DNA from: Aestuariispira ectoiniformans
GTDB taxonomy: Bacteria; Pseudomonadota; Alphaproteobacteria; UBA8366; Aestuariispiraceae
Assembly (NCBI RefSeq): GCF_025136295.1
Contig: NZ_CP062788.1
Location: 930,001-994,000 of the forward strand
DNA: 64,000 nt
Direction of reading: 5' to 3'
Shown piece by piece: positions 1-64,000 of the stretch. How positions within the stretch are numbered: the stretch's first letter is position 1; each line of letters opens with the position of its first letter. Made by a program: the position numbers and the translations under genes. The notes beneath the pieces were generated by a model, which was given only the letters and a program-made list of their open reading frames with translations, was not told the DNA's origin and did not search any database.

Positions 1-926
1 ATTTCACAACCGCCTCGCGGTCGCTTTTCCAAAACCCGAATGCGAAACTGATCCAGTTGAATGTGACGGCCTTCGATGCCATCAAACATGGCGCGGTATC
101 CTTGGTGGCGGATGCAAAGGCTGGATTGGCGGAACTGCTGGATGGTCTGGAAGGCTATCGCGCGCCCGCCGACTGGCAGGCGAAAACTGCCACCGTGAAG
201 GAAGCCTGGGAAGTTGCTTGCAGCGAGGCGACGGGGGCCAGTGATGCCGAGTTACCGAGTGACGCGCAGGTTCTGGGCGCGGTGAACCGCCAGGCGGGTG
301 AGATGGGCACGGTGGTCTGTGCCGCAGGCGGTCTGCCGGGCGAGTTGCACAAGAACTGGCGCGCCGAAGGACCGGACAGCTATCATCTGGAATATGGCTT
401 TAGCTGCATGGGGTATGAGATCGCCGGGGGGCTTGGCGTGAAAATGGCCAAGCCGGAGCGCGATGTGACCGTCATGGTCGGCGACGGCAGCTATATGATG
501 ATGAATTCCGAAATCGCCACCTCTGTGATGCTGGGCCACAAGCTCACCATTGTGGTACTCGACAACCGGGGCTATGGCTGTATCAACCGCCTGCAGCAGG
601 CCTGCGGCGGGGCAGGGTTCAACAACCTGCTCAAGGATGCCAACCATGTGGTACCCAGCAATATTGATTTCGCACAGCATGCCGGTTCCATGGGGGCGAT
701 TGCGGAGAAGGTTTCCGGCATTGCCGAACTGGAAGCAGCCCTTGTGCGTGCCAAATCCTCCGACCGGACCCATGTGATCGTGATCGACACGGACCCGTTG
801 ACGACAACGGGTGAGGGCGGGGCCTGGTGGGATGTGGCCGTGCCGGAAGTCTCAAAACGCGCGGAGGTGAACGCCGCCCGCGCCAACTATGTAACCGCCA
901 CGTCTCAGCAGAAGGTAGACCGCTGA
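1..926 (+). CDS. iolD: 3D-(3,5/4)-trihydroxycyclohexane-1,2-dione hydrolase, C-terminal part (IolD)
   Basis: This is a thiamine-diphosphate enzyme of myo-inositol catabolism that opens the ring of trihydroxycyclohexane-dione to 5-deoxy-glucuronate. The reading frame is open from base 3, so the gene begins before the window. About 307 residues are visible, roughly the C-terminal half of a family protein of 600-odd residues. The ThDP/Mg2+ motif is visible as GDGSYMMMNSE (GDG near 480-488), followed some 25 residues later by the conserved Asn in VVLDN. A TTTGEGGAWWDV stretch typical of IolD lies near the C-terminus. The stop is one base before the start of iolE, so the two are probably co-transcribed and translationally coupled. 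The assignment rests on recognised family sequence plus the iolE neighbour. Confidence 0.9.
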   Translation, partial: FTTASRSLFQNPNAKLIQLNVTAFDAIKHGAVSLVADAKAGLAELLDGLEGYRAPADWQAKTATVKEAWEVACSEATGASDAELPSDAQVLGAVNRQAGEMGTVVCAAGGLPGELHKNWRAEGPDSYHLEYGFSCMGYEIAGGLGVKMAKPERDVTVMVGDGSYMMMNSEIATSVMLGHKLTIVVLDNRGYGCINRLQQACGGAGFNNLLKDANHVVPSNIDFAQHAGSMGAIAEKVSGIAELEAALVRAKSSDRTHVIVIDTDPLTTTGEGGAWWDVAVPEVSKRAEVNAARANYVTATSQQKVDR

Positions 927-927
927 C

Positions 928-1821
928 ATGACCATACAGATCGGGATCAATCCCATTTCCTGGAGTAATGACGACCTGCAAAGCCTGGGTGGGGCGACGC
1001 CGCTGGAGACCTGCCTTGGCGAGATCAAGCAGGCAGGCTATGCCGGGTTGGAGCTTTACCATAAATGCCCGCGCCAGCCGGAAGCTTTACAGGCCGCCGT
1101 CGCCCCCTATGGCCTGAAAATCGTGTCAGGCTGGTATAGCGGCCGCCTGCTGGAGCGGGATGCGGATGCGGAAATCGCCGCCCTTCAGGATCATCTGAAC
1201 CTCCTGAAGGCAATGGACTGTCAGGTCATGGTCTGGGCGGAAGTCACCGGCTGTGTCCATGGCGATATCGACACACCGGTCTCCCAGCGCCCGGTGATCC
1301 GGGACGAGCAATGGCCCGAATTTGCTGAACGCATGACCAAAGTGGCCGACTACCTGCGCGACCAGGGTATCGCCATGGCCTATCATCATCACATGGGCAC
1401 CGTGATAGAGACCGAGGCCGAAGTCGACCGCCTGATGGCGGAGACCGGCCCGTCGGTCGGTCTGTTACTCGACACCGGGCATCTGGTATTCGCGGGCGGC
1501 GATCCTTACGCAACGCTTGAGCGTCATCGGGATCGCGTGGTTCATGTTCATTGCAAGGATATCCGCGCGGATGTGCTGGCCCGTGCCAAGGCGGAAGGCT
1601 GGAGCTTCCTGAACGGCGTGATCGAAGGCGTCTTCACCGTGCCCGGCGACGGCAGCATCGACTATCAGCGCGTCGCCGACATCCTGGCCGCCCAGGACTA
1701 CAGCGGCTGGCTGGTCGTAGAAGCCGAACAGGACCCGGACAAGGCCAACCCCCTGCAATATGCCACCATGGGCCATCAACATCTGGAACAGGTTGCGCGC
1801 AAGGCCGGGTTGCTGGCCTAG
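928..1821 (+). CDS. iolE: myo-inosose-2 dehydratase (IolE)
   Basis: This 297-residue protein dehydrates 2-keto-myo-inositol (scyllo-inosose) to the dione used by IolD. It belongs to the xylose-isomerase-like TIM-barrel family. The opening IGINPISWSNDDL is typical of IolE, and the metal-site segments LLLDTGHLVFAGGD, VHVHCKDIR and WLVVEAEQDPDKA are all present. The length is normal for the family. The ATG follows the iolD stop by one base. A strong terminator lies 23 bases downstream, so iolE is the last gene of its transcript. The rest of the inositol pathway must lie upstream of the window or elsewhere. Confidence 0.93.
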   Translation: MTIQIGINPISWSNDDLQSLGGATPLETCLGEIKQAGYAGLELYHKCPRQPEALQAAVAPYGLKIVSGWYSGRLLERDADAEIAALQDHLNLLKAMDCQVMVWAEVTGCVHGDIDTPVSQRPVIRDEQWPEFAERMTKVADYLRDQGIAMAYHHHMGTVIETEAEVDRLMAETGPSVGLLLDTGHLVFAGGDPYATLERHRDRVVHVHCKDIRADVLARAKAEGWSFLNGVIEGVFTVPGDGSIDYQRVADILAAQDYSGWLVVEAEQDPDKANPLQYATMGHQHLEQVARKAGLLA

Positions 1822-1843
1822 ACAACAGACGGTTCCATCCTGG

Positions 1844-1877
1844 AAAACCCCCGTCCGGGCAACCGGCGGGGGTTTTT
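1844..1877 (+). terminator. rho-independent terminator after iolE
   Basis: The stem AAAACCCCCG-CCGG pairs with CCGG-CGGGGGTTTT with one bulged T, a short GCAA loop and a T-run. It begins 23 bases after the iolE stop. Confidence 0.85.
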
Positions 1878-2135
1878 GTTTGAATTGAAAAAGTGAGCTA
1901 TTATAAGTGTTTATGGTGATTATGAGGTCTGTGGCATAGAAAGAAGGTTGATGCTGTGTTGTTTGGGATATGTGTTGCCTTATCGTTACTTTATGTTTTC
2001 GCAATTCTAGTACTGCCATTGTTGCACGCTGAATGGCTCCCTGTAACTTTTTCTACGCATATGCACTTCAACGAATGGGGGGATTACCTGACTGGTTTTG
2101 TGTCGCCATTAGCGCTCGTTTGGTTTGTTGGGACC

Positions 2136-2139
2136 CTAG
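2136..2139. repeat. target-site duplication CTAG (left copy; right copy 2990-2993)
   Basis: Identical CTAG tetramers directly abut both ends of the insertion sequence. Keeping a single copy restores the reading frame of the interrupted host gene, which supports these boundaries. Confidence 0.85.
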
Positions 2140-2989
2140 GCCGTAAACTCATAAACAGGATTCCCCTTTCGGTCTTGATGTGATTCATGTCTCTTGTTGC
2201 CGAACGAGGGAGTTTTCATGAGCCGCCGCCGCTACGAACTGACAGATTTCGAATGGTCGATTATCGCACCTTTGCTGCCGAACAAGCCGCGCGGGGTACC
2301 ACGTGTCGATGACCGGCGGGTGCTGAACGGCATTCTGTGGCGGTTCCGGGCAGGCACGCCTTGGGCGGAGATACCGGAGCGTTACGGCCCCCATACGACC
2401 TGCTACAATCGCTTCGTCCGCTGGCGCAAGGCCGGGGTATGGGATCGGCTTTTGGAGGCAATCTCAGCGGCTTACGACAGCGACATCGTCATGATCGACA
2501 GTAGTTGCGTCCGGGTCCATCAGCATGGTGCGACCGGTAAAAAGGGGGATCTGACGATGGCTGCATGGGCCGTTCCCGGGGTGGACTGACGACCAAGATC
2601 CATGCCCTTGTCGACGCTGAAGGTCGGCCGGTGAAACTGGCCCTCACGCCGGGGCAAGCTCATGACGGCCGATCAGCGGAGGGCCTGCTCAAAGACTTGA
2701 AGGAGGGGGCCATCCTGCTGGCCGACCGGGCCTATGACAGTGACGCCATCCGCGCCCTTGCCGACGCGCGCAAGGCCTGGGCCAATATTCCGCCAAAACG
2801 GAACCGCAAAAAGACCTTCGCCTTCTCAAGCTGGGTCTATCGCCAGCGCAACCTCGTCGAGCGCTTCTTCAACAAGCTCAAGCAATTCCGGGGCATCGCC
2901 ACGCGATACGACCGTAACCCAGAGAATTTCCTGGCTGCCGTCAAGCTCGCTTCATGCCGCATCTGGATCAGAAGTTATGAGTCTGCGGC
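2140..2989 (+). mobile_element. IS5-family (IS427-like group) insertion sequence, 850 bp
   Basis: Terminal inverted repeats are visible: GCCGTAAACTCATAA at 2140-2154 and, reverse-complemented, GCCGCAGACTCATAA at the right end (13 of 15 match). The element is flanked on both sides by CTAG (2136-2139 and 2990-2993). It carries one transposase in two overlapping frames. Size, CTAG target and frameshifted transposase fit the IS427 group of IS5. The group name is inferred from these traits, not from a database match. Both ends and both frames look intact, so the element may still be mobile. Confidence 0.93.
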
Positions 2990-2993
2990 CTAG
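2218..2993 (+). CDS. IS5-family DDE transposase made by programmed -1 frameshift (orfA + orfB)
   Basis: OrfA starts at the ATG at 2218 after a GAGGGA ribosome site and runs to a TGA at 2587-2589. OrfB lies in the -1 frame and ends at 2993. The slippery string A-AAG-GGG at 2541-2547 allows AAG-GGG to re-pair as AAA-GGG. After the slip the protein reads through GGSDDGCMGRSRGGLTTK, the expected family sequence, giving a product of about 258 residues. The catalytic triad is D in VMIDSS (residue 94), D in LLADRAYD, and E in RNLVERFFNKLK. The orfA N-terminal helix region (YELTDFEWSIIAPLLP) is typical. The stop codon TAG belongs to the duplicated CTAG target rather than to the element. Confidence 0.9.
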
Positions 2994-3589
2994 TCTATCA
3001 ACGTAAAGAATTTGCCCTTCAGAGGAAGGAGTATGAGTTGCAGCGTTCTACGCTGGACCAACAAAAGGAAGAGTTGAGAGGATCGAAAGAAGCATTAGCA
3101 GATCAAGTTCGACAAGCTGAAAGAGCGAACGTTCTGGCAGGGAGGCAGCTATTCACATCATATTTCGGAAAGAAACATAAAGAGATAAGAGAGAATCTGG
3201 CTTCGAGCTGGGTGCCACATAATATTCATTTAGCACTTCTTGACGCATACAGACCGCAAGCTATTCCCAGTGACACATATAACCATTGGACCTTGGTGTG
3301 GCGTAGTCTACATGCCAGCATGAAAGAAACTAAAAGAGATATAGAACTGGCGAGCGAGATATACCAAGCTATCCACTCACTGAGTATTAACTGCGAGAGT
3401 TTTATTGACGATGTGTCTATGGCTCATCTCGAGAATTTCATAGACAGTAATTTGGAAAGCGAAATGCGAAGCATATTGGCAATGAATAGTTTTTTTAAAT
3501 CGATCTACCCGAAAAGATATGAAGAAGCGCTCAGTGATTTCTAGGGCAGAGATATTTGGTAACTAATTGTTTTTGTTGAAAACGGAAAT

Positions 3590-3617
3590 CCCTCCTGACA
3601 TACCCCTGTCAGGAGGG
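3590..3617. terminator. hairpin upstream of alkC, possible terminator
   Basis: An 11-bp perfect stem (CCCTCCTGACA with TGTCAGGAGGG) encloses a 6-base loop. The bases after it (GGTGTTTATATCC) form only a weak T-run, so termination of the interrupted upstream gene is plausible but not certain. Confidence 0.55.
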
Positions 3618-3661
3618 GGTGTTTATATCCACCGGCAATTGATTTGCCGATGGAGGGGAAG

Positions 3662-4795
3662 ATGCCGGAACCGTTTAAGAATTTCTTTAATGAAGCCCGC
3701 GTGAAGGGGCTGGCGACCCAGATTGTCAGCTATTGTCCGCAGTTTGACGGACAGGGCTTTGTCGATTTTGTCATATCCGGCCTGGAAGACCTTGAGTTGA
3801 AGGAGCGCAGCGCCCGCATTGCGGAGGGGCTGGGCCATTTCCTGCCTGCGAATTTCGCGCAATCCGCCATCATCCTGCAACGCTGCCTGCATCCGGACGA
3901 AGACACGGCCTTCCAGAGCGACGCGGATTTCGGGGCGGAAGGCGTGCGCGGCTGGATGATTGCGCCGATGAGCCACTATGTGGCAGAGCAGGGCATGGGG
4001 CATTTCGATCTCGCCATGGCGACCTTGAAGGAAATGACCAAGCGTTTTACGGCTGAATTCGCCGTCCGGTTCTTCCTGCTGGAGGACAGGGACCGGGCGC
4101 TGGCGATCATGGAGGACTGGATTTGTGACCCCAACCGCCATGTGCGGCGTCTGGTTTCCGAAGGCACGCGGCCCCGTCTGCCCTGGGCCATGCGTCTGCC
4201 GATGTTTCAGGAAGATCCCGCGCCGGTCTTGGCTCTTCTGGAGAAACTGAAGGATGACGGGGAAGAATATGTCCGCCGGTCGGTCGCCAATAACCTGAAC
4301 GACATCGCCAAGGATCATCCCGATCTGGTGGCGGAGGTGGCGGCCCGCTGGATGAAGGATGCCACGAAGGAACGGCAATGGCTGGTGCGTCATGCCTTGC
4401 GGACGCTGGTGAAACAGGGGCATCCGAAAGCCTTGGCGGCCTTGGGCTTTGACGAGGCAGAGGTGGACCTTGCCCGCCTTGCCATCAAAACGCCGGTCGT
4501 GACATTCGGGGACGCCCTGGAATTCGAGGTGGAGTTGCAGTCAAAGGCCGCCAATGACCAGAAACTGGTGATCGACTATGTGGTTCATCACATGAAGGCG
4601 AACGGCAGCCTGACACCCAAGGTCTTCAAATGGACCACGATCACCCTGCCTGCCGGTGGGGCCCATAAGGCACAGCGCAAACATGCGATCCGGCCGATCA
4701 CGACCCGGCGTTATTATCCCGGCCTGCATAAGCTGGAGATTGTCGCCAACGGCAAGTCGCTAGGGGTTGCCGATTTCGGCCTCACGATGGACTAG
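3662..4795 (+). CDS. alkC: AlkC-type DNA alkylation-repair glycosylase
   Basis: The 377-residue protein is built of HEAT-like helical repeats (about residues 1-265), with segments such as EEYVRRSVANNLNDIAKDHP and RQWLVRHALRTLVKQGHP typical of the AlkC/AlkD superfamily. A C-terminal beta-rich region of about 110 residues matches the Ig-like domain that distinguishes AlkC from AlkD. AlkC enzymes excise positively charged methylated bases such as 3-methylcytosine and 1-methyladenine from DNA. I chose the ATG at 3662 because GGAGGGG lies at 3652-3658; a TTG at 3644 would have no ribosome site. The gene stands alone between the IS-split gene and a convergent unknown gene, with normal GC. A second alkylation-repair glycosylase (tag) lies 17 kb away. 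Confidence 0.85.
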   Translation: MPEPFKNFFNEARVKGLATQIVSYCPQFDGQGFVDFVISGLEDLELKERSARIAEGLGHFLPANFAQSAIILQRCLHPDEDTAFQSDADFGAEGVRGWMIAPMSHYVAEQGMGHFDLAMATLKEMTKRFTAEFAVRFFLLEDRDRALAIMEDWICDPNRHVRRLVSEGTRPRLPWAMRLPMFQEDPAPVLALLEKLKDDGEEYVRRSVANNLNDIAKDHPDLVAEVAARWMKDATKERQWLVRHALRTLVKQGHPKALAALGFDEAEVDLARLAIKTPVVTFGDALEFEVELQSKAANDQKLVIDYVVHHMKANGSLTPKVFKWTTITLPAGGAHKAQRKHAIRPITTRRYYPGLHKLEIVANGKSLGVADFGLTMD

Positions 4796-5514
4796 ATACC
4801 AAAAATACTCCAACCAATTTCCGTTTTGCTCGTACAATAGAAGCCTTCAAAAGCATCTTGAGCTAGCACAGCTTCTATTTTTTCCTTAGACGAGCATAAG
4901 AATGAAAAGTGGCTATCCCAATGTGTCGTAAGTAGAAAGTCATGATTTTTCGGAAATATATTCACCCTGTAAGGTAAAATGTCTGTCTGAATGAGGTCAT
5001 CAATAAGATGCAAATTGCGTTTTGTATCGAACTCGTCGCTGACCCAGACCCAGTCATGCCCAAGAGATTTCAGCGCAGCTAAAATCCTGTTTTCTAGAAT
5101 TGGCGGTAAGCTCCCTTCTTCTGGCATGACAATATTATGGCTTTTCAAGCTTACAAGCTTGGCCTCAATATCGGGTTTGCAGAATTCCTTCCTTAGGGCG
5201 CGAATAGCCGTCTGCAACCCGATGTTGATCTCTGAAATATCGGAAAGTGACGTTAATTCTAAAACCGTTTTCCATGTAACCGGTTCACAGCGTTCGAGAA
5301 GCTCAAACTTTTCAAGGCCGTCATCGTGGGTCACAACGTCTACCGGGCCGTGTTTTCGCTGCAATTGAGCAATTTCAATGCCGAATTTATTAAGGTCTTC
5401 GGCTCTTACTCTCAGAAATGGATGCAAAATTACATATACGCTTTCGAAGCGGCCGTCGTAGAATTCAAGAATGTTGCCGCTTTGAGGGCAAAGTAATTTT
5501 GGAGGTTTTGACAT
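4792..5514 (-). CDS. hypothetical protein, 240 residues, unrecognised
   Basis: I do not recognise this protein. It starts MSKPPKLLCPQSGNILEFYDG, which resembles a small substrate-recognition module, and continues as a mixed alpha/beta soluble protein. It has no signal peptide or membrane helix. A WVWVSDEF segment and a C-terminal FEGFYCTSKTEIGWSIFGI are notable. The gene is distinctly AT-richer than alkC or amn and is convergent with alkC; the two stop codons share a CTAG (alkC TAG at 4793-4795, this gene's TAG at 4794-4792 on the minus strand). Its base composition and its position beside an IS-bearing pocket suggest acquisition by transfer. An immunity- or cargo-type protein is possible, but nothing in the sequence proves a role. 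Confidence 0.7.
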   Translation of the reverse strand: MSKPPKLLCPQSGNILEFYDGRFESVYVILHPFLRVRAEDLNKFGIEIAQLQRKHGPVDVVTHDDGLEKFELLERCEPVTWKTVLELTSLSDISEINIGLQTAIRALRKEFCKPDIEAKLVSLKSHNIVMPEEGSLPPILENRILAALKSLGHDWVWVSDEFDTKRNLHLIDDLIQTDILPYRVNIFPKNHDFLLTTHWDSHFSFLCSSKEKIEAVLAQDAFEGFYCTSKTEIGWSIFGI

Positions 5515-5749
5515 TACTATATCCGAAATTCGTAATTGCTGAATTATTTTTCATAATTCAACTTATCCGTCGCGGGATGGCAAGACGAAACGACTTTCCT
5601 GCAACCAATCCGTAACCGGCAATCTGCTATACTGGGTTCATGTGGGCCACGTATAATTTATGCGCGGGCGCAGGCTTGCAAAGCGGAGCCACTTACCACA
5701 GGATCGGTCAATTAACGTCGATAACGGCAATAACAATAAGAGGTGAAAC

Positions 5750-7216
5750 ATGCCGGGTAATGGACATGGTGTCGTCCGCGATCTGCGGGATTTTAACGAC
5801 CCTGAACAAGCGTTTGCAGAAATCACACGGATTTATGACGAAGGGGTCGCCAAGATACGGGCGGCCTTTGCTGAATTCGCCGCCGGGAACCGGGATATGG
5901 AGCCGGTTGAAGCTTTCTATCCCTACATGGGGATCGAGATCGAGCATCCCAAGCCGGTGTATGATGTGAAGACATCCTACGGGACGTTGGCCTTTCCCGG
6001 CTTCTACGGCACGACCCTGACCCGCCCGGAACTGTTCAGCGGCTATCTGAAAAAACAGATCCATCTTCTGCTGAAAAGCCACGGCAAGCCCGTCAAAATC
6101 GGCGTTAGCGACAAGGCCATCCCGCTGCCCTTCGTGATCGAGGAGGCGACGGCGGAGATTACCTCGGATGATGTGCATGATATGAAGCGTATCTTCACCA
6201 TGCCCAATCTGGCGGATATCGATGACGCCATTGCCAATGGTGACTATGAACCGAAGGATGGCGAGGCCTTCCCGCTGTCGCTGTTTTCAGGGCCGCGCGT
6301 GGACCTGGGCTGTATGCGGCTTAGCCATTACACCGCCACCAGCCCGGACCATTTCCAGCGTTTCGTGCTGTTCACCAACTATCAGCGCTATGTGGATGAA
6401 TTCATCAGATACGGCAAGGAGCAGGTCGCCAACGGCAGTGACTATGAGGCCTTTGTCGAACCGGGCGACGTGGTCACGCCGAACCCGAAGCTGACGGATA
6501 TCCAGGCCTCCGGCACGCCCTTGGATCATCTGCCGCAGATGCCTGCCTATCACCTGAAACGTGCTGACCGCGATGGCATCACTCTGGTCAATATCGGTGT
6601 CGGCCCGTCCAACGCCAAGACGATCACCGACCATATTGCGGTGCTGCGCCCCCATTGCTGGATGATGATCGGCCACTGTGGCGGCCTCCGCCGGACACAG
6701 TCTCTGGGTGATTATGTTCTGGCCCACGCCTATATCCGGGAGGACAGCGTGCTGGACGACGACCTGCCGGTCTGGGTGCCCGTTCCGCCGATCGCCGAGG
6801 TGCAGGTGGCGTTGCAGGATGCGGTGGCGAAAGTCACTGGCCTGCACGGTCAGGATATGAAGATCAGCATGCGCACCGGCACGGTGGCGACCACCGATAA
6901 TCGGAACTGGGAGCTTCGCCATGACGAGCTTTCCAAACGGTTCAGCCAGTCCCGCGCCATTGCGGTGGATATGGAAAGCGCGACCATCGCGGCCAATGGT
7001 TTCCGTTTCCGGGTGCCCTACGGGACCCTGCTTTGTGTGTCGGACAAGCCGCTTCATGGGGAGTTGAAACTGCGCGGCATGGCCAATGCCTTCTATCGGG
7101 AGCGGATCAGCCAGCATCTGGATATCAGCATCAAGGCGATCGAGACCCTGCGTGCCCAGGTGGATCAGCTTCATTCCCGTAAATTAAGGAGTTTCCGAGA
7201 GCCTGCCTTCCGTTAA
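5750..7216 (+). CDS. amn: AMP nucleosidase
   Basis: This 488-residue enzyme splits AMP into adenine and ribose 5-phosphate in the cytoplasm, a step of purine salvage and adenylate control. It has the two-part structure of the family: an N-terminal regulatory region (about 1-185, with YPYMGIEIEHPKPVYDVKTSYG) and a C-terminal nucleoside-phosphorylase-like catalytic domain with LVNIGVGPSNAKTITDHIA, MIGHCGGLRRTQ, AVDMESATIAANGFRFRVPY and LLCVSDKPLHGELK. The Glu of the VDMESATIA motif and the Asp of VSDKP are the expected nucleoside-binding and catalytic residues. The ATG follows an AAGAGGTG ribosome site. A putative permease begins 33 bases after its stop and is probably co-transcribed. Confidence 0.95.
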   Translation: MPGNGHGVVRDLRDFNDPEQAFAEITRIYDEGVAKIRAAFAEFAAGNRDMEPVEAFYPYMGIEIEHPKPVYDVKTSYGTLAFPGFYGTTLTRPELFSGYLKKQIHLLLKSHGKPVKIGVSDKAIPLPFVIEEATAEITSDDVHDMKRIFTMPNLADIDDAIANGDYEPKDGEAFPLSLFSGPRVDLGCMRLSHYTATSPDHFQRFVLFTNYQRYVDEFIRYGKEQVANGSDYEAFVEPGDVVTPNPKLTDIQASGTPLDHLPQMPAYHLKRADRDGITLVNIGVGPSNAKTITDHIAVLRPHCWMMIGHCGGLRRTQSLGDYVLAHAYIREDSVLDDDLPVWVPVPPIAEVQVALQDAVAKVTGLHGQDMKISMRTGTVATTDNRNWELRHDELSKRFSQSRAIAVDMESATIAANGFRFRVPYGTLLCVSDKPLHGELKLRGMANAFYRERISQHLDISIKAIETLRAQVDQLHSRKLRSFREPAFR

Positions 7217-7249
7217 TATGCGTCAAATTTCCAAGGGAAGGGGGCAGAT

Positions 7250-8473
7250 GTGACGCCCAATATGGTAATGGTTATCGGGGCCGCCACGACGGCGGTGTTC
7301 ACCCTGAGACCCAAGCTGATCCGCAGACGTTGGTGGCGGGCGACAGTGACGCCGCTCGCCTCCATCATCGGGTCCGGTTTTCTGGTGTCCGGGCCGGTTC
7401 TGGAAGATGTTGCCGGAAACTGGGCCTGGGCGGCGATGCTGACCCTTTGCGGGATGGGCTATCTGTTCGGCTCGGCCGTCCGGCAGAATATCGCATTGGT
7501 CGAACCCATGATGGCGGAAGGCCCGCCACGGTCCATCGCCTTTCTGGAGCGTTTGTCCGGGCTGGCGCTCGCCTTGGCCTATTTTATTTCCGTGGCCTTC
7601 TACCTGAACCTGTTTGCGTCCTTTGCCCTGCGTGCGGCGGATGTGATTGACCCGGTCTATTCCCAGATTCTCGCCACGGGGGTGATTGCGATCCTTGGCC
7701 TGTTGGGCGGCTGGCGCGGCCTGACCGCCCTGGAGGGGGTCGAGGTGCCGACGGTTGGTGTGAAGCTGGCGTTTATTGCCGGCCTGTCGGCGGCCCTGGT
7801 CTTTGCCAATGTCGATAGTTGGCAGGCGGGGACGCTGCAACTGGTGACCGGGCATCCCGGAACTGGCATGCATGAAATCAGGACGCTGCTGGGCCTTGTA
7901 ATCCTTGTGCAGGGGTTTGAGACCTCGCGTTATCTGGGCAGTGAATATGACAGCGCCATGCGTATTCGAACCATGCGCCGGGCACAGCTTTTGTCGACGG
8001 GGATCTATATCGTTTTCATCCTGATGGTGACGCCTTTCGCGCTGGGCGGTTTGCCGCCGGAAGGCAGGGAGACGGCCATTATCGACATGCTGAATCCCCT
8101 GGGCACTATGGTCGCCCCTCTGGTGATTTTCACCGCTTTGGCATCGCAGCTATCGGCGGCGGTGGCGGATATGAATGGCGCGGGTGGCCTGCTTTCAGAT
8201 GGGACGCGGGGCCGGATTTCGGTCAAACTGGGTTATCTGGCAACGGCGGCGGTGGCGATCCTGGTCACCTGGGCTGGCGATATCTTCGAGATTATCGTCT
8301 ACGCGTCAAAGGCCTTCGTGATCTATTACGGCCTGCAGTCGGTGACCGCCGTGGTCGCGACCTGGCGGCACAAGGACGGCATGAAGCGGCTGATCCAGAT
8401 GACGCTCTATTCCCTGGCTACCCTGCTGGCGGTGGCGGTGCTGGTCTTCGGTATTCCGGCGGACGGGGTTTAA
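7250..8473 (+). CDS. multi-pass membrane protein, APC-like permease of unknown substrate
   Basis: The 407-residue protein has about ten to twelve hydrophobic helices and no signal peptide. Features resembling amino acid/polyamine-type (APC fold) permeases are the early TPLASIIGSGFLVSGPVLED segment, which looks like the unwound GSGIF-type first helix of that superfamily, and a VILVQGFETSRYLGSEYD helix midway. I cannot name the substrate. The GTG start at 7250 is preceded by AAGGGAAGGGGG. The 33-base gap from amn suggests one transcript, so a purine base or ribose-derived compound is a possible substrate, but that is inference from position alone. A strong bidirectional terminator closes the unit. 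Confidence 0.75.
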   Translation: MTPNMVMVIGAATTAVFTLRPKLIRRRWWRATVTPLASIIGSGFLVSGPVLEDVAGNWAWAAMLTLCGMGYLFGSAVRQNIALVEPMMAEGPPRSIAFLERLSGLALALAYFISVAFYLNLFASFALRAADVIDPVYSQILATGVIAILGLLGGWRGLTALEGVEVPTVGVKLAFIAGLSAALVFANVDSWQAGTLQLVTGHPGTGMHEIRTLLGLVILVQGFETSRYLGSEYDSAMRIRTMRRAQLLSTGIYIVFILMVTPFALGGLPPEGRETAIIDMLNPLGTMVAPLVIFTALASQLSAAVADMNGAGGLLSDGTRGRISVKLGYLATAAVAILVTWAGDIFEIIVYASKAFVIYYGLQSVTAVVATWRHKDGMKRLIQMTLYSLATLLAVAVLVFGIPADGV

Positions 8474-8495
8474 GGCCAATAGACTTGAGGGAAAC

Positions 8496-8529
8496 AAAAA
8501 ACGCCGACCGCGAAAGGGTCGGCGTTTTT
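8496..8529. terminator. bidirectional terminator between the permease gene and carA
   Basis: A perfect 13-bp stem (AAAAACGCCGACC with GGTCGGCGTTTTT) lies between convergent genes. It has an A-run on one side and a T-run on the other, so it can stop transcripts from both directions. Confidence 0.9.
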
Positions 8530-8553
8530 CCGTAACTGTCAGGCCACCTGGGC

Positions 8554-9723
8554 TTATTTCGCGGACTTCATCAGGTCGACAAAGCGCTGGAACAGATAGT
8601 GGCTGTCCTGCGGGCCCGGGCTTGCTTCCGGGTGATATTGCACGGAAAAGACCGGCTTGCCCTTTACCCGGATTCCGGCCAGCGAGCCGTCGAACAGCGA
8701 GAAATGGGTGCCTTCGACGCCATCCGGCAGGCTTTCCTTATCCACCACAAAGCCATGGTTCTGGCTGGTGATCTCCACCTTGTTGGTGGTCAGGTCCTTG
8801 ATCGGGTGGTTGGCGCCGCGATGGCCCAGATGCATTTTCGTGGTTTTCGCGCCAAGCGCCAGCGACAACATCTGATGGCCGAGGCAGATCCCGAACAGCG
8901 GCTTGCCGCTTGCCAGAATGTCCCTGATCATCGGAACCGCATAGACGCCCGTTGCCGCCGGATCGCCGGGGCCGTTTGACAGGAAGACGCCGTCCGGCTC
9001 ATGGCGCAGGATGTCTTCCGCCGTGGCCGTGGCCGGAACAACGGTGACCTTGCAGCCAAGGCTTGCCAGATTGCGCAGGATATTGCGTTTCACACCAAAG
9101 TCGACGGCGACCACATGGAATTCCGGATCGGTCAGCTTGCCGTAACCCTCGCCCAGTTTCCAAAGCGTCTCATCCCAGTCATAGGTCTGGGTACAGGAAA
9201 CGTCCTTGGCAAGGTCCATGCCTTCAAGGCCCGGCCAGTTCTGCGCCATTTTCAGCAGCGCGGGCAGGTCGAACTTGCCGTCCGGTGCATGGCATAGAAC
9301 ACCGTTGGGAGCGCCTTCGTTGCGGATACGCTGCGTCAACTGGCGCGTGTCCACACCGGAAATGCCCGGCAGGTTCTGGGCCTTCAGCCAGTCGTCCAGA
9401 TGCTGCGTCGCCCGGAAATTGGATGGTTCGGTGATATCTTCCCGCAGGATACAGCCGCGCGCCGCCGGGGTCGTGGTTTCCACGTCTTCCGGGTTGGTTC
9501 CGACATTGCCTACATGGGGGAAGGTGAAAGTGATGATCTGCCCGGCGTAAGACGGGTCTGTCATGATTTCCTGATAGCCGGTCATGGAGGTGTTGAAACA
9601 AACCTCGCCGACTGTCGTGACTGCGGCACCGACGCCCCGGCCCCAGAAGACCGAGCCGTCCGCGAGTACGACCACCGCCGTTGCGCCCGGGGGTGGAGTC
9701 ATATTTTCCAAGCCATTTGTCAT
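8554..9723 (-). CDS. carA: carbamoyl-phosphate synthase small subunit
   Basis: CarA is the glutaminase subunit that supplies ammonia to CarB for carbamoyl phosphate, feeding arginine and pyrimidine synthesis. The 389-residue protein has the N-terminal CarA domain (VFWGRGVGA, EVCFNTSMTGYQEIMTDPSYAGQ) and a C-terminal class I glutamine amidotransferase domain. The nucleophile lies in FGICLGHQ and the His/Glu pair in VQYHPEASPGP. I start at 9723 (MTNGLENMTPPPG) with GAGGA upstream; the frame stays open to 10002, but that extension is AT-rich and has no family similarity. carB is not adjacent. The gene is divergent from the yqeY-like gene. Confidence 0.95.
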   Translation of the reverse strand: MTNGLENMTPPPGATAVVVLADGSVFWGRGVGAAVTTVGEVCFNTSMTGYQEIMTDPSYAGQIITFTFPHVGNVGTNPEDVETTTPAARGCILREDITEPSNFRATQHLDDWLKAQNLPGISGVDTRQLTQRIRNEGAPNGVLCHAPDGKFDLPALLKMAQNWPGLEGMDLAKDVSCTQTYDWDETLWKLGEGYGKLTDPEFHVVAVDFGVKRNILRNLASLGCKVTVVPATATAEDILRHEPDGVFLSNGPGDPAATGVYAVPMIRDILASGKPLFGICLGHQMLSLALGAKTTKMHLGHRGANHPIKDLTTNKVEITSQNHGFVVDKESLPDGVEGTHFSLFDGSLAGIRVKGKPVFSVQYHPEASPGPQDSHYLFQRFVDLMKSAK

Positions 9724-9956
9724 GGAATTGCGGTCCTCGCCATTCGATTTTTCGAGGTTGTAAAGGAGAAGAGGGCATCCGTCAAGATTCAATGAAATTA
9801 AATTACTTAATAAAATCAAATACTTATACTTTTTGCAAAGGTTGCCTCTCCGGTATTTTTTCGGTAGGGTGCGCCCTTGTCGTAGAATTTGGTGCGCGTT
9901 GATGGAACAATCCGCGACCTGTGCGACCAAAAATTGTACAAATATGGAGGAAGATT

Positions 9957-10409
9957 GTGCGCGAGGAACTGAACCAGGCGCTGAAAGACGCCATGCGCGC
10001 AAAGGACAGCAACGCCGTTGCCACTCTGCGATTGATTTTGGCCGCTTTGAAGGACCGCGATATCGCGGCCCGCACCAAGGGGCAGCCTGACGGGATCACC
10101 GATGACGAGGTCCTGATGATGCTGCAAACTATGGTGAAACAGCGCCGTGAAAGCATCACCATGTATGAACAGGGTGGCCGCCTTGAGCTTGCCGAACAGG
10201 AAGCCGCCGAAATCGAGGTGATTGAACGCTTCCTGCCCAAACAGCTTTCCGAAGAGGAAATGGGCGAGGCGATTGACGGGCTGGTCAAGGAACTGGGCGC
10301 CAGCAGCCTCAAGGAAATGGGCAACGTGATGGGCGAATTGCGCACGCGTTTTGCCGGCCGGATGGATTTCGGCAAGGCCTCAGCCATGGTCAAGCAAAAG
10401 CTGGCCTGA
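9957..10409 (+). CDS. GatB/YqeY domain protein
   Basis: This 150-residue protein belongs to the YqeY family, which resembles the C-terminal tRNA-binding tail domain of the amidotransferase subunit GatB. Family segments are KDAMRAKDSNAVATLRLILAALKDRDI, RRESITMYEQGGRLELAEQE, EVIERFLPKQLSEEE and MGNVMGELRTRFAGRMDFGKAS. The precise biochemical role is not established. The GTG at 9957 follows GGAGGAAG. In many alphaproteobacteria this gene sits between carA and dnaG, as here. Its position just ahead of dnaG suggests co-transcription with the dnaG-rpoD unit. Confidence 0.9.
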   Translation: MREELNQALKDAMRAKDSNAVATLRLILAALKDRDIAARTKGQPDGITDDEVLMMLQTMVKQRRESITMYEQGGRLELAEQEAAEIEVIERFLPKQLSEEEMGEAIDGLVKELGASSLKEMGNVMGELRTRFAGRMDFGKASAMVKQKLA

Positions 10410-10498
10410 TGGTGAAAGGGGCGATGCGTCGTCCAGGTCAAATCGGCTCAAGACGGGCCATGATAAACCTGTTATCCTACCGGGCTTAGGGAACAGTC

Positions 10499-12367
10499 AT
10501 GGCCTTTCCACCGGGATTTTTGGATGAAATAAAAGCACGTGTGTCGCTGGTCGATGTTGTCGGCCGGAGCGTACAACTGCGTCAGAAAAGCCGCGGTGAC
10601 TTCTGGGGGCTGTCGCCCTTCAACACCGAAAAGACCCCGTCCTTCCACGTGCGCGAGGATCAGGGCTTTTACCATTGCTTTGCCTCCGGCGAGCACGGGG
10701 ATCTCTTCACCTTTCTGATGAAGACGGAAGGCCTGAGCTTTCCGGAAGCCGTTGAACAGATGGCAGAGCTTGCCGGTCTTGAAGTGCCGAAGGCGACGCC
10801 GGAACAGGCGGCGCGCGAGAAGAAGCGGCACAGCCTCTATGAGGTGACCGAGGCGGCCTGCCGGTATTATCAGAAGGCCTTGCGACGCCCGGAAGGCCGT
10901 GAGGCGCTGGACTATCTGAAATCCCGTGGCCTGTCGGACGAGACGATTGCCGAATTCCGTCTGGGGTATTCCCCCAACGAGGGCAGTGGCCTGTGGCAGG
11001 CCATGAAAGATGAAGGCATCGATATGGACCTGCTGGTGGAGGCAGGGATTTACCGGCGCTCAAAGGACGGGCGTCCGCCTTATGCCTTTTTCCGGGACCG
11101 GGTTATGTTTCCCATCGCCGACAAACGCGGGCGTGTCATCGCCTTCGGTGGTCGCTTCATGGGGGATGCCAAGGCGGCGGGTATTGGCAAATACATCAAC
11201 TCTCCCGATACACCGCTCTTCGACAAGGGGCGGACCCTCTACAACCATGCGCAGGCCCGAAAGGCGGTCTATGACGGGCAGCCCCTGATTGTTGCCGAGG
11301 GCTATATGGATGTGATCGCCCTTTCCCAGGCAGGATGGGCCGGTGGCGTGGCGCCACTGGGCACGGCCATGACGGAAGTGCAGATTGCGGAACTGTGGAA
11401 AATGGACAGCCTGCCCTATGTCTGTTTTGACGGCGATGCGGCAGGCCGGATGGCGGCGTCGCGCGCGTCGGACCGCGCCCTGCCGCAGTTGCAGCCGGGC
11501 AAATCCCTGCGATTGCTGTTCATGCCCGAGGGTGAGGACCCGGACAGCCTGATCCAGGCCAAGGGGCCGTCGGCAATCCAGCCGTTCCTGGATGCGGCAC
11601 AGCCTTTGGACCAGTTCCTGTGGCAGCGTGAACTTGCCGTTGCGGAGCCGACGACCCCGGAAATGAGGGCCGATCTGGAGCGGCGGTTATTTTCCCTGGC
11701 CGACGGGATCGAGGACGAAACGGTCAAAAAACATTATCGCCGGGGCTTTTCCGATAAATTGTGGAACCATCTGCGGGCCATGAACCGGGCGGCAAACGGG
11801 AAGGGCCGTTTCGGCCGGACCTATGGCGGGGCCAAGGGAAAATGGCAGGAAGCGGAGCCCCGTGGCGAGGTGCTCAAAGGCCAGGTTGTCAAGGAATTGT
11901 CGCGCCGCACCCAGCAGATCGTGCTGGCGGCACTGATCAATCATCCGGGCGTGATCGACCAGTTTTTCGAGACGCTCGATCGAATCCATTTTGACGCAGA
12001 CCTTGACAAAATTTGCCGTGAACTACAAAAGATCAGTTCTTCCGGGGAGACCCTTGACGTTGAGGTGGTGACAACCCACTTCTCAAGTCGTGGTGATGAC
12101 GCGCTGTTGCGTTCGGTTCTATCCCGCCAGGTCTATGATCTGGCCCGGCAGGCCGGACCGCAGTCGACGGATGCAGAGGCGTCCGATCTGCTGGAACATC
12201 TGTTGATGTTGCAGACGCAGGATCACATCGCCGATGAACTGAGAAGACGGGATATGTCTGGCGCGGAAAGGTTGACACCGGAAGAACGAGAAGCGCGCGT
12301 GCTGGCCTTTCGCCGGAATTTTGATGAAGGCGAACATCGGCTCAGTGAAGGCGACGACGAATTTTAG
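10499..12367 (+). CDS. dnaG: DNA primase
   Basis: DnaG makes RNA primers at the replication fork with DnaB helicase. The 622-residue protein has an N-terminal CHC2-type domain (about 30-95), the primase core and a TOPRIM domain with IVAEGYMDVIAL and CFDGDAAGRMAA carrying the metal-binding acidic residues, then a C-terminal helicase-interaction region. The zinc site is degenerate: GLSPFNTEKTPSF and YHCFASGEHGD replace the usual CPFH and CFGCG patterns, so three of the four zinc ligands are absent. The gene is intact and of normal length. It sits directly ahead of rpoD in the conserved macromolecular-synthesis order (dnaG-rpoD). The ATG at 10499 has a weak AGGGAAC site. Confidence 0.96.
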   Translation: MAFPPGFLDEIKARVSLVDVVGRSVQLRQKSRGDFWGLSPFNTEKTPSFHVREDQGFYHCFASGEHGDLFTFLMKTEGLSFPEAVEQMAELAGLEVPKATPEQAAREKKRHSLYEVTEAACRYYQKALRRPEGREALDYLKSRGLSDETIAEFRLGYSPNEGSGLWQAMKDEGIDMDLLVEAGIYRRSKDGRPPYAFFRDRVMFPIADKRGRVIAFGGRFMGDAKAAGIGKYINSPDTPLFDKGRTLYNHAQARKAVYDGQPLIVAEGYMDVIALSQAGWAGGVAPLGTAMTEVQIAELWKMDSLPYVCFDGDAAGRMAASRASDRALPQLQPGKSLRLLFMPEGEDPDSLIQAKGPSAIQPFLDAAQPLDQFLWQRELAVAEPTTPEMRADLERRLFSLADGIEDETVKKHYRRGFSDKLWNHLRAMNRAANGKGRFGRTYGGAKGKWQEAEPRGEVLKGQVVKELSRRTQQIVLAALINHPGVIDQFFETLDRIHFDADLDKICRELQKISSSGETLDVEVVTTHFSSRGDDALLRSVLSRQVYDLARQAGPQSTDAEASDLLEHLLMLQTQDHIADELRRRDMSGAERLTPEEREARVLAFRRNFDEGEHRLSEGDDEF

Positions 12368-12437
12368 CGACGGTTTTTCGGCGCAGGGGGACTGCGGCGA
12401 CAACCGTTTATTTGCGTGACTTGAGGATGCTGGCTTA

Positions 12438-14495
<2,058 letters not shown>

Positions 14496-14513
14496 GCTTC
14501 CCGATGTTCAAAG

Positions 14514-14544
14514 AAAACCCGCCGCATTGCCGGCGGGTTTTTTG
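14514..14544 (+). terminator. rho-independent terminator after rpoD
   Basis: A perfect 11-bp stem (AAAACCCGCCG with CGGCGGGTTTT) with a 6-base loop is followed by a T-run. It starts 18 bases after the rpoD stop. Confidence 0.92.
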
Positions 14545-14742
14545 TTTTCTGAAACATTGCCGTAAAGAAATAGGCGTTATCTATATCTACTATATCGAAT
14601 TCCAATCAATTTTACGTTTCTTTCCTCAAGGGGTCATCCTTCTGACGCCGCGCTGTAACATTAAAGCCATACAGGAAGCTTGAAATAATATTTCTGTATG
14701 ACGCGAATTCAGCAGGGCGCAATGCGCGCCGATGGGGAAAAG

Positions 14743-16557
14743 ATGTTCACGCGTATCCGTTCCAAGATCGACCTGAAGCTGGGGCTTGCTCTGGTTTTTA
14801 TTCTCTCTGTGGCGATGGCCGGTATTCTCTTTGCCAATATGGCGGTCCTGGACCGTACCTTGGCGGCGGAAGAGGCCCGGACCCAGTTGTTGCGGGAAAC
14901 CAACCAGTCCTTGCGTGCGGAAATCTTCACCTTGCAGAAAGACTATCAGGCGATCCCGTTGAAACTGGAGGTCAATGCGGTCGGGGCCATCAAGACCTGG
15001 GCGGAAAGCCAGGGGGCAGCGCGCTTCGAGTATAACGGGCGCGCGGAAATCAAGACCCGCTATAAAAAACGCGGCCAGCGGCGGGACCTGGGCAAGCCGG
15101 GCCGCTTTGTCGTGGATGACGGTAAGGGCGCGCCTGCGGTGGCCTATGGTGATTTCAAGGATGGCGCCTATACCGGCAAGGTGGTGGAATATCGCTTCTC
15201 GTCCATTGCCCTGGACAATCTGCAAGCGGAGGTCGAGCGCATCGTATCGGAGAATGATGGGCCGGCGGCCTTGGCGCGCAAGGTGGTTTCCCTGAAGGCG
15301 GATCTTGCCGATGCGGCGCTCGAGGCGGAAAACAAGCGTGTCTCGATCCTCTCCATGGTGGATGAAATCAAGCGCAAGGACGACGAGGTCAATGCCTTCA
15401 CCGAACAGGCGAAGCTGTTCCTGATCGTACTTGGCGTGGCGTCGATCCTGGTCGTTTTCGCAATCGTCTATTCTATCGGGCGTATTCTGATTACGCGCTC
15501 GCTTGTGCGGTTGCAGGCGGGCATCCGGGCCGTGGCCGATGGTGAGGATGTGACGTTGAAAGAGGATACGCGGCTGGACGAGATCGGCTCGTTGGCGCGT
15601 GGTATCAATCGCTTCCAGGAAGCACGCGACGAGGCGGCGGCCCTTCGTGAGCAACAGGAAAGGGAACGCCTGGAGACCCAGAAGGCCGTGGAAAATCGCC
15701 TGCGGACGGTGGCGGAACAACTGGAGACGGGCATGAATTCCAGTGTCCGCAATCTGACGCATTTTGCGGATGATCTTGTTTCCATGTCGGATCGCCTGCG
15801 GGGGCTTGCGTCCAATACCAACGACCAGGCCGGTGAGGCCAGCGAGCTTGCCAGCGAGAATGCCAATGCGGCCGACGAGATCATGAAGATGGCGCAAAGC
15901 CTGGTTGCCCATGGTGAGGAAATCTCCCAGGCGGTGCGGCGCCAGCGCCAGTTGACGGAACTCGCCAACCGGGAGGCGCAATCCGCCGGCCGCACCGTCG
16001 CGCAATTGCATGAGGCGGCGGCCCAGGTGGAGGGCATCGTCGAGATCATCCAGGATATCGCGGGCCAGACCAATCTTCTGGCGCTGAATGCAACCATCGA
16101 GGCCTCCCGCGCCGGGGCGGCGGGGTCCGGTTTCGCGGTTGTGGCCGGTGAGGTGAAGAAATTGTCCCAGGAGACCGCCGGGGCAACCCAGAATATTGCC
16201 GAGCGGGTCAAGACGATCCGCAATGTGGCGAACCAGGCGGCCAAGGGTATCTCCGCGATAGAGGGCCGGATTTCAACCGTGGAGGGGTCCATGGGAGAAC
16301 TGGCGACATCTTTTGAGCGCCAGATGAGCACCTCCACCGGGATTGCGGGCCATATGGAAACCAGCCTGCGCAACGCGACCCGTGTCTCGCAGAGCAATGC
16401 CGCCATGCGGGAGGCCGCGCAAAGCACGGGTTCCGCCACCGGACAGTTGACCGATACCTCCGACAGCATCAAACAGGCCATGGGTGCCATGCGCGACGAG
16501 TTGACCCGCATCCTGCGCACGGCCTCGCAAAGCCAGACCCTGCAGGCGGCGGAATAA
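14743..16557 (+). CDS. methyl-accepting chemotaxis protein with a periplasmic sensor domain
   Basis: This chemoreceptor of about 604 residues has TM helix 1 at about 12-34, a periplasmic ligand domain of roughly 190 residues ending in a coiled coil, TM helix 2 at about 225-247 ([21 protein letters not shown]), a HAMP linker and a cytoplasmic signalling domain. The signalling tip reads [20 protein letters not shown], followed by [18 protein letters not shown], the kinase- and CheW-contacting hairpin of the family. The ligand is unknown; the sensor domain has a basic [11 protein letters not shown] patch. The frame is open from an ATG at 14698, but the ATG at 14743 has GGGGAAA just upstream and places the first helix at the terminus as usual. 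No che genes are adjacent. Confidence 0.92.
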
Positions 16558-16561
16558 AGGC

Positions 16562-16590
16562 GGGAACAGGTGGAAATTTCCCCTGTTCCC
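16562..16590. terminator. hairpin after the chemoreceptor gene
   Basis: A GGGAACAGG/CCTGTTCCC stem lies four bases after the chemoreceptor stop. A second GC-rich hairpin (about 16596-16622) follows. Neither has a T-run, so this may act as a weak or rho-assisted end or as an mRNA 3' stabiliser. Confidence 0.45.
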
Positions 16591-16661
16591 TCGCTCCCCT
16601 CTTGCCAGCAGGCAAGGGGCCGGATAAAACCCGATTGTCAATCCGCATGTAATGTGGAAGT

Positions 16662-16738
16662 GGGCCTGTAGCTCAGCTGGTTAGAGCGGACCGCTCATAA
16701 CGGTTTGGTCGCGGGTTCAAGTCCTGCCGGGCCCACCA
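16662..16738 (+). tRNA. tRNA with CAT anticodon, probably tRNA-Ile2 (lysidine type)
   Basis: The 77-base sequence folds as a cloverleaf with acceptor GGGCCTG/CGGGCCC, a D arm with GCTCAGCTGGTTAGAGC, anticodon loop CTCATAA (CAT at 16696-16698), a T arm GCGGG-TTCAAGT-CCTGC and an encoded CCA end. CAT occurs in initiator Met, elongator Met and Ile2 tRNAs. The sequence after the anticodon stem (TTGGTCGC, TTCAAGTCC) resembles the Ile2 isoacceptor, whose C34 is converted to lysidine by TilS. The initiator type is unlikely because position 1 pairs normally. The anticodon stem has a G-U closing pair. Confidence 0.9.
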
Positions 16739-16777
16739 TTTTTTCCTAAAATCAGTTGATTCTGTCGTTGAAACTAC

Positions 16778-17908
16778 TCAGTCGGTGGGCAGGGTCATCT
16801 GGTCATCCAGTCTGTCTTTTATGCGCTTGGCCACGGCGATCTGCCGGTTTGATCCCTGCATTTGCTGCAGCCGCTCTGCGGCTAATGCGTTGCCGGCTTC
16901 CTCTGCCTGCAGATACAGCGCATAGGCCAACTCCCAGCTTTGCTCGCCGTTATAGCCGTTCGCATAAATATCGCCGAGGATAAGCATACCGAAGTGATTG
17001 CCTTGAAGGGCAGCTCTGGTGAAATATTTAGTCGCCTCCTTGGGGTCGGCTTTTTCGCGCGGATCCTCCGGACACATCAGGATTGACCCATATTCGGCAA
17101 GGCCGTCAGGGTGGTTCTGTTCCGCCGAGAGCCGGGCCCAGCGGCGATTTTTTGCATGGTTTCGCGGGGCGAATTCGCCTTTGCGGTAGCAAATACTGAG
17201 CATCAGTTGGGCCTCTGCCTCACCATTTTTGGCGGACAAATAGAGCCATCGCATCCCGGCTTCGATATTCTTGTCTATCGGATCGCCTGCTAAATAAATC
17301 TTTGCGAGGAAGAGTTGGGGGCGGGCACTGCCCGCGTGGGCGTGCCAATTGACGATCGCCAGCGTTTCTTCGGGGTTTTTGTCCAGGCACTCCCAGAAAT
17401 CTTCGTTGATCCCGTCCAGGTCAGGAGGTTTTGGTGTGTCGAGTGGGGCGAATTCCTCTGGATGGGTTTCCACATAGGTTTCGGGGTCGCAGAGTACACG
17501 TTCCAATGCCTCACGTGCGACTTCGTAACCCATGTCCGCCGCGCGCTGAAACCAATACAAGGCTTTGACGGGATCAGCCGGTATGTCTGGCTCTCCCGCC
17601 GCTTCATAGACATGACCCAGGAAAATTTGTGCGGCGGCGGCGCCAGCTTGTTGATTGGGGAATTCGGCGGCTTCTTCGAGCAGCGCCATGGCCTTTGGAA
17701 TATTCTGTTCGGTTCCCTGGCCGAAAAAATAATGCATGCCCAGAAAATGCCGGGCGAAATTTTCGTCCTCGTGACCTGTCGAAGATTCTAAGGCAGCCAT
17801 CGCCGGAAAGGATGTCTCATAGTCGCCGTCGCCATAAGCCTTCACGGCGGCATGGTAGTCCACCCCTTTTGCTGTTTTTTTGAACGGATTCAGCCGGTTG
17901 AGTACCAT
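16778..17908 (-). CDS. Sel1-like / TPR repeat protein
   Basis: The 376-residue protein is made of Sel1-like repeats, recognisable from units such as ARHFLGMHYFFGQGTEQNIP, KALYWFQRAADMGYEVARE, GMRWLYLSAKNGEAEAQLML, ATKYFTRAALQGNHFGMLIL and AYALYLQAEEAGNALAAERL. Such proteins act as scaffolds for protein-protein contacts. No signal peptide is evident, so it is probably cytoplasmic. I start at 17908 (MVLNRLNPFKK) because GGGGAGGTA lies just upstream; a start at 17935 would lie upstream of that site. It is transcribed toward the tRNA. The upstream gene on the same strand (18077-19450) is separated from it by its own terminator. Its partner is unknown. Confidence 0.85.
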   Translation of the reverse strand: MVLNRLNPFKKTAKGVDYHAAVKAYGDGDYETSFPAMAALESSTGHEDENFARHFLGMHYFFGQGTEQNIPKAMALLEEAAEFPNQQAGAAAAQIFLGHVYEAAGEPDIPADPVKALYWFQRAADMGYEVAREALERVLCDPETYVETHPEEFAPLDTPKPPDLDGINEDFWECLDKNPEETLAIVNWHAHAGSARPQLFLAKIYLAGDPIDKNIEAGMRWLYLSAKNGEAEAQLMLSICYRKGEFAPRNHAKNRRWARLSAEQNHPDGLAEYGSILMCPEDPREKADPKEATKYFTRAALQGNHFGMLILGDIYANGYNGEQSWELAYALYLQAEEAGNALAAERLQQMQGSNRQIAVAKRIKDRLDDQMTLPTD

Positions 17909-18027
17909 AGTCTTTACCTCCCCCTCAATGCGCAACCACTGCGCTGCTTCGCAGCTGCACGCTGCTGTTAACGTCTGTACGCGTGAGGCGGTATGGAAGG
18001 AGAAGGTGGGTTTTTGTTGCGGTAATC

Positions 18028-18058
18028 AAAAAAAAGACCGGGGCAGGCACCCCGGTCT
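18028..18058 (-). terminator. rho-independent terminator of the 18077-19450 gene
   Basis: Read on the minus strand, a 9-bp stem AGACCGGGG/CCCCGGTCT with a 6-base loop is followed by a run of eight T. It starts 18 bases past the stop of the upstream minus-strand gene. Confidence 0.9.
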
Positions 18059-18076
18059 GTGACGCCAACGTAGTAT

Positions 18077-19450
18077 TTATTTTAAAATTTGGGCCATAAT
18101 TTTCTTCACTAGAGCGTCTACCTGTTTGTCGACGGCTGGTTTCATCTTTTCAGCCCATTCATCCAGATCCATTCCCGGCAGTTTTGGCAGATTAATAAAC
18201 TCTACCAATTCTCCACTTAACTTCTGATGTTTGTGAAAGCGGTCCTCTGCGTCAGCCTCGCGGTCTGTAAGGGTGATGCCGTCTTTTCGGGTGTCCACTG
18301 TATTGCCAGCAAACAATCCGATCGTTTCGCCATCTTTCTTTAGGCGAACCTCAAGGTCCGCCCTCATGGCTCGTATAGCCTTGTTCAATTTCCAGAGGCG
18401 TTCTTTTTTGTATGAGATTTCGCCGTCTTTAAGGTATTTTTCAGGAGTGTGACCTCCATGTATGTGCTCCACCTCTATGCCAAGATTTTTAAGTTCTTTC
18501 GTTAGCGCTTTAGTAAGCGCATCCATTGCCATTTCGATCGATTTATTCGTTTTAGCCTGCGTTTCCTTATTGCCACGGCTCTCATGGAAGATGAGGCCCT
18601 TGAGCGGATCATCAATTGGGAGAGGAAGGTAAATCGAGTCTTCATGGTCGTTTGCCGGAAACTCTGTTGTTGAAGGTCCTTCACTCGGATCAGAGGGAAA
18701 CTCCTCGCGCCTGCCTTGGGGTGGTTTCGGGGGGATCAGGCCGGGCGATGGTTCGGCCGGATCGGCAATCTGAGTCCGTGTTGATGGTTTCCAGTCGGGT
18801 GTGTTGTTGGCTTTTGACCAAAAGGTTGGACCGCCGTTAATGCTGCGCGGGACAAGAAGCATCTCAGCGCCGTCTTTGAACTTGGCGCTGAACAGGCTGC
18901 TGCCCGGTTCCGTTTCTTTCAGGTCGTCCACGACAATCTTTTGGCCATCGTCCAACTGGATGACCGACTTGCCGGATATGTCACCTAGGAGGGGGAATAG
19001 CTGAAGTAATTGATCTGCGGTTTCAACACGGCCTTCTTCAATGGCGTCGGGCAGTCCCCGGACTTCCCGAGCCAGCACCTCGCCCGCCTTTTCTGTGGCT
19101 TCCTTATTCAGGTTAGGGACGCCCGGCGGTGGTGGGAGTGTCGCGGGCACAAAGCCGGCGGCAGCCACCTGCACCGGCCTATCTTTTACCCGGTCCAGTT
19201 CCTCATTGATCTTTTGTTCGGTGGGGCCGCCGGGCTGCATGATGCCGTCGGACGTGAGGTCGTGCTTTTTCTGAAAGGCCTTGATGCCGTCAACCATGGC
19301 CTGGTCTGGCGTGTCGCTTAAGCCCCAATCTGGCATGTCATAGTGATTGAGGTTGTGAAGGGCTGTCTTCGTGCGAAGGACGTCCTTGGGATCGACGTCA
19401 TAGGTTTTTCCAATGGTGTTCTCCACCTGGAAGCGATTTGGTCGGCTCAT
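18077..19450 (-). CDS. hypothetical protein with N-terminal peptidoglycan-binding-like domain
   Basis: The 457-residue protein has no signal peptide. Residues 1-80 (DVLRTKTALHNLNHYDMP, then PDQAMVDGIKAFQKKHDLTSDGIMQPGG) look like a divergent peptidoglycan-binding repeat of the kind found in phage lysins and structural proteins. A proline-rich linker (PPPPGVPNLN) leads to a region that contains VIQLDDGQKIVVDDL, then a second proline-rich linker, then a charged alpha-helical C-terminal half with HESRGNKETQAKTNKS and IEVEHIHGGHTPEKYLKDGE. I cannot name the C-terminal family. A terminator follows. An SOS-type box lies 257 bases upstream. A phage-derived or envelope-directed role is possible but unproved. 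Confidence 0.65.
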   Translation of the reverse strand: MSRPNRFQVENTIGKTYDVDPKDVLRTKTALHNLNHYDMPDWGLSDTPDQAMVDGIKAFQKKHDLTSDGIMQPGGPTEQKINEELDRVKDRPVQVAAAGFVPATLPPPPGVPNLNKEATEKAGEVLAREVRGLPDAIEEGRVETADQLLQLFPLLGDISGKSVIQLDDGQKIVVDDLKETEPGSSLFSAKFKDGAEMLLVPRSINGGPTFWSKANNTPDWKPSTRTQIADPAEPSPGLIPPKPPQGRREEFPSDPSEGPSTTEFPANDHEDSIYLPLPIDDPLKGLIFHESRGNKETQAKTNKSIEMAMDALTKALTKELKNLGIEVEHIHGGHTPEKYLKDGEISYKKERLWKLNKAIRAMRADLEVRLKKDGETIGLFAGNTVDTRKDGITLTDREADAEDRFHKHQKLSGELVEFINLPKLPGMDLDEWAEKMKPAVDKQVDALVKKIMAQILK

Positions 19451-19706
19451 CTGGTCTCCTGGAAAATGCCGTTAGGGCCGTGTCCAGGAGTGGCTGACAT
19501 GCGCGTCCCATGGGCACGACCGATCATGACCGGCCAGGCTGGCCGGTTGCGATTGGTTGGATTTTGGGGAGGCGTTATCTGCCTAATGGTTGTCGGGTCT
19601 GATGTCCCGGCCGGGCAGGCGCAGTTATCTAAATTCCCTGGGCGTTGAGCTACCAGGAATTCTGAAATCTATGAGTTGGTTTTGAGTTGTTCTGTTCCTC
19701 TAAAAA

Positions 19707-19721
19707 GAACATATATAGAAC
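19707..19721. promoter_or_regulatory. SOS (LexA) box, GAAC-N7-GAAC
   Basis: GAACATATATAGAAC matches the direct-repeat LexA site of alphaproteobacteria (GTTC-N7-GTTC on the opposite strand) exactly. It sits in an AT-rich stretch 234 bases before tetR and 257 bases before the minus-strand gene at 19450. The regulated gene is unclear. Confidence 0.6.
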
Positions 19722-19865
19722 AAAATCATAAACATGTTATTTTGTCAAGACGTGTGAGGTCAAGGGCACCTCAGGTTGCTTGTCCCATGAACAATCTTAG
19801 GGCCTCTCCAGCCTTTCTGAAATCCGGTTGCTCCTCGGGACGGCAAGCCCCCATGAGCAGGGTTC

Positions 19866-19894
19866 TTGACCGAGTAGGACGTTTGCCCTAATAC
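19866..19894 (+). promoter_or_regulatory. sigma-70 promoter of the tetR-yciI-tag operon
   Basis: TTGACC at 19866-19871 and TAATAC at 19889-19894 are separated by 17 bases. The first operator half-sites fall inside the spacer, as expected for an autorepressed tetR. Confidence 0.7.
19875..19890. promoter_or_regulatory. TetR operator 1
   Basis: TAGGACGTTTGCCCTA is a near copy of operator 2 (one mismatch) and lies between the -35 and -10 elements. Occupancy would block RNA polymerase. Confidence 0.7.
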
Positions 19895-19906
19895 TGGATT
19901 GCGATA

Positions 19907-19922
19907 TAGGACGTTTGTCCTA
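19907..19922. promoter_or_regulatory. TetR operator 2
   Basis: TAGGACGTTTGTCCTA is a perfect inverted repeat (TAGGAC/GTCCTA) whose centre is 32 bases, about three helical turns, from that of operator 1. It covers the likely transcription start. Confidence 0.75.
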
Positions 19923-19954
19923 ATTGTCTACGCTAATGTCCTGAGGAGGGTGAG

Positions 19955-20545
19955 ATGGGGGAAATGACAACGCGGGATCGCATTGTGGAGGCGGCCGATC
20001 AGCTTTTCTACCAGCGGGGCTTTGAGCATACGTCTTTTGCCGATATCGCCGACGCGGTGCGGATTTCCCGCGGCAACTTCTATTACCATTTCAAGTCCAA
20101 GGACGAGATTCTGGATGCTGTGATTGCCCTGCGGTTTGCCAATACAAAAAAAATGCTGGCGCAGTGGGAGGTTGACGGCGGAGACCCGGCGGGCCGTATC
20201 CGCTGTTTCATCAAAATTCTGATAACCAATCAGGCCAAGATAAGGCTGTATGGCTGTCCGGTCGGCACCTTGAGCAGTGAACTTGCCAAGCTGGGCCACG
20301 CTGCCCAGGCAGATGCGAACGATCTTTTCACCTTGTTTCACCGCTGGCTGAAGGGTCAATTCGTGGCGTTAGGCCGGGAAAATGAGGCTGATGAACTGGC
20401 GATGCATCTGCTGGCCCGCAGCCAGGGTGTCGCAACGCTGTTCAACGCCTTCCAGGACGATGCTTTTGTGGAGGCGGAAGTGAGCCAGATGTGCGACTGG
20501 CTGGACAGCGTTATCAAAGGCGAAACATCTATAAAATCCGAATAG
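19955..20545 (+). CDS. TetR family transcriptional repressor
   Basis: The 196-residue protein has an N-terminal TetR helix-turn-helix (about 5-50: TRDRIVEAADQLFYQRGFEHTSFADIADAVRISRGNFYYHFKSKDEIL). The ligand-binding C-terminal domain includes CPVGTLSSELAKLGHAAQADAN, a pattern seen in TetR regulators of the AcuR/NemR-like group that sense reactive electrophiles; that subgroup link is a family-level impression. The ATG at 19955 has GAGGAGGGTGAG upstream. It heads an operon with a YciI-like gene (11-base gap) and tag, and two tandem operators in its promoter imply autoregulation. The operon content suggests response to an electrophile or alkylating compound. Confidence 0.9.
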   Translation: MGEMTTRDRIVEAADQLFYQRGFEHTSFADIADAVRISRGNFYYHFKSKDEILDAVIALRFANTKKMLAQWEVDGGDPAGRIRCFIKILITNQAKIRLYGCPVGTLSSELAKLGHAAQADANDLFTLFHRWLKGQFVALGRENEADELAMHLLARSQGVATLFNAFQDDAFVEAEVSQMCDWLDSVIKGETSIKSE

Positions 20546-20556
20546 GGGCGGGAAAT

Positions 20557-20844
20557 ATGTTTGCTGTATTCCTCAAATTCTCCGGCAACAGGGCGAAGGC
20601 CGGTCAGTTCATGGACGGCCACAAGGCTTGGATAAAGCGGGGTTTTGATGACGGTGTCTTCCTGATGGTCGGCAGCCTGACGCCCGATCTGGGTGGGGCT
20701 GTACTGGCCCATGGCACATCCCGTGACGCGTTGGAAGCCCGTGTGAAGGACGATCCTTTCGTCGCGGAAGACATTGTGACGGCAGAAATCCATGAGATCG
20801 CACCGGCCAGGGCTGACGAGCGTCTCAATTTCCTGCTGAGCTGA
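20557..20844 (+). CDS. YciI-like domain protein
   Basis: The 95-residue protein (MFAVFLKFSGNRAKAGQFMDGHKAWIKR) shows the YciI ferredoxin-like fold pattern, with the conserved His in DGHKAWI and the Asp in KDDPFVAEDIV. YciI proteins are small dimers of poorly defined function, some with weak hydrolase or dehalogenase-like activity. The start at 20557 follows GGCGGGAA, and a longer frame from 20491 would overlap tetR. It is the middle gene of the tetR-yciI-tag operon, which places it in the same stress response. Confidence 0.85.
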   Translation: MFAVFLKFSGNRAKAGQFMDGHKAWIKRGFDDGVFLMVGSLTPDLGGAVLAHGTSRDALEARVKDDPFVAEDIVTAEIHEIAPARADERLNFLLS

Positions 20845-20860
20845 AAAGGGCGCTAGAACA

Positions 20861-21472
20861 ATGAGCAAGACGATAGAAGCCCCGGATGGGCAACCGCGTT
20901 GTGGCTGGTGTGCGGCGGCCCGTGAATTTTTCGACTATCATGACAGGGAATGGGGCTTTCCGGTTGATGACGACAGGCGCTTGTTCGAGAAGTTATGTCT
21001 GGAAAGTTTTCAGTCAGGGTTAAGCTGGCGCACGATCCTGGCCAAGCGTGAGAATTTTCGCGCCGCCTTTCACAATTTTGATTTCGACCGGATTGCAGAT
21101 TATTCGGAAAAGGATCGCGAGCGCCTGTTGCTGGATGCCGGGATCGTCCGCCATCGCGGCAAGATCGAGGCTGTGATCAACAATGCCGCACGGGCAAGGG
21201 AACTGATTGATCAGGAGGGGTCTCTGGCGGCTTTCGTCTGGCGGTATGAGCCGGACCCGGCACAGCTTGCCGCGCCGCAGAGCCAATCAACCTCGCCGGA
21301 ATCCGTTGCCTTGTCCAAAGAATTGAAAAAGCGCGGATGGAAATTTGTCGGCCCGACCACGGTTTATGCCTTCATGCAGGCCATGGGGCTGATCAACGAT
21401 CATGTGGAGGGCTGTATCATGCGGGAAAAGGTGGAGAAGGCCCGCGCGGCCTTTACCCGCCCGACAGCCTGA
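20861..21472 (+). CDS. tag: DNA-3-methyladenine glycosylase I
   Basis: Tag removes 3-methyladenine from alkylated DNA by base excision. The 203-residue protein has the family sequence throughout: RCGWC near the N-terminus (zinc-site Cys), YHDREWGFPVDDDRRLFEKL, ESFQSGLSWRTILAKRENFR with the catalytic and base-binding residues, IVRHRGKIEAVINNARA, and a C-terminal KFVGPTTVYAFMQAMGLINDH followed by the second zinc-binding segment. It is the last gene of the tetR operon (16-base gap), so its expression is probably induced when TetR is released. A stem-loop follows the stop. Confidence 0.95.
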   Translation: MSKTIEAPDGQPRCGWCAAAREFFDYHDREWGFPVDDDRRLFEKLCLESFQSGLSWRTILAKRENFRAAFHNFDFDRIADYSEKDRERLLLDAGIVRHRGKIEAVINNAARARELIDQEGSLAAFVWRYEPDPAQLAAPQSQSTSPESVALSKELKKRGWKFVGPTTVYAFMQAMGLINDHVEGCIMREKVEKARAAFTRPTA

Positions 21473-21473
21473 A

Positions 21474-21512
21474 ACCCGCAGCACAGGCCGCGTGACGGCG
21501 GATGCTGCGGGT
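21474..21512 (+). terminator. hairpin after tag
   Basis: A perfect 10-bp stem, ACCCGCAGCA with TGCTGCGGGT, with a 19-base loop starts two bases after the tag stop. No T-run follows, so the termination mechanism is uncertain. Confidence 0.5.
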
Positions 21513-21571
21513 AAATGATCGCCGGTCTGAAATTAACCATTAAAGCATGAATATGTGACAGGACGATGTAT

Positions 21572-21611
21572 CGTTTCCGGGTTGGTGTAAGCCAAATTCA
21601 ACCCGGAAACG
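21572..21611 (+). other. long inverted repeat upstream of the ClC gene
   Basis: A 13-bp perfect inverted repeat, CGTTTCCGGGTTG with CAACCCGGAAACG, is separated by 14 bases and lies 130 bases before the ClC start. It has no T-run. It may be an operator or a structured leader; its function is unknown. Confidence 0.55.
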
Positions 21612-21740
21612 GTCAGCAAGTATGACCCAAATTCAAAAATCTTGTTACATGGGGTGCCTTGCGTAATGCGTCAAGACATACTATTGACAACGCCTGCCCA
21701 TATTTAGGCAGCTAAACTTTTTAGTTTGTACACATAAAAT

Positions 21741-23591
21741 ATGCTCAAAGAGACCATGGAAAATAAACAAGCTCCTCTAGCCCAAACGGCCGGGGGGTCT
21801 AAAACCTCTGCGGCTGCACTTGAACGAGGGAAAAAGCGGGTTTCGCTTCTGTCCCTCTCGATCATGGCGCTTGCTGTCGGTGTCGTTACCGGCTTTGGCG
21901 CTATCGTGTTCCGCTTTATGGTTGGTGTTATTCACAATTTTGCCTTCCATGGTGAACTTTCCGCCGTTTATGACGCCAACGTCTTCGGCCCGCCAAGCGA
22001 GTGGGGTCCGGCCCTGATCCTGGTGCCGATAATAGGCGGGCTGATTGTGGTCTTCCTGGTGAAGAAATTTGCCCCGGAGGCTCGCGGTCATGGCGTGCCC
22101 GAGGTGATTGATGCGGTCTATTTCCGCCAGGGTGCGATCCGCCCGGTCGTGGCCGTCGTGAAATCGCTCGCCTCCGCCCTGTCGATCGGGACGGGCGCGT
22201 CGGTCGGTCGCGAAGGCCCGATCATCCAGATCGGTGCGGCCCTGGGGTCCAGTCTTGCGCAGTGGACGAAGCTGCCTGCCGGACAGCGGATCGTGCTGCT
22301 TTCGGCCGGTGCCGGTGCGGGGATCGCGGCCACCTTCAACACGCCGTTGGGCGCGGTGATCTTCGCCGTTGAACTGATGATGCCGGAGATCAGCGTACGC
22401 ACCTTCCTGCCCGTGGTCGTGGCAACCGGCACGGCGACCTATGTGGGGCGCCTGTTCTTCGGCCTGCAGCCCGCCTTTGTGGTTCCGATCGCCCATGCAC
22501 CGGAACTGGCGCCGCTGCATATCTTCGGCTTTATCGGCTATGCCATTCTGGGGATCGCCTGCGGCCTGGCGGCCTGGTCCTTTATCCGGGGCGTGCATTC
22601 CGCGGAGGAACTGTTCGAACGCCTGCCGTTTAATGACTATGTCAAAGCCATTCTCGGCATGGGGACCGTGGGGGTCATGCTCTATCTGTTCCAGAGCCAG
22701 GCCGGTCACATGTTCATCGCGGGCACAAGCTATGCAACGATCCAGGCGGTTCTGCAGGGGACAATGAATGCCTTGCCGCTGCTGGCGCTGTTGTTCCTGG
22801 CAAAGCTGGCGGCCACCTCGATCAGTCTTGGCGCGGGTGCGTCGGGCGGCGTCTTCGCGCCGTCGCTGTTCCTGGGAACGGCGCTGGGTGGCCTGTTCGG
22901 CGGGATTGCGGCAATTGTCCTGCCTGAGGCGGGCATGAACGCCGCCGAAGGCGCGATGGTCGGCATGGCATCCGTCAACGCGGCCTCTACCGGGGCGGCG
23001 CTGACTGCCATTGTGATGGTCTTCGAGATGACCCGCGACTATAACATCATCGTGCCGATGATCATCGCGGTCGCCATTGCGGTGGGCATCCGCCGTATGC
23101 TGATCGACGAAAATATCTACTCGATCAAATTGCTCAGCCGCGGTCACCATATTCCGAAGGACCGGCACAGTAACATGTTCATGGTCCACCCGGCCAAGGA
23201 CGTCATGCATGACATTTCCTATGTGCTGGACGCGGACAAAACCCTGGCAGAGGCACTGCCTGCGGACTTTGGCGAGAAACGCGGCCCGGTTCTGGTGGCC
23301 CACGACGGACATGTCCTCGGGGTGATCGAGAATATTGATGCGCTTTTGCACCGGAAAATCACCGCACCGGACAGCTTGGTACGCAGCTATACCAACCGGA
23401 AGTTCGTTCTGGCGCGGTCCGGGAACATTCTGGACGACGTGCTTCGGCGCATGGCGCGGCGGGAGCATACAACCGCGCTGGTCGTTGCCAAGCGTTCCGG
23501 TGTTCCGCGTGTAGAAGATGTTCTGGGCGTGATCAGCCAGCATGGCGTTGGCGACAGCCTGTTGGCGGAACTGCGGTCAATCTCCAGCTAA
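21741..23591 (+). CDS. ClC-family anion channel/transporter with CBS-type C-terminus
   Basis: The 616-residue protein has the ClC membrane domain (about 35-445), followed by a cytoplasmic region with two CBS-like halves (about 480-610, DVMHDISYVLDADKTLAEALP and MARREHTTALVVAKRSG). The selectivity motifs are present in variant form: GHGVPEV (usually GSGIPE), GREGPIIQIGA (gating Glu present) and GGVFAPSLFLG. In the segment aligned to the E. coli IIEEM motif it reads AVELM, so the inner proton-pathway Glu203 position is Leu. That resembles ClC channels more than H+/Cl- antiporters (inference from alignment by eye). The ATG at 21741 opens the frame, and the ATG at 21756 with AGAGA upstream is an alternative start. 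Confidence 0.92.
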   Translation: MLKETMENKQAPLAQTAGGSKTSAAALERGKKRVSLLSLSIMALAVGVVTGFGAIVFRFMVGVIHNFAFHGELSAVYDANVFGPPSEWGPALILVPIIGGLIVVFLVKKFAPEARGHGVPEVIDAVYFRQGAIRPVVAVVKSLASALSIGTGASVGREGPIIQIGAALGSSLAQWTKLPAGQRIVLLSAGAGAGIAATFNTPLGAVIFAVELMMPEISVRTFLPVVVATGTATYVGRLFFGLQPAFVVPIAHAPELAPLHIFGFIGYAILGIACGLAAWSFIRGVHSAEELFERLPFNDYVKAILGMGTVGVMLYLFQSQAGHMFIAGTSYATIQAVLQGTMNALPLLALLFLAKLAATSISLGAGASGGVFAPSLFLGTALGGLFGGIAAIVLPEAGMNAAEGAMVGMASVNAASTGAALTAIVMVFEMTRDYNIIVPMIIAVAIAVGIRRMLIDENIYSIKLLSRGHHIPKDRHSNMFMVHPAKDVMHDISYVLDADKTLAEALPADFGEKRGPVLVAHDGHVLGVIENIDALLHRKITAPDSLVRSYTNRKFVLARSGNILDDVLRRMARREHTTALVVAKRSGVPRVEDVLGVISQHGVGDSLLAELRSISS

Positions 23592-23613
23592 CAGACCTGA
23601 ATGACCTGACAAG

Positions 23614-23645
23614 AAAGCGGCTTCCCGGCGGAAGCCGCTTTTTTT
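23614..23645 (+). terminator. rho-independent terminator after the ClC gene
   Basis: A 12-bp perfect stem (AAAGCGGCTTCC with GGAAGCCGCTTT) with a CGGC loop is followed by a T-run. Confidence 0.93.
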
Positions 23646-23950
23646 AGTCGCGTATTATATTTCCATTGTATGGCAATTTTACCACCAGATAGGTCGCTAT
23701 TTAGTTCAAATTCGTCGTAGGCCGTACATTGCCCCTACTGAAAATACCGCAATATTCTGTCGCCCGATTATGGTTTCGGGTAAGGGTTTAACAACGTGGC
23801 CGCCATCCTTGTACGGATGGAATAAAAAGCAGGTCTTCTCCGAACAGATTTTCCAATTTCCCACGCCTTTTGTGGGAGGGGGGAACTGCGTCCTAAATCA
23901 GGACAGGTGATACCGCTCGGTCGCGCATCAGCTTAGGGAGATTGTGTCTC
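23646..23950 (+). promoter_or_regulatory. long leader/promoter region of the serine-cycle operon
   Basis: No gene is visible in about 300 bases. Three small inverted repeats are stacked toward the coding start: CCATCC/GGATGG (23803-23820), TCCCAC/GTGGGA (23859-23877) and GTCCT/AGGAC (23890-23904). The ribosome site AGGGAG is at 23934-23939. I do not recognise a known riboswitch. This could be a structured mRNA leader or a set of operators. Confidence 0.45.
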
Positions 23951-25147
23951 ATGGCGGGTCGTAACGCATTATTCATCCCCGGACCGACCAACATGCCGGA
24001 TCGTATTCGCAACGCGATTGATCTTTCCATGGAAGATATGCGCGCGCCGGATTTTCCGGAATTCACCAAGCCGCTGTTCGAGGACCTGAAGAAGGTCTTT
24101 CAGACTGAAACCGGTCAGGTCTTCCTGTTCCCGGGTTCCGGCACCGGTGGCTGGGAAGCGGCGATCACCAACACGCTGTCGCCGGGCGACAAGGTCCTGA
24201 TCAGCCGTTTCGGCCAGTTCTCCCATCTCTGGGTGGATATGTGCGAGCGCCTGAAGTTGAACGTCGATGTGATCGACGTTGAGTGGGGCACGGGCGTTCC
24301 GGTTGAGGAATATGCCAAACGCCTGGAGGCGGACAAGGCCCATGAGATCAAGGCGGTCTTCTGCTGTCACAACGAAACCGCAACCGGTGTCACTTCTGAC
24401 ATTTCGGCGGTCCGCAAGGCGCTGGATGCAGCCGATCACCCGGCGTTGCTTTATGTGGATGGCGTCAGTTCCATCGCCAGCATCGATTTCCGCATGGACG
24501 AATGGGGTGTGGATCTGGCGGTCAGCGGCTCCCAGAAAGGCTTCATGCTGCCGACGGGTCTGGCCATCGTCGGTGTCAGCCAGAAGGCTCTGGAAAAACG
24601 CCACACCGCACAATCGACCCGTTGCTTCTTCGATTTCGAAGACATGATCCGCCTGAATGCACAGGGTTACTTCCCCTACACCCCGGCAACCACCTTGCTG
24701 CGCGGCTTGCGCGCATCGGTTGACATGCTGCTGGAAGAGGGGCTGGAAAACGTCTTTGCCCGTCATCACCGCATGGCCGAGGCGGTTCGCCGTGCGGCAA
24801 TCGACGGCTGGGGCATCGGTGTCTGCGCCAAGGGGCCGGAATGGTATTCCGACACGGTAACCGCCGTGACCGTCCCGGACGGCTTTGACGGCAACCAGGT
24901 CGTGAAACATGCCTACTACCAATACAACCTGTCGCTGGGCGTCGGCCTGTCGAAAGTTGCAGGCAAGGTCTTTCGTGTCGGCCATCTGGGCAGCCTGAAC
25001 GAGTTGATGATCCTGCAAGCCCTGGCCGGTTGCGAAATGACCATGCGCGATCTGGGTATCCCGATCGAGGCCGGCAGTGGTGTGGCCGCAGCGGAAGAAT
25101 ATTTCCGTGAAACCGCAACGCGGGCGCAGGCCCTGGCCGCTGAATAA
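23951..25147 (+). CDS. sgaA: serine-glyoxylate (possibly aspartate-glyoxylate) aminotransferase
   Basis: This 398-residue class V PLP aminotransferase transfers an amino group to glyoxylate, giving glycine. The family opening FIPGPTNMPDRIRNAID, the GSGTGGWEAAITNTLSPGDK loop, HNETATGVTSDI, FVDGVSS-like YVDGVSSIASIDFRMDEW and the PLP lysine in SGSQKGFMLPTGLA are all present. In the serine cycle the donor is serine and the product hydroxypyruvate, consistent with the hydroxypyruvate reductase and glycerate kinase genes downstream. BhcA of the beta-hydroxyaspartate cycle is a close relative that uses aspartate. Because bhcBCD are in this window without bhcA, dual use is possible. The ATG at 23951 follows AGGGAG; the upstream in-frame codon at 23942 lacks a site. 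Confidence 0.92.
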   Translation: MAGRNALFIPGPTNMPDRIRNAIDLSMEDMRAPDFPEFTKPLFEDLKKVFQTETGQVFLFPGSGTGGWEAAITNTLSPGDKVLISRFGQFSHLWVDMCERLKLNVDVIDVEWGTGVPVEEYAKRLEADKAHEIKAVFCCHNETATGVTSDISAVRKALDAADHPALLYVDGVSSIASIDFRMDEWGVDLAVSGSQKGFMLPTGLAIVGVSQKALEKRHTAQSTRCFFDFEDMIRLNAQGYFPYTPATTLLRGLRASVDMLLEEGLENVFARHHRMAEAVRRAAIDGWGIGVCAKGPEWYSDTVTAVTVPDGFDGNQVVKHAYYQYNLSLGVGLSKVAGKVFRVGHLGSLNELMILQALAGCEMTMRDLGIPIEAGSGVAAAEEYFRETATRAQALAAE

Positions 25148-25186
25148 GACGCGACCTTCAGACCCTATTCTTGAGAGGTTTATGCC

Positions 25187-26131
25187 ATGAGTCACACAAT
25201 TTATCAGCCCGTTGTCTCCCGCTTGCAGCGCAGCGAACTGGCCGTGCCGGGGTCGAACCCGTCGATGATCGACAAGGCCGCCGACAGTGCTGCCGACTAT
25301 ATCTTCCTTGATGTCGAAGACGCGGTTGCCCCGCCGGACAAGGAACAGGCCCGTGCCAATATCATCCAGGCGCTGAACGACATCGACTGGAAAGCCAAAG
25401 GCAAGACGATCTCTGTGCGTATCAACGGTCTGGATACCCATTACATGTATCGCGACGTGGTCGATATCATGGAACAGGCCGGGGACAAGCTGGATACGAT
25501 CCTGGTGCCGAAAGTCGGCGTCCCGGCGGACCTCTATATGGTAGAGGCCATGTGCAACCAGATCGAACAGGCCAAGGGCTACACCCGTCAGGTGGGGCTT
25601 GAAGCCCTGATCGAAACGGCGCTTGGCATGGCCAATGTTGAATCCATCGCTCAAGGCTCCAAACGCCTGGAAGCCATGCATTTCGGTGTTGCTGACTATG
25701 CCGCCAGCAACCGCGCGCGTACGGTCAATATCGGTGGCCTGAACCCGGATTATCCGGGCGATCAGTGGCATTTTGCCCTGTCCCGCATGACGGTTGCCTG
25801 CCGGGCCTATGGCCTGCGCGCCATCGATGGTCCGTTCGGCGATTTCAACGATCCGGACGGTTATATCCTGGGTGCGAAACGTGCAGCCGCACTTGGTATT
25901 GAAGGGAAATGGGCGATCCATCCCTCCCAGATCGAACTGGCCAATGACGTCTTCTCCCCGCCGGCAGCGGAAGTGGACCGCGCCCATCGCATCCTGGAAG
26001 CCCTGCGCGAGGCAGAGGCTGCCGGGCGTGGCGCTGCTCAGTTGGACGGCAAGATGATCGACGCGGCCTCTGCCCGTATGGCGGAAAATGTCGTGAATAT
26101 CGACCAGGCGATCAAGGCGCGCTCCGCGTAA
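25187..26131 (+). CDS. mclA: L-malyl-CoA / beta-methylmalyl-CoA lyase
   Basis: This 314-residue CitE-like TIM-barrel enzyme cleaves malyl-CoA to acetyl-CoA and glyoxylate. It resembles methylotroph MclA closely, with [17 protein letters not shown], the Mg2+/CoA segment [69 protein letters not shown] and [15 protein letters not shown]. It lies 39 bases after the aminotransferase and directly before mtkAB, whose product malyl-CoA is its substrate, so the operon encodes malate to acetyl-CoA plus glyoxylate. A beta-methylmalyl-CoA activity (ethylmalonyl-CoA or 3-hydroxypropionate pathways) cannot be excluded from sequence. Confidence 0.93.
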
Positions 26132-26160
26132 GCAGGCAGGCAGAACAGGGAGGACATCCA

Positions 26161-27342
26161 ATGGATATCCATGAGTATCAGGCAAAGGAACTGTTGGCCG
26201 GTTTCGGCGTGCCGATCGCGCGCGGCGGCCTCGCCTACAGCCCGGAACAGGCAACCTATCGCGCCCGTGAACTGGGTGGCGACAAATGGGTGGTGAAGGC
26301 TCAGATCCATTCCGGCGCACGCGGCAAAGCGGGCGGCATCCGCGTCTGCGAAAACGACAAGGAAATCTGGGAAGCGGCAGACGACCTGCTGGGCAAGACC
26401 CTGGTCACGCACCAGACCGGTCCGCAGGGCAAGACGGTCTATCGCCTCTATGTGGAAGAGGCGACCAATATCGACCGGGAGATTTATCTCGGCTTCGTCC
26501 TGGACCGGAAACATGAACGGGTCTGCGTCGTGGCGTCTGCGGCTGGTGGCATGGAGATTGAAGAAATCTCTGCGGAACAGCCCGACAGCATCATCCGCGT
26601 CGCGGTGGAAAGTGCTGTCGGCATGAAACCGTTCCAGGCGCGTGAAATCGCCTTCAAGCTGGGCCTGGAAGCAGGCCAGATCAGCAAGGCGGAAAAGGCG
26701 ATCCTGGGCTGCTATCGGGCGTTCCGTGAAATGGACGCCACCATGGTGGAGATCAACCCGCTGGTGGTGACCGGCGAAGGCGAGTTGGTCGCGCTCGACG
26801 CCAAGATGAGCTTTGACGAAAACGCCATGTTCCGCCGTCCGCATATTGCGGAATTGCGCGACAAATCACAGGAAGACCCGCGCGAGACCTATGCGGCGGA
26901 TCGCGGTCTGTCCTATGTGGGGCTGGACGGCAATATCGGCTGCATCATCAACGGTGCGGGCCTCGCCATGGCGACCATGGACATGATCAAACATGCCGGT
27001 GGGGAGCCTGCCAACTTCCTTGACATCGGTGGCGGCGCGTCGCCGGAGCGGGTGACCAAGGCCTTCAAGGCGGTGCTGGCCGATGATGGGGTCGAGGCGA
27101 TCCTGGTGAACATCTTTGCCGGTATCAACCGTTGTGACTGGGTGGCCGAAGGCGTGGTCCAGGCGGTTCAGAATATCGACCTGAAAATCCCGCTGGTGGT
27201 CCGTCTGGCGGGCACCAATGTGGAAGAGGGGCGTGAAATCCTGAAAAACAGCGGCCTGCCGATCATCACGGCGGAAAGCCTGGGCGAAGCGGCAGACAAG
27301 GCCGTTCAGGCCTGGCGCGACAACACGGCCAAATCGGCCTAG
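26161..27342 (+). CDS. mtkA: malate-CoA ligase, beta subunit (malate thiokinase)
   Basis: The 393-residue ATP-grasp protein is related to succinyl-CoA synthetase beta (SucC). It opens [22 protein letters not shown] and has [18 protein letters not shown] (nucleotide loop), [23 protein letters not shown] and [30 protein letters not shown]. With MtkB it activates L-malate to malyl-CoA at the cost of ATP. The assignment to malate rather than succinate rests on position, immediately after mclA and in the same order (mtkA-mtkB) as in serine-cycle clusters. It lacks the usual TCA-cycle neighbours such as mdh or sucAB. An RBS-like GGGAGGA precedes the ATG by seven bases. Confidence 0.88.
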
Positions 27343-27360
27343 GACGAGAGGGAGGATAAA

Positions 27361-28257
27361 ATGGCTATTCTTTTGAACGAGACCACCCCCGTTATCGTCC
27401 AGGGCTTCACCGGCCGGATCGGGACATTCCACGCCCAGGAAATGATGGATTACGGCACCAATGTTGTCGGCGGGGTGACACCCGGCAAGGGCGGCACGAC
27501 CCATCTGGGCAAGCCGGTCTTCAACACCGTGCGAGAGGCGGTGGAGGCAACCGGTGCTACCGCCTCCGTGATCTTTGTACCGCCGCCCTTCGCCGCGGAT
27601 TCCATCATGGAAGCGGCAGATGCGGGCATCCAATATGCGGTCTGCATCACCGACGGCATTCCCGCCCAGGACATGATCGAGGTGAAACGCTATATGCGCC
27701 GTTACAAGCGGGAGCAGCGCATGATCCTGACCGGGCCGAACTGTGCCGGGTCGATCAGCCCGGGCAAGGCGATGATGGGCATCATGCCGGGCCATATCTA
27801 TATGCCGGGCAAGGTCGGCGTTGTCGCCCGGTCCGGCACGCTGGGCTATGAGGCCGCCGCCCAGATGAAGGCGCTGGGCATCGGGATTTCCACCAGCATC
27901 GGCATCGGCGGAGACCCGATCAACGGCAGTTCCTTCCAGGATATCCTGGAACATTTCGAACAGGATGCTGAAACCGAAGCGGTCATGATGATCGGTGAAA
28001 TCGGTGGCCCGCAGGAAGCGGATGCCGCCCAATTCATGCGCGATCATATGTCGAAACCGGTTGTCGCCTATATCGCGGGCTTGACGGCGCCAAAGGGCCG
28101 CCGGATGGGCCATGCCGGGGCGATCGTTTCTGCCTTTGGGGAATCCGCTGCTGAAAAAGTGGAAATCCTGAAGGAAGCAGGTGCTCTTGTCGCGCCTAAC
28201 CCATCGGAGTTAGGCTCCACCATGGCGCAAGCCCTGGCGGGTAAGCCTGCGGCGTGA
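27361..28257 (+). CDS. mtkB: malate-CoA ligase, alpha subunit
   Basis: The 298-residue SucD-like subunit has an N-terminal CoA-binding Rossmann domain (VIVQGFTGRIGTFHAQEMMDYG, GGVTPGKGGTTHLGKPVF) and a C-terminal ligase domain. The phospho-histidine is in KGRRMGHAGAIVSAF. ITDGIPAQDMIEVKRY and GPNCAGSISPGKAMMGIMPG are family landmarks. It starts 18 bases after mtkA and would form the heterotetrameric malate thiokinase with it. A stable hairpin pair in the 100 bases downstream separates it from the reductase gene. Confidence 0.88.
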   Translation: MAILLNETTPVIVQGFTGRIGTFHAQEMMDYGTNVVGGVTPGKGGTTHLGKPVFNTVREAVEATGATASVIFVPPPFAADSIMEAADAGIQYAVCITDGIPAQDMIEVKRYMRRYKREQRMILTGPNCAGSISPGKAMMGIMPGHIYMPGKVGVVARSGTLGYEAAAQMKALGIGISTSIGIGGDPINGSSFQDILEHFEQDAETEAVMMIGEIGGPQEADAAQFMRDHMSKPVVAYIAGLTAPKGRRMGHAGAIVSAFGESAAEKVEILKEAGALVAPNPSELGSTMAQALAGKPAA

Positions 28258-28263
28258 CAAGAT

Positions 28264-28323
28264 CCCCGGTTGGTGTAATACAGACCCCTATCTCGCTTCA
28301 CCAACCGGGGGCCCCTTTCGGGG
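28264..28323 (+). other. intercistronic hairpins between mtkB and the reductase gene
   Basis: A perfect 12-bp stem CCCCGGTTGGTG / CACCAACCGGGG (28264-28275 with 28299-28310) is followed at once by CCCC-TTTC-GGGG (28312-28323). No T-run follows, so these probably stabilise or process the upstream mRNA rather than end it fully. Confidence 0.6.
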
Positions 28324-28357
28324 GAAACCATCGAAACCGATTGTAAGAGGTATCTGA

Positions 28358-29329
28358 ATGTCCAAGCCAAAAGTGATCGTGACACGACGTTGGCCGGAAC
28401 AGGTCGAGGCGGAAATGCAGCGTCTGTTCGATGTTGAGTTGAACACCGATGACCGGCCAATGACCAAAGATGAAATCCGCAATGCCATGATGCGTGCGGA
28501 TGCCCTCTGCCCGACGGTGTCGGACAAGCTCGGCCCGGCGATCTTTGCAGGTGAGGGCATTCGCACCAAAATCCTCGGCAATTTCGGGGTCGGTTTCAAC
28601 CATATCGATATCGAGGCGGCGAAGGCGGCAGGGGTCAGGGTGACCAACACCCCCGGCGTGCTGACGGATGCCACGGCGGATATCGCGCTCACCCTGATCC
28701 TGATGGTGGCCCGTCGGGCGGGTGAAGGCGAACGGGAAGTGCGCGACAATGCCTGGACCGGTTGGCGGCCGACGCATTTGTTGGGCACACAGGTAACGGG
28801 CAAGACTTTGGGCATCATCGGCATGGGGCGTATCGCCAAGGCCGTAGCCCACCGTGCCCATCATGGTTTCGGTATGGACGTGGCTTTCTATAACCGCTCC
28901 AAGGTCGATGAGGCTGAGGCGCGCAGTCTGGGTGCCCGTCAGGTCGATAGTATCGACGAAGTTTTGGAAACTGCGGATTTCGTCTCGCTCCATTGTCCGG
29001 GCGGTGCGGAAACCTTCCATCTGATGAATGCGGAACGCATCGGCAGGATGAAGCCGTCGGCCTATCTGATCAATACCGCCCGCGGCGATGTGGTTGACGA
29101 GCAGGCGCTGGCAACAGCCTTGAATGATGGCACGATCGCAGGCGCAGGTCTGGACGTCTACCAGGGCGAACCGGATATCGCACCGGCGCTGCTATCTGCC
29201 AAAAACACGGTGCTTTTGCCGCATCTGGGCAGTGCGACCACTGAGACCCGGACCGCCATGGGCATGAAGGTCGTGGAAAACCTGAAAGCGTTCTTCGCTG
29301 GTGAGACGCCGCCGGATGTGGTTGTCTGA
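28358..29329 (+). CDS. hydroxypyruvate / glyoxylate reductase (D-2-hydroxyacid dehydrogenase)
   Basis: The 323-residue enzyme belongs to the D-isomer-specific 2-hydroxyacid dehydrogenases. The nucleotide-binding loop is LGIIGMGRIAKAVAHRA with FYNRSK after the second strand, where Arg-Ser points to NADP(H) preference. The catalytic Arg lies in NTARGDVVDEQAL, the Glu in VYQGEPD and the His in LLPHLGSATTETR. In the serine cycle it reduces hydroxypyruvate to D-glycerate, the substrate of the next gene. It may also reduce glyoxylate to glycolate. The ATG follows AAGAGGT. It lies 38 bases before the kinase gene. Confidence 0.92.
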   Translation: MSKPKVIVTRRWPEQVEAEMQRLFDVELNTDDRPMTKDEIRNAMMRADALCPTVSDKLGPAIFAGEGIRTKILGNFGVGFNHIDIEAAKAAGVRVTNTPGVLTDATADIALTLILMVARRAGEGEREVRDNAWTGWRPTHLLGTQVTGKTLGIIGMGRIAKAVAHRAHHGFGMDVAFYNRSKVDEAEARSLGARQVDSIDEVLETADFVSLHCPGGAETFHLMNAERIGRMKPSAYLINTARGDVVDEQALATALNDGTIAGAGLDVYQGEPDIAPALLSAKNTVLLPHLGSATTETRTAMGMKVVENLKAFFAGETPPDVVV

Positions 29330-29367
29330 TTCGACGATACGGATCAGATTGTCCGCAGGGGAATGAC

Positions 29368-30717
29368 ATGGCGTTGCAGGAGCGTATGGGTATCTCTCAG
29401 GCACGGGATTTGGCGGAAACCGCTTTCCTTGCCGGTGTGAAGGCGGCCGATCCGGACAAGGCGGTGCGTGCTGCCCTTTCCGTGAAAAAGACCGGCCTGT
29501 CCGTTGCCGGTGTCAAGGACGTCTGGAGACATGTCTTCCTGATTGCTTTCGGTAAGGCTGCCTGCGGGATGACCGAAGGGGCGTTGGCTGTAATTCCTCC
29601 GGAGTATCTGGCGGCCCCGCCCATTGTTGTGACCAATGACGAGAATTTCCGGGAAATGGACGGTTGCCGCGTCTTTGCCTCCGGGCATCCCCTGCCGGAT
29701 GCGCGCGGCATGAAGGCAGCACAGGAAATTGCTGCTTTGCTTGACCAGACCACGAAAGAGGATTTGGTCCTGGTTCTGGTCAGTGGCGGCGGCTCGGCCT
29801 TGCTGCCGCTGCCTGCCGAAGGCATTTCCCTGGATGAAAAAATTCAGACCACGGACCTGCTACTGGCCTCCGGGGCCGGGATCAGCCAGGTCAATGCGGT
29901 GCGCAAGCATCTCTCTGCTCTCAAGGGTGGACAGTTGGCGCAAAAGGCATTACCGGCTTGCGTGCATGCCCTGATCCTGTCGGATGTGATCGGTGATGAC
30001 CTTTCCTCAATTGCCAGCGGGCCGACCGTGCCGGACCCGACGCGATTTTCGCTCTGCCGGGCAATCCTGAAGGATTACGGCGTCTGGACCAAACTGCCGG
30101 CTGCGGTACTGGCGCGGCTGCGAAAAGGTCATCAGGGATTGTTGCCCGAGACGCCCAAACCGGGCGGTGATGTTGACCGGCAGGTACATAACACGCTGGT
30201 TGGCAGCAATGCCTTGAGTCTGAAAGCGATGGAGGAGGCGGTTACCAAACAAGGCATTGTGGTCAGGCGCTATGATGATGCCCTGACAGGGGAAGCCCGG
30301 GACGAGGCGGCAAAGCTGGTTGCCTATCTCAAGACACTGAACAAGGACGTGAAGCGGGGGCCAATGGCCGTGACGGCTGGTGGTGAGACGACCGTGACAC
30401 TTTCCGGTAAGGGCAAGGGCGGACGGAACCAGGAATTTGCGCTCGCTTTTGCGATTGAGGCCGAAAGGCAGGAATTGGGGATGAACTGGGAATTCCTGAG
30501 CGCGGGCACCGACGGTCGCGATGGTCCGACGGATGCCGCAGGTGCTGTGGTGGATGCCCAGACGTTGGCCCGAATGCGGGATGCCGGGGGGAACCCGGCG
30601 GCTTTGTTGGCGGAAAATGACGCCTATAATGCCTTGTCGCTTTCCGGGGACCTGATCAAAATCGGCGGCACCGGCACGAATGTGGCCGACCTGCAACTGG
30701 CCCTGATCTGGGTTTGA
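29368..30717 (+). CDS. gck: glycerate 2-kinase (MOFRL type)
   Basis: The 449-residue protein phosphorylates D-glycerate to 2-phosphoglycerate, which enters lower glycolysis. It is the two-domain TtuD/GckA family: an N-terminal DUF4147 domain with VLVLVSGGGSALLPLPAEG, ISQVNAVRKHLSALKGGQLA and LILSDVIGDDLSSIASGPT, and a C-terminal MOFRL domain with AGGETTVTLSGKGKGGRNQE and SAGTDGRDGPTDAAGAVVD. It ends the serine-cycle operon; a terminator begins 20 bases after the stop. The ATG at 29368 has GCAGGGGAA upstream. Confidence 0.93.
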   Translation: MALQERMGISQARDLAETAFLAGVKAADPDKAVRAALSVKKTGLSVAGVKDVWRHVFLIAFGKAACGMTEGALAVIPPEYLAAPPIVVTNDENFREMDGCRVFASGHPLPDARGMKAAQEIAALLDQTTKEDLVLVLVSGGGSALLPLPAEGISLDEKIQTTDLLLASGAGISQVNAVRKHLSALKGGQLAQKALPACVHALILSDVIGDDLSSIASGPTVPDPTRFSLCRAILKDYGVWTKLPAAVLARLRKGHQGLLPETPKPGGDVDRQVHNTLVGSNALSLKAMEEAVTKQGIVVRRYDDALTGEARDEAAKLVAYLKTLNKDVKRGPMAVTAGGETTVTLSGKGKGGRNQEFALAFAIEAERQELGMNWEFLSAGTDGRDGPTDAAGAVVDAQTLARMRDAGGNPAALLAENDAYNALSLSGDLIKIGGTGTNVADLQLALIWV

Positions 30718-30737
30718 TCTTATTCGTGGATAGCAGA

Positions 30738-30763
30738 AAACCGGCCTCCTGGGAGGCCGGTTT
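30738..30763. terminator. bidirectional terminator between gck and cbtA
   Basis: A perfect 11-bp stem AAACCGGCCTC/GAGGCCGGTTT with a 4-base loop lies between convergent genes. It has A-rich and T-rich flanks on the two sides. Confidence 0.88.
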
Positions 30764-30768
30764 ATTGG

Positions 30769-31488
30769 TCAGGCTGATTTATTGAAACGGTTGTAAAGCC
30801 ATCCTGTCGAGGCACCCAGCACCAGCCAGAAAAGCAGGGCCGATACCAGGGAGGCCACGGCAAATTCCGCAGCAAGCGACGGCGGTACTGTGCCTCCCGG
30901 AACATCCGGATGCGGCGCGCCGACGATATGAGGAACGGCAATCAGGACTACGCCCAGACCGGTCCAGATATGGCCTTGCTTCAGGAAAATAAGGGCCAGT
31001 CCCACGGCAGAACAGGCAACGGTCAGAAACCACCATATCTGGCGGGCCTGAAGGTCCGCGGCAACCGTGCCGGGCACTTCCGGCGGCAGGCCGAGCGCTG
31101 GCAGAAGTGAGAAGGCGGCAAACCCGGCTAGGCCCCAGAGGACACCGGTTTTGACATCTTCATCCCGTCCACGCAGGACAATTGCCCCACAAAGCAATAA
31201 GCCGAAACCGACACCGGCGGCGACATTGCTGAGCAGGGTAAAGGCAGTCCGTTCCAAACCATCTTCCGGAGCCCAGTCGCCAGCATCATGGTCGTGGCTG
31301 TGGGCTTCTGTTTCTGCCGCGACGGCACCATGGCTTTCTTCGCCATGGTCATGGGCGTCGGCAGTGCCGGTTTCATAGGTTTCGGCTTCCAGAATAAGGG
31401 GGATTACCTTAACGGACTGGGCGGCAGATGCGAACACGCCGGCTATGAAGCCGGCGATGATCGCGGTCATCAACACTCGTTGAATCAC
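30769..31488 (-). CDS. cbtA: cobalt transporter subunit CbtA
   Basis: This 239-residue inner-membrane protein of the CbtAB predicted cobalt uptake system has about five hydrophobic helices and a His/Asp-rich loop after helix 1 (DAHDHGEESHG and HSHDHDAGDW) suited to binding metal. Family segments are AQSVKVIPLILEAE near the N-terminus, GLPPEVPGTVAADLQARQIWW and GAPHPDVPGGTVPPSLAAEFA. The GTG start has GGGAGA nine bases upstream. It follows cbtB by 26 bases in one transcript preceded by a cobalamin riboswitch, so uptake of cobalt should fall when B12 is plentiful. Confidence 0.93.
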   Translation of the reverse strand: MIQRVLMTAIIAGFIAGVFASAAQSVKVIPLILEAETYETGTADAHDHGEESHGAVAAETEAHSHDHDAGDWAPEDGLERTAFTLLSNVAAGVGFGLLLCGAIVLRGRDEDVKTGVLWGLAGFAAFSLLPALGLPPEVPGTVAADLQARQIWWFLTVACSAVGLALIFLKQGHIWTGLGVVLIAVPHIVGAPHPDVPGGTVPPSLAAEFAVASLVSALLFWLVLGASTGWLYNRFNKSA

Positions 31489-31514
31489 GATTATGATCTC
31501 CCGTTATGCCAGGA

Positions 31515-31703
31515 TTAGTGGCACGGGAAGGTAAAGGAGTGCCGTGCGTCGTGAGCTGCGTTATGCAGCGTGGACGGCTGGGCGAAACCAACACCATAGA
31601 TCATGAAGACACCGAGCAGACCGGCGACAACGGCCGCTGCAACCCGGTTTTGGATGCTGACAGTGGCATTGCTATGCCCCTGGGTCAGTACACGATCAGT
31701 CAT
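31515..31703 (-). CDS. cbtB: cobalt transporter subunit CbtB
   Basis: The 62-residue protein has one transmembrane helix (about 22-42) and the characteristic C-terminal metal-binding tail HNAAHDARHSFTFPCH. It works with CbtA. The ATG at 31703 has GGAGGGAG upstream. The B12 riboswitch starts about 50 bases further upstream on the same strand. Confidence 0.94.
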   Translation of the reverse strand: MTDRVLTQGHSNATVSIQNRVAAAVVAGLLGVFMIYGVGFAQPSTLHNAAHDARHSFTFPCH

Positions 31704-31753
31704 AACTCCCTCCGCGTTTGATCGTAGATATCAGCCCGAAATCGGACTTCTGA

Positions 31754-31951
31754 ATGGCAGGTCTCCTGGCTAACGGCTTCTTATCCGATACGCCTTCCCG
31801 GTGTTGTCGAAACCTCACCAGTGGCTCAATGCATCGGACAAGCCGTCTACAGTTGCGGGGGCAGCCCAGGTCTGAAATCCCCTGATGGGTAGATTCCTCC
31901 TGCGTTCCCTATTAAGCCCCAAAGCTCTATCGCTTTTATAGGGGGCACCAC
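31754..31951 (-). promoter_or_regulatory. cobalamin (B12) riboswitch controlling cbtBA
   Basis: Read on the minus strand the region begins TGGTGCCCCC, continues through AATAGGGAACGCAGG-type and CCCCCGCAACTGTAGACGGC core elements and GGGAAGGCG, and ends with the B12 box AGCCAGGAGACCTGCC (31756-31771). These are the conserved pieces of the cobalamin aptamer in the right order. The cbtB start lies about 50 bases downstream, leaving room for an expression platform. The rest of the 31704-32083 gap holds the promoter side and no gene. Confidence 0.95.
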
Positions 31952-32083
31952 TCAACGGCCAAATATGGTTTGCCTCGGGGATTTTTGTCAACTGATTAGC
32001 CGTTTATGAATATAGAAATATTGACCTCGCGCATTTCCCGGCGTTCATTGGGGTATTAGGATTGTATCCATGGATAGGTTCGG

Positions 32084-32443
32084 ATGCTGAAGATGACCAG
32101 GCTATGCAGAGATGGTGGGGTGGCGAAATCGCCGCTGGCCATGCTTGCATTGATCTGCCTGCTTGTCGTCAGCATCGTGAGCATGCCCGCCATGGCAACA
32201 AAGGCTGCGCCAGTATCCTCGCAGGGCGTTGAGCGCCTGCTGGATACGACGGCGGGGTCATCGTCGGTTGATCATAAAATGGCGACCGGCTGCTGTGTTC
32301 AATCCGTATGTGTTGCCTTTCTTGTCGTCACGCCGGAGGGAATAAATCGGGGTTGCAGTCCCGATGTGCCTTCGGTGTTTTCCAACGACGGGTATGCCAG
32401 CCTGGCAATTACGCCGGCCAAACATCCTCCGCGACGCCGATAA
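32084..32443 (+). CDS. small exported hypothetical protein in copper cluster
   Basis: This 119-residue protein has an N-terminal hydrophobic segment (about 18-36, LAMLALICLLVVSIVSMPAMA) that looks like a signal peptide or anchor. The mature part has a VDHKMATGCCVQSVC motif, a His/Cys group that could bind copper. I know no family with confidence; small Cys-rich exported proteins are often found beside copper ATPases. It is 88 bases ahead of the copper ATPase and divergent from the cbt operon. The start has only a weak ribosome site, so the exact N-terminus is uncertain. Confidence 0.6.
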   Translation: MLKMTRLCRDGGVAKSPLAMLALICLLVVSIVSMPAMATKAAPVSSQGVERLLDTTAGSSSVDHKMATGCCVQSVCVAFLVVTPEGINRGCSPDVPSVFSNDGYASLAITPAKHPPRRR

Positions 32444-32531
32444 ATTTTCGGGTCACCGGGGTCCTTTATAACGGTCACGCCTCAAGCAGACCGACCCGGA
32501 TTTCGTTGGAGATTTATTTGGAGGCAAGGCA

Positions 32532-34877
32532 ATGGACGAAAAAAGTCACTGCCATCATCATGCCGATCAGGAGGGACGGGTGACCGACCCCGTCTGCGGC
32601 ATGTCGGTTCGCCCCGAAGAAGGACGGCCCAAGGCCGACTATAAAGAGCGGACCTACTATTTCTGTTCACAAGGGTGCCACGGCAAATTCGTTGGCGACC
32701 CCGAACATTACCTGAGCGGCCGCCATCGCGATGCGGCTCAGAAAAAAATGCCGGCAGGTACGAAATACACCTGCCCCATGCATCCTGAAATCGTGCGGGA
32801 TGCGCCGGGCGATTGCCCGATCTGCGGCATGGCGCTGGAACCCCAGGGCGTGCCCGCACCCGATGAAGGGCCCAACCCGGAGCTGGTGGACTTCACGCGT
32901 CGCTTTTGGATCGGCGCGGTTTTGACCGTGCCGGTGCTGATACTGTCCATGGGGCCCTATGTGGGATTGGGGTTTATTCGTGACACCCTGGGGGAGACTG
33001 TGTCCTTATGGGCCGAACTGGTGCTTAGTACGCCGGTCGTCCTTTGGTCTGGCTGGCCGTTCCTGTTGCGGGGCGCGAAATCCCTGCGCACGGGGCATCT
33101 CAACATGTTTACCCTGATCGGCATGGGGGTCAGTGCGGCCTATTTCTTCAGTGTCGTCGCGGTTCTGTTCCCGCAGATTTTCCCCGAGGGTTTCCGGGAT
33201 GCGGAAGGGCATGTCGGGGTTTATTTCGAGGCAGGTGCCGTGATCACCGTGCTGGTGCTGGTGGGGCAATTGATGGAACTGGGCGCGCGGGAGCGGACCG
33301 GCTCTGCCATCCGCGCCCTTCTCGACCTTGCGGCCAAGACCGCCCGTGTCATTCGCGACGACGGGACCGAACAGGAAATCCCGCTGGAAGAGGTGAAGGT
33401 CGGGGACCGTCTTCGCGTGCGTCCGGGCGACAAGGTGCCGGTTGACGGCGTGGTGATCGAGGGGCGTTCCTCATTGGACGAATCGATGATTTCCGGCGAA
33501 CCTGTACCGGTGGAGAAGACCGAAGGCGATGATGTCACCGGCGCAACGATCAACGGCACAGGCAGTCTGGTGATCGAGGCAAGGCGTGTCGGGGCCGATA
33601 CGGTGCTGAGCCAGATTGTCGAGATGGTCGCCAAGGCCCAACGTAGCCGTGCGCCGATCCAGAAACTGGCGGATTCCGTCGCTGGAAAATTTGTACCCGC
33701 TGTTATTGGTGTTGCGGTGATTGCGTTTATCGTCTGGTCCTTTGTCGGACCGGAACCCGCGATGGCCTATGCGCTGGTATCGGCGGTGGCGGTGCTGATT
33801 ATCGCCTGCCCCTGTGCCTTGGGGCTGGCCACACCCATGTCGATTATGACGGCGACAGGGCGGGGTGCACAGGCCGGTGTCCTGATCAAGAATGCCGAAG
33901 CCCTGGAACGCTTTGCCCAGGTCGATACGCTGATTGTGGACAAGACGGGAACCCTGACCGTCGGCAAACCAAAACTGGTCTCTGTCCTGTCGCAGGAGGG
34001 GCTGGACGAAAACGAGCTTTTGCGTCTTGCGGCCAGTCTGGAGCGTGGCTCGGAACATCCGCTTGCTGAGGCCATTGTGGCGGGTGCGGAAGAGGCGGGG
34101 CTGTCCTTGTCGAAGGCGGAGGATTTCGAGGCGCTGACCGGCAAGGGTGTGACAGGCAAGATCAATGGCCGGAATGTCGCATTGGGCAACGTAAAGCTCC
34201 TGACGCATCTGGGGCTTGAACCCGGTGGTCTTGTTGATGAAGCCAATCGTCGCCGCGATAACGGGGAAACCGTGATGTTCGTCGTGGTTGACGGCAAGGT
34301 GGCGGGATTTGTGTCCGTCGCCGACCCGGTGAAGGAGACAACAGCCTCCGCCCTGCAGGCTTTGCATGAGGAGGGTTTCCGGATCGTCATGGCGACCGGC
34401 GATAACGAACGCACGGCCAAGGCCGTCGCCGCCCGGTTGGGGATCGATGACCTGCGGGCTGATGTGTTGCCGGAAGACAAGGCCAGGATCATCAAGGAAC
34501 TGCAGGATAAAGGCGCGAAGGTCGCCATGGCCGGTGACGGGGTCAACGATGCCCCGGCATTGGCGCAGGCTGATGTTGGTATTGCCATGGGGACCGGTGC
34601 GGATGTTGCCATTGAAAGTGCGGGTTTCACCCTGGTGAAAGGGGACCTGACGGGGATCGTCCGGGCGCGCCGTCTGGCAAAGGCCACCATGCGCAATATC
34701 CGGCAGAACCTTTTCTTTGCCTTGGTTTACAACGCTTTTGGTGTGCCGGTGGCGGCGGGCGTTCTCTACCCCGTTCTGGGGATATTGATCTCGCCCATGT
34801 TTGCCGCAGCGGCCATGAGCCTGTCTTCCGTTTCCGTCATCACAAATGCGTTGCGTCTGCGCCGGGTCGATATCTGA
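32532..34877 (+). CDS. copA: copper-exporting P-type ATPase with YHS and heavy-metal-binding domains
   Basis: The 781-residue P1B-type ATPase starts with a His-rich tail (HCHHH). A YHS domain follows (about 16-62, [10 protein letters not shown] and [12 protein letters not shown]), then a short heavy-metal-binding domain (about 77-100, [26 protein letters not shown]). The CPC motif is in [22 protein letters not shown] carries the phosphorylated Asp, SEHPLAEAI the HP motif, and [20 protein letters not shown] the hinge. YN in helix 7 (LVYNAFGVP) and MSLSS in helix 8 fit the Cu+ group (P1B-1). It lacks the CxxC HMA-type N-terminal domain. It lies in a run with a small exported protein, a cytochrome c and an AhpD-like protein. 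Confidence 0.93.
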
Positions 34878-34926
34878 CCCCGGCTGCCTGACACGACCCG
34901 ATAAAACTTTTACAGGATTCAATTCG

Positions 34927-35358
34927 ATGAAAATTACTGAACATCTGCCGAAGCTGGCGGTGCTGGCTGTTATGATTGGCGGGGCCGTTGTGCTGGGTAC
35001 TAAATTCTTTGGAACCAATGATGCGGCGGTTGGCGCGCAACCCGTCATTCCGGAATATTCCGATCTCGCAAAGCGTGGGGAAGCGCTGTTTCAGTCGAAC
35101 TGTGCCCAATGTCATGGCACGAATGCCGTTGGTACCGATCAAGGACCGCCGTTCCTGCATCCCTTCTACAATCCCGGCCACCATGGTGACAGGGCGTTTC
35201 TGGCCGCCGTTCGCAATGGCGTGCGTGCGCACCACTGGAACTTTGGCGATATGCCGCCGCAGCCCCAGGTCTCCAGTGCCCAGTTGAGAGCCATCGTGGC
35301 CTATGTCCGGGAAATCCAGGTGGCCAATGGGATCGTTTATCAGAAGCACAAGATGTAG
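34927..35358 (+). CDS. c-type cytochrome, membrane-anchored or exported
   Basis: The 143-residue protein has an N-terminal hydrophobic helix (about 8-27, LPKLAVLAVMIGGAVVLGTKF) and one class I cytochrome c domain. The heme motif is CAQCH (SNCAQCHGTNAVG), and the likely axial Met is in NFGDMPPQPQVS. LRAIVAYVREIQ is the usual C-terminal helix. It would carry electrons in the periplasm. It starts 49 bases after copA; its association with the copper gene suggests delivery of or reliance on copper enzymes, which is inference. The long frame from 34846 overlaps copA, and the ATG at 34927 is the sensible start. Confidence 0.85.
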   Translation: MKITEHLPKLAVLAVMIGGAVVLGTKFFGTNDAAVGAQPVIPEYSDLAKRGEALFQSNCAQCHGTNAVGTDQGPPFLHPFYNPGHHGDRAFLAAVRNGVRAHHWNFGDMPPQPQVSSAQLRAIVAYVREIQVANGIVYQKHKM

Positions 35359-35385
35359 GCGGTTTGATTTCAGGAGGATAGCCCC

Positions 35386-35949
35386 ATGCGATTGAAGGCC
35401 CTCAAACCATCGCAATATGCATGGTTCATCCGGCCGTTTTTCTGGCGGCAGCGCCGGAAATACGGGGCAATTCTGGATGCCGCCCTGCTTTGGGGCAGGT
35501 CACCCCGGCTTTTTGCCGGGGTGGCAATCCTCTACGGCATGATCGACAGGCGCAGGTCACCGATAGAACCCGCCTTGCGGTCACTGGTGACCGTTCTGGT
35601 TTCCCAGATCAACCATTGTTCCTTTTGCGTTGATATCAATTCGGCAACGTTGTTGAAACGTGGCGTGCCAATAGAAAAAGTCGATGCACTGGAAACCTGG
35701 CGGGACAGTTCTTTGTTCAATGGCCGGGAGAGGGCGGCACTGGACTATGCCGATGCTGTCACGCGCTATGACCGGGGCGTGGATGATGACGTTTTTGCAA
35801 CGCTAAAATCCCATTTTTCCGAAGATGAAATTGTGGAACTGACCGGGCTGATTGCCTTCCAGAATATGTCCAGCAAGTTCAATAGCGCGCTTGATGTTCC
35901 TGCACAGGGCTTCTGTCGCATGAATGCCGATGCCATTGAGCGTAAATGA
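35386..35949 (+). CDS. carboxymuconolactone decarboxylase / AhpD-like protein
   Basis: The 187-residue all-alpha protein has the AhpD-type active site SQINHCSFCVDINSA, with the CxxC pair and nearby His that act in thiol peroxidase or disulfide chemistry. The later YADAVTRYDRGVDD and SEDEIVELTGLIAFQNMSSKF fit the CMD family. It lies 28 bases after the cytochrome c gene, with GGAGGA upstream. Its role is probably redox protection or an unknown decarboxylase-like reaction; the copper setting favours redox stress. Confidence 0.85.
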   Translation: MRLKALKPSQYAWFIRPFFWRQRRKYGAILDAALLWGRSPRLFAGVAILYGMIDRRRSPIEPALRSLVTVLVSQINHCSFCVDINSATLLKRGVPIEKVDALETWRDSSLFNGRERAALDYADAVTRYDRGVDDDVFATLKSHFSEDEIVELTGLIAFQNMSSKFNSALDVPAQGFCRMNADAIERK

Positions 35950-35952
35950 AAT

Positions 35953-35984
35953 CAGCCTGCCGGAGCCCCACCTCCGGCAGGCTG
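35953..35984. terminator. hairpin between the AhpD-like gene and metH2
   Basis: A perfect 13-bp stem CAGCCTGCCGGAG/CTCCGGCAGGCTG lies between convergent genes. T-runs are weak on either side, but position and strength suggest a shared transcription end. Confidence 0.7.
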
Positions 35985-35988
35985 GACG

Positions 35989-38675
<2,687 letters not shown>

Positions 38676-38676
<1 letters not shown>

Positions 38677-39740
38677 TAGGCTGCTCCCGCCTCGAAAATT
38701 TCCAAACCCGACAGGCGAAGCGCATCCTTCTGTTTCGGAATGCGACGCGGGGCAATACCATCGACCGCCTTGGCGATGGCGTCGATATGGCCCGGTGTGG
38801 TGCCACAGCATCCGCCGACGATGTTGAGCAGGCCTTCCTCGGCCCAGTTGCCAATCTGCTCTGCCATGTCGTCCGGTGTTTCGTCATAGCCACCGAATTC
38901 ATTCGGCAGACCGGCATTGGGATAGATGCAGACCAGACTGTCCGCCACCCCGGCCAGGGTTTTCACATGCGGGCGCAGTTCCTTGGGTCCCAGCGCGCAG
39001 TTGAGGCCGATGCTGAACGGGCGGCCATGTTCGACGGATACCCAGAAGGCCTCCGGCGTCTGTCCGGTCAGCGTGCGGCCGGACCGGTCCGTAATCGTGC
39101 CCGAAATCATCACCGGCACATTGGTGCCGCGTTCGGTCTGTACCAGATCGACCGCAAAGATCGCCGCCTTGGCGTTCAACGTGTCGAAGATGGTTTCGAT
39201 CAGCAGTAGATCGACACCGCCATCAAGCAGCCCCTTGGTGGCCTCTGTGTAGGCTTCCACCAGCTGGTCGAAGGTGATGTTGCGATAGCCTGGGTCGTTC
39301 ACATCCGGGGAAATGGAGGCTGTCCGGTTGGTCGGGCCGAGTGCGCCGGTCACGAAACGCGGCTTGTCCGGCGTTTCCGCCTCAATGGCGGCTGCGGCCC
39401 GGCGGGCAACTTTTGCGGCCTCGACATTCAACTCATAGGACAGGTCTTCCAGGTGATAATCCGCCTGGGATATGCGATTGGCGTTGAAGGTATTTGTGGT
39501 CAGGATATCCGCGCCCGCCTCCAGGAACTGGCGGTGGATGTCCTCAATCGCCTGCGGCTGGGTCAAGGTCAGCAGGTCGTTGTTGCCGCGCAGGTCACTG
39601 GCGTGGTCGCCAAAGCGCGCGCCGCGATAGTCCTCTTCACTGAAATCATAGGCCTGGATCATGGTGCCCATGGCACCGTCCAGCACAAGAATGCGGTTTC
39701 GTACGGCTTCGAATAACGTGTTGGTTCTCTCTGTCGACAT
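38676..39740 (-). CDS. methionine synthase, homocysteine-binding part (MetH1)
   Basis: The 354-residue homocysteine S-methyltransferase module starts [26 protein letters not shown]. The zinc ligands are Cys in GLNCALGP and the Cys pair in [31 protein letters not shown] is typical. In full-length MetH this is the N-terminal domain; here it ends at a TAA overlapping the ATG of the next gene. It must dock with MetH2 for methyl transfer. It lies 37 bases downstream of metF. Split metH is known in several alphaproteobacteria. Confidence 0.95.
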
Positions 39741-39777
39741 GATCCTGAACTTGCTTTTTGTCCTATGAAGGCGGTGT

Positions 39778-40671
39778 TTATGCGGCGTGTTTGGCGGCCC
39801 GGTCGCGCACGCCCAGGGCGTGGCAGATTGCCCGGGTCAGATCTGCACGGTTCATGGTGTAGAAATGGAAGCTGCGCACGCCGTTTGCGTAGAGGTCGCG
39901 GCATTGTTCGATGGCGACTGAGGCGGCAATCATCGCCTGCGTTTCCCGGTCGTCGTCCAGGCCGTCGAACATATCGACCAGCCATTGCGGGATATGCGCG
40001 CCGCAGGCGCTGGAGAAATTGACCAGACCCTGCAGGTTGGTAACAGGCATGATGCCGGGCACGATTTCCTGCGTGATCCCCGCAGCTTCCGCCTGATCGC
40101 GGAAGCGGTAGAAGTGATCGTTTTCAAAGAAATACTGTGTGACCGCCCGGTTGGCCCCTGCATCCAGTTTGCGCTTCAGGTTGTCCAGGTCGGCTTTGGC
40201 GCTGGCGGCCTGGGGATGCACTTCCGGGTAGGCGGCGACACTGATGTCGAAATCCGCAACCTTGAGCAAACCTTCGACCAAATCGGCGGCAAAGGCATAG
40301 CCATCCGGGTGCGGTTCATATTTGCCACTGCCTTTGGGCGGGTCGCCGCGCAGGGCCACGATGTTGCGCACGCCTTCCGCCCACAGGTCGCGGGCCAGAT
40401 TATCCACATCCTGCCGCGCGGCCCCCACACAGGTCAGGTGGTGGGCGATCGGTACGCCGGTCGATTTCTGCAGGCGCGTGACCCAGTCGCGGGTCAGGTC
40501 CTGGGTGGTTCCGCCCGCGCCATAGGTGACCGACATGAAGTCCGGTGACAGTTCGGCCAGCTTTGTGGCGGCCTCGTCCAGACGTGTTGCCCCATCCGCA
40601 GTCTTGGGCGGGAAAAATTCGAAAGATACCGAGATTCCCGGCAAGGCTTCTTTCAGATATTTGGTCGGCAT
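39778..40671 (-). CDS. metF: 5,10-methylenetetrahydrofolate reductase
   Basis: This 297-residue FAD-dependent TIM-barrel enzyme makes the 5-methyl-THF used by MetH. Landmarks are [13 protein letters not shown] (catalytic Glu), [66 protein letters not shown] and a C-terminal [16 protein letters not shown] choose [12 protein letters not shown] (40671); the frame also has an ATG at 40707, but a 26-base palindrome covers that codon and is better placed as a promoter operator. It heads the metF-metH1-metH2 unit. Confidence 0.94.
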
Positions 40672-40696
40672 CGCTATAACTTTCGTCGCCCTGGTT

Positions 40697-40722
40697 GATA
40701 AAGACATAACGATATCTTTATC
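40697..40722. promoter_or_regulatory. palindromic operator upstream of metF
   Basis: Perfect 8-bp arms GATAAAGA and TCTTTATC are separated by 10 bases, in an AT-rich patch just before metF. AT-rich ArsR-family sites of this shape (for example the methionine-cycle regulator SahR) are known in proteobacteria; attribution to SahR is inference. No arsR gene is in view. Confidence 0.5.
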
Positions 40723-40904
40723 TAATTATGATGAGAAAGTCCACAGCGAGGAAGGAAATCTCTTCCAAAACCGTTTCAGGTTTGAAGATTCCCATTTGTT
40801 TTCAGTTATTTGCTGGAAATTAAATTTTTAGGTCAGCCAACTGGTGGAACCTGTGGGCTGATACGTCCGGTGACGGCATGCAGTAACCGGACTGGCGAAG
40901 TTGA

Positions 40905-41690
40905 TTAGCTGCTGGGGCTTTCGAAGCGGTATTTTGACAGGATCGCCTTGTATTCTTCCGTCTTCACAAAGGCCTTCAGGGCTTTCGAGAAGGAGGCGGC
41001 AAGCGCTTTCGCATCGGGGGCTGCTTTTGAGAAGGCGATATAGTCCGGTGCGTAATCTATCTTGGGTTCCAGAAAACGAATTTGCCCGGACAGGCCCATC
41101 TCTTCGGCAATGGCACTCATGACCGGCTTGTTGCATACCGCAATATCAATACGCCCGCGCACAAGCGTTGCCAGCAGGTCTTTGGTCGTGCTGAATTCCA
41201 GTTTCTGCAGGTCGCTGTTCAGGCTGTAGTCCTTGCCGTGCCAATAACCTGCGACGTTGCCAAAACTATAGTCGGCAAGCGTATTGATATCGCCGTCATA
41301 AGAAATGCGGCTACCCGTATTCACCACCAGGGAACTGGACTCGTAGATATGCGGGATGTCCACATAAAGCGCAGTTTTGGCGCGGGCCGGGGTTTTGAAA
41401 TAGACGAGAACCATGTCTATCTGCCCGGTGGCGAGATTGAATTGCACCCGTTTCCACGGAAAGCGTTTGTATGACAGGCTATGGCCGAGTTCCTTGGCCA
41501 GATGCTGCACAATCTCTGCTGCGGCACCGTGGAACGCATCATCCTTTTCAAAATAGAAGGGGGTATAGTCCGTATCGCTGACCCCGACGACCAACTCGCG
41601 GGCGTCGGACTGCCGGGTCAAAGCCAGGTTGCAGGCAACCGACAGAATTGCTGCAACAATCAGGATTGGGAAGCGGTATTTTGTGAGCAT
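40905..41690 (-). CDS. periplasmic solute-binding protein, family 3 type
   Basis: This protein of about 261 residues has a signal segment (FPILIVAAILSVACNLAL) followed by an amino-acid-type binding fold: ELVVGVSDTDYTPFYFEKDDAFHGAAAEIVQHLAKELG, LATGQIDMVLVYFKT, and ATLVRGRIDIAVCNKPV. It resembles extracellular solute-binding family 3 proteins, many of which bind polar amino acids or act as sensors. There are no ABC permease or ATPase genes beside it, so it may serve a sensor or a transporter elsewhere. I start at the ATG at 41690, giving a proper signal peptide; a TTG at 41735 is open but less likely. The ligand is unknown. Confidence 0.8.
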   Translation of the reverse strand: MLTKYRFPILIVAAILSVACNLALTRQSDARELVVGVSDTDYTPFYFEKDDAFHGAAAEIVQHLAKELGHSLSYKRFPWKRVQFNLATGQIDMVLVYFKTPARAKTALYVDIPHIYESSSLVVNTGSRISYDGDINTLADYSFGNVAGYWHGKDYSLNSDLQKLEFSTTKDLLATLVRGRIDIAVCNKPVMSAIAEEMGLSGQIRFLEPKIDYAPDYIAFSKAAPDAKALAASFSKALKAFVKTEEYKAILSKYRFESPSS

Positions 41691-41886
41691 GCGACAGGCG
41701 CTGTCCTTGTAAACTTTGATACATTCTAAAGACAAGCATTTAAGGCTTTCTTAATTCAAGCCTCGCGGCTTTAAGCAGAATGCGGAAAATGATATGGTAA
41801 TGCCTGTTCGAGGGGGCTGCGGTGAACGCGTGCTCCGGCAGGCTGTTTATCATCGTGACCCCAGTCGCATATGAGGGGCCGTTGCC

Positions 41887-42192
41887 ATGACCACCGACGA
41901 CAAGACCATTGATTACGAAAAAGTCCTTCTTGACCCGACGTCGATGTTCGTCTCGCCGGAAGCCTTGTTGGCGGACGAAAATTTCAGTATTCCGCAGAAA
42001 ATCGAACTGCTGCGGCGTTGGGAGTATGATGTTTGCGAGGTTGATGTCGCCGAAGAAGAAGGCATGCCTGTGTCTGACAAAGAGGAAAACATGCTGGAGC
42101 GTATCCTGACCGCCCTAGATGCGCTGGGCGCGGAAGTAGATACGGATCACACCCCGCCAACCAAGCATGGCGGGATAGACCTGTCGAAGTAG
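41887..42192 (+). CDS. small acidic hypothetical protein
   Basis: This 101-residue soluble, acidic protein contains VLLDPTSMFVSPEALLADENFSIPQKIELLRRWEYDVCEVDVAEEEGMP. Small proteins with this PxxLLxDxxLSxxQKxxxLxxWExD pattern are common and uncharacterised in alphaproteobacteria. It stands alone, convergent with the sensor kinase gene 10 bases away. No function can be assigned. Confidence 0.75.
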   Translation: MTTDDKTIDYEKVLLDPTSMFVSPEALLADENFSIPQKIELLRRWEYDVCEVDVAEEEGMPVSDKEENMLERILTALDALGAEVDTDHTPPTKHGGIDLSK

Positions 42193-42201
42193 CCTGTTCT
42201 T

Positions 42202-43527
42202 CTAGGGCAGGATCAGTCTGGCCTCAAAACCGCTTTCCGTTCCAGGACGCGGCGAAATCATTTCGAGCTTTCCGCCGGCGGATTCGATGATTGCCTCGAC
42301 GATGGCCAGCCCCAACCCCGTTCCCTGAGATGTGCTGTTGCCGTTTCGGGCAAAGCGTTTGGTAAGCGCCTGCAGGGCGTCCGGTGTCAGGGGCGGGCAG
42401 TCGTTGGCGACATGGACGGCCTTTTCCGTGCACCAGATGTCGATGGCGCCATCCGGATCGCCATGGGCAAGGGCGTTTTCAATCAGGTTGCGCAGGCAGA
42501 TCGCATAGGCATCCGTGTCGATTCTGGCGGTCAGGCCGATAAACGACGGCGGGGCAAAACGCAGTCGTTCGGCCTGTTTCGGGTCATGCGCGAAATCCTC
42601 CAGCACCAGTTTCGTGGCGTCGCCCAATGCCTGCGGTTCCTCGCTTATGCCAATCCCGGCGTCGGCGCGCGCAAGCTGCAAAAGTTTCTCTGACAGTCGG
42701 GCCAACCGTTTCAGGGCCATTTCAACCTTTTTTCCCCGTTCGTAGGCCGGGGTGTCCTTGGGCAATTCGCTGATAAGCTGCTGTGTTTGCGCCAATGCCG
42801 TTGCGACCGGTGTCCGCAATTCATGGGCGCTGTTCGAACTGAAGGCCCGTTCGGCGTCCAGTGCGGAATGAAGCCGCGTCAGGAGTGAATTCACCGCAGC
42901 GACGATCGGCGTCAATTCCGTTGGGCAGCGAGGCAATTCGATGGCCTCCAAATTGCCGTGACCGCGAGTGATGATTTCTTTACGGAACAGCTTTAGCGGC
43001 GTGATTCCCTGACGCACGCTTGCCCAGATGCCCAGAAGGCATGCGGGAATGAGGATGAGGATCGGGTATAGCAAACCGGTGGCGCTTTCCACCCAGGCCT
43101 CATTGCGATGGTATTTGGGTTCTGCAACCTGGATGAACAGGCCGCTATCACCTGCCGGTTCCGTATAGTAGCGATAATTCGCATCATCCCAGAAGCCACG
43201 TTTCAGCGGTGCCGGAAACGGGGCTTCCTGACTGGCGAGGGAACGAAGCAGAGGTGGCCCGCCGGCCTTGCGAACCTGATACATCAGGTATTCGTCGTCG
43301 TCGGGCATGCCGCCGGTTACGACGGTGTCGCCGTTTTTCAGAGTGGAAAGATAGGCGATGGCCAGCGGCACGCTGCGCTGGGCTGTCTGCTGCAGGGCGG
43401 CATCCAGGGTCTCCGCGATCTCATGGCGGATGTTTATGGCGGCCAGAATGGTGCCGATCAGCCAGAGCGCAATGATGATGATCGTGGTCCGAAAGACGAT
43501 TTTCCGGCTGATGCTGTATTCCCGCAA
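42202..43527 (-). CDS. sensor histidine kinase of a two-component system
   Basis: This kinase of about 441 residues has TM1 near the N-terminus (IVFRTTIIIIALWLIGTILA), a periplasmic domain of about 130 residues, TM2 (LLYPILILIPACLLGIWASV), a short HAMP-like linker, a HisKA domain with the phospho-His in SNSAHELRTPVATAL, and an ATPase domain with NLIENALAHGDPDG (N box) and GTGLGLAIVEAIIE (G box). The TTG at 43527 has GAAGGA upstream and follows the regulator stop by a few bases; a GTG at 43560 would overlap the regulator gene. It is co-transcribed with the OmpR-type regulator and divergent from a PepSY/cytochrome b561 pair that it may control. Confidence 0.9.
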   Translation of the reverse strand: MREYSISRKIVFRTTIIIIALWLIGTILAAINIRHEIAETLDAALQQTAQRSVPLAIAYLSTLKNGDTVVTGGMPDDDEYLMYQVRKAGGPPLLRSLASQEAPFPAPLKRGFWDDANYRYYTEPAGDSGLFIQVAEPKYHRNEAWVESATGLLYPILILIPACLLGIWASVRQGITPLKLFRKEIITRGHGNLEAIELPRCPTELTPIVAAVNSLLTRLHSALDAERAFSSNSAHELRTPVATALAQTQQLISELPKDTPAYERGKKVEMALKRLARLSEKLLQLARADAGIGISEEPQALGDATKLVLEDFAHDPKQAERLRFAPPSFIGLTARIDTDAYAICLRNLIENALAHGDPDGAIDIWCTEKAVHVANDCPPLTPDALQALTKRFARNGNSTSQGTGLGLAIVEAIIESAGGKLEMISPRPGTESGFEARLILP

Positions 43528-43531
43528 GGGT

Positions 43532-44188
43532 CTATCCTTCCATGCGATAGCCGACGCCACGCACGGTTTTTATGGTCTGGCTGCCGAGTTTCTTTCTAAG
43601 GCGGCTGATATAGACTTCGACCGTGTTGCTTTCCACTTCCGCGCCAAAGTTATAAAGGGCGTCTTCCAACTGCCTTTTTGCAATTGTTGCGGATGGCCTG
43701 CGTATGAATTGATCCAGGATCGCCCATTCGCGGCTGGTCAGATCAATCTGTTTTCCGCTGACAAACACAAGACGGTTTGCCTGGTCTATTTCCAGGTCTC
43801 CGATGGTTGTCATGGGGTTGGGGTTGCCGGAGTAACGCCGGGCCACGGCGGACACACGGGCCATCATTTCATCAAGGTCGAAGGGTTTGACCAGATAGTC
43901 GTCCGCACCGGCATTCAGTCCGGCAATGCGGTCGGAAATCTGATCCATGGCCGTCATGATGATACAGGGGGTTGCGTCGCCGCGCTTTCGCACCTGGCGC
44001 AACAGGTCCAACCCACTGCCGTCGGGCAGGTTCAGGTCCAACAGGATGATGTCGTAGGATACGCTGGTCAGGGCCAGGTCTGCCTCGGAAAGTAGCGAGA
44101 CCCAGTCGACGGCTTCCCCTGCCGCCGTGAGATGGCCGGTAATGGCATCGGCCAGATTTGCTTCGTCTTCAATCAGTAAGATACGCAC
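43532..44188 (-). CDS. OmpR-family response regulator
   Basis: The 218-residue regulator has a receiver domain (1-115) with acidic residues in LLIEDEANLA, the phospho-Asp in IILLDLNLPDGSG and Lys in DYLVKPFDLDE. A winged-helix DNA-binding domain follows (about 125-218) with LTSREWAILDQFIRRP and NTVEVYISRLRKKLG. The paired kinase follows directly. The divergent intergenic region before the PepSY gene is the likely target. Confidence 0.95.
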   Translation of the reverse strand: MRILLIEDEANLADAITGHLTAAGEAVDWVSLLSEADLALTSVSYDIILLDLNLPDGSGLDLLRQVRKRGDATPCIIMTAMDQISDRIAGLNAGADDYLVKPFDLDEMMARVSAVARRYSGNPNPMTTIGDLEIDQANRLVFVSGKQIDLTSREWAILDQFIRRPSATIAKRQLEDALYNFGAEVESNTVEVYISRLRKKLGSQTIKTVRGVGYRMEG

Positions 44189-44335
44189 GTATTCATCCTA
44201 ATGTGGTGTGACCGGCTCGGGTACCATGGAAAACTGACAATAAGCTGAAGGCCTTTTGGTTGTTATTTCAGCTTCCCGTCAGGATCACATGCCAGTTTGT
44301 GCCCATTAGGCATGGTTGTGCAAGAAGGACACAAG

Positions 44336-44623
44336 ATGAATAAGATGATTTTGACGGCAGGGGCAATGGCGCTGGCTGCGACTGTTATGGTGAAGGCCGG
44401 TGACGTGCGAGCCGAAGACGGCAAGTGCGATGCCGACAAAAGCACCTGGAAAACGCAGGAACAGCTTCGCCAGCAGCTCGAGACACGTGGTTGGAACGTG
44501 AAGAATATCAAAGTGGAAGACGGTTGTTTTGAAGCCTATGCCCTGACGGCTGAGGGCAAACGGATCGAGGCCTATTTCAATCCGGCCACTTTGGAAGTCG
44601 TTAAAGTTAAAGACGAGGATTGA
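44336..44623 (+). CDS. periplasmic PepSY-domain protein
   Basis: The 95-residue precursor has a signal peptide (about 1-27, ILTAGAMALAATVMVKAGDVRA) and one PepSY domain (TQEQLRQQLETRGWNVKNIKVEDGCFEAYAL, then RIEAYFNPATLEVVKV). Two Cys residues (GKCDAD and DGCFEA) could form a disulfide. AAGAAGGA precedes the ATG at 44336. It is followed after two bases by a cytochrome b561 gene, and both are divergent from an OmpR-type two-component pair. Such PepSY/cytochrome b561 pairs are common in proteobacteria; their exact physiological role is not settled. Confidence 0.85.
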   Translation: MNKMILTAGAMALAATVMVKAGDVRAEDGKCDADKSTWKTQEQLRQQLETRGWNVKNIKVEDGCFEAYALTAEGKRIEAYFNPATLEVVKVKDED

Positions 44624-44625
44624 CC

Positions 44626-45165
44626 ATGAAGGCCACTGTTAAGGTTTGGGACCCGTTGCTTCGCCTGTTCCATTGGAGTCTGGTTGCCAGCTTTGCAGTG
44701 GCCTGGCTTTCCGCGGAAGAAATTCAAAGCATGCATATCTGGGCGGGATACGCCGCCGGGGCATTGATCGGTTTTCGTCTTCTCTGGGGGCTGGTTGGGC
44801 CGAAATACGCCCGATTCGGACAGTTTGTGCGCTCCCCGAAAGAGACGAAATCCTATCTCTGCGATATCACACAGGGCCGTGAAAAGCGGTATCTCGGGCA
44901 TAATCCTGCGGGCGGGGCCATGATCCTGGCATTGATAGCCGGACTGGCGTCGACGGTTTTCTTCGGCTGGCTCAGCATTACTGATGCTTACTGGGGCGTG
45001 GAATGGGTCGAAGAGGTCCACGAGTTTTCGGCCAATGTCATGCTGGGTCTTGTTGTATTACATGTTTGTGGTGTCGTTCTGGCATCCATACGCCATGATG
45101 AGAACCTGGCGAAGGCCATGTGGACGGGTCGCAAACGTGTGCCGTCAGCGGAAGACGTCAGCTAG
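44626..45165 (+). CDS. cytochrome b561 family membrane protein
   Basis: The 179-residue protein has four transmembrane helices and the family opening VKVWDPLLRLFHWSLVASFAVAW, with heme-ligand His residues in LFHWS and MHIWAGY and further His in VHEFSANVMLGLVVLHVCGV. It transfers electrons across or within the inner membrane. The start overlaps the end of the PepSY gene closely (ATG two bases after its stop), so the two products probably function together. Confidence 0.9.
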   Translation: MKATVKVWDPLLRLFHWSLVASFAVAWLSAEEIQSMHIWAGYAAGALIGFRLLWGLVGPKYARFGQFVRSPKETKSYLCDITQGREKRYLGHNPAGGAMILALIAGLASTVFFGWLSITDAYWGVEWVEEVHEFSANVMLGLVVLHVCGVVLASIRHDENLAKAMWTGRKRVPSAEDVS

Positions 45166-45213
45166 TCTCCAGTACCTGGCCGACAAGCGCCGACGGGCAT
45201 TCACCACGGGTGA

Positions 45214-46212
45214 TCAGATTTTTGCCGCCGAAGGACTGATGCCGAAGCGGCGCTTGAAGGCTTTTGAGAAATTGGCCGGGTCCGCATATCCCGCAAGATA
45301 GGCAGCCTGCCCGACGGTCAGTCCATTTTTCTGGATTGCTTCGCGGGCCGCTGCCAGTCGGCGGTCACGTACCGCTTCATTGACTGTCTTGCCATAGGCG
45401 GCCTTGTATACACGCTGCAGGCTGGCAACGCTCATGGCCAGGTCCCGGGCAATTTTTGTAAGCGGGATTTCGTCGTGAAAATGATGGTCGATATAGTCGG
45501 TAATACGCGAGGCCCGTTCCTGCTGTTTGGTGGAAAGGACGCCGCCATCCGCGGTTGTTCGGTCACTGAACTGGGAAAAGGCATCGCTGACAATCTCGAT
45601 CGCGCGGCTTTCCACATATAGTTTTTCAAGCGCCTCCGACTGTCGGGGCGGGTTCATGATCTGCTCGGCAAGGCCCAGAATCCGTTTGGATGGCTGCCAG
45701 CTGATGGTGGCCTTATTCTGACGGGTAAATTCCTCGAAAGCACCGGGGCGGGCGTCGTTCTCCGGGAAGAGGGCTTCCAGCCAGTCCCGCGTTACAATGA
45801 TATGGACCTTGCGTATGCGCTGGCCCTTTTGGGAGCGGCGTGTCAGCCGCGCCGGTTTGGTCAGCATCCAGGCGCGCGCCTGAGATGTATGGCTGTCAGT
45901 CAGGGTGAATTCCCGATCGCCGATCCGCACACCGATCCGTCCCTCCAGCATAATGGATACAGTCAGGCCGGGCCGGGCAGAGAATTCCATTTCCAGATCA
46001 TCCACCTGTTCAGTATCGGTTGCATGAACCATCAAACCGGCATGTCCTTTGAGGAACCCCAGCCGTCCTCGCAGGACCAGCCTGTCGTTGGCAACTGTTG
46101 TATCCACCAGCCAACTGCCGGTGCCACGCAGGGTGACATCCTGTGCAATCGGGGTTTTCTGCATGGCCTGTTTCGTGGTGGCAGGGACATTGCCACAACT
46201 TATGAACGACAT
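45214..46212 (-). CDS. AraC-family regulator, probably of the siderophore uptake operon
   Basis: The 332-residue protein has a C-terminal AraC/XylS DNA-binding domain (about 230-330, ITDYIDHHFHDEIPLTKIARDLAMSVASLQRVYKAAYGKT and GQAAYLAGYADPANFSKAFKRRFG). An N-terminal domain of about 200 residues resembles PchR/YbtA-type siderophore regulators (LTVSIMLEGRIGVRIGDREF). I start at the ATG at 46212 with AGGTGA upstream; a GTG at 46221 is also possible. It is divergent from a TonB receptor operon, the classic position for a siderophore-responsive activator. Confidence 0.88.
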   Translation of the reverse strand: MSFISCGNVPATTKQAMQKTPIAQDVTLRGTGSWLVDTTVANDRLVLRGRLGFLKGHAGLMVHATDTEQVDDLEMEFSARPGLTVSIMLEGRIGVRIGDREFTLTDSHTSQARAWMLTKPARLTRRSQKGQRIRKVHIIVTRDWLEALFPENDARPGAFEEFTRQNKATISWQPSKRILGLAEQIMNPPRQSEALEKLYVESRAIEIVSDAFSQFSDRTTADGGVLSTKQQERASRITDYIDHHFHDEIPLTKIARDLAMSVASLQRVYKAAYGKTVNEAVRDRRLAAAREAIQKNGLTVGQAAYLAGYADPANFSKAFKRRFGISPSAAKI

Positions 46213-46326
46213 GATCTTCACCTACATATCCGTTTGATGGCGCCGCACTGTCCGGGCTCGGTTTCCGAACATATTTTTGACGATCTGGAACAGGCCAAAC
46301 CGGTAGCCCTGCCTGTCTGAATGATC

Positions 46327-46350
46327 ATAATGCGAGCCATTCGCAATAAC
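46327..46350. promoter_or_regulatory. possible Fur- or AraC-type operator before the TonB receptor gene
   Basis: TGCGA-N5-TCGCA (46331-46345) sits in an AT-rich intergenic stretch, with another TGCGATTG at 46353. The shape and position suit an iron-regulator or AraC site, but the match to any consensus is weak. Confidence 0.35.
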
Positions 46351-46401
46351 AATGCGATTGGAAATCATTCTTAACTGATAGCATAGAGGTGGGGCTGGTC
46401 A

Positions 46402-48405
46402 ATGGTATTCGTGCAATCCAGGGGGAAAAGCTATCTCAGCGCCTTGCGGGGGTCGAGCTGCTTGCAGGTGGTCGCACTCGCCGCGTCGGTAAGCGGTGTG
46501 ATGATGAAAACTGCGGCTGCGGAAGACGCTGCCGTCACGCTGAAGCCGATTGAGGTAACAACGACCGCTGTGGCGCCGGGCGGCGTCCAGATCAATGAAG
46601 ACGCGCTGGAAGCCGCTAACCCGCAGAACATCAAGGATGTCTTCGAGGGGGAAACCGCGGTGACCGTCAGCGGCGGGTCGGATGCGGTGCGCAAGACCTA
46701 TGTGAACGGGGTTGAGGATACCAACCTCAATGTCACGATTGATGGCACCCGCCAGGTGAACTCCGCCTTCCACCATCTGGGGACCAGTTTTATCGACCCC
46801 GGCCTGTTGAAGGCTGTGCGGGTGGAAACCGGTGTCGGTCCGGCGGACGCAGGGCCGGGCGCGTTGGGCGGTTCCATTGCCTATGAAACGAAGGATGCCC
46901 GCGATCTGGTGGAAGATGGCGAGACCTTCGGCGGTTTTGCGCGTCTTTCCTATGACTTCAACGTCGATGGTTTTAGTGAGGGCCTGGCAGTTGCCGCCAA
47001 ACATGGTCCGGCGGAGGCCATGATCTATGGGTCCATGGATGGCGGTCATAACTATGACGACGGCAGCGGCAACGAGGTTGATGGCACCGCGCCGGAAATG
47101 GATAACCTGATCGGTAAATTTGCCTGGTCTGCCGATGACGGCGGGCGGATTGAGGTGAACGGCACCTATCTGACGGATGAGGGTATCCGTCCGGCGCGTG
47201 CGAATTTCGCGGCCCTGGCAAATGGCGCAACGCCGATTTTCAACAGCTATAAACGCAAATCCCTGAATGTCTCCTACAAGGATGACGCGCCGACGGATAT
47301 GTACGATCCGGAAGTGGTGCTCAGTTACAACCGGTCGGAACTGTTTATTGATGATCTGGCATTCGGCCCGAACACTTTCGACCTGCATTCCGAAACCACC
47401 AGTATCAATGGCAAGCTCGCCAATACCTTTACCAGCGGGCTGGGGATGTTCCAGGACGGCAAGATCACGGTCGGCATGGATTTCTACCACGACACGGGTG
47501 TTGGCAATAACGAGGGTGGATTTGCCGCCGTTGCGCCGATCGACTATGAAGAGACGTCCATTAACACCGGGGCCTTCGCGCAATTCAGGATGGCGATCCG
47601 TGAAGACTGGCGGGTGTCTTTCGGTGGCCGTCTGGACCGCCAGTGGTTCGAAGGGGTCGATGGCACCGATATCGACGAATTTGGCGCAAGCGGTAACATC
47701 AATACGGAATATGATTTCGTTCCCGGCCTGACCGGCTATGCGGGCATGTCGAACACCTTTGGCGGCATTCCCCTGGGCGAGGCGGCGATCTACAACTTTG
47801 CGGGTGTGTGGAATTACGACGGTCTGAAATCCTCCCGTGCGCGCAGCTACAAGGTCGGCACCAAATTCGAGCACGGCCCCTTCGACGGTGACGTGAATAT
47901 CTATCGCACCGAAATCGATGGCAGCCACGAGCGCGGCAGCGCCACCCGCAACAGCACCTTGGATCTGGTCAGCAAAGGCATCAATATTTCCGGCCGCTAT
48001 AAATACGGCGATGGCTATATCCGTGCGGGTTACACCCACAACGACTTTTCCGCCAACGGCAGCGATCTGGGAACAACCAGTTCTTCCTTCCACGGGCTTG
48101 AGATGGGGGATGTCTTCACGCTGCAGGCCATGCACAACTGGTATGACCTGGGGCTGGCGGCTGGTGTCTCCGTGGAGGCGGCGTTGGAGGATGAGGACTT
48201 CAACCGGGACGGCTATGCGGTCACCAATATCCATGGCGAATGGATGCCGGAGGTGGTCGAAGACCTGACGGTGCGGGTGGACGTGAAAAACCTCTTCGAC
48301 AAGACCTATGTCAGCCGGGCGACGGCGGGCACGGACAGCGCGGCCGCGGTTCCCTTCAATGAGCCGGGGCGGACCTTCCTGGTCTCGGCAAAAATGCTCT
48401 TCTAG
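46402..48405 (+). CDS. TonB-dependent outer-membrane receptor
   Basis: The 667-residue protein has a signal peptide (cleavage near AAA-EDAAV), a plug domain (VTLKPIEVTTTAV; then VYVNGV-like TYVNGVEDTNLNVTIDGTRQ, GLLKAVRVETGVGPADAGPGALGGSIAYET) and a 22-strand-type barrel ending in a C-terminal Phe (FLVSAKMLF), the outer-membrane insertion signal. It starts a run of ABC-uptake genes of the siderophore type. GAGGTGGGG precedes the ATG. The ligand could be an iron siderophore, heme or another chelate; sequence alone does not decide. Confidence 0.92.
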   Translation: MVFVQSRGKSYLSALRGSSCLQVVALAASVSGVMMKTAAAEDAAVTLKPIEVTTTAVAPGGVQINEDALEAANPQNIKDVFEGETAVTVSGGSDAVRKTYVNGVEDTNLNVTIDGTRQVNSAFHHLGTSFIDPGLLKAVRVETGVGPADAGPGALGGSIAYETKDARDLVEDGETFGGFARLSYDFNVDGFSEGLAVAAKHGPAEAMIYGSMDGGHNYDDGSGNEVDGTAPEMDNLIGKFAWSADDGGRIEVNGTYLTDEGIRPARANFAALANGATPIFNSYKRKSLNVSYKDDAPTDMYDPEVVLSYNRSELFIDDLAFGPNTFDLHSETTSINGKLANTFTSGLGMFQDGKITVGMDFYHDTGVGNNEGGFAAVAPIDYEETSINTGAFAQFRMAIREDWRVSFGGRLDRQWFEGVDGTDIDEFGASGNINTEYDFVPGLTGYAGMSNTFGGIPLGEAAIYNFAGVWNYDGLKSSRARSYKVGTKFEHGPFDGDVNIYRTEIDGSHERGSATRNSTLDLVSKGINISGRYKYGDGYIRAGYTHNDFSANGSDLGTTSSSFHGLEMGDVFTLQAMHNWYDLGLAAGVSVEAALEDEDFNRDGYAVTNIHGEWMPEVVEDLTVRVDVKNLFDKTYVSRATAGTDSAAAVPFNEPGRTFLVSAKMLF

Positions 48406-48493
48406 AGGCGGTGGTCAAATCAACGGAATAAGGCGTCTGCAGGTGGTTTTCCAACCGCCTGCTTCGCTGTTCAAGGGATAGTGGATAGCCAAG

Positions 48494-49639
48494 ATGAAAA
48501 TGCTTTCGACAATATTCAAGGTGCTGGCTGTATTGGCCATCGTTCCAAATATTGCTGTCGCCAGGGAGGCGATTACCGTGACCGACATTGCCGGGCGTGA
48601 GGTCCGGGTTCAGGTGCCGGTTGATCATGTCATCCTTGGGGAAGGGCGCTATATGCCCGCGCTTGCCATTCTGGACCGGGACAACCCGATCAAACGCGTG
48701 TCCGGCATGGTCGGAGACTTTGAAAAATACGACCCCGCAGGCTATGCCCAGTTCCGGAAGCATTTTCCCGCCATCGACGATATCCCGCGCATCGGCGGTG
48801 GAAATGCGGGGTCGTTCAGCCTGGAAAAGGCGCTTTCGGTAAAGCCTGACGTGGCGATTTTCGGTCTGATGAGCGGCCACGGCCCCAGTGCCAAGAGCAA
48901 GGAAATCCTGGATATGTTTGCCGCGGCGGATATCCCCGTGGTGACGATTGATTTCCGTATTGACCCGCTGGTGAACACGCCCAAGTCTCTTGCCCTGCTG
49001 GGCAGGCTGTTCGGCCGGGACAGGCAGGCGACCGAATTCCTCACCTATTACGGGGAGCAACTGGCTCTGGTGCAGGATCGCCTTGCAACGGTGGAGCAGA
49101 AGCCGACGGTCTTTCTGGAAAGCCGTGTCGGCTTGCGCAATGACTGCTGTGAGGCCATGGGCGACAAGATGATGGGCCGGTTCGTTGCCATGGCAGGGGG
49201 GCGGAACATCTTTGCCGAAACCATCCCCGGCACGCATGGCATCGTCAGTCTGGAGCATCTTCTGGTCGATCAGCCTGACATCTATATGGCGACTGCCATC
49301 GGGGCGTCTTCGCGGGACGGCGATGCCGTTAAATTTGTCACGTTGGGGGCTGGAGCCGATGCGGCGCTGGCACGTGACAGTTTGCGGCATGCCGTCTCGC
49401 GCAAGGGAATTTCCGAATTGCGTGCGGTCAAACAGGGGCGTGCCTATGCGGTCTGGCATCACTTTTACAACACGCCGCTGAATGTGGCCGCCGTTCAGGC
49501 CATGGCGAAATGGTTCCACCCTGATTTGTTCAAGGACCTTGATCCGCAAGTGACCCTGCGGACCATGTATCACCGGTTTCAGCCGTTTGAACTGGACGGG
49601 GTCTATTGGACCGGGTTGGGTGAGAGTGCCGGTCAATGA
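48494..49639 (+). CDS. ABC transporter substrate-binding protein, iron-siderophore type
   Basis: The 381-residue protein has a signal peptide (STIFKVLAVLAIVPNIAVA) and a FepB/BtuF-like fold: ITVTDIAGREVRVQVPVDHVI, LEKALSVKPDVAIFGL, FGRDRQATEFLTYYGEQL and YAVWHHFYNTPLNVAAVQAMAKWFHP. No lipobox is visible, so it is probably free in the periplasm. Its stop overlaps the permease start (ATGA), so translation is coupled. It binds the chelate passed by the TonB receptor and gives it to the permease. Confidence 0.92.
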   Translation: MKMLSTIFKVLAVLAIVPNIAVAREAITVTDIAGREVRVQVPVDHVILGEGRYMPALAILDRDNPIKRVSGMVGDFEKYDPAGYAQFRKHFPAIDDIPRIGGGNAGSFSLEKALSVKPDVAIFGLMSGHGPSAKSKEILDMFAAADIPVVTIDFRIDPLVNTPKSLALLGRLFGRDRQATEFLTYYGEQLALVQDRLATVEQKPTVFLESRVGLRNDCCEAMGDKMMGRFVAMAGGRNIFAETIPGTHGIVSLEHLLVDQPDIYMATAIGASSRDGDAVKFVTLGAGADAALARDSLRHAVSRKGISELRAVKQGRAYAVWHHFYNTPLNVAAVQAMAKWFHPDLFKDLDPQVTLRTMYHRFQPFELDGVYWTGLGESAGQ

Positions 49640-50706
49640 GTGAGCTTTCGCAAACTGCGGGCAGCGCACCGTCGCTTGCGGCGCAATACCGGAAATTCGT
49701 CTATCGCCGTGTGTTCTGGCTGTCGGTGTTGCTGGCGGCGCTGGTGGTTGCCGTTGCCATCAATGTGGCGGTCGGTCCGTCGGGCATGGGATTGAGCAAG
49801 CTGATTGCCGGATTGATCGACCCCTCGACGATGGATACGGTCGAACGGCTTATCCTGTGGGACATTCGTCTTCCTTTTGCCCTGATGGCGGTCTGCGTCG
49901 GGGCCTGTCTGGGACTGGCGGGTGCGGAGATGCAGACGGTGCTGAACAACCCGCTGGCAAGCCCATCCACCATGGGGGTGATGTATGCGGCGACGCTGGG
50001 CGCGTCCCTTGCAATCGTCCTGCGGGCGGAAGTTCTGGGCATTCCTGAAAACTACATCATTCCCTTCTGCGCCTTTGCCGGGGCGATGGCGGCGATGGTC
50101 CTGATCCAGTTCCTGTCCCGCCTGTTCGGGGCCACGGTGAATACGGTGGTCCTGTTCGGGATCGCGATGGTTTTCGCTCTGGAGGCACTGGTCCAGCTCA
50201 TCCAGTTCGCCGCGGACAGCGACAGCCTGCAGCAAATTGTCTTCTGGACCATGGGCAGCCTGTCCCGCGCCAGTTGGGAGAAGGTCGGCATCGTCAGTCT
50301 GATATTCCTGGCCTGCGTGCCCTTTTCGATCCGGCACATGTGGAAGATGACCATTTTACGCGGTGGTGAGGACTATGCCCGCAGCTTTGGCGTGTCCGTG
50401 GACCGTCTGGGCCTGATCGTCCTGTTGCGGGTGAGCGTACTGACCGCCGGGGCGGTGGCCTTTACCGGTGTCCTGGGGTTTGTCGGGCTGGTCGGTCCGC
50501 ATATCGCCCGCATGGCCTTTGGCGAGGATCATCGGTTCTACCTGCCGGGCAGTGCGCTGGCAGGAGCCTTCATTCTGGCGACTGCGTCCATTTTCAGTAA
50601 AACGCTGGTGCCGGGCGTGATGGTGCCGGAAGGGATTGTCACGGCCCTGATCGGGATTCCGATCTTCCTCGGTTTGCTGGTGACCCAGCGGCGGAGGGGC
50701 GGATGA
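49636..50706 (+). CDS. ABC transporter permease, FecCD family
   Basis: This 356-residue membrane protein of the FecCD/BtuC type has about ten helices. Recognisable segments are LPFALMAVCVGACLGLAGAEMQTVLNNPLASPSTMGV and the late cytoplasmic coupling region AFTGVLGFVGLVGPHIARMAFGEDHRF. It starts inside the preceding stop (ATGA) and ends overlapping the ATPase start (ATGA). It forms a homodimeric channel with the ATPase. Confidence 0.94.
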   Translation: MSELSQTAGSAPSLAAQYRKFVYRRVFWLSVLLAALVVAVAINVAVGPSGMGLSKLIAGLIDPSTMDTVERLILWDIRLPFALMAVCVGACLGLAGAEMQTVLNNPLASPSTMGVMYAATLGASLAIVLRAEVLGIPENYIIPFCAFAGAMAAMVLIQFLSRLFGATVNTVVLFGIAMVFALEALVQLIQFAADSDSLQQIVFWTMGSLSRASWEKVGIVSLIFLACVPFSIRHMWKMTILRGGEDYARSFGVSVDRLGLIVLLRVSVLTAGAVAFTGVLGFVGLVGPHIARMAFGEDHRFYLPGSALAGAFILATASIFSKTLVPGVMVPEGIVTALIGIPIFLGLLVTQRRRGG

Positions 50707-51467
50707 GCGGCCTTCTGATCGAAAACCTGTCTTTGCATCATGGCAGGCAGACTGTTCTGTCGGATGTGACCCTGCCGGAACTGTCCTATGGATCGGTGGT
50801 TGGAATCCTCGGTCCGAACGGGGTCGGGAAATCAACTTTCATGAGGGCGATTGCCGGTCAGGGCAGGGCCGATGGCACCATTTCCATGCCGGGCGAAGAC
50901 CTGTCGCGTCCGGGCATGATCGGTTATCTGCCGCAGACCCTGCCGCAACCGACAACCCTGATCGCCTATGAGGCCGTGGTAAGCGCCTGTCGTGCGGTGC
51001 GCCCGGAATATGGCAAGGCAACCGTGGATGATGCGGCGGAAGAAATCCTCACCCTTCTGGGTATCCGTCATCTGGCCTTCAAGGGCATGAACAGACTGTC
51101 CGGTGGACAACGCCAGATGGTTGGCCTGGCCCAGGTTCTGGTCAGCCAGCCGAAAATCCTGTTGCTGGACGAACCGACAAGCGCCCTGGACCTGCGCTGG
51201 CAGTTGAGTGTCTTTGGACTGGTGCGTTCAGTCCTCTCGCGGCGTGATGGCCTGTGTCTGATCGCATTGCACGATATCAATCTCGCCATGCGCCATTGTG
51301 ACCGGATTGCCCTTTTTGCGGACGGTCAACTGCTGTCCTTCGGGGTGCCGGGGGAGGCGATGACGCCGGAAAACCTGCGCCGGGCCTATGGTGTGGAGGG
51401 ACGGGTGGAAATCTGTTCCAACGGCCATCCCTTTGTCATGACCGACCGGGTCATCGCCCCGGCGTAA
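50703..51467 (+). CDS. ABC transporter ATP-binding protein, iron-siderophore type
   Basis: The 254-residue ATPase has Walker A GPNGVGKSTF, signature LSGGQRQMVGLAQ, Walker B ILLLDEPTSALD and the switch His in ALHDINLAMRHCD. It energises the FecCD permease encoded just upstream. The gene order receptor, binding protein, permease, ATPase, DUF2218 is a compact uptake operon. Confidence 0.95.
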   Translation: MSGLLIENLSLHHGRQTVLSDVTLPELSYGSVVGILGPNGVGKSTFMRAIAGQGRADGTISMPGEDLSRPGMIGYLPQTLPQPTTLIAYEAVVSACRAVRPEYGKATVDDAAEEILTLLGIRHLAFKGMNRLSGGQRQMVGLAQVLVSQPKILLLDEPTSALDLRWQLSVFGLVRSVLSRRDGLCLIALHDINLAMRHCDRIALFADGQLLSFGVPGEAMTPENLRRAYGVEGRVEICSNGHPFVMTDRVIAPA

Positions 51468-51502
51468 CCAGCATCAATGAAAAACAGTCAAGGATTGGGA
51501 CC

Positions 51503-51835
51503 ATGTTTGAAAATACCGCAACGGTGACCACGGAAAAGGCCGCCAAATATCTTGTCCAGCTTTGCAAGCATTTCGCCCATAAGGTCGAGGTGGACTATTG
51601 CGAGACCAGTGGGACGGTTCATTTCCCGCCGGGGCCTTGCGCCATGCATGCGGATGAAAACACCCTGACCATGCAATGCCGGTCGGAAAGCCTGCGCGGG
51701 GTTTTGATGATGCAGGGCATTCTGGACAGCCATCTGGAACGCTTTGCCTGGCGTGAGGAAATCACCATTCCCTGGCCGAAACTGGATGGCGAGGACGCGG
51801 TTCGGGCGCAGGTGGCAGCCGAACAACAGGGGTGA
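51503..51835 (+). CDS. DUF2218 domain protein
   Basis: The 110-residue soluble protein contains TEKAAKYLVQLCKHFAHKVEVDYCETSGTVHFPPGPCAMHADENTLTM and HLERFAWREEITIPWP, typical of DUF2218, a small family that often accompanies siderophore transport operons. Its function is unknown. Conserved His and Cys residues are consistent with metal or chelate handling. It ends the operon; a hairpin follows. Confidence 0.9.
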   Translation: MFENTATVTTEKAAKYLVQLCKHFAHKVEVDYCETSGTVHFPPGPCAMHADENTLTMQCRSESLRGVLMMQGILDSHLERFAWREEITIPWPKLDGEDAVRAQVAAEQQG

Positions 51836-51840
51836 TGCGT

Positions 51841-51865
51841 TGCGGTAAGTCACTGACTTGCCGCA
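51841..51865 (+). terminator. terminator-like hairpin after the iron-uptake operon
   Basis: A 9-bp stem TGCGGTAAG/CTTGCCGCA (one G-T pair) with a 7-base loop is followed by the T-rich TCTTTCTTTC. The region from here to 52052 is AT-rich and must hold the bhcBCD promoter; I see no gene in it. Confidence 0.6.
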
Positions 51866-52052
51866 TGCAATCTTTCTTTCAAAAAAATATTAAAAGTATT
51901 TTTAGTTTTTATATTATTCCGGAATTATGGCGACCTAGGCACACTCTCTCCAGAGGCTTTTCCCTTGCAGGCGAAGAAGACGCGAACCACGCGCAGCGGC
52001 CCGTCCCGCGACCTGCAAATCACTGAGACAAAAGCGGATGGAGAGAGCGCCC

Positions 52053-53012
52053 ATGTATGTGCCAACCTTTGATGACGTCCTTGCCGCGCATGAACGCATC
52101 AAGCCCTATATTCACCGCACGCCGGTGATGACGAGCGCCACCTTTGACGGCATGACCGGGGCGAAACTGTTCTTCAAATGTGAAAACCTTCAAAAGGCCG
52201 GTGCCTTCAAGGTGCGCGGGGCGACCAATGCCGTCTTCTCCCTGACAGAGGAGGAGGCTAAGCGCGGTGTTGTCACCCATTCCTCCGGCAATCATGCCCT
52301 GTCGCTCAGCCGCGCGGCATCCTTTCGCGGGATCAGTTGCACGGTTGTGATGCCGGAAACTGCGCCCCAGGCGAAACTGGATGCGGTGCGCGGATACGGC
52401 GGTGAGGTGATCACCTGTGCGCCCAGCCTGCAGGCCCGGGAGGAAACCCTGGCGGATCTGGTGGAGCGCACCGGCGGCAATTTCGTGCATCCCTATAACG
52501 ACCATCGGGTGATCGCGGGACAGGGAACCTGTTCGGTGGAATTGATCGACCAGGTGGGTGCGCTGGATGCGGTGATCGCGCCGATCGGCGGCGGCGGGAT
52601 GGTCAGCGGGACAAGCCTGTCCATGGCGGCTTTGTCGACGGGGACCAAAGTCTATGCGGCGGAACCAAAAAACGCCGACGATGCCTACCGGTCCTTCAAG
52701 GCGGGACACATCATCGAGGATGATGCGCCGGATACGGTGGCCGACGGTTTGAAAGTGTCCCTGCGGGACCTGACTTTCCACATCATCAGTAACCATGTGA
52801 CCGACATCCTGACGGTGACGGAGGAACAGATCATCGAGGCCATGCGCCTGATATGGCAACGTATGAAGATCGTGGTGGAGCCTTCTTCCGCCGTCACATT
52901 GGCCGCCATTTTTGCCCATCCTGAAATTTTTGAAGGAAAACGCGTCGGGGTAATCCTGACCGGCGGCAACGTGGATTTGAACAAACTGCCCTGGCTGCCC
53001 AAAGCGGCGTGA
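52053..53012 (+). CDS. bhcB: beta-hydroxyaspartate dehydratase (BhcB)
   Basis: This 319-residue PLP enzyme of the threonine dehydratase/serine racemase fold converts (2R,3S)-beta-hydroxyaspartate to iminosuccinate in the BHA cycle. The Schiff-base Lys is in GAFKVRGATNAV, the substrate loop is SSGNHALSLS and the phosphate loop is IGGGGMVSGTS. Sequence alone would allow a threonine dehydratase or serine racemase. The next two genes, a D-threonine-aldolase-like and an ornithine-cyclodeaminase-like protein in the order bhcB-bhcC-bhcD, make the BHA assignment convincing. The ATG at 52053 has GGAGAG seven bases upstream; an ATG at 52038 has no site. Confidence 0.88.
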   Translation: MYVPTFDDVLAAHERIKPYIHRTPVMTSATFDGMTGAKLFFKCENLQKAGAFKVRGATNAVFSLTEEEAKRGVVTHSSGNHALSLSRAASFRGISCTVVMPETAPQAKLDAVRGYGGEVITCAPSLQAREETLADLVERTGGNFVHPYNDHRVIAGQGTCSVELIDQVGALDAVIAPIGGGGMVSGTSLSMAALSTGTKVYAAEPKNADDAYRSFKAGHIIEDDAPDTVADGLKVSLRDLTFHIISNHVTDILTVTEEQIIEAMRLIWQRMKIVVEPSSAVTLAAIFAHPEIFEGKRVGVILTGGNVDLNKLPWLPKAA

Positions 53013-53048
53013 TCCGGGTGAAGACAAAACAAGTTTGGGAGACAGAAT

Positions 53049-54167
53049 ATGACCATTAACATTCCCGCCGAAATCGGCATGTGCGTCGAGGATGTGGACA
53101 CGCCCGCCCTGTTGATCGACCTGGATGCCTTTGAGCGCAATGTGGATCGCATGGCGAATTTCATCAGCCAAGCCGGGGTGCGTATCCGTGTTCATGCCAA
53201 AACCCATAAATCACCTGATATCGCGCTTTATCAGATCGCCCATGGTGCGGTCGGTGTCTGCTGCCAAAAAGTCAGCGAGGCCGAGGCGCTGGTTCACGGC
53301 GGCGTTCGCGATGTGCTGGTCTCCAACGAGGTGGTCGGCCAGCGCAAGATCGAACGTCTGGCGGCGCTGGCGAAACGTGCCCGCGTGCTGGTCTGTGTTG
53401 ATGACATCGACAATATCTCCGATCTGGACGAGGCTGCCGGGCGTTACGGCGTAACTTTGGAAGTGCTGGTGGAGATCGATGCGGGCGCAGGCCGCTGCGG
53501 GGTGCAGCCGGGGGACGCCGCCCTGCCACTGGCGCAGAAGGTGGACGCCTCCGCCAACCTGAAATTTGCGGGCATTCAGGCCTATCAGGGCAAGGCGCAG
53601 CATGTGCATGACTTCAACGAGCGCAAGGCCGCCATCGACGCCGCCGTGGACAAGGTTCGCAAGACCGTTGGCATCCTCAAAGATGCCGGGTTGGACTGCG
53701 ACATCATTGCGGGCGCAGGCTCCGGCACCTATCAGTTCGAGGCGGGCAGCGGCGTCTATAACGAACTGCAATGCGGGTCTTATGTTTTCATGGATGCCGA
53801 CTATGGCCGCATCCTGATGGAGGACGGGCGCCAGATCGACGATTTTGAAAACAGCCTCTTCATCTATACCCAGGTGATGAGCAAGACCAAAATCGACAAG
53901 GCGATCTGTGACGCGGGCCTGAAGGCGCAAAGCGTCGATAGCGGTCTGCCCCTGATCTATGGCCGGACCGATGTAGAATATATCGGGGCCTCTGACGAGC
54001 ATGGCGTCATCAGCGATCCGGATGACAAGCTGCGGCTGGGCGACAAGCTTTATCTGGTGCCGGGGCACTGCGACCCGACCGTCAATGTCTATGACTGGTA
54101 TGTGGGGGTGCGCAACGGCGTCGTGGAAAGCATTCTGGCGGTCAGCGCCCGTGGCATGTGCCTGTAA
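53049..54167 (+). CDS. bhcC: beta-hydroxyaspartate aldolase (BhcC)
   Basis: The 372-residue fold-type III PLP enzyme of the D-threonine aldolase family joins glyoxylate and glycine to beta-hydroxyaspartate. The N-terminal barrel carries DTPALLIDLDAFERNVDRMA and the Schiff-base Lys in RVHAKTHKSPDIA. The metal-binding His-x-Asp pair is in VPGHCDPTVNVYDWYVG at the C-terminus. Length and layout match known BhcC. It lies between bhcB (36-base gap) and bhcD (14-base gap), so the three are one transcript. Confidence 0.9.
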   Translation: MTINIPAEIGMCVEDVDTPALLIDLDAFERNVDRMANFISQAGVRIRVHAKTHKSPDIALYQIAHGAVGVCCQKVSEAEALVHGGVRDVLVSNEVVGQRKIERLAALAKRARVLVCVDDIDNISDLDEAAGRYGVTLEVLVEIDAGAGRCGVQPGDAALPLAQKVDASANLKFAGIQAYQGKAQHVHDFNERKAAIDAAVDKVRKTVGILKDAGLDCDIIAGAGSGTYQFEAGSGVYNELQCGSYVFMDADYGRILMEDGRQIDDFENSLFIYTQVMSKTKIDKAICDAGLKAQSVDSGLPLIYGRTDVEYIGASDEHGVISDPDDKLRLGDKLYLVPGHCDPTVNVYDWYVGVRNGVVESILAVSARGMCL

Positions 54168-54181
54168 GGGGAGGAGTCAGA

Positions 54182-55147
54182 ATGCTTGTTGTTAAGGAAC
54201 AGACGGTCAAGGATCTGGTTACCGACGAGATTGCCTTTGAGGCGGTGGAGGCGGTCTTTGCCGCCATGGCGCGCGGGGATGCCTATAACTTCCCTGTGGT
54301 GCGCGAGGCAATCGGCTATGCCGATGCGCTCTACGGGTTCAAATCCGGGTTCGACCGCTCAAGTCTGGCGCTGGGCCTGAAATCCGGTGGCTATTGGCCG
54401 GGGAACGCAGAACGCGGCCTGACCAATCATCAGTCGACTGTTGTCTTATTCGATGCGGATACGGGCCGTCCCAAGGCCCTTGTTGGCGGCAATTATCTGA
54501 CAGCGGTGCGGACGGCGGCGGCGAGTGCAGTTTCCATCTATCACCTGGCACGTGAGGAATCGTCTGTCCTGGGGATGATCGGGGCGGGCCACCAGTCCAC
54601 CTTCCAGCTTCGCGCCGCGTTGAAACAGCGAAAATTCGATCGGATCATCGGCTGGAATATCGAGCCGGAACGCCTGTCTGTTCTGGAAGAAGTTGCCGCC
54701 GAACATGGCATTCCGTTTCAGCGGGCGGAACTGGAAATCCTGTGCAAGCAGGCCGATGTGATCATCACGATCACCTCCTGCTTCTCACCATTGGTCATGA
54801 AGAACTGGGTGCTGCCGGGCACGCATATCGCCTGCATGGGGACAGACACCAAAGGCAAGCAAGAGGTCGAGGCAGGCCTGATGCCGCAGGCCAAACTGTT
54901 CACCGACGAGGTTGCGCAGTCCATTTCCATCGGTGAATGCCAGCATGCCTTTGAGGCAGGCCTTATCAATCAGGACGATATTACCCCGGTCGGGGCGGTC
55001 ATCAGCGGAAGCCATCCGGGCCGGTCCGCAGCGGATGAGATCACCGTATTCGACGGTACGGGGGTCGGTCTTCAGGATTTGGCCGTGGCCTCGATTGCTG
55101 TTGAGGTGGCCGTCAAAAACGGCCTGGCGCAGGAAATCGACTTCTAG
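54182..55147 (+). CDS. bhcD: iminosuccinate reductase (BhcD)
   Basis: This 321-residue protein of the ornithine cyclodeaminase/mu-crystallin family reduces iminosuccinate to L-aspartate with NAD(P)H. The Rossmann segment LGMIGAGHQSTFQLRAALK is followed by an acidic residue after the second strand (IGWNIEPERL). The substrate-side ALVGGNYLTAVRTAAASAV fits the family. GGGGAGGAG lies five bases before the ATG at 54182. It ends the bhcBCD unit and is convergent with the sensor kinase gene 42 bases away. The bhcA aminotransferase and the IclR-type BhcR regulator that accompany bhc genes in Paracoccus are absent here. Confidence 0.9.
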   Translation: MLVVKEQTVKDLVTDEIAFEAVEAVFAAMARGDAYNFPVVREAIGYADALYGFKSGFDRSSLALGLKSGGYWPGNAERGLTNHQSTVVLFDADTGRPKALVGGNYLTAVRTAAASAVSIYHLAREESSVLGMIGAGHQSTFQLRAALKQRKFDRIIGWNIEPERLSVLEEVAAEHGIPFQRAELEILCKQADVIITITSCFSPLVMKNWVLPGTHIACMGTDTKGKQEVEAGLMPQAKLFTDEVAQSISIGECQHAFEAGLINQDDITPVGAVISGSHPGRSAADEITVFDGTGVGLQDLAVASIAVEVAVKNGLAQEIDF

Positions 55148-55189
55148 GATTCCCGTCTCCCAGGGGAATGACGGAACCAATGCCCCCAA

Positions 55190-58100
55190 TCATTGGTCGT
55201 CCGACAGGATATCGCGGTCAATAATGGCCGCGATATCTTTTTGCAGCTTTGTGAATTCCGTCAGGAAAGGCTTCAGGGCGTCGTCGAAGTCATCGGTGCC
55301 GTTGCCGGACAGGCTGGTCAGCAGGGTCTGGGCGGTTTGGTCGATGGTGATGGCACCGATAGTTCCGGCCAGTCCCCGGAATGTATGGACCAGACGGCGG
55401 GCATCTTCTTGGTGACCATCCGTCAGCAACTGCTTCAGGTCCTTGTCGATTGCCTGATACTTGCCTTGGAATTCCTTCAGAAGTTTCAGGTACAGCGCCT
55501 TTTTGTGGTCCAGATTGACCAGCCCGCTGTTGAGGGAAATGGCCTCGAAGGAATTCGCCGCAGCGCCGTCCTGCTTTGGGGCAGGCGTGCGGTCGATGGC
55601 AACGCCGATGCGTCGGCCATGGGCCTTGAACAGCCAACGGGCGATCACGCTTAACAGATCATTGGGGTCGATGGGTTTGCCCAGATGATCATTGATACCG
55701 ACGGCAAGGCATCGCTGTTTCACCTCCTTGAAGGCATCGGCCGACAACGCAATGATCGGCAGGGTGTAGGCCAACTCTTCCCGGATCGCCCGCGTGGCGT
55801 CATAGCCGTCCATGGAAGGCATATGCAGGTCCATGAGGACGAGGTGATAGGCGTCCTCGCCATCGCGCCGCAGGCGGTCCATGGCGGCCAGGCCATCCGG
55901 TGCGATGGTGATCTGGGCCCCCAGGTCACCCAGGATTTCCTCCACAACCATCTGGTTGGCCTCGTTGTCCTCCACAAGCAGGATCTTCACGCCTTTCAGC
56001 AGGTCGCTGCGGCGGCGGTCGCGCGGATCGTTTTCCTCGCTTGCATCCCCGTTGGTCAGCAGGGTCAGCATTGTTTTTTGCAGCCGGTTCAGGCGCACCG
56101 GTTTCGACAGGAAGGCATGCACGCCTTCCGTCGGCTCCATCCGTTCATCCTCTTCGGTGATCTTGCGGGTCAGCGCAATGACATGCGGTGCGCTCCGTTT
56201 TGCTTCGGCAGCCAGGATCGCCATGACATCGGACCGGCAGACACCCAGGCTGTCCCAGTCTATCAGGATCAGGTCGGCTGTCGGGCCGTCATTGTGCAGA
56301 TGGTCGGCAAGCCGTGCGGGCGCTTCGCAGGTGACAGAGGCAAGGCCGCAGATATCCAGCAGGCGTTTCAGGCTTTTCGTTTCCGTCGGGTCCGGCGACA
56401 GCAGAAGGATATTCGGTTTTGGCGTGAGGGCGGCCAGGGGTTGTTCAACCGAGGCCGAACTTAATTCAAACCGGGCTGTAATCGTGAAGGCGCTACCCTC
56501 GCCATGGGTGCTTTCCGCGTCAATCGTGCCACCCATAAGGTTGGTCAGGCGTTTGCAGATCGACAGGCCAAGGCCGGTGCCGCCATATTCGCGGGTCGTG
56601 CTGGTGACGGCCTGTGTGAAGGCCTCATACATGGTATGCATCTGTTCCGCCGTCATGCCTATGCCGGTATCGCTGACGACGGCGCGCAGGGTAACCATGT
56701 TGTTTTCGTCGGGCAGGACGTCGATCTTGATGCGCACCTCGCCTTCATGGGTGAATTTGATGGCGTTGGTCACCAGATTCAAAAGAACCTGTTCCAGTTT
56801 CAGCGCATCGCCGACCAGATAGCGGTCCAGATTGTCAGGACGCATGACATAGACGTTGATCGGCTTGTCATGGGCCAATAGGCGCGTATGCACGATGACG
56901 TCGTCGATCACGTTATGCAGGTTGAACTCGATCTCTTCCAGCTCCAGCTTGTCCGCGTCCATCTTGGTGACATCCAGGATGTCATTGATGATTTTCAGCA
57001 GGATCTTGCCGGATCGGTTCAGGCTGTCGAGATAGCGTTTCTGGGTGGGCAGGTGATCGCGTGTGTTCAGCAGATGCCCGATGCCCAGAATGGCGTTGAG
57101 CGGGGTGCGGATTTCATGGCTCATATTGGCCAGGAAGTTCTGCTTGGCCTGGGCTGCCTGCAGGGCGGCGGTCCGGGCGTCCTCCAGTTCGGCGGTACGC
57201 TCCTGCACCATGCGCTCCAACTGTGTCTTGTAGAGATGGACCTCGTCTTCCGCGGCTTTACGTTCGGAAATGTCCAACACACCGGAGACCAGGGATTCCT
57301 GGCCTTCATACATAACGGATATGGATGAAATCGCGGCCCAGAATTCACTGCCGTCGGGACGGCGCATGCGATAGGTGAAGTCACGGACTTGCCCGGCGCG
57401 TTCCAGCTTGCCCAGCAGACGTTCACGGTCCCGCTTGTCGGCGTAAAAATCACCAAAACTGTAGTCGTCGTAATGCGCGTGAATGGGAATGCCCAGCATC
57501 TCCATCAGGCGCTGGTTCATATAAAGGACGACACCGTCCGACTTGCGGGCGATGGCGAGGCCTTCGGGCAGGCTTTCGGCAATCAGCCGGAACCGGTTTT
57601 CACTTTCCTGCAATTCGTCGAAGGACTGGGTCAGGCGGTGGCTCATCCGGTTGAGCGTGGAGGCCAGCAGGTCAATCTCTGTAAAACGCTGGTTGGCGTC
57701 GGTTTTTACCTCAAGGCCCAACAGCGGCGTGTCGTTGACCTGTTGCGTGATGCCTTGCAGCGGGCGGACCAGAATGCGCCGCAGCCAGATATAGGCACCG
57801 GCCATGCTGACCAGAAGGACGGCAATGAAAACCGCCAGGATTTTGGATGTGGCCTCACGCGCCCCGGCGGTGGCGATCCGTTCCGGGGTTACCACCACGA
57901 TCTTCCAGTAGACCTTTGGCATGACGAACATGGACACCGACACCGGCTCCTTCAGGAGGATATCATTCGGCAAGGACAGTCTGGCGGAGGTGACAGTCTC
58001 CGCCGTGTCTGCCGCCATGGGATCGGCGAAGATGGCGGAAATCATCTGCGCCTCTGCGGAATTTACCTGATAGCTTTCAGTCGCCAGTCTTGAGGCAAGT

Positions 58101-59029
58101 TCCGGGTCGTAGCTGGGCAGCTTGCGGGCGGCCCGCAGGATATCGGCGGAGAATTTCTCAAGCCGTTGGGCAATCGGTGAGAATTCCGGCTTTTGCATGG
58201 CCAGTTCACTGACCGAAATGAAATCCTGCGGCACCTGTGACGGCGCGGCAGAGCGCACAAGGTCCAAGTCCGGAAATGACAGAAAACGGTTGTTGCGGTC
58301 AACCGCAAAGGCATAACCGCCCAGGCGGCGTGCCCGGTCTGCGAAAAAGCGCTGCAGGCCGGTCAGTTTGACGTCGACCGTGGCAACGCCATAAAGCTCA
58401 CCGTCTTTATGCATGGGCACACTGCAGGTGACCATGGGCTCCAGCGAATAGGGGTCCATATAGGATTTCGACCAGAAACACCGGTCGTTGCCGACATATT
58501 TGGCGGGCACATACCATTCTTCATGGTGATAGCCGCGACCGTCCTTGGCGTTGTAATCGTCATAATAGAGCAGCTTGCGCCCTGATTTCCGGGCCCAGAA
58601 AAAGCTGCGGCGTTCCACGCCGGGGGTGAAGGCATGAGGTTCCGGCCACACGCCGCCGCCGGCAATGATGGCGTCGATATCCTCATAATCCATCATATGG
58701 GGCACGACCTCTTTGACGAGCTCCGGGTCGTTGGGCAGCATCTCTTCCAGATTGGCGATGGAACGGGTCAGGGATTCCGTGGCCTCGACCTTCTGACCCA
58801 ATTCGGTCATCAGGCGATTACCCGCCTGATCCACCAATTCAAAATTCTTTTCCGTCAGGACGTCGTGCAACAGGGTCTGGTTGACGGTGACGACCGCCGT
58901 GATCAGCATGACAAGCGTGATCAGCAACCCGACCAGCAGATGGAACTGCAGGCTTTCATACCAAAGGACCGGCGGCGGTGCGCTTTCGCTGTCCTGGCTG
59001 TTATCCTGCGGTTGCGCCTGGTCGGTCAT
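55190..59029 (-). CDS. hybrid sensor histidine kinase with Cache sensor, PAS, two receivers and HPt
   Basis: This is a 1279-residue membrane protein. TM1 lies at about 30-50, a large periplasmic double-Cache-like sensor at about 55-390 (WYVPAKYVGNDRCFWSKSYM, DGELYGVATVDVKLTGL), TM2 at about 397-417, HAMP at 418-470, PAS at about 477-590, HisKA with His638 in NMSHEIRTPLNAILG, and an ATPase with NLVTNAIKFTHEG and GGTGLGLSICKRL. A degenerate receiver follows (LLLSPDPTE lacks the usual acidic pair). A complete receiver comes next (LLVEDNEAN, phospho-Asp in LVLMDLHMPSMDGYD, KPIDP), then a C-terminal HPt domain with His in RLVHTFRGLAGTIGA. It is co-transcribed with the LysR-receiver regulator three bases upstream. 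It probably senses a small carboxylic acid, as such Cache domains often do (inference). Confidence 0.92.
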   Translation of the reverse strand: MTDQAQPQDNSQDSESAPPPVLWYESLQFHLLVGLLITLVMLITAVVTVNQTLLHDVLTEKNFELVDQAGNRLMTELGQKVEATESLTRSIANLEEMLPNDPELVKEVVPHMMDYEDIDAIIAGGGVWPEPHAFTPGVERRSFFWARKSGRKLLYYDDYNAKDGRGYHHEEWYVPAKYVGNDRCFWSKSYMDPYSLEPMVTCSVPMHKDGELYGVATVDVKLTGLQRFFADRARRLGGYAFAVDRNNRFLSFPDLDLVRSAAPSQVPQDFISVSELAMQKPEFSPIAQRLEKFSADILRAARKLPSYDPELASRLATESYQVNSAEAQMISAIFADPMAADTAETVTSARLSLPNDILLKEPVSVSMFVMPKVYWKIVVVTPERIATAGAREATSKILAVFIAVLLVSMAGAYIWLRRILVRPLQGITQQVNDTPLLGLEVKTDANQRFTEIDLLASTLNRMSHRLTQSFDELQESENRFRLIAESLPEGLAIARKSDGVVLYMNQRLMEMLGIPIHAHYDDYSFGDFYADKRDRERLLGKLERAGQVRDFTYRMRRPDGSEFWAAISSISVMYEGQESLVSGVLDISERKAAEDEVHLYKTQLERMVQERTAELEDARTAALQAAQAKQNFLANMSHEIRTPLNAILGIGHLLNTRDHLPTQKRYLDSLNRSGKILLKIINDILDVTKMDADKLELEEIEFNLHNVIDDVIVHTRLLAHDKPINVYVMRPDNLDRYLVGDALKLEQVLLNLVTNAIKFTHEGEVRIKIDVLPDENNMVTLRAVVSDTGIGMTAEQMHTMYEAFTQAVTSTTREYGGTGLGLSICKRLTNLMGGTIDAESTHGEGSAFTITARFELSSASVEQPLAALTPKPNILLLSPDPTETKSLKRLLDICGLASVTCEAPARLADHLHNDGPTADLILIDWDSLGVCRSDVMAILAAEAKRSAPHVIALTRKITEEDERMEPTEGVHAFLSKPVRLNRLQKTMLTLLTNGDASEENDPRDRRRSDLLKGVKILLVEDNEANQMVVEEILGDLGAQITIAPDGLAAMDRLRRDGEDAYHLVLMDLHMPSMDGYDATRAIREELAYTLPIIALSADAFKEVKQRCLAVGINDHLGKPIDPNDLLSVIARWLFKAHGRRIGVAIDRTPAPKQDGAAANSFEAISLNSGLVNLDHKKALYLKLLKEFQGKYQAIDKDLKQLLTDGHQEDARRLVHTFRGLAGTIGAITIDQTAQTLLTSLSGNGTDDFDDALKPFLTEFTKLQKDIAAIIDRDILSDDQ

Positions 59030-59032
59030 GGA

Positions 59033-59860
59033 TTAATCTGCGATCTCGACAGCCTGCAAGATGTCGATGGCCTGGGTCACGGCGGATTTCGCGTGGCGAA
59101 GATTGTCGGCACGGGCGGCCAGCAGGCCCTCCAGGTCCTGACGGGTCTTTTTCAATTCCACATGGGTGCGAATGCGCGCCTTGAGAACGGATGGCTTGAA
59201 CGGTCTTGCCACATAATCGCTGGCACCCATTTCCAGACCCTGGCTTTCATCTTCCTCATTATCCAATACGGTCAGGAAAATGATCGGAATATGCTGGGTC
59301 AGGAAGTGGTTCTTCAACTGACGGCAAATCTCATAGCCGGACATTTCCGGCATTTGCACGTCCAGCAGGATCGCGTCGATATCGGGCGTTTCCTGGGCGA
59401 CCTTCAGGGCGTGCACTCCGCGTGTTTCAGTGAGAACCTCAAACTGATCGGACAGCAGTTCCGTGATCATGGTGAGGTTCAGCGGCTCGTCGTCCACCAC
59501 CAGAATTTTTCCCTCCGCCGGTAAACTTTCGGGCAAAGGGGCCGTTGGCGTATCGCTTCCAGCGTCGCTTTCCGGGTCCGGATTGCGGATGATATTCTGT
59601 GCCGCACGGGCAATGTTTTCGATGCTGGGGGAAAGGGTTGCGCTGAAGCTTTCCCCGGCGGGCGTCAGGCTGAGTGACTTGCCGTTGCGCTCAAAAAGCT
59701 GCGTGCCCAGGAAATCCTCCAGCAGGCGAATCTGGCGGCTGACGGCCTCACGGGTCACCAGAAGTTCTTTCGATGCCTTGGTAAAATTCAATTGCCTCGC
59801 GGCAGCCTCGAAGACCACAAGGCTGGTCAGGGGCGGCAATGCGCCTCGCAGGTTTTTCAT
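59033..59860 (-). CDS. chimeric regulator: LysR-type HTH fused to a CheY-like receiver
   Basis: The 275-residue protein has a complete LysR-type winged helix at about 8-68 (PPLTSLVVFEAAARQLNFTKASKELLVT, REAVSRQIRLLEDFLGTQLF, ERNGKSLSLTPAGE). The linker helix and a Pro/Ser-rich hinge (about 75-115) lead to a receiver domain (about 117-236) instead of the usual LysR effector-binding domain. The receiver has acidic residues 123-124 (VVDDEPLN), phospho-Asp167 in ILLDVQMPEMSGYE and Thr197; the conserved Lys is Arg219 (YVARPFKP). A coiled-coil tail of about 40 residues follows. GGAGG precedes the ATG. It sits directly upstream of a hybrid kinase, so control by phosphorylation rather than a metabolite is expected. 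Likely targets are the divergent TRAP operon and perhaps bhcBCD. Confidence 0.9.
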   Translation of the reverse strand: MKNLRGALPPLTSLVVFEAAARQLNFTKASKELLVTREAVSRQIRLLEDFLGTQLFERNGKSLSLTPAGESFSATLSPSIENIARAAQNIIRNPDPESDAGSDTPTAPLPESLPAEGKILVVDDEPLNLTMITELLSDQFEVLTETRGVHALKVAQETPDIDAILLDVQMPEMSGYEICRQLKNHFLTQHIPIIFLTVLDNEEDESQGLEMGASDYVARPFKPSVLKARIRTHVELKKTRQDLEGLLAARADNLRHAKSAVTQAIDILQAVEIAD

Positions 59861-60276
59861 CCCAGTGCCTCCAAAATACCATCAGTCTTGTTGTCGTTAT
59901 TCGACTGTTTGGCAAGGGCGCATTCTATGCGACAGGCCTCATATGGTGTTGCGACAAAAAATTCTCACAAGGGCAATCTTTTGTTCCGTGGACACCGAGC
60001 CCCCACCCGACAGTACACTTACCATTCAAATTAGAGCGATTGGACCGTCAATTGCAATCCGCCATGAGGCCATCAGAAGGCATCCGGTTTGCGGGTTGGA
60101 CGTAACGTCGCAACGGGACAGGGAAACCTGAACAACGGGGGCTTGGGGGCATCATAACAATCAGTCTGGCAAAGCGGGCCTGTGTTTCATGGGCCGCGGC
60201 GTGGCCGGTTCGTCGGTATTCCCGCGCGCCTTAATGGCCGGGACTGCCACAGGGGGTGTAACAAGAGACATGACAA
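59861..60276. promoter_or_regulatory. divergent regulatory region between the chimeric regulator and the TRAP operon
   Basis: No gene is visible in 416 bases. Two overlapping inverted repeats, ATTG-N6-CAAT and ATTGCAAT (60039-60058), have the TTG/CAA shape of LysR-type sites. A GACGT-A-ACGTC palindrome is at 60099-60109. These are candidate operators, none proved. A ribosome site AAGAGA lies near 60262. Confidence 0.4.
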
Positions 60277-60789
60277 ATGCCTAAATTCATTAAGTTATAT
60301 GTGAAATACGTCGACGCTGTGAACCTGAAGATCGGTCGCGCGGTGATGTATATGATTTTCGTTATGATGGCGGTTCTGCTGTTCTCCTCCATCACGCGCG
60401 GTGTATTCGGTGTCTCCTTCCTGTGGATCGTGGAAGTCGCCCAGATGCTGTTGGCAGCCTATTATCTGCTGGGTGGTGGTTATTCCATGCAACTGGATTC
60501 CCATGTGCGCATGGACCTGCTCTACAGCCGCTGGTCGCCCAGAACCCGGGCGCGGGTGGATGCGGCTACCTCCGCTTTTTTGATTTTCTATCTGGTTGTC
60601 CTGCTGATCGGCGGGATTTCCAGTACTGAATACGCGATTCAATACAACCAAAAGAACTATTCCGCCTGGGCGCCGCCGCTGGCGCCGATCAAGATTGTAA
60701 TGACGACCGGTATCGCACTCATGCTGCTGCAGGCTTTCTCTATGTTCTTCAAGGATTTGGCGAAAGCCAAAGGGGAGTCTCTCACATGA
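60277..60789 (+). CDS. TRAP transporter small membrane subunit (DctQ type)
   Basis: The 170-residue protein has four transmembrane helices and the family pattern MYMIFVMMAVLLFSSITRGVFGVSFLWIVEVAQMLLAAYYLLGGGYSMQLDSHVRMDLLY, where the conserved trp/glu and the AHVRVDxL-like QLDSHVRMDLLY are DctQ landmarks. It links the large subunit and helps import. Its TGA overlaps the next start (ATGA). The divergent LysR-receiver gene lies 416 bases away. Confidence 0.9.
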   Translation: MPKFIKLYVKYVDAVNLKIGRAVMYMIFVMMAVLLFSSITRGVFGVSFLWIVEVAQMLLAAYYLLGGGYSMQLDSHVRMDLLYSRWSPRTRARVDAATSAFLIFYLVVLLIGGISSTEYAIQYNQKNYSAWAPPLAPIKIVMTTGIALMLLQAFSMFFKDLAKAKGESLT

Positions 60790-62108
60790 GTTATGAAATG
60801 ATTGCCTTGCTGATGTTCGCCTCCATGATGGTGGTGATGTTGAGCGGGCAACGCGTCTTTGGTGCGATTGGTTTTGTCGGTGCGGCAGCTGCCATGATGC
60901 TGTGGGGAACAGGCGGTCAGGAAATGCCGTTCAACGCCAGCTTCCAGTTGTTTAACTGGTACCCGCTGCTGACCCTGCCGCTGTTTATCTACATGGGCTA
61001 TATGCTCTCCGAATCCGGTATTGCCGGTGACCTTTATCATATGTTCCATGTCTGGGCCGGTCCGGTCCGTGGCGGTCTGGCGATCGGTACGATCGGCCTG
61101 ATGGTGGCGGTTTCCGCCATGAACGGGTTGAGCGTGGCCGGCATGGCGATCGGGGCCAGTATTGCGCTTCCGGAAATGCTGCGGCGTGGCTATGACAAGA
61201 TCATGGTGACCGGGGTGATCCAGGCGGGCAGTTCGCTTGGCATCCTTGTGCCGCCAAGTGTTGTCCTCGTGCTCTATGGCATGATTGCCCGCCAGCCGGT
61301 TGGTCAACTTTGGCTGGCCGGGGTGTTCCCGGGGCTGCTGCTGGCAGGTTTGTTCATCCTCTACATCGTTGTTCGTTGCTGGTTGCAGCCCGAAATGGGT
61401 CCGGCCCTGCCGAAGGAAGAGCGCGATGTGAGTTGGGGTGAGAAGCTTGCCCTGTTGAAGGCGGGCATCTTGCCGCTGTTGATTTTCTTCCTGATGACCG
61501 GCCTGTTCCTGATGGGCGTGACCAGTCTGGTGGAAAGCTCCGCCGTTGGCGCGGCCTCTGCGACGGCTGCGGCGATCTACAAACGCCGTCTGACCAAGGG
61601 GGTTCTGGAAGAAACCATCCGCAAGACCCTGGCCATCAGCTGCATGTTCCTTTGGATCATCCTGGCGGCGCTCTGCTTCGGTGCGGTCTTCGACGGCCTG
61701 GGCGCGGTCCATGCGATCAAGTCTCTGTTCCTGGATTCCTGGGGCCTTGGCCCATGGGAAATCCTGATCATGATGCAGCTTTCCTACATTGTCATGGGGA
61801 TGTTCCTGGACGATACGGCGATGTTGGTCATCGTAGCGCCGCTTTATGTGCCGCTGGTGATCGCATTGGGCTTCGATCCGGTCTGGTATGGCGTGCTCTA
61901 CACCATCACCTGCCAGATTGCCTACATGACGCCGCCGTTCGGTTACAACCTGTTCCTGATGCGTGCCATGGCGCCGCCGGAAATAACACTGCCGGACATC
62001 TACAAATCCATCGTCCCCTTCGTGGCGGTGATGGTGCTGGGCCTGTCCCTGGTGATCATGTTCCCGCAAATCGCCATGTGGCTGCCGGATCAATACTACG
62101 GAAAGTAA
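60786..62108 (+). CDS. TRAP transporter large permease (DctM type)
   Basis: The 440-residue membrane protein with about twelve helices forms the sodium-driven translocation channel. Family segments are LPLFIYMGYMLSESGIAGDLYH, GTIGLMVAVSAMNGLSVAG, VTGVIQAGSSLGILVPPSVVLVLYGMIAR and YIVMGMFLDDTAMLVIVAPLYVPL. Coupled to the DctQ gene by an ATGA overlap. Next comes the binding-protein gene after 91 bases. Substrate specificity lies in the binding protein. Confidence 0.94.
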   Translation: MSYEMIALLMFASMMVVMLSGQRVFGAIGFVGAAAAMMLWGTGGQEMPFNASFQLFNWYPLLTLPLFIYMGYMLSESGIAGDLYHMFHVWAGPVRGGLAIGTIGLMVAVSAMNGLSVAGMAIGASIALPEMLRRGYDKIMVTGVIQAGSSLGILVPPSVVLVLYGMIARQPVGQLWLAGVFPGLLLAGLFILYIVVRCWLQPEMGPALPKEERDVSWGEKLALLKAGILPLLIFFLMTGLFLMGVTSLVESSAVGAASATAAAIYKRRLTKGVLEETIRKTLAISCMFLWIILAALCFGAVFDGLGAVHAIKSLFLDSWGLGPWEILIMMQLSYIVMGMFLDDTAMLVIVAPLYVPLVIALGFDPVWYGVLYTITCQIAYMTPPFGYNLFLMRAMAPPEITLPDIYKSIVPFVAVMVLGLSLVIMFPQIAMWLPDQYYGK

Positions 62109-62199
62109 AGCGAGTTTGCCGCGTCGCCGGATTGCCCGGCGGCGCGGTTTTACCTGGGCGGGTGGGGAGCACCCGAAATTGAACAAGGGAGTTATGATA

Positions 62200-63252
62200 A
62201 TGAACAAAAGACGTGAGTTTCTGAAGAAGGCGGGTGTCGCCACGACAGCCGCCGCCGCCACGGCCACGATTGGCGCGCCTTATGTGAAGGCACAAAGCGA
62301 AATTCGCTGGCGTCTGCAGACCTATGCAGGTCCGGCCCTGGCGGAACATGTGATCAAACCGGCCATCGACGCCTTCAACACGGTTGCCAAAGGCCAGATG
62401 CATATCGAACTGTATCACGCAGACCAGCTTGTCCCGACGGGCGAATTGTTCCGCGCCATGCAGAACGGCACCATCGACGCGGTGCAGAGTGACGACGATT
62501 CCATCGCGGCCCCGGTCGATGTCTCCGTCTTTGGCGGTTACTTCCCGTTTGCCAGCCGTTACAGCCTGGATGTGCCGGTGCTGTTCAACCAGTATGGCCT
62601 GCGCGAAATCTGGGAAGAAGCGTACAACGAAGTTGAAGGTGTGACCTGGCTGAGCGCCGGTGCATGGGACCCGTGCAACTTTGCAACCCGTGACCCGATC
62701 AACAGCCTGGAAGACCTGAAGGGCAAGCGCGTCTTCACCTTCCCGACCGCCGGTCGCTTCCTGTCCCGCTTTGGCGTTGTGCCCGTCACGCTGCCTTGGG
62801 AAGACGTGGAAGTTGCCATGCAGACGGGTGAGTTGGACGGTATCGCCTGGTCCGGTATCACCGAGGACTACACCGTTGGTTGGGCCGATGTGACCAGCTA
62901 CTTCCTGACCAACAACATCTCTGGTGCATGGTGTGGTTCCTTCTTCGCCAACTCCGACCGTTGGGCGGAAGTGCCGGATCACCTGAAAGAACTGTTCAAG
63001 CTTTGCATGGACAGCTCCCACTACTATCGCCTGCATTGGTACTGGGGCGGTGAAGCCAAACTGCGTACGCAGGGCAGCAAGATGAAACTGACCACGATTC
63101 CCGAGCAGGAATGGAAAACGGTCGAAGACGAAGCACTGAAATTCTGGGATGAGATCGCCCAGCAGAGCGACCGCAGCGCCCGTGTCGTCAAAATCCTGAA
63201 GGAATACAAGGAAACGATGGAGAAAGCCGGCGCGCCGTATCGTTACAGCTAA
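62200..63252 (+). CDS. TRAP transporter substrate-binding protein (DctP type, Tat signal)
   Basis: The 350-residue protein starts MNKRREFLKKAG with a twin-arginine export signal followed by a hydrophobic stretch and cleavage near VKAQS. The mature DctP fold carries IRWRLQTYAGPALAEHVIKPAIDAFN, the substrate-clamping region NFATRDPINSLEDLKGKRVFTFPTAGRFL with an Arg that usually grips the carboxylate, and MQTGELDGIAWSGITED. It therefore probably binds a small carboxylic acid; alpha-keto or hydroxy acids such as glyoxylate, glycolate or malate are candidates from context. I start at the ATG at 62200 because AAGGGA is nine bases upstream; the ATG at 62194 is too close. A strong terminator follows. 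Confidence 0.9.
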   Translation: MNKRREFLKKAGVATTAAAATATIGAPYVKAQSEIRWRLQTYAGPALAEHVIKPAIDAFNTVAKGQMHIELYHADQLVPTGELFRAMQNGTIDAVQSDDDSIAAPVDVSVFGGYFPFASRYSLDVPVLFNQYGLREIWEEAYNEVEGVTWLSAGAWDPCNFATRDPINSLEDLKGKRVFTFPTAGRFLSRFGVVPVTLPWEDVEVAMQTGELDGIAWSGITEDYTVGWADVTSYFLTNNISGAWCGSFFANSDRWAEVPDHLKELFKLCMDSSHYYRLHWYWGGEAKLRTQGSKMKLTTIPEQEWKTVEDEALKFWDEIAQQSDRSARVVKILKEYKETMEKAGAPYRYS

Positions 63253-63284
63253 GCCGACCTTCGTGGTTTCCCATAGTGCGAGAG

Positions 63285-63314
63285 AAACGCCCGTATCCCC
63301 CGATACGGGCGTTT
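63285..63314. terminator. bidirectional terminator between the TRAP operon and the dehydrogenase
   Basis: A perfect 13-bp stem AAACGCCCGTATC/GATACGGGCGTTT with a CCCC loop and T-rich flank lies between convergent genes. Confidence 0.92.
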
Positions 63315-63328
63315 TCTTTCTTCTGTGC

Positions 63329-64000
63329 CTAGAATTCCGTGATGACGGTCACGCCAGTGCCTTCGAAGGAATCCATTGCTGTCAGGGCGTCAACGGACTG
63401 CTCCAACGAGATGCGTTTTCCAATCAGCTTTTCCGGCATCAGCTTGCCGGATTGGATCATGGCAAGCATGGCGTCATAACGATGGGCCTGCATGCCGTGG
63501 GTTCCCAGGATTTCCAGTTCATGAGCGATCACGCGACCCATGGGGATTGCAGGTGTGCTGTGATCGCCTGCCATCAGGCCGATCTGAACATGTTTTCCGC
63601 GCCGCCGCAGGTTGCCGATCGAATTGACACAGGTCTCAGAATGCCCCAGCGCATCGAAGGATACATGCGCGCCGCCGTCTGTGATTTCCTGAACGGCCTC
63701 CACAACATTTCCAACCATACCGGCGTTGACCGTGGCAACGGCTCCGAGCGACCGCGCAAGTCCCAGCTTGTCTTCGGCAATATCGACGGCCACCACATTC
63801 GCGCCCATTGCGTTGGCGATCATGATGGCGGACAGGCCGACGCCGCCACAGCCATGAACGGCGACCCATTGGCCGGGACCGGTCTTACCCTGATCGACGA
63901 CGGCGCGGAATGACGTCACAAAGCGGCAGCCCAGGCTGGCGGCAGTGGCGAAATCCATGCTTTCCGGAAGGCGAACAAGGTTCGTGTCGGCATAGTGAAT
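63329..64000 (-). CDS. zinc-type alcohol dehydrogenase, C-terminal part (5' end beyond the window)
   Basis: The frame is open through the window edge ([21 protein letters not shown]), so the start lies beyond 64000. About 223 residues of a medium-chain dehydrogenase are visible: [22 protein letters not shown], the nucleotide-binding [20 protein letters not shown] with Asp in [11 protein letters not shown] (NAD preference) and a C-terminal substrate-domain end. The zinc-site N-terminal domain is out of view. Substrate unknown. It ends against the TRAP terminator. Confidence 0.88.

Follow-up and report, generated by a model that had tools for sequence, protein, structure and literature searches.

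The beta-hydroxyaspartate cycle, reportedly described in a 2019 Nature paper, is represented in Paracoccus denitrificans by the gene set bhcRABCD. In the window analyzed here, a stretch of 64,000 nucleotides from Aestuariispira ectoiniformans, bhcB, a bhcC-like gene, and bhcD lie together at 52038-55147 with no bhcA beside them. At a distance of 27 kb, a serine:glyoxylate-type aminotransferase (P0001) of the same family as BhcA heads a serine-cycle operon, and the first-pass annotation proposed that this one enzyme may serve both pathways with serine and aspartate as donors. The locus thus raises the question of whether bhcA is missing from the genome as a whole and, if so, how bhcBCD could operate. 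The reading that we favor, tentatively and with a little less than even confidence, is that the canonical bhcA is gone and that bhcBCD forms an opened branch, not a self-contained cycle, with glycine formation driven by serine and with aspartate leaving through a general transaminase.

The Serine-Cycle Operon and Its Aminotransferase

The P0001 frame runs uninterrupted from ATG to stop (398 aa) behind a GGGAG-like ribosome site, and is followed by the operon genes listed in Table 1. The CoA ester lyase, a probable malyl-CoA lyase, would supply the serine cycle with glyoxylate and acetyl-CoA, and its slot is annotated as CoA ester lyase in Sinorhizobium and Aminobacter plasmids. In Aminobacter, the slot of the D-2-hydroxyacid dehydrogenase is annotated as D-glycerate dehydrogenase, and that of the glycerate kinase as DUF4147. 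Plasmid pAM01 of Aminobacter sp. MSH1 has the operon in identical order (aminotransferase, CoA ester lyase, malate-CoA ligase beta and alpha, D-glycerate dehydrogenase, DUF4147 kinase), with an aminotransferase 65% identical to P0001, and plasmid pC101c of Sinorhizobium sp. C101 features the first four genes in the same order. The Aminobacter aminovorans plasmids NZ_CP015006 and NZ_CP015007/NZ_CP015008, which by their accessions belong to one strain, carry this type of aminotransferase as well as an annotated bhcA, whereas the genome of the window has no bhcA.

Table 1. Coordinates and model support of the features discussed (window positions unless stated otherwise).
Feature	Coordinates	Strand	Support
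P0001, serine:glyoxylate-type class V aminotransferase	23951..25147	+	first gene, serine-cycle operon
CoA ester lyase, probable malyl-CoA lyase	25187..26131	+	CitE and malyl-CoA lyase models, below cut-offs
Malate-CoA ligase beta subunit (mtkA)	26161..27342	+	NF010647, 722.7 bits (cut-off 604)
Malate/succinate-CoA ligase alpha subunit (mtkB)	27361..28257	+	NF004230, 432.2 bits (cut-off 336)
D-2-hydroxyacid dehydrogenase, probable hydroxypyruvate/glycerate reductase	28358..29329	+	glyoxylate reductase model, 310.1 bits (below cut-off 455)
Glycerate 2-kinase family gene	29368..30717	+	glycerate 2-kinase models, 216.7 and 215.1 bits (below cut-offs)
DUF2218 gene, not an aminotransferase, at the expected bhcA place upstream of bhcB	51503..51835	+	PF09981, 104.5 bits
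bhcB, beta-hydroxyaspartate dehydratase	52038..53012	+	NF045641, 580.2 bits (cut-off 550)
bhcC-like, 3-hydroxyaspartate/D-threonine aldolase family, non-canonical	53049..54167	+	NF045642, 574.2 bits (cut-off 690); best PDB match 6qkb
bhcD, iminosuccinate reductase	54158..55147	+	NF045643, 567.5 bits (cut-off 500)
P0002, aminotransferase, 388 aa	3475837-3477003 (genome contig)	-	intact ORF

The best solved relatives of P0001 are the structures 6pk1 and 6pk3 of Arabidopsis AGT1, a serine:glyoxylate aminotransferase. P0001 matches 6pk1 over the whole length of the fold (TM 0.95, 54% identity) and shares its catalytic residues, but has Met30 at the substrate-contacting position held by Tyr35 in AGT1. 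Among the 42 solved sequences matched, the next scores about one third as high as AGT1, and so no BhcA structure seems to have been solved.

On the NCBI BhcA model (NF045640, L-aspartate--glyoxylate aminotransferase), P0001 reaches 654.4 bits against a cut-off of 650, a margin of 4 bits, and automatic annotation would therefore probably name it BhcA and may hide the gap. Its counterpart in the relative G001 scores 640 bits, below the same cut-off. The identification of the open reading frame at 23951-25147 as bhcA itself was rejected: its model score passes, but its operon, clade, and residues argue against this. The model is accordingly to be used with caution, as it passes at least one serine-cycle enzyme.

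The bhcBCD Cluster and Its Variant bhcC

The absence of bhcA from the cluster, as first annotated, is confirmed by reading of the neighboring genes, among which neither bhcA nor bhcR adjoins bhcBCD. The three frames are open and retain the B-C-D order of P. denitrificans bhcRABCD, and bhcB and bhcD pass their curated models. In addition to the missing bhcA and adjacent bhcR, the window differs from P. denitrificans in its bhcC-like gene, whose product is below the model cut-off and outside the main BhcC clade. A ribosome-binding-site-like GGAGAG precedes the ATG at 52053, so that bhcB may start there and not at 52038.

Against the BhcC cut-off of 690 bits, the window protein scores 574.2 and its G001 counterpart 745.8. 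Two BhcC relatives that are linked to bhcA also fall short, those of Rhodovibrio (674, in a match without the first 14 positions) and G208 (647.9), and two stand-alone relatives score 479.6 each. A 46-row tree places the window protein outside the main BhcC clade (support 100/99), which comprises 24 of the 25 bhc-linked rows and two stand-alone proteins. The other bhc-linked outsider is the G208 protein, which is the closest BhcC found to that of the window (67%), and a stand-alone Agrobacterium protein branches near the two. The window protein also has Thr52 where BhcC has Met, a residue shared with 14 of 20 stand-alone relatives. In G208, bhcR, bhcA, and bhcB lie beside the variant gene, which indicates that a variant BhcC can coexist with bhcA; no bhcD was detected within 14 kb at this locus (L143).

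Columns that are invariant among the other cluster proteins, with each protein left out in turn, reveal uneven drift. Of the 160 columns that show no variation across 26 other BhcC proteins, 23 are changed in the window BhcC-like protein, compared with at most 8 in any other. BhcB is changed at 10 of 129 (others at most 3), and BhcD retains all 100 (others at most 3). G001 is changed at 0, 1, and 1 such columns in B, C, and D. G208, in which no bhcD was found, stands outside this set, and its BhcC has 6 of the 23 window changes; L135 and L144, whose bhcD is cut to 3 and 252 aa, were omitted from the bhcD count. Both are among the 27 rows of a concatenated bhcBCD tree, where the branch of the window row has a length of 0.88, far above the median of 0.18. 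Taken together, the lack of A and the variant form of C beside canonical B and D weaken the claim that the canonical cycle runs here.

With the divergently oriented neighbor of P. denitrificans bhcA as query, taken as bhcR by its position, a homologue adjoins bhcA in 11 of 12 bhcA clusters (L134-L145). The best match in the genome of the window (40%) adjoins pyruvate kinase and encodes an IclR regulator, and G001 has no match at E 1e-10. This IclR gene (G000:C1:1600383) was rejected as bhcR because its relatives in G012 and G007 (55-58%) adjoin pyruvate kinase as well. A BhcR-like IclR regulator divergent from pyruvate kinase is thus seen in all three genomes (L171:6693-9214, L172, and L173). 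BhcR is required for growth of P. denitrificans on glyoxylate (PMC11323563); with no bhcR found here, control is probably different.

Search for bhcA in the Whole Genome

The genome is a single contig of 4.36 Mb with a completeness of 98.27, which leaves room for a small gap. A search with P0001 returned the protein itself, a close paralogue (P0002, 63-64% identity), one match of 24%, and one weak match. On the BhcA model, P0001 scores 654 bits, P0002 about 620, the 24% match 79, and a fourth match 13.6. The 24%-identical class V match was rejected as a BhcA substitute because it passes models of 2-aminoethylphosphonate transaminase (PhnW). For comparison, the plasmid aminotransferase adjoining bhcB in P. 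denitrificans HAMBI 2443, taken as BhcA by position, is 59% identical to P0001. The placement of P0001 and BhcA in one family by the first-pass annotation is supported.

The 155 aminotransferase matches collected for phylogeny correspond to 120 different proteins, from which 119 rows were used; the one omitted is the cut BhcA of G004 (255 aa), present in three overlapping loci. The sample leans toward P0001, as 80 of its loci are the best 80 of at least 591 confirmed relatives. All 25 rows that adjoin bhcB or bhcC fall into one clade with a support of 100, which also takes in one protein each from G008, G009, and G011, three genomes in which BhcB had no match. Outside the BhcA clade lie two pairs, P0001 with its counterpart in G001 (83% identity) and P0002 with its own (70%). 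A careful tree of 60 of these rows concurs (BhcA clade 100/100, P0001 and P0002 outside). The serine-context rows do not form one clade, and in both trees the branches outside BhcA are mostly unresolved. In an AU test, a tree that holds the P0001 pair together with the BhcA clade has a better likelihood than the quick tree (p-AU 0.857), which suggests that P0001, while outside the BhcA clade, may represent its sister lineage. The BhcA-model score of P0001 (654 bits) exceeds those of the serine-operon copies of G007, G010, G011, and G012 (571-581 bits).

The search for a second copy that the first-pass annotation called for therefore yielded P0002, a close paralogue outside the BhcA clade, and no separate bhcA. 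By sequence and model searches and by two trees, no BhcA-clade protein was found in this single-contig genome.

Residues Possibly Linked to the Amino Donor

In the AGT1 structural report, Tyr35′ and Arg36′ contact serine, and a His-Arg pair at the same place in E. coli SerC binds a side-chain carboxylate (PMC6797613). These two positions correspond to 30 and 31 in P0001 numbering, the offset being taken from the alignment. P0001 has the PLP and carboxylate residues K196, D170, F90, and R342, together with M30-R31 and L93.

Position 30 is His in all 28 BhcA-clade rows. The 64 other serine-context rows divide into 29 with Met, 28 with His, 4 with Gln, and 3 with Ile at this position, and the 18 rows without recognized context into 11 with His, 4 with Met, and 3 with Gln. 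His30 on its own is thus common among serine-cycle enzymes. Met30-type enzymes, such as that of Hyphomicrobium, are presumably serine-specific. Position 93 is Arg (24) or Lys (4) in the 28 BhcA-clade rows. The 82 other rows counted, which include the 64 serine-context rows but neither the four candidates nor five distant outgroup rows, have Leu without exception. The candidates, namely P0001, P0002, and their G001 copies, all have Leu93; Met30 is found in P0001 and its G001 copy, and His30 in P0002 and its G001 copy. Of the BhcA signature derived in this analysis (His30 with Arg or Lys93), P0001 therefore has neither residue and P0002 has one. Of 18 BhcA-specific columns, P0001 shares two (320 and 368) and P0002 three (85, 95, and 351). 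From these patterns we infer that residues 30 and 93 may govern the use of aspartate, which would make them a candidate serine/aspartate donor switch in this aminotransferase family.

With serine as donor, BhcA of P. denitrificans aminates glyoxylate (KM 2.1 mM, kcat 8.8 per s) as well as oxaloacetate (KM 7 mM, kcat 25.9 per s) (PMC9436414). Since that enzyme accepts serine, a single enzyme for both pathways is chemically possible, and by analogy P0001 with serine alone could supply glycine for BhcC. The proposal of one shared enzyme is thus upheld in part: serine has a precedent in P. denitrificans BhcA, but the use of aspartate by P0001 is unsupported given Met30, Leu93, and the two shared columns.

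P0002 and a Possible Purine Link

P0002 is encoded far from the window (Table 1). An apparent TGA suggested that the gene might be broken, but is consistent with its own stop codon, and the 388-aa frame is open. Its neighbors are a PuuD-type urate oxidase gene (PF06181), adenosine deaminase and guanine deaminase genes within 6 kb, a TRAP transporter, and, read by eye, a divergent LysR-like regulator gene. In G001, puuD and the regulator are conserved beside the P0002 counterpart, and no purine gene is found among the seven further open reading frames tested around the aminotransferase-puuD pair.

On plasmid pSC52_1 (L170, CP049029.1), genes for an IclR regulator, an aminotransferase, bhcB, bhcC, and bhcD lie between puuD and a purine permease, ureidoglycolate lyase, and puuE; the regulator and B, C, and D were assigned by matching, the aminotransferase by annotation alone. 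At a further locus (L071), a puuD-like gene is located near bhcRABCD. These layouts suggest that glyoxylate from purines could feed the beta-hydroxyaspartate pathway, and that P0002 could be its working aminotransferase.

Distribution in Other Genomes

BhcB searches matched 6 of 14 genomes of the family at E 1e-100 (the same six among 28 of the order) and 15 of 389 of the class at E 1e-140, together 18 genomes. In 15 of these, bhcA directly adjoins bhcB, in one case (G004) as a fragment at a contig end. Of the other three, the genome of the window and G001 have bhcBCD without bhcA, and G404 (L146) has a lone bhcB that passes the family cut-off, bhcA, bhcC, and bhcD all being absent within 14 kb. 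G001 has the same layout as the genome of the window: a serine-operon copy 83% identical to P0001, a puuD-linked copy 70% identical to P0002, and bhcBCD without bhcA.

The malate-CoA ligase beta subunit exceeds its cut-off in 7 of 23 genomes tested, namely that of the window (G000), G001, G007, G010, G011, G012, and G300 (by 3 bits). Of these, G007 and G012 carry both the serine-operon aminotransferase and a true bhcA, which indicates that a serine-cycle aminotransferase alone does not make bhcA dispensable.

Within the family of the window, bhcA occurs with no BhcB match in G008, G009, and G011 (L128, L131, and L132; near a contig end in G011), and G006 (L129) has bhcA and bhcC with no BhcB match. 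The beta-hydroxyaspartate pathway thus seems to come apart in pieces within this family. The G008 bhcA adjoins genes for a LysR regulator and an FAD oxidoreductase, with hydantoinase B genes farther off.

How bhcBCD May Operate Without bhcA

Gene content, layout, the absence of a BhcA-clade protein, and the residue states are directly established, and on this basis we infer the reactions and fluxes of the route, the role of a general aspartate aminotransferase, and the running of the branch at all. Glyoxylate would arise from malyl-CoA cleavage, purines, or other sources, and a serine:glyoxylate-type enzyme not encoded in the bhc cluster, mainly P0001 acting on serine, would aminate it to glycine. 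Hydroxypyruvate, the other product of P0001, would be taken up by the reductase and kinase encoded in its operon. Glycine and glyoxylate would then be condensed by the bhcC-like aldolase to 3-hydroxyaspartate, which BhcB and BhcD would convert to aspartate. Finally, aspartate would be used directly or turned into oxaloacetate by a putative general aspartate aminotransferase, with its amino group not passed to glyoxylate.

This opened branch agrees with the lack of a BhcA-clade protein in the genome, with the same layout in G001, and with the nature of P0001, which has AGT1-type catalytic residues, Met30 as in 29 of the 64 other serine-context rows, and Leu93 as in all 64. The P0001 operon also encodes a reductase and a glycerate kinase that could take hydroxypyruvate, and bhcB and bhcD are above family cut-offs, with BhcD unchanged at all 100 invariant columns. 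However, G007 and G012 retain a true bhcA despite their serine-cycle aminotransferase, and the tie of residues 30 and 93 to aspartate is read from sequence patterns. The AU test (p-AU 0.857) bears on the same point, as a P0001 pair placed with the BhcA clade could keep a breadth common to BhcA. The drift in BhcC (23/160) and BhcB (10/129) also counts against the opened branch, since it could mean another role. In the model of the first-pass annotation, P0001 accepts serine as well as aspartate and thereby completes the canonical cycle. BhcA, a relative of P0001, accepts both donors (PMC9436414), the BhcA-model score of P0001 is higher than those of four other serine-operon copies (654 against 571-581), and a place of P0001 beside the BhcA clade is compatible with the AU test; yet with neither signature residue, and only columns 320 and 368 shared, we regard a dual-donor P0001 as distinctly unlikely.

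That P0002 is the working substitute, aminating purine-derived glyoxylate, possibly with aspartate, and so feeding bhcBCD, is rather unlikely, but has several points in its favor. The gene is intact and lies beside puuD and purine deaminase genes, the aminotransferase-puuD pair recurs in G001, and a bhcRABCD-like set sits within a purine cluster on pSC52_1. P0002 also has His30-Arg31, reminiscent of the carboxylate-binding His-Arg pair of E. coli SerC (PMC6797613). It nevertheless has Leu93 and not Arg or Lys, its 3 of 18 BhcA-specific columns are barely above the 2 of P0001, and it stands outside the BhcA clade with 618.8-620.8 bits, below the cut-off of 650. The seven further G001 frames include no purine gene, and P0002 could equally be a plain glyoxylate aminotransferase of a purine pathway. 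In another reading, bhcBCD are off the hydroxyaspartate route, either decaying or serving another beta-hydroxy amino acid. In favor of this, the protein in the BhcC slot is outside the main clade and has the Thr52 of 14 of 20 stand-alone relatives, no bhcR was found in the searches described, and bhcA is kept without BhcB in other genomes of the family. On the other hand, the three frames are open, BhcD is unchanged at its invariant columns, the G001 copies are ordinary (0, 1, and 1), and in G208 a similar BhcC (67%) is clustered with bhcR, bhcA, and bhcB. Decay or a change of substrate is accordingly the least probable of these readings.

Returning to the opened branch, the broader proposal is that it is a natural opened beta-hydroxyaspartate route, in which the serine cycle provides glycine, aspartate is the product, the serine cycle and glyoxylate assimilation form one network, and a non-canonical aldolase occupies the place of BhcC. 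We consider this possible but doubtful in its entirety. Among the titles and abstract openings listed from the open-licence literature on the hydroxyaspartate cycle, none describes a bhcA-less bhc cluster. If true, the proposal would mean that the beta-hydroxyaspartate route does not have to run as a closed cycle and that it can be connected to the serine cycle, which would bear on bacterial glyoxylate use and on the engineering of C1 and C2 assimilation.

A further group of genes near the serine-cycle operon (35989-40707) resembles a split methionine-synthase set: it encodes domains of B12-dependent methionine synthase, the homocysteine domain being absent, along with a homocysteine S-methyltransferase and a methylenetetrahydrofolate reductase.
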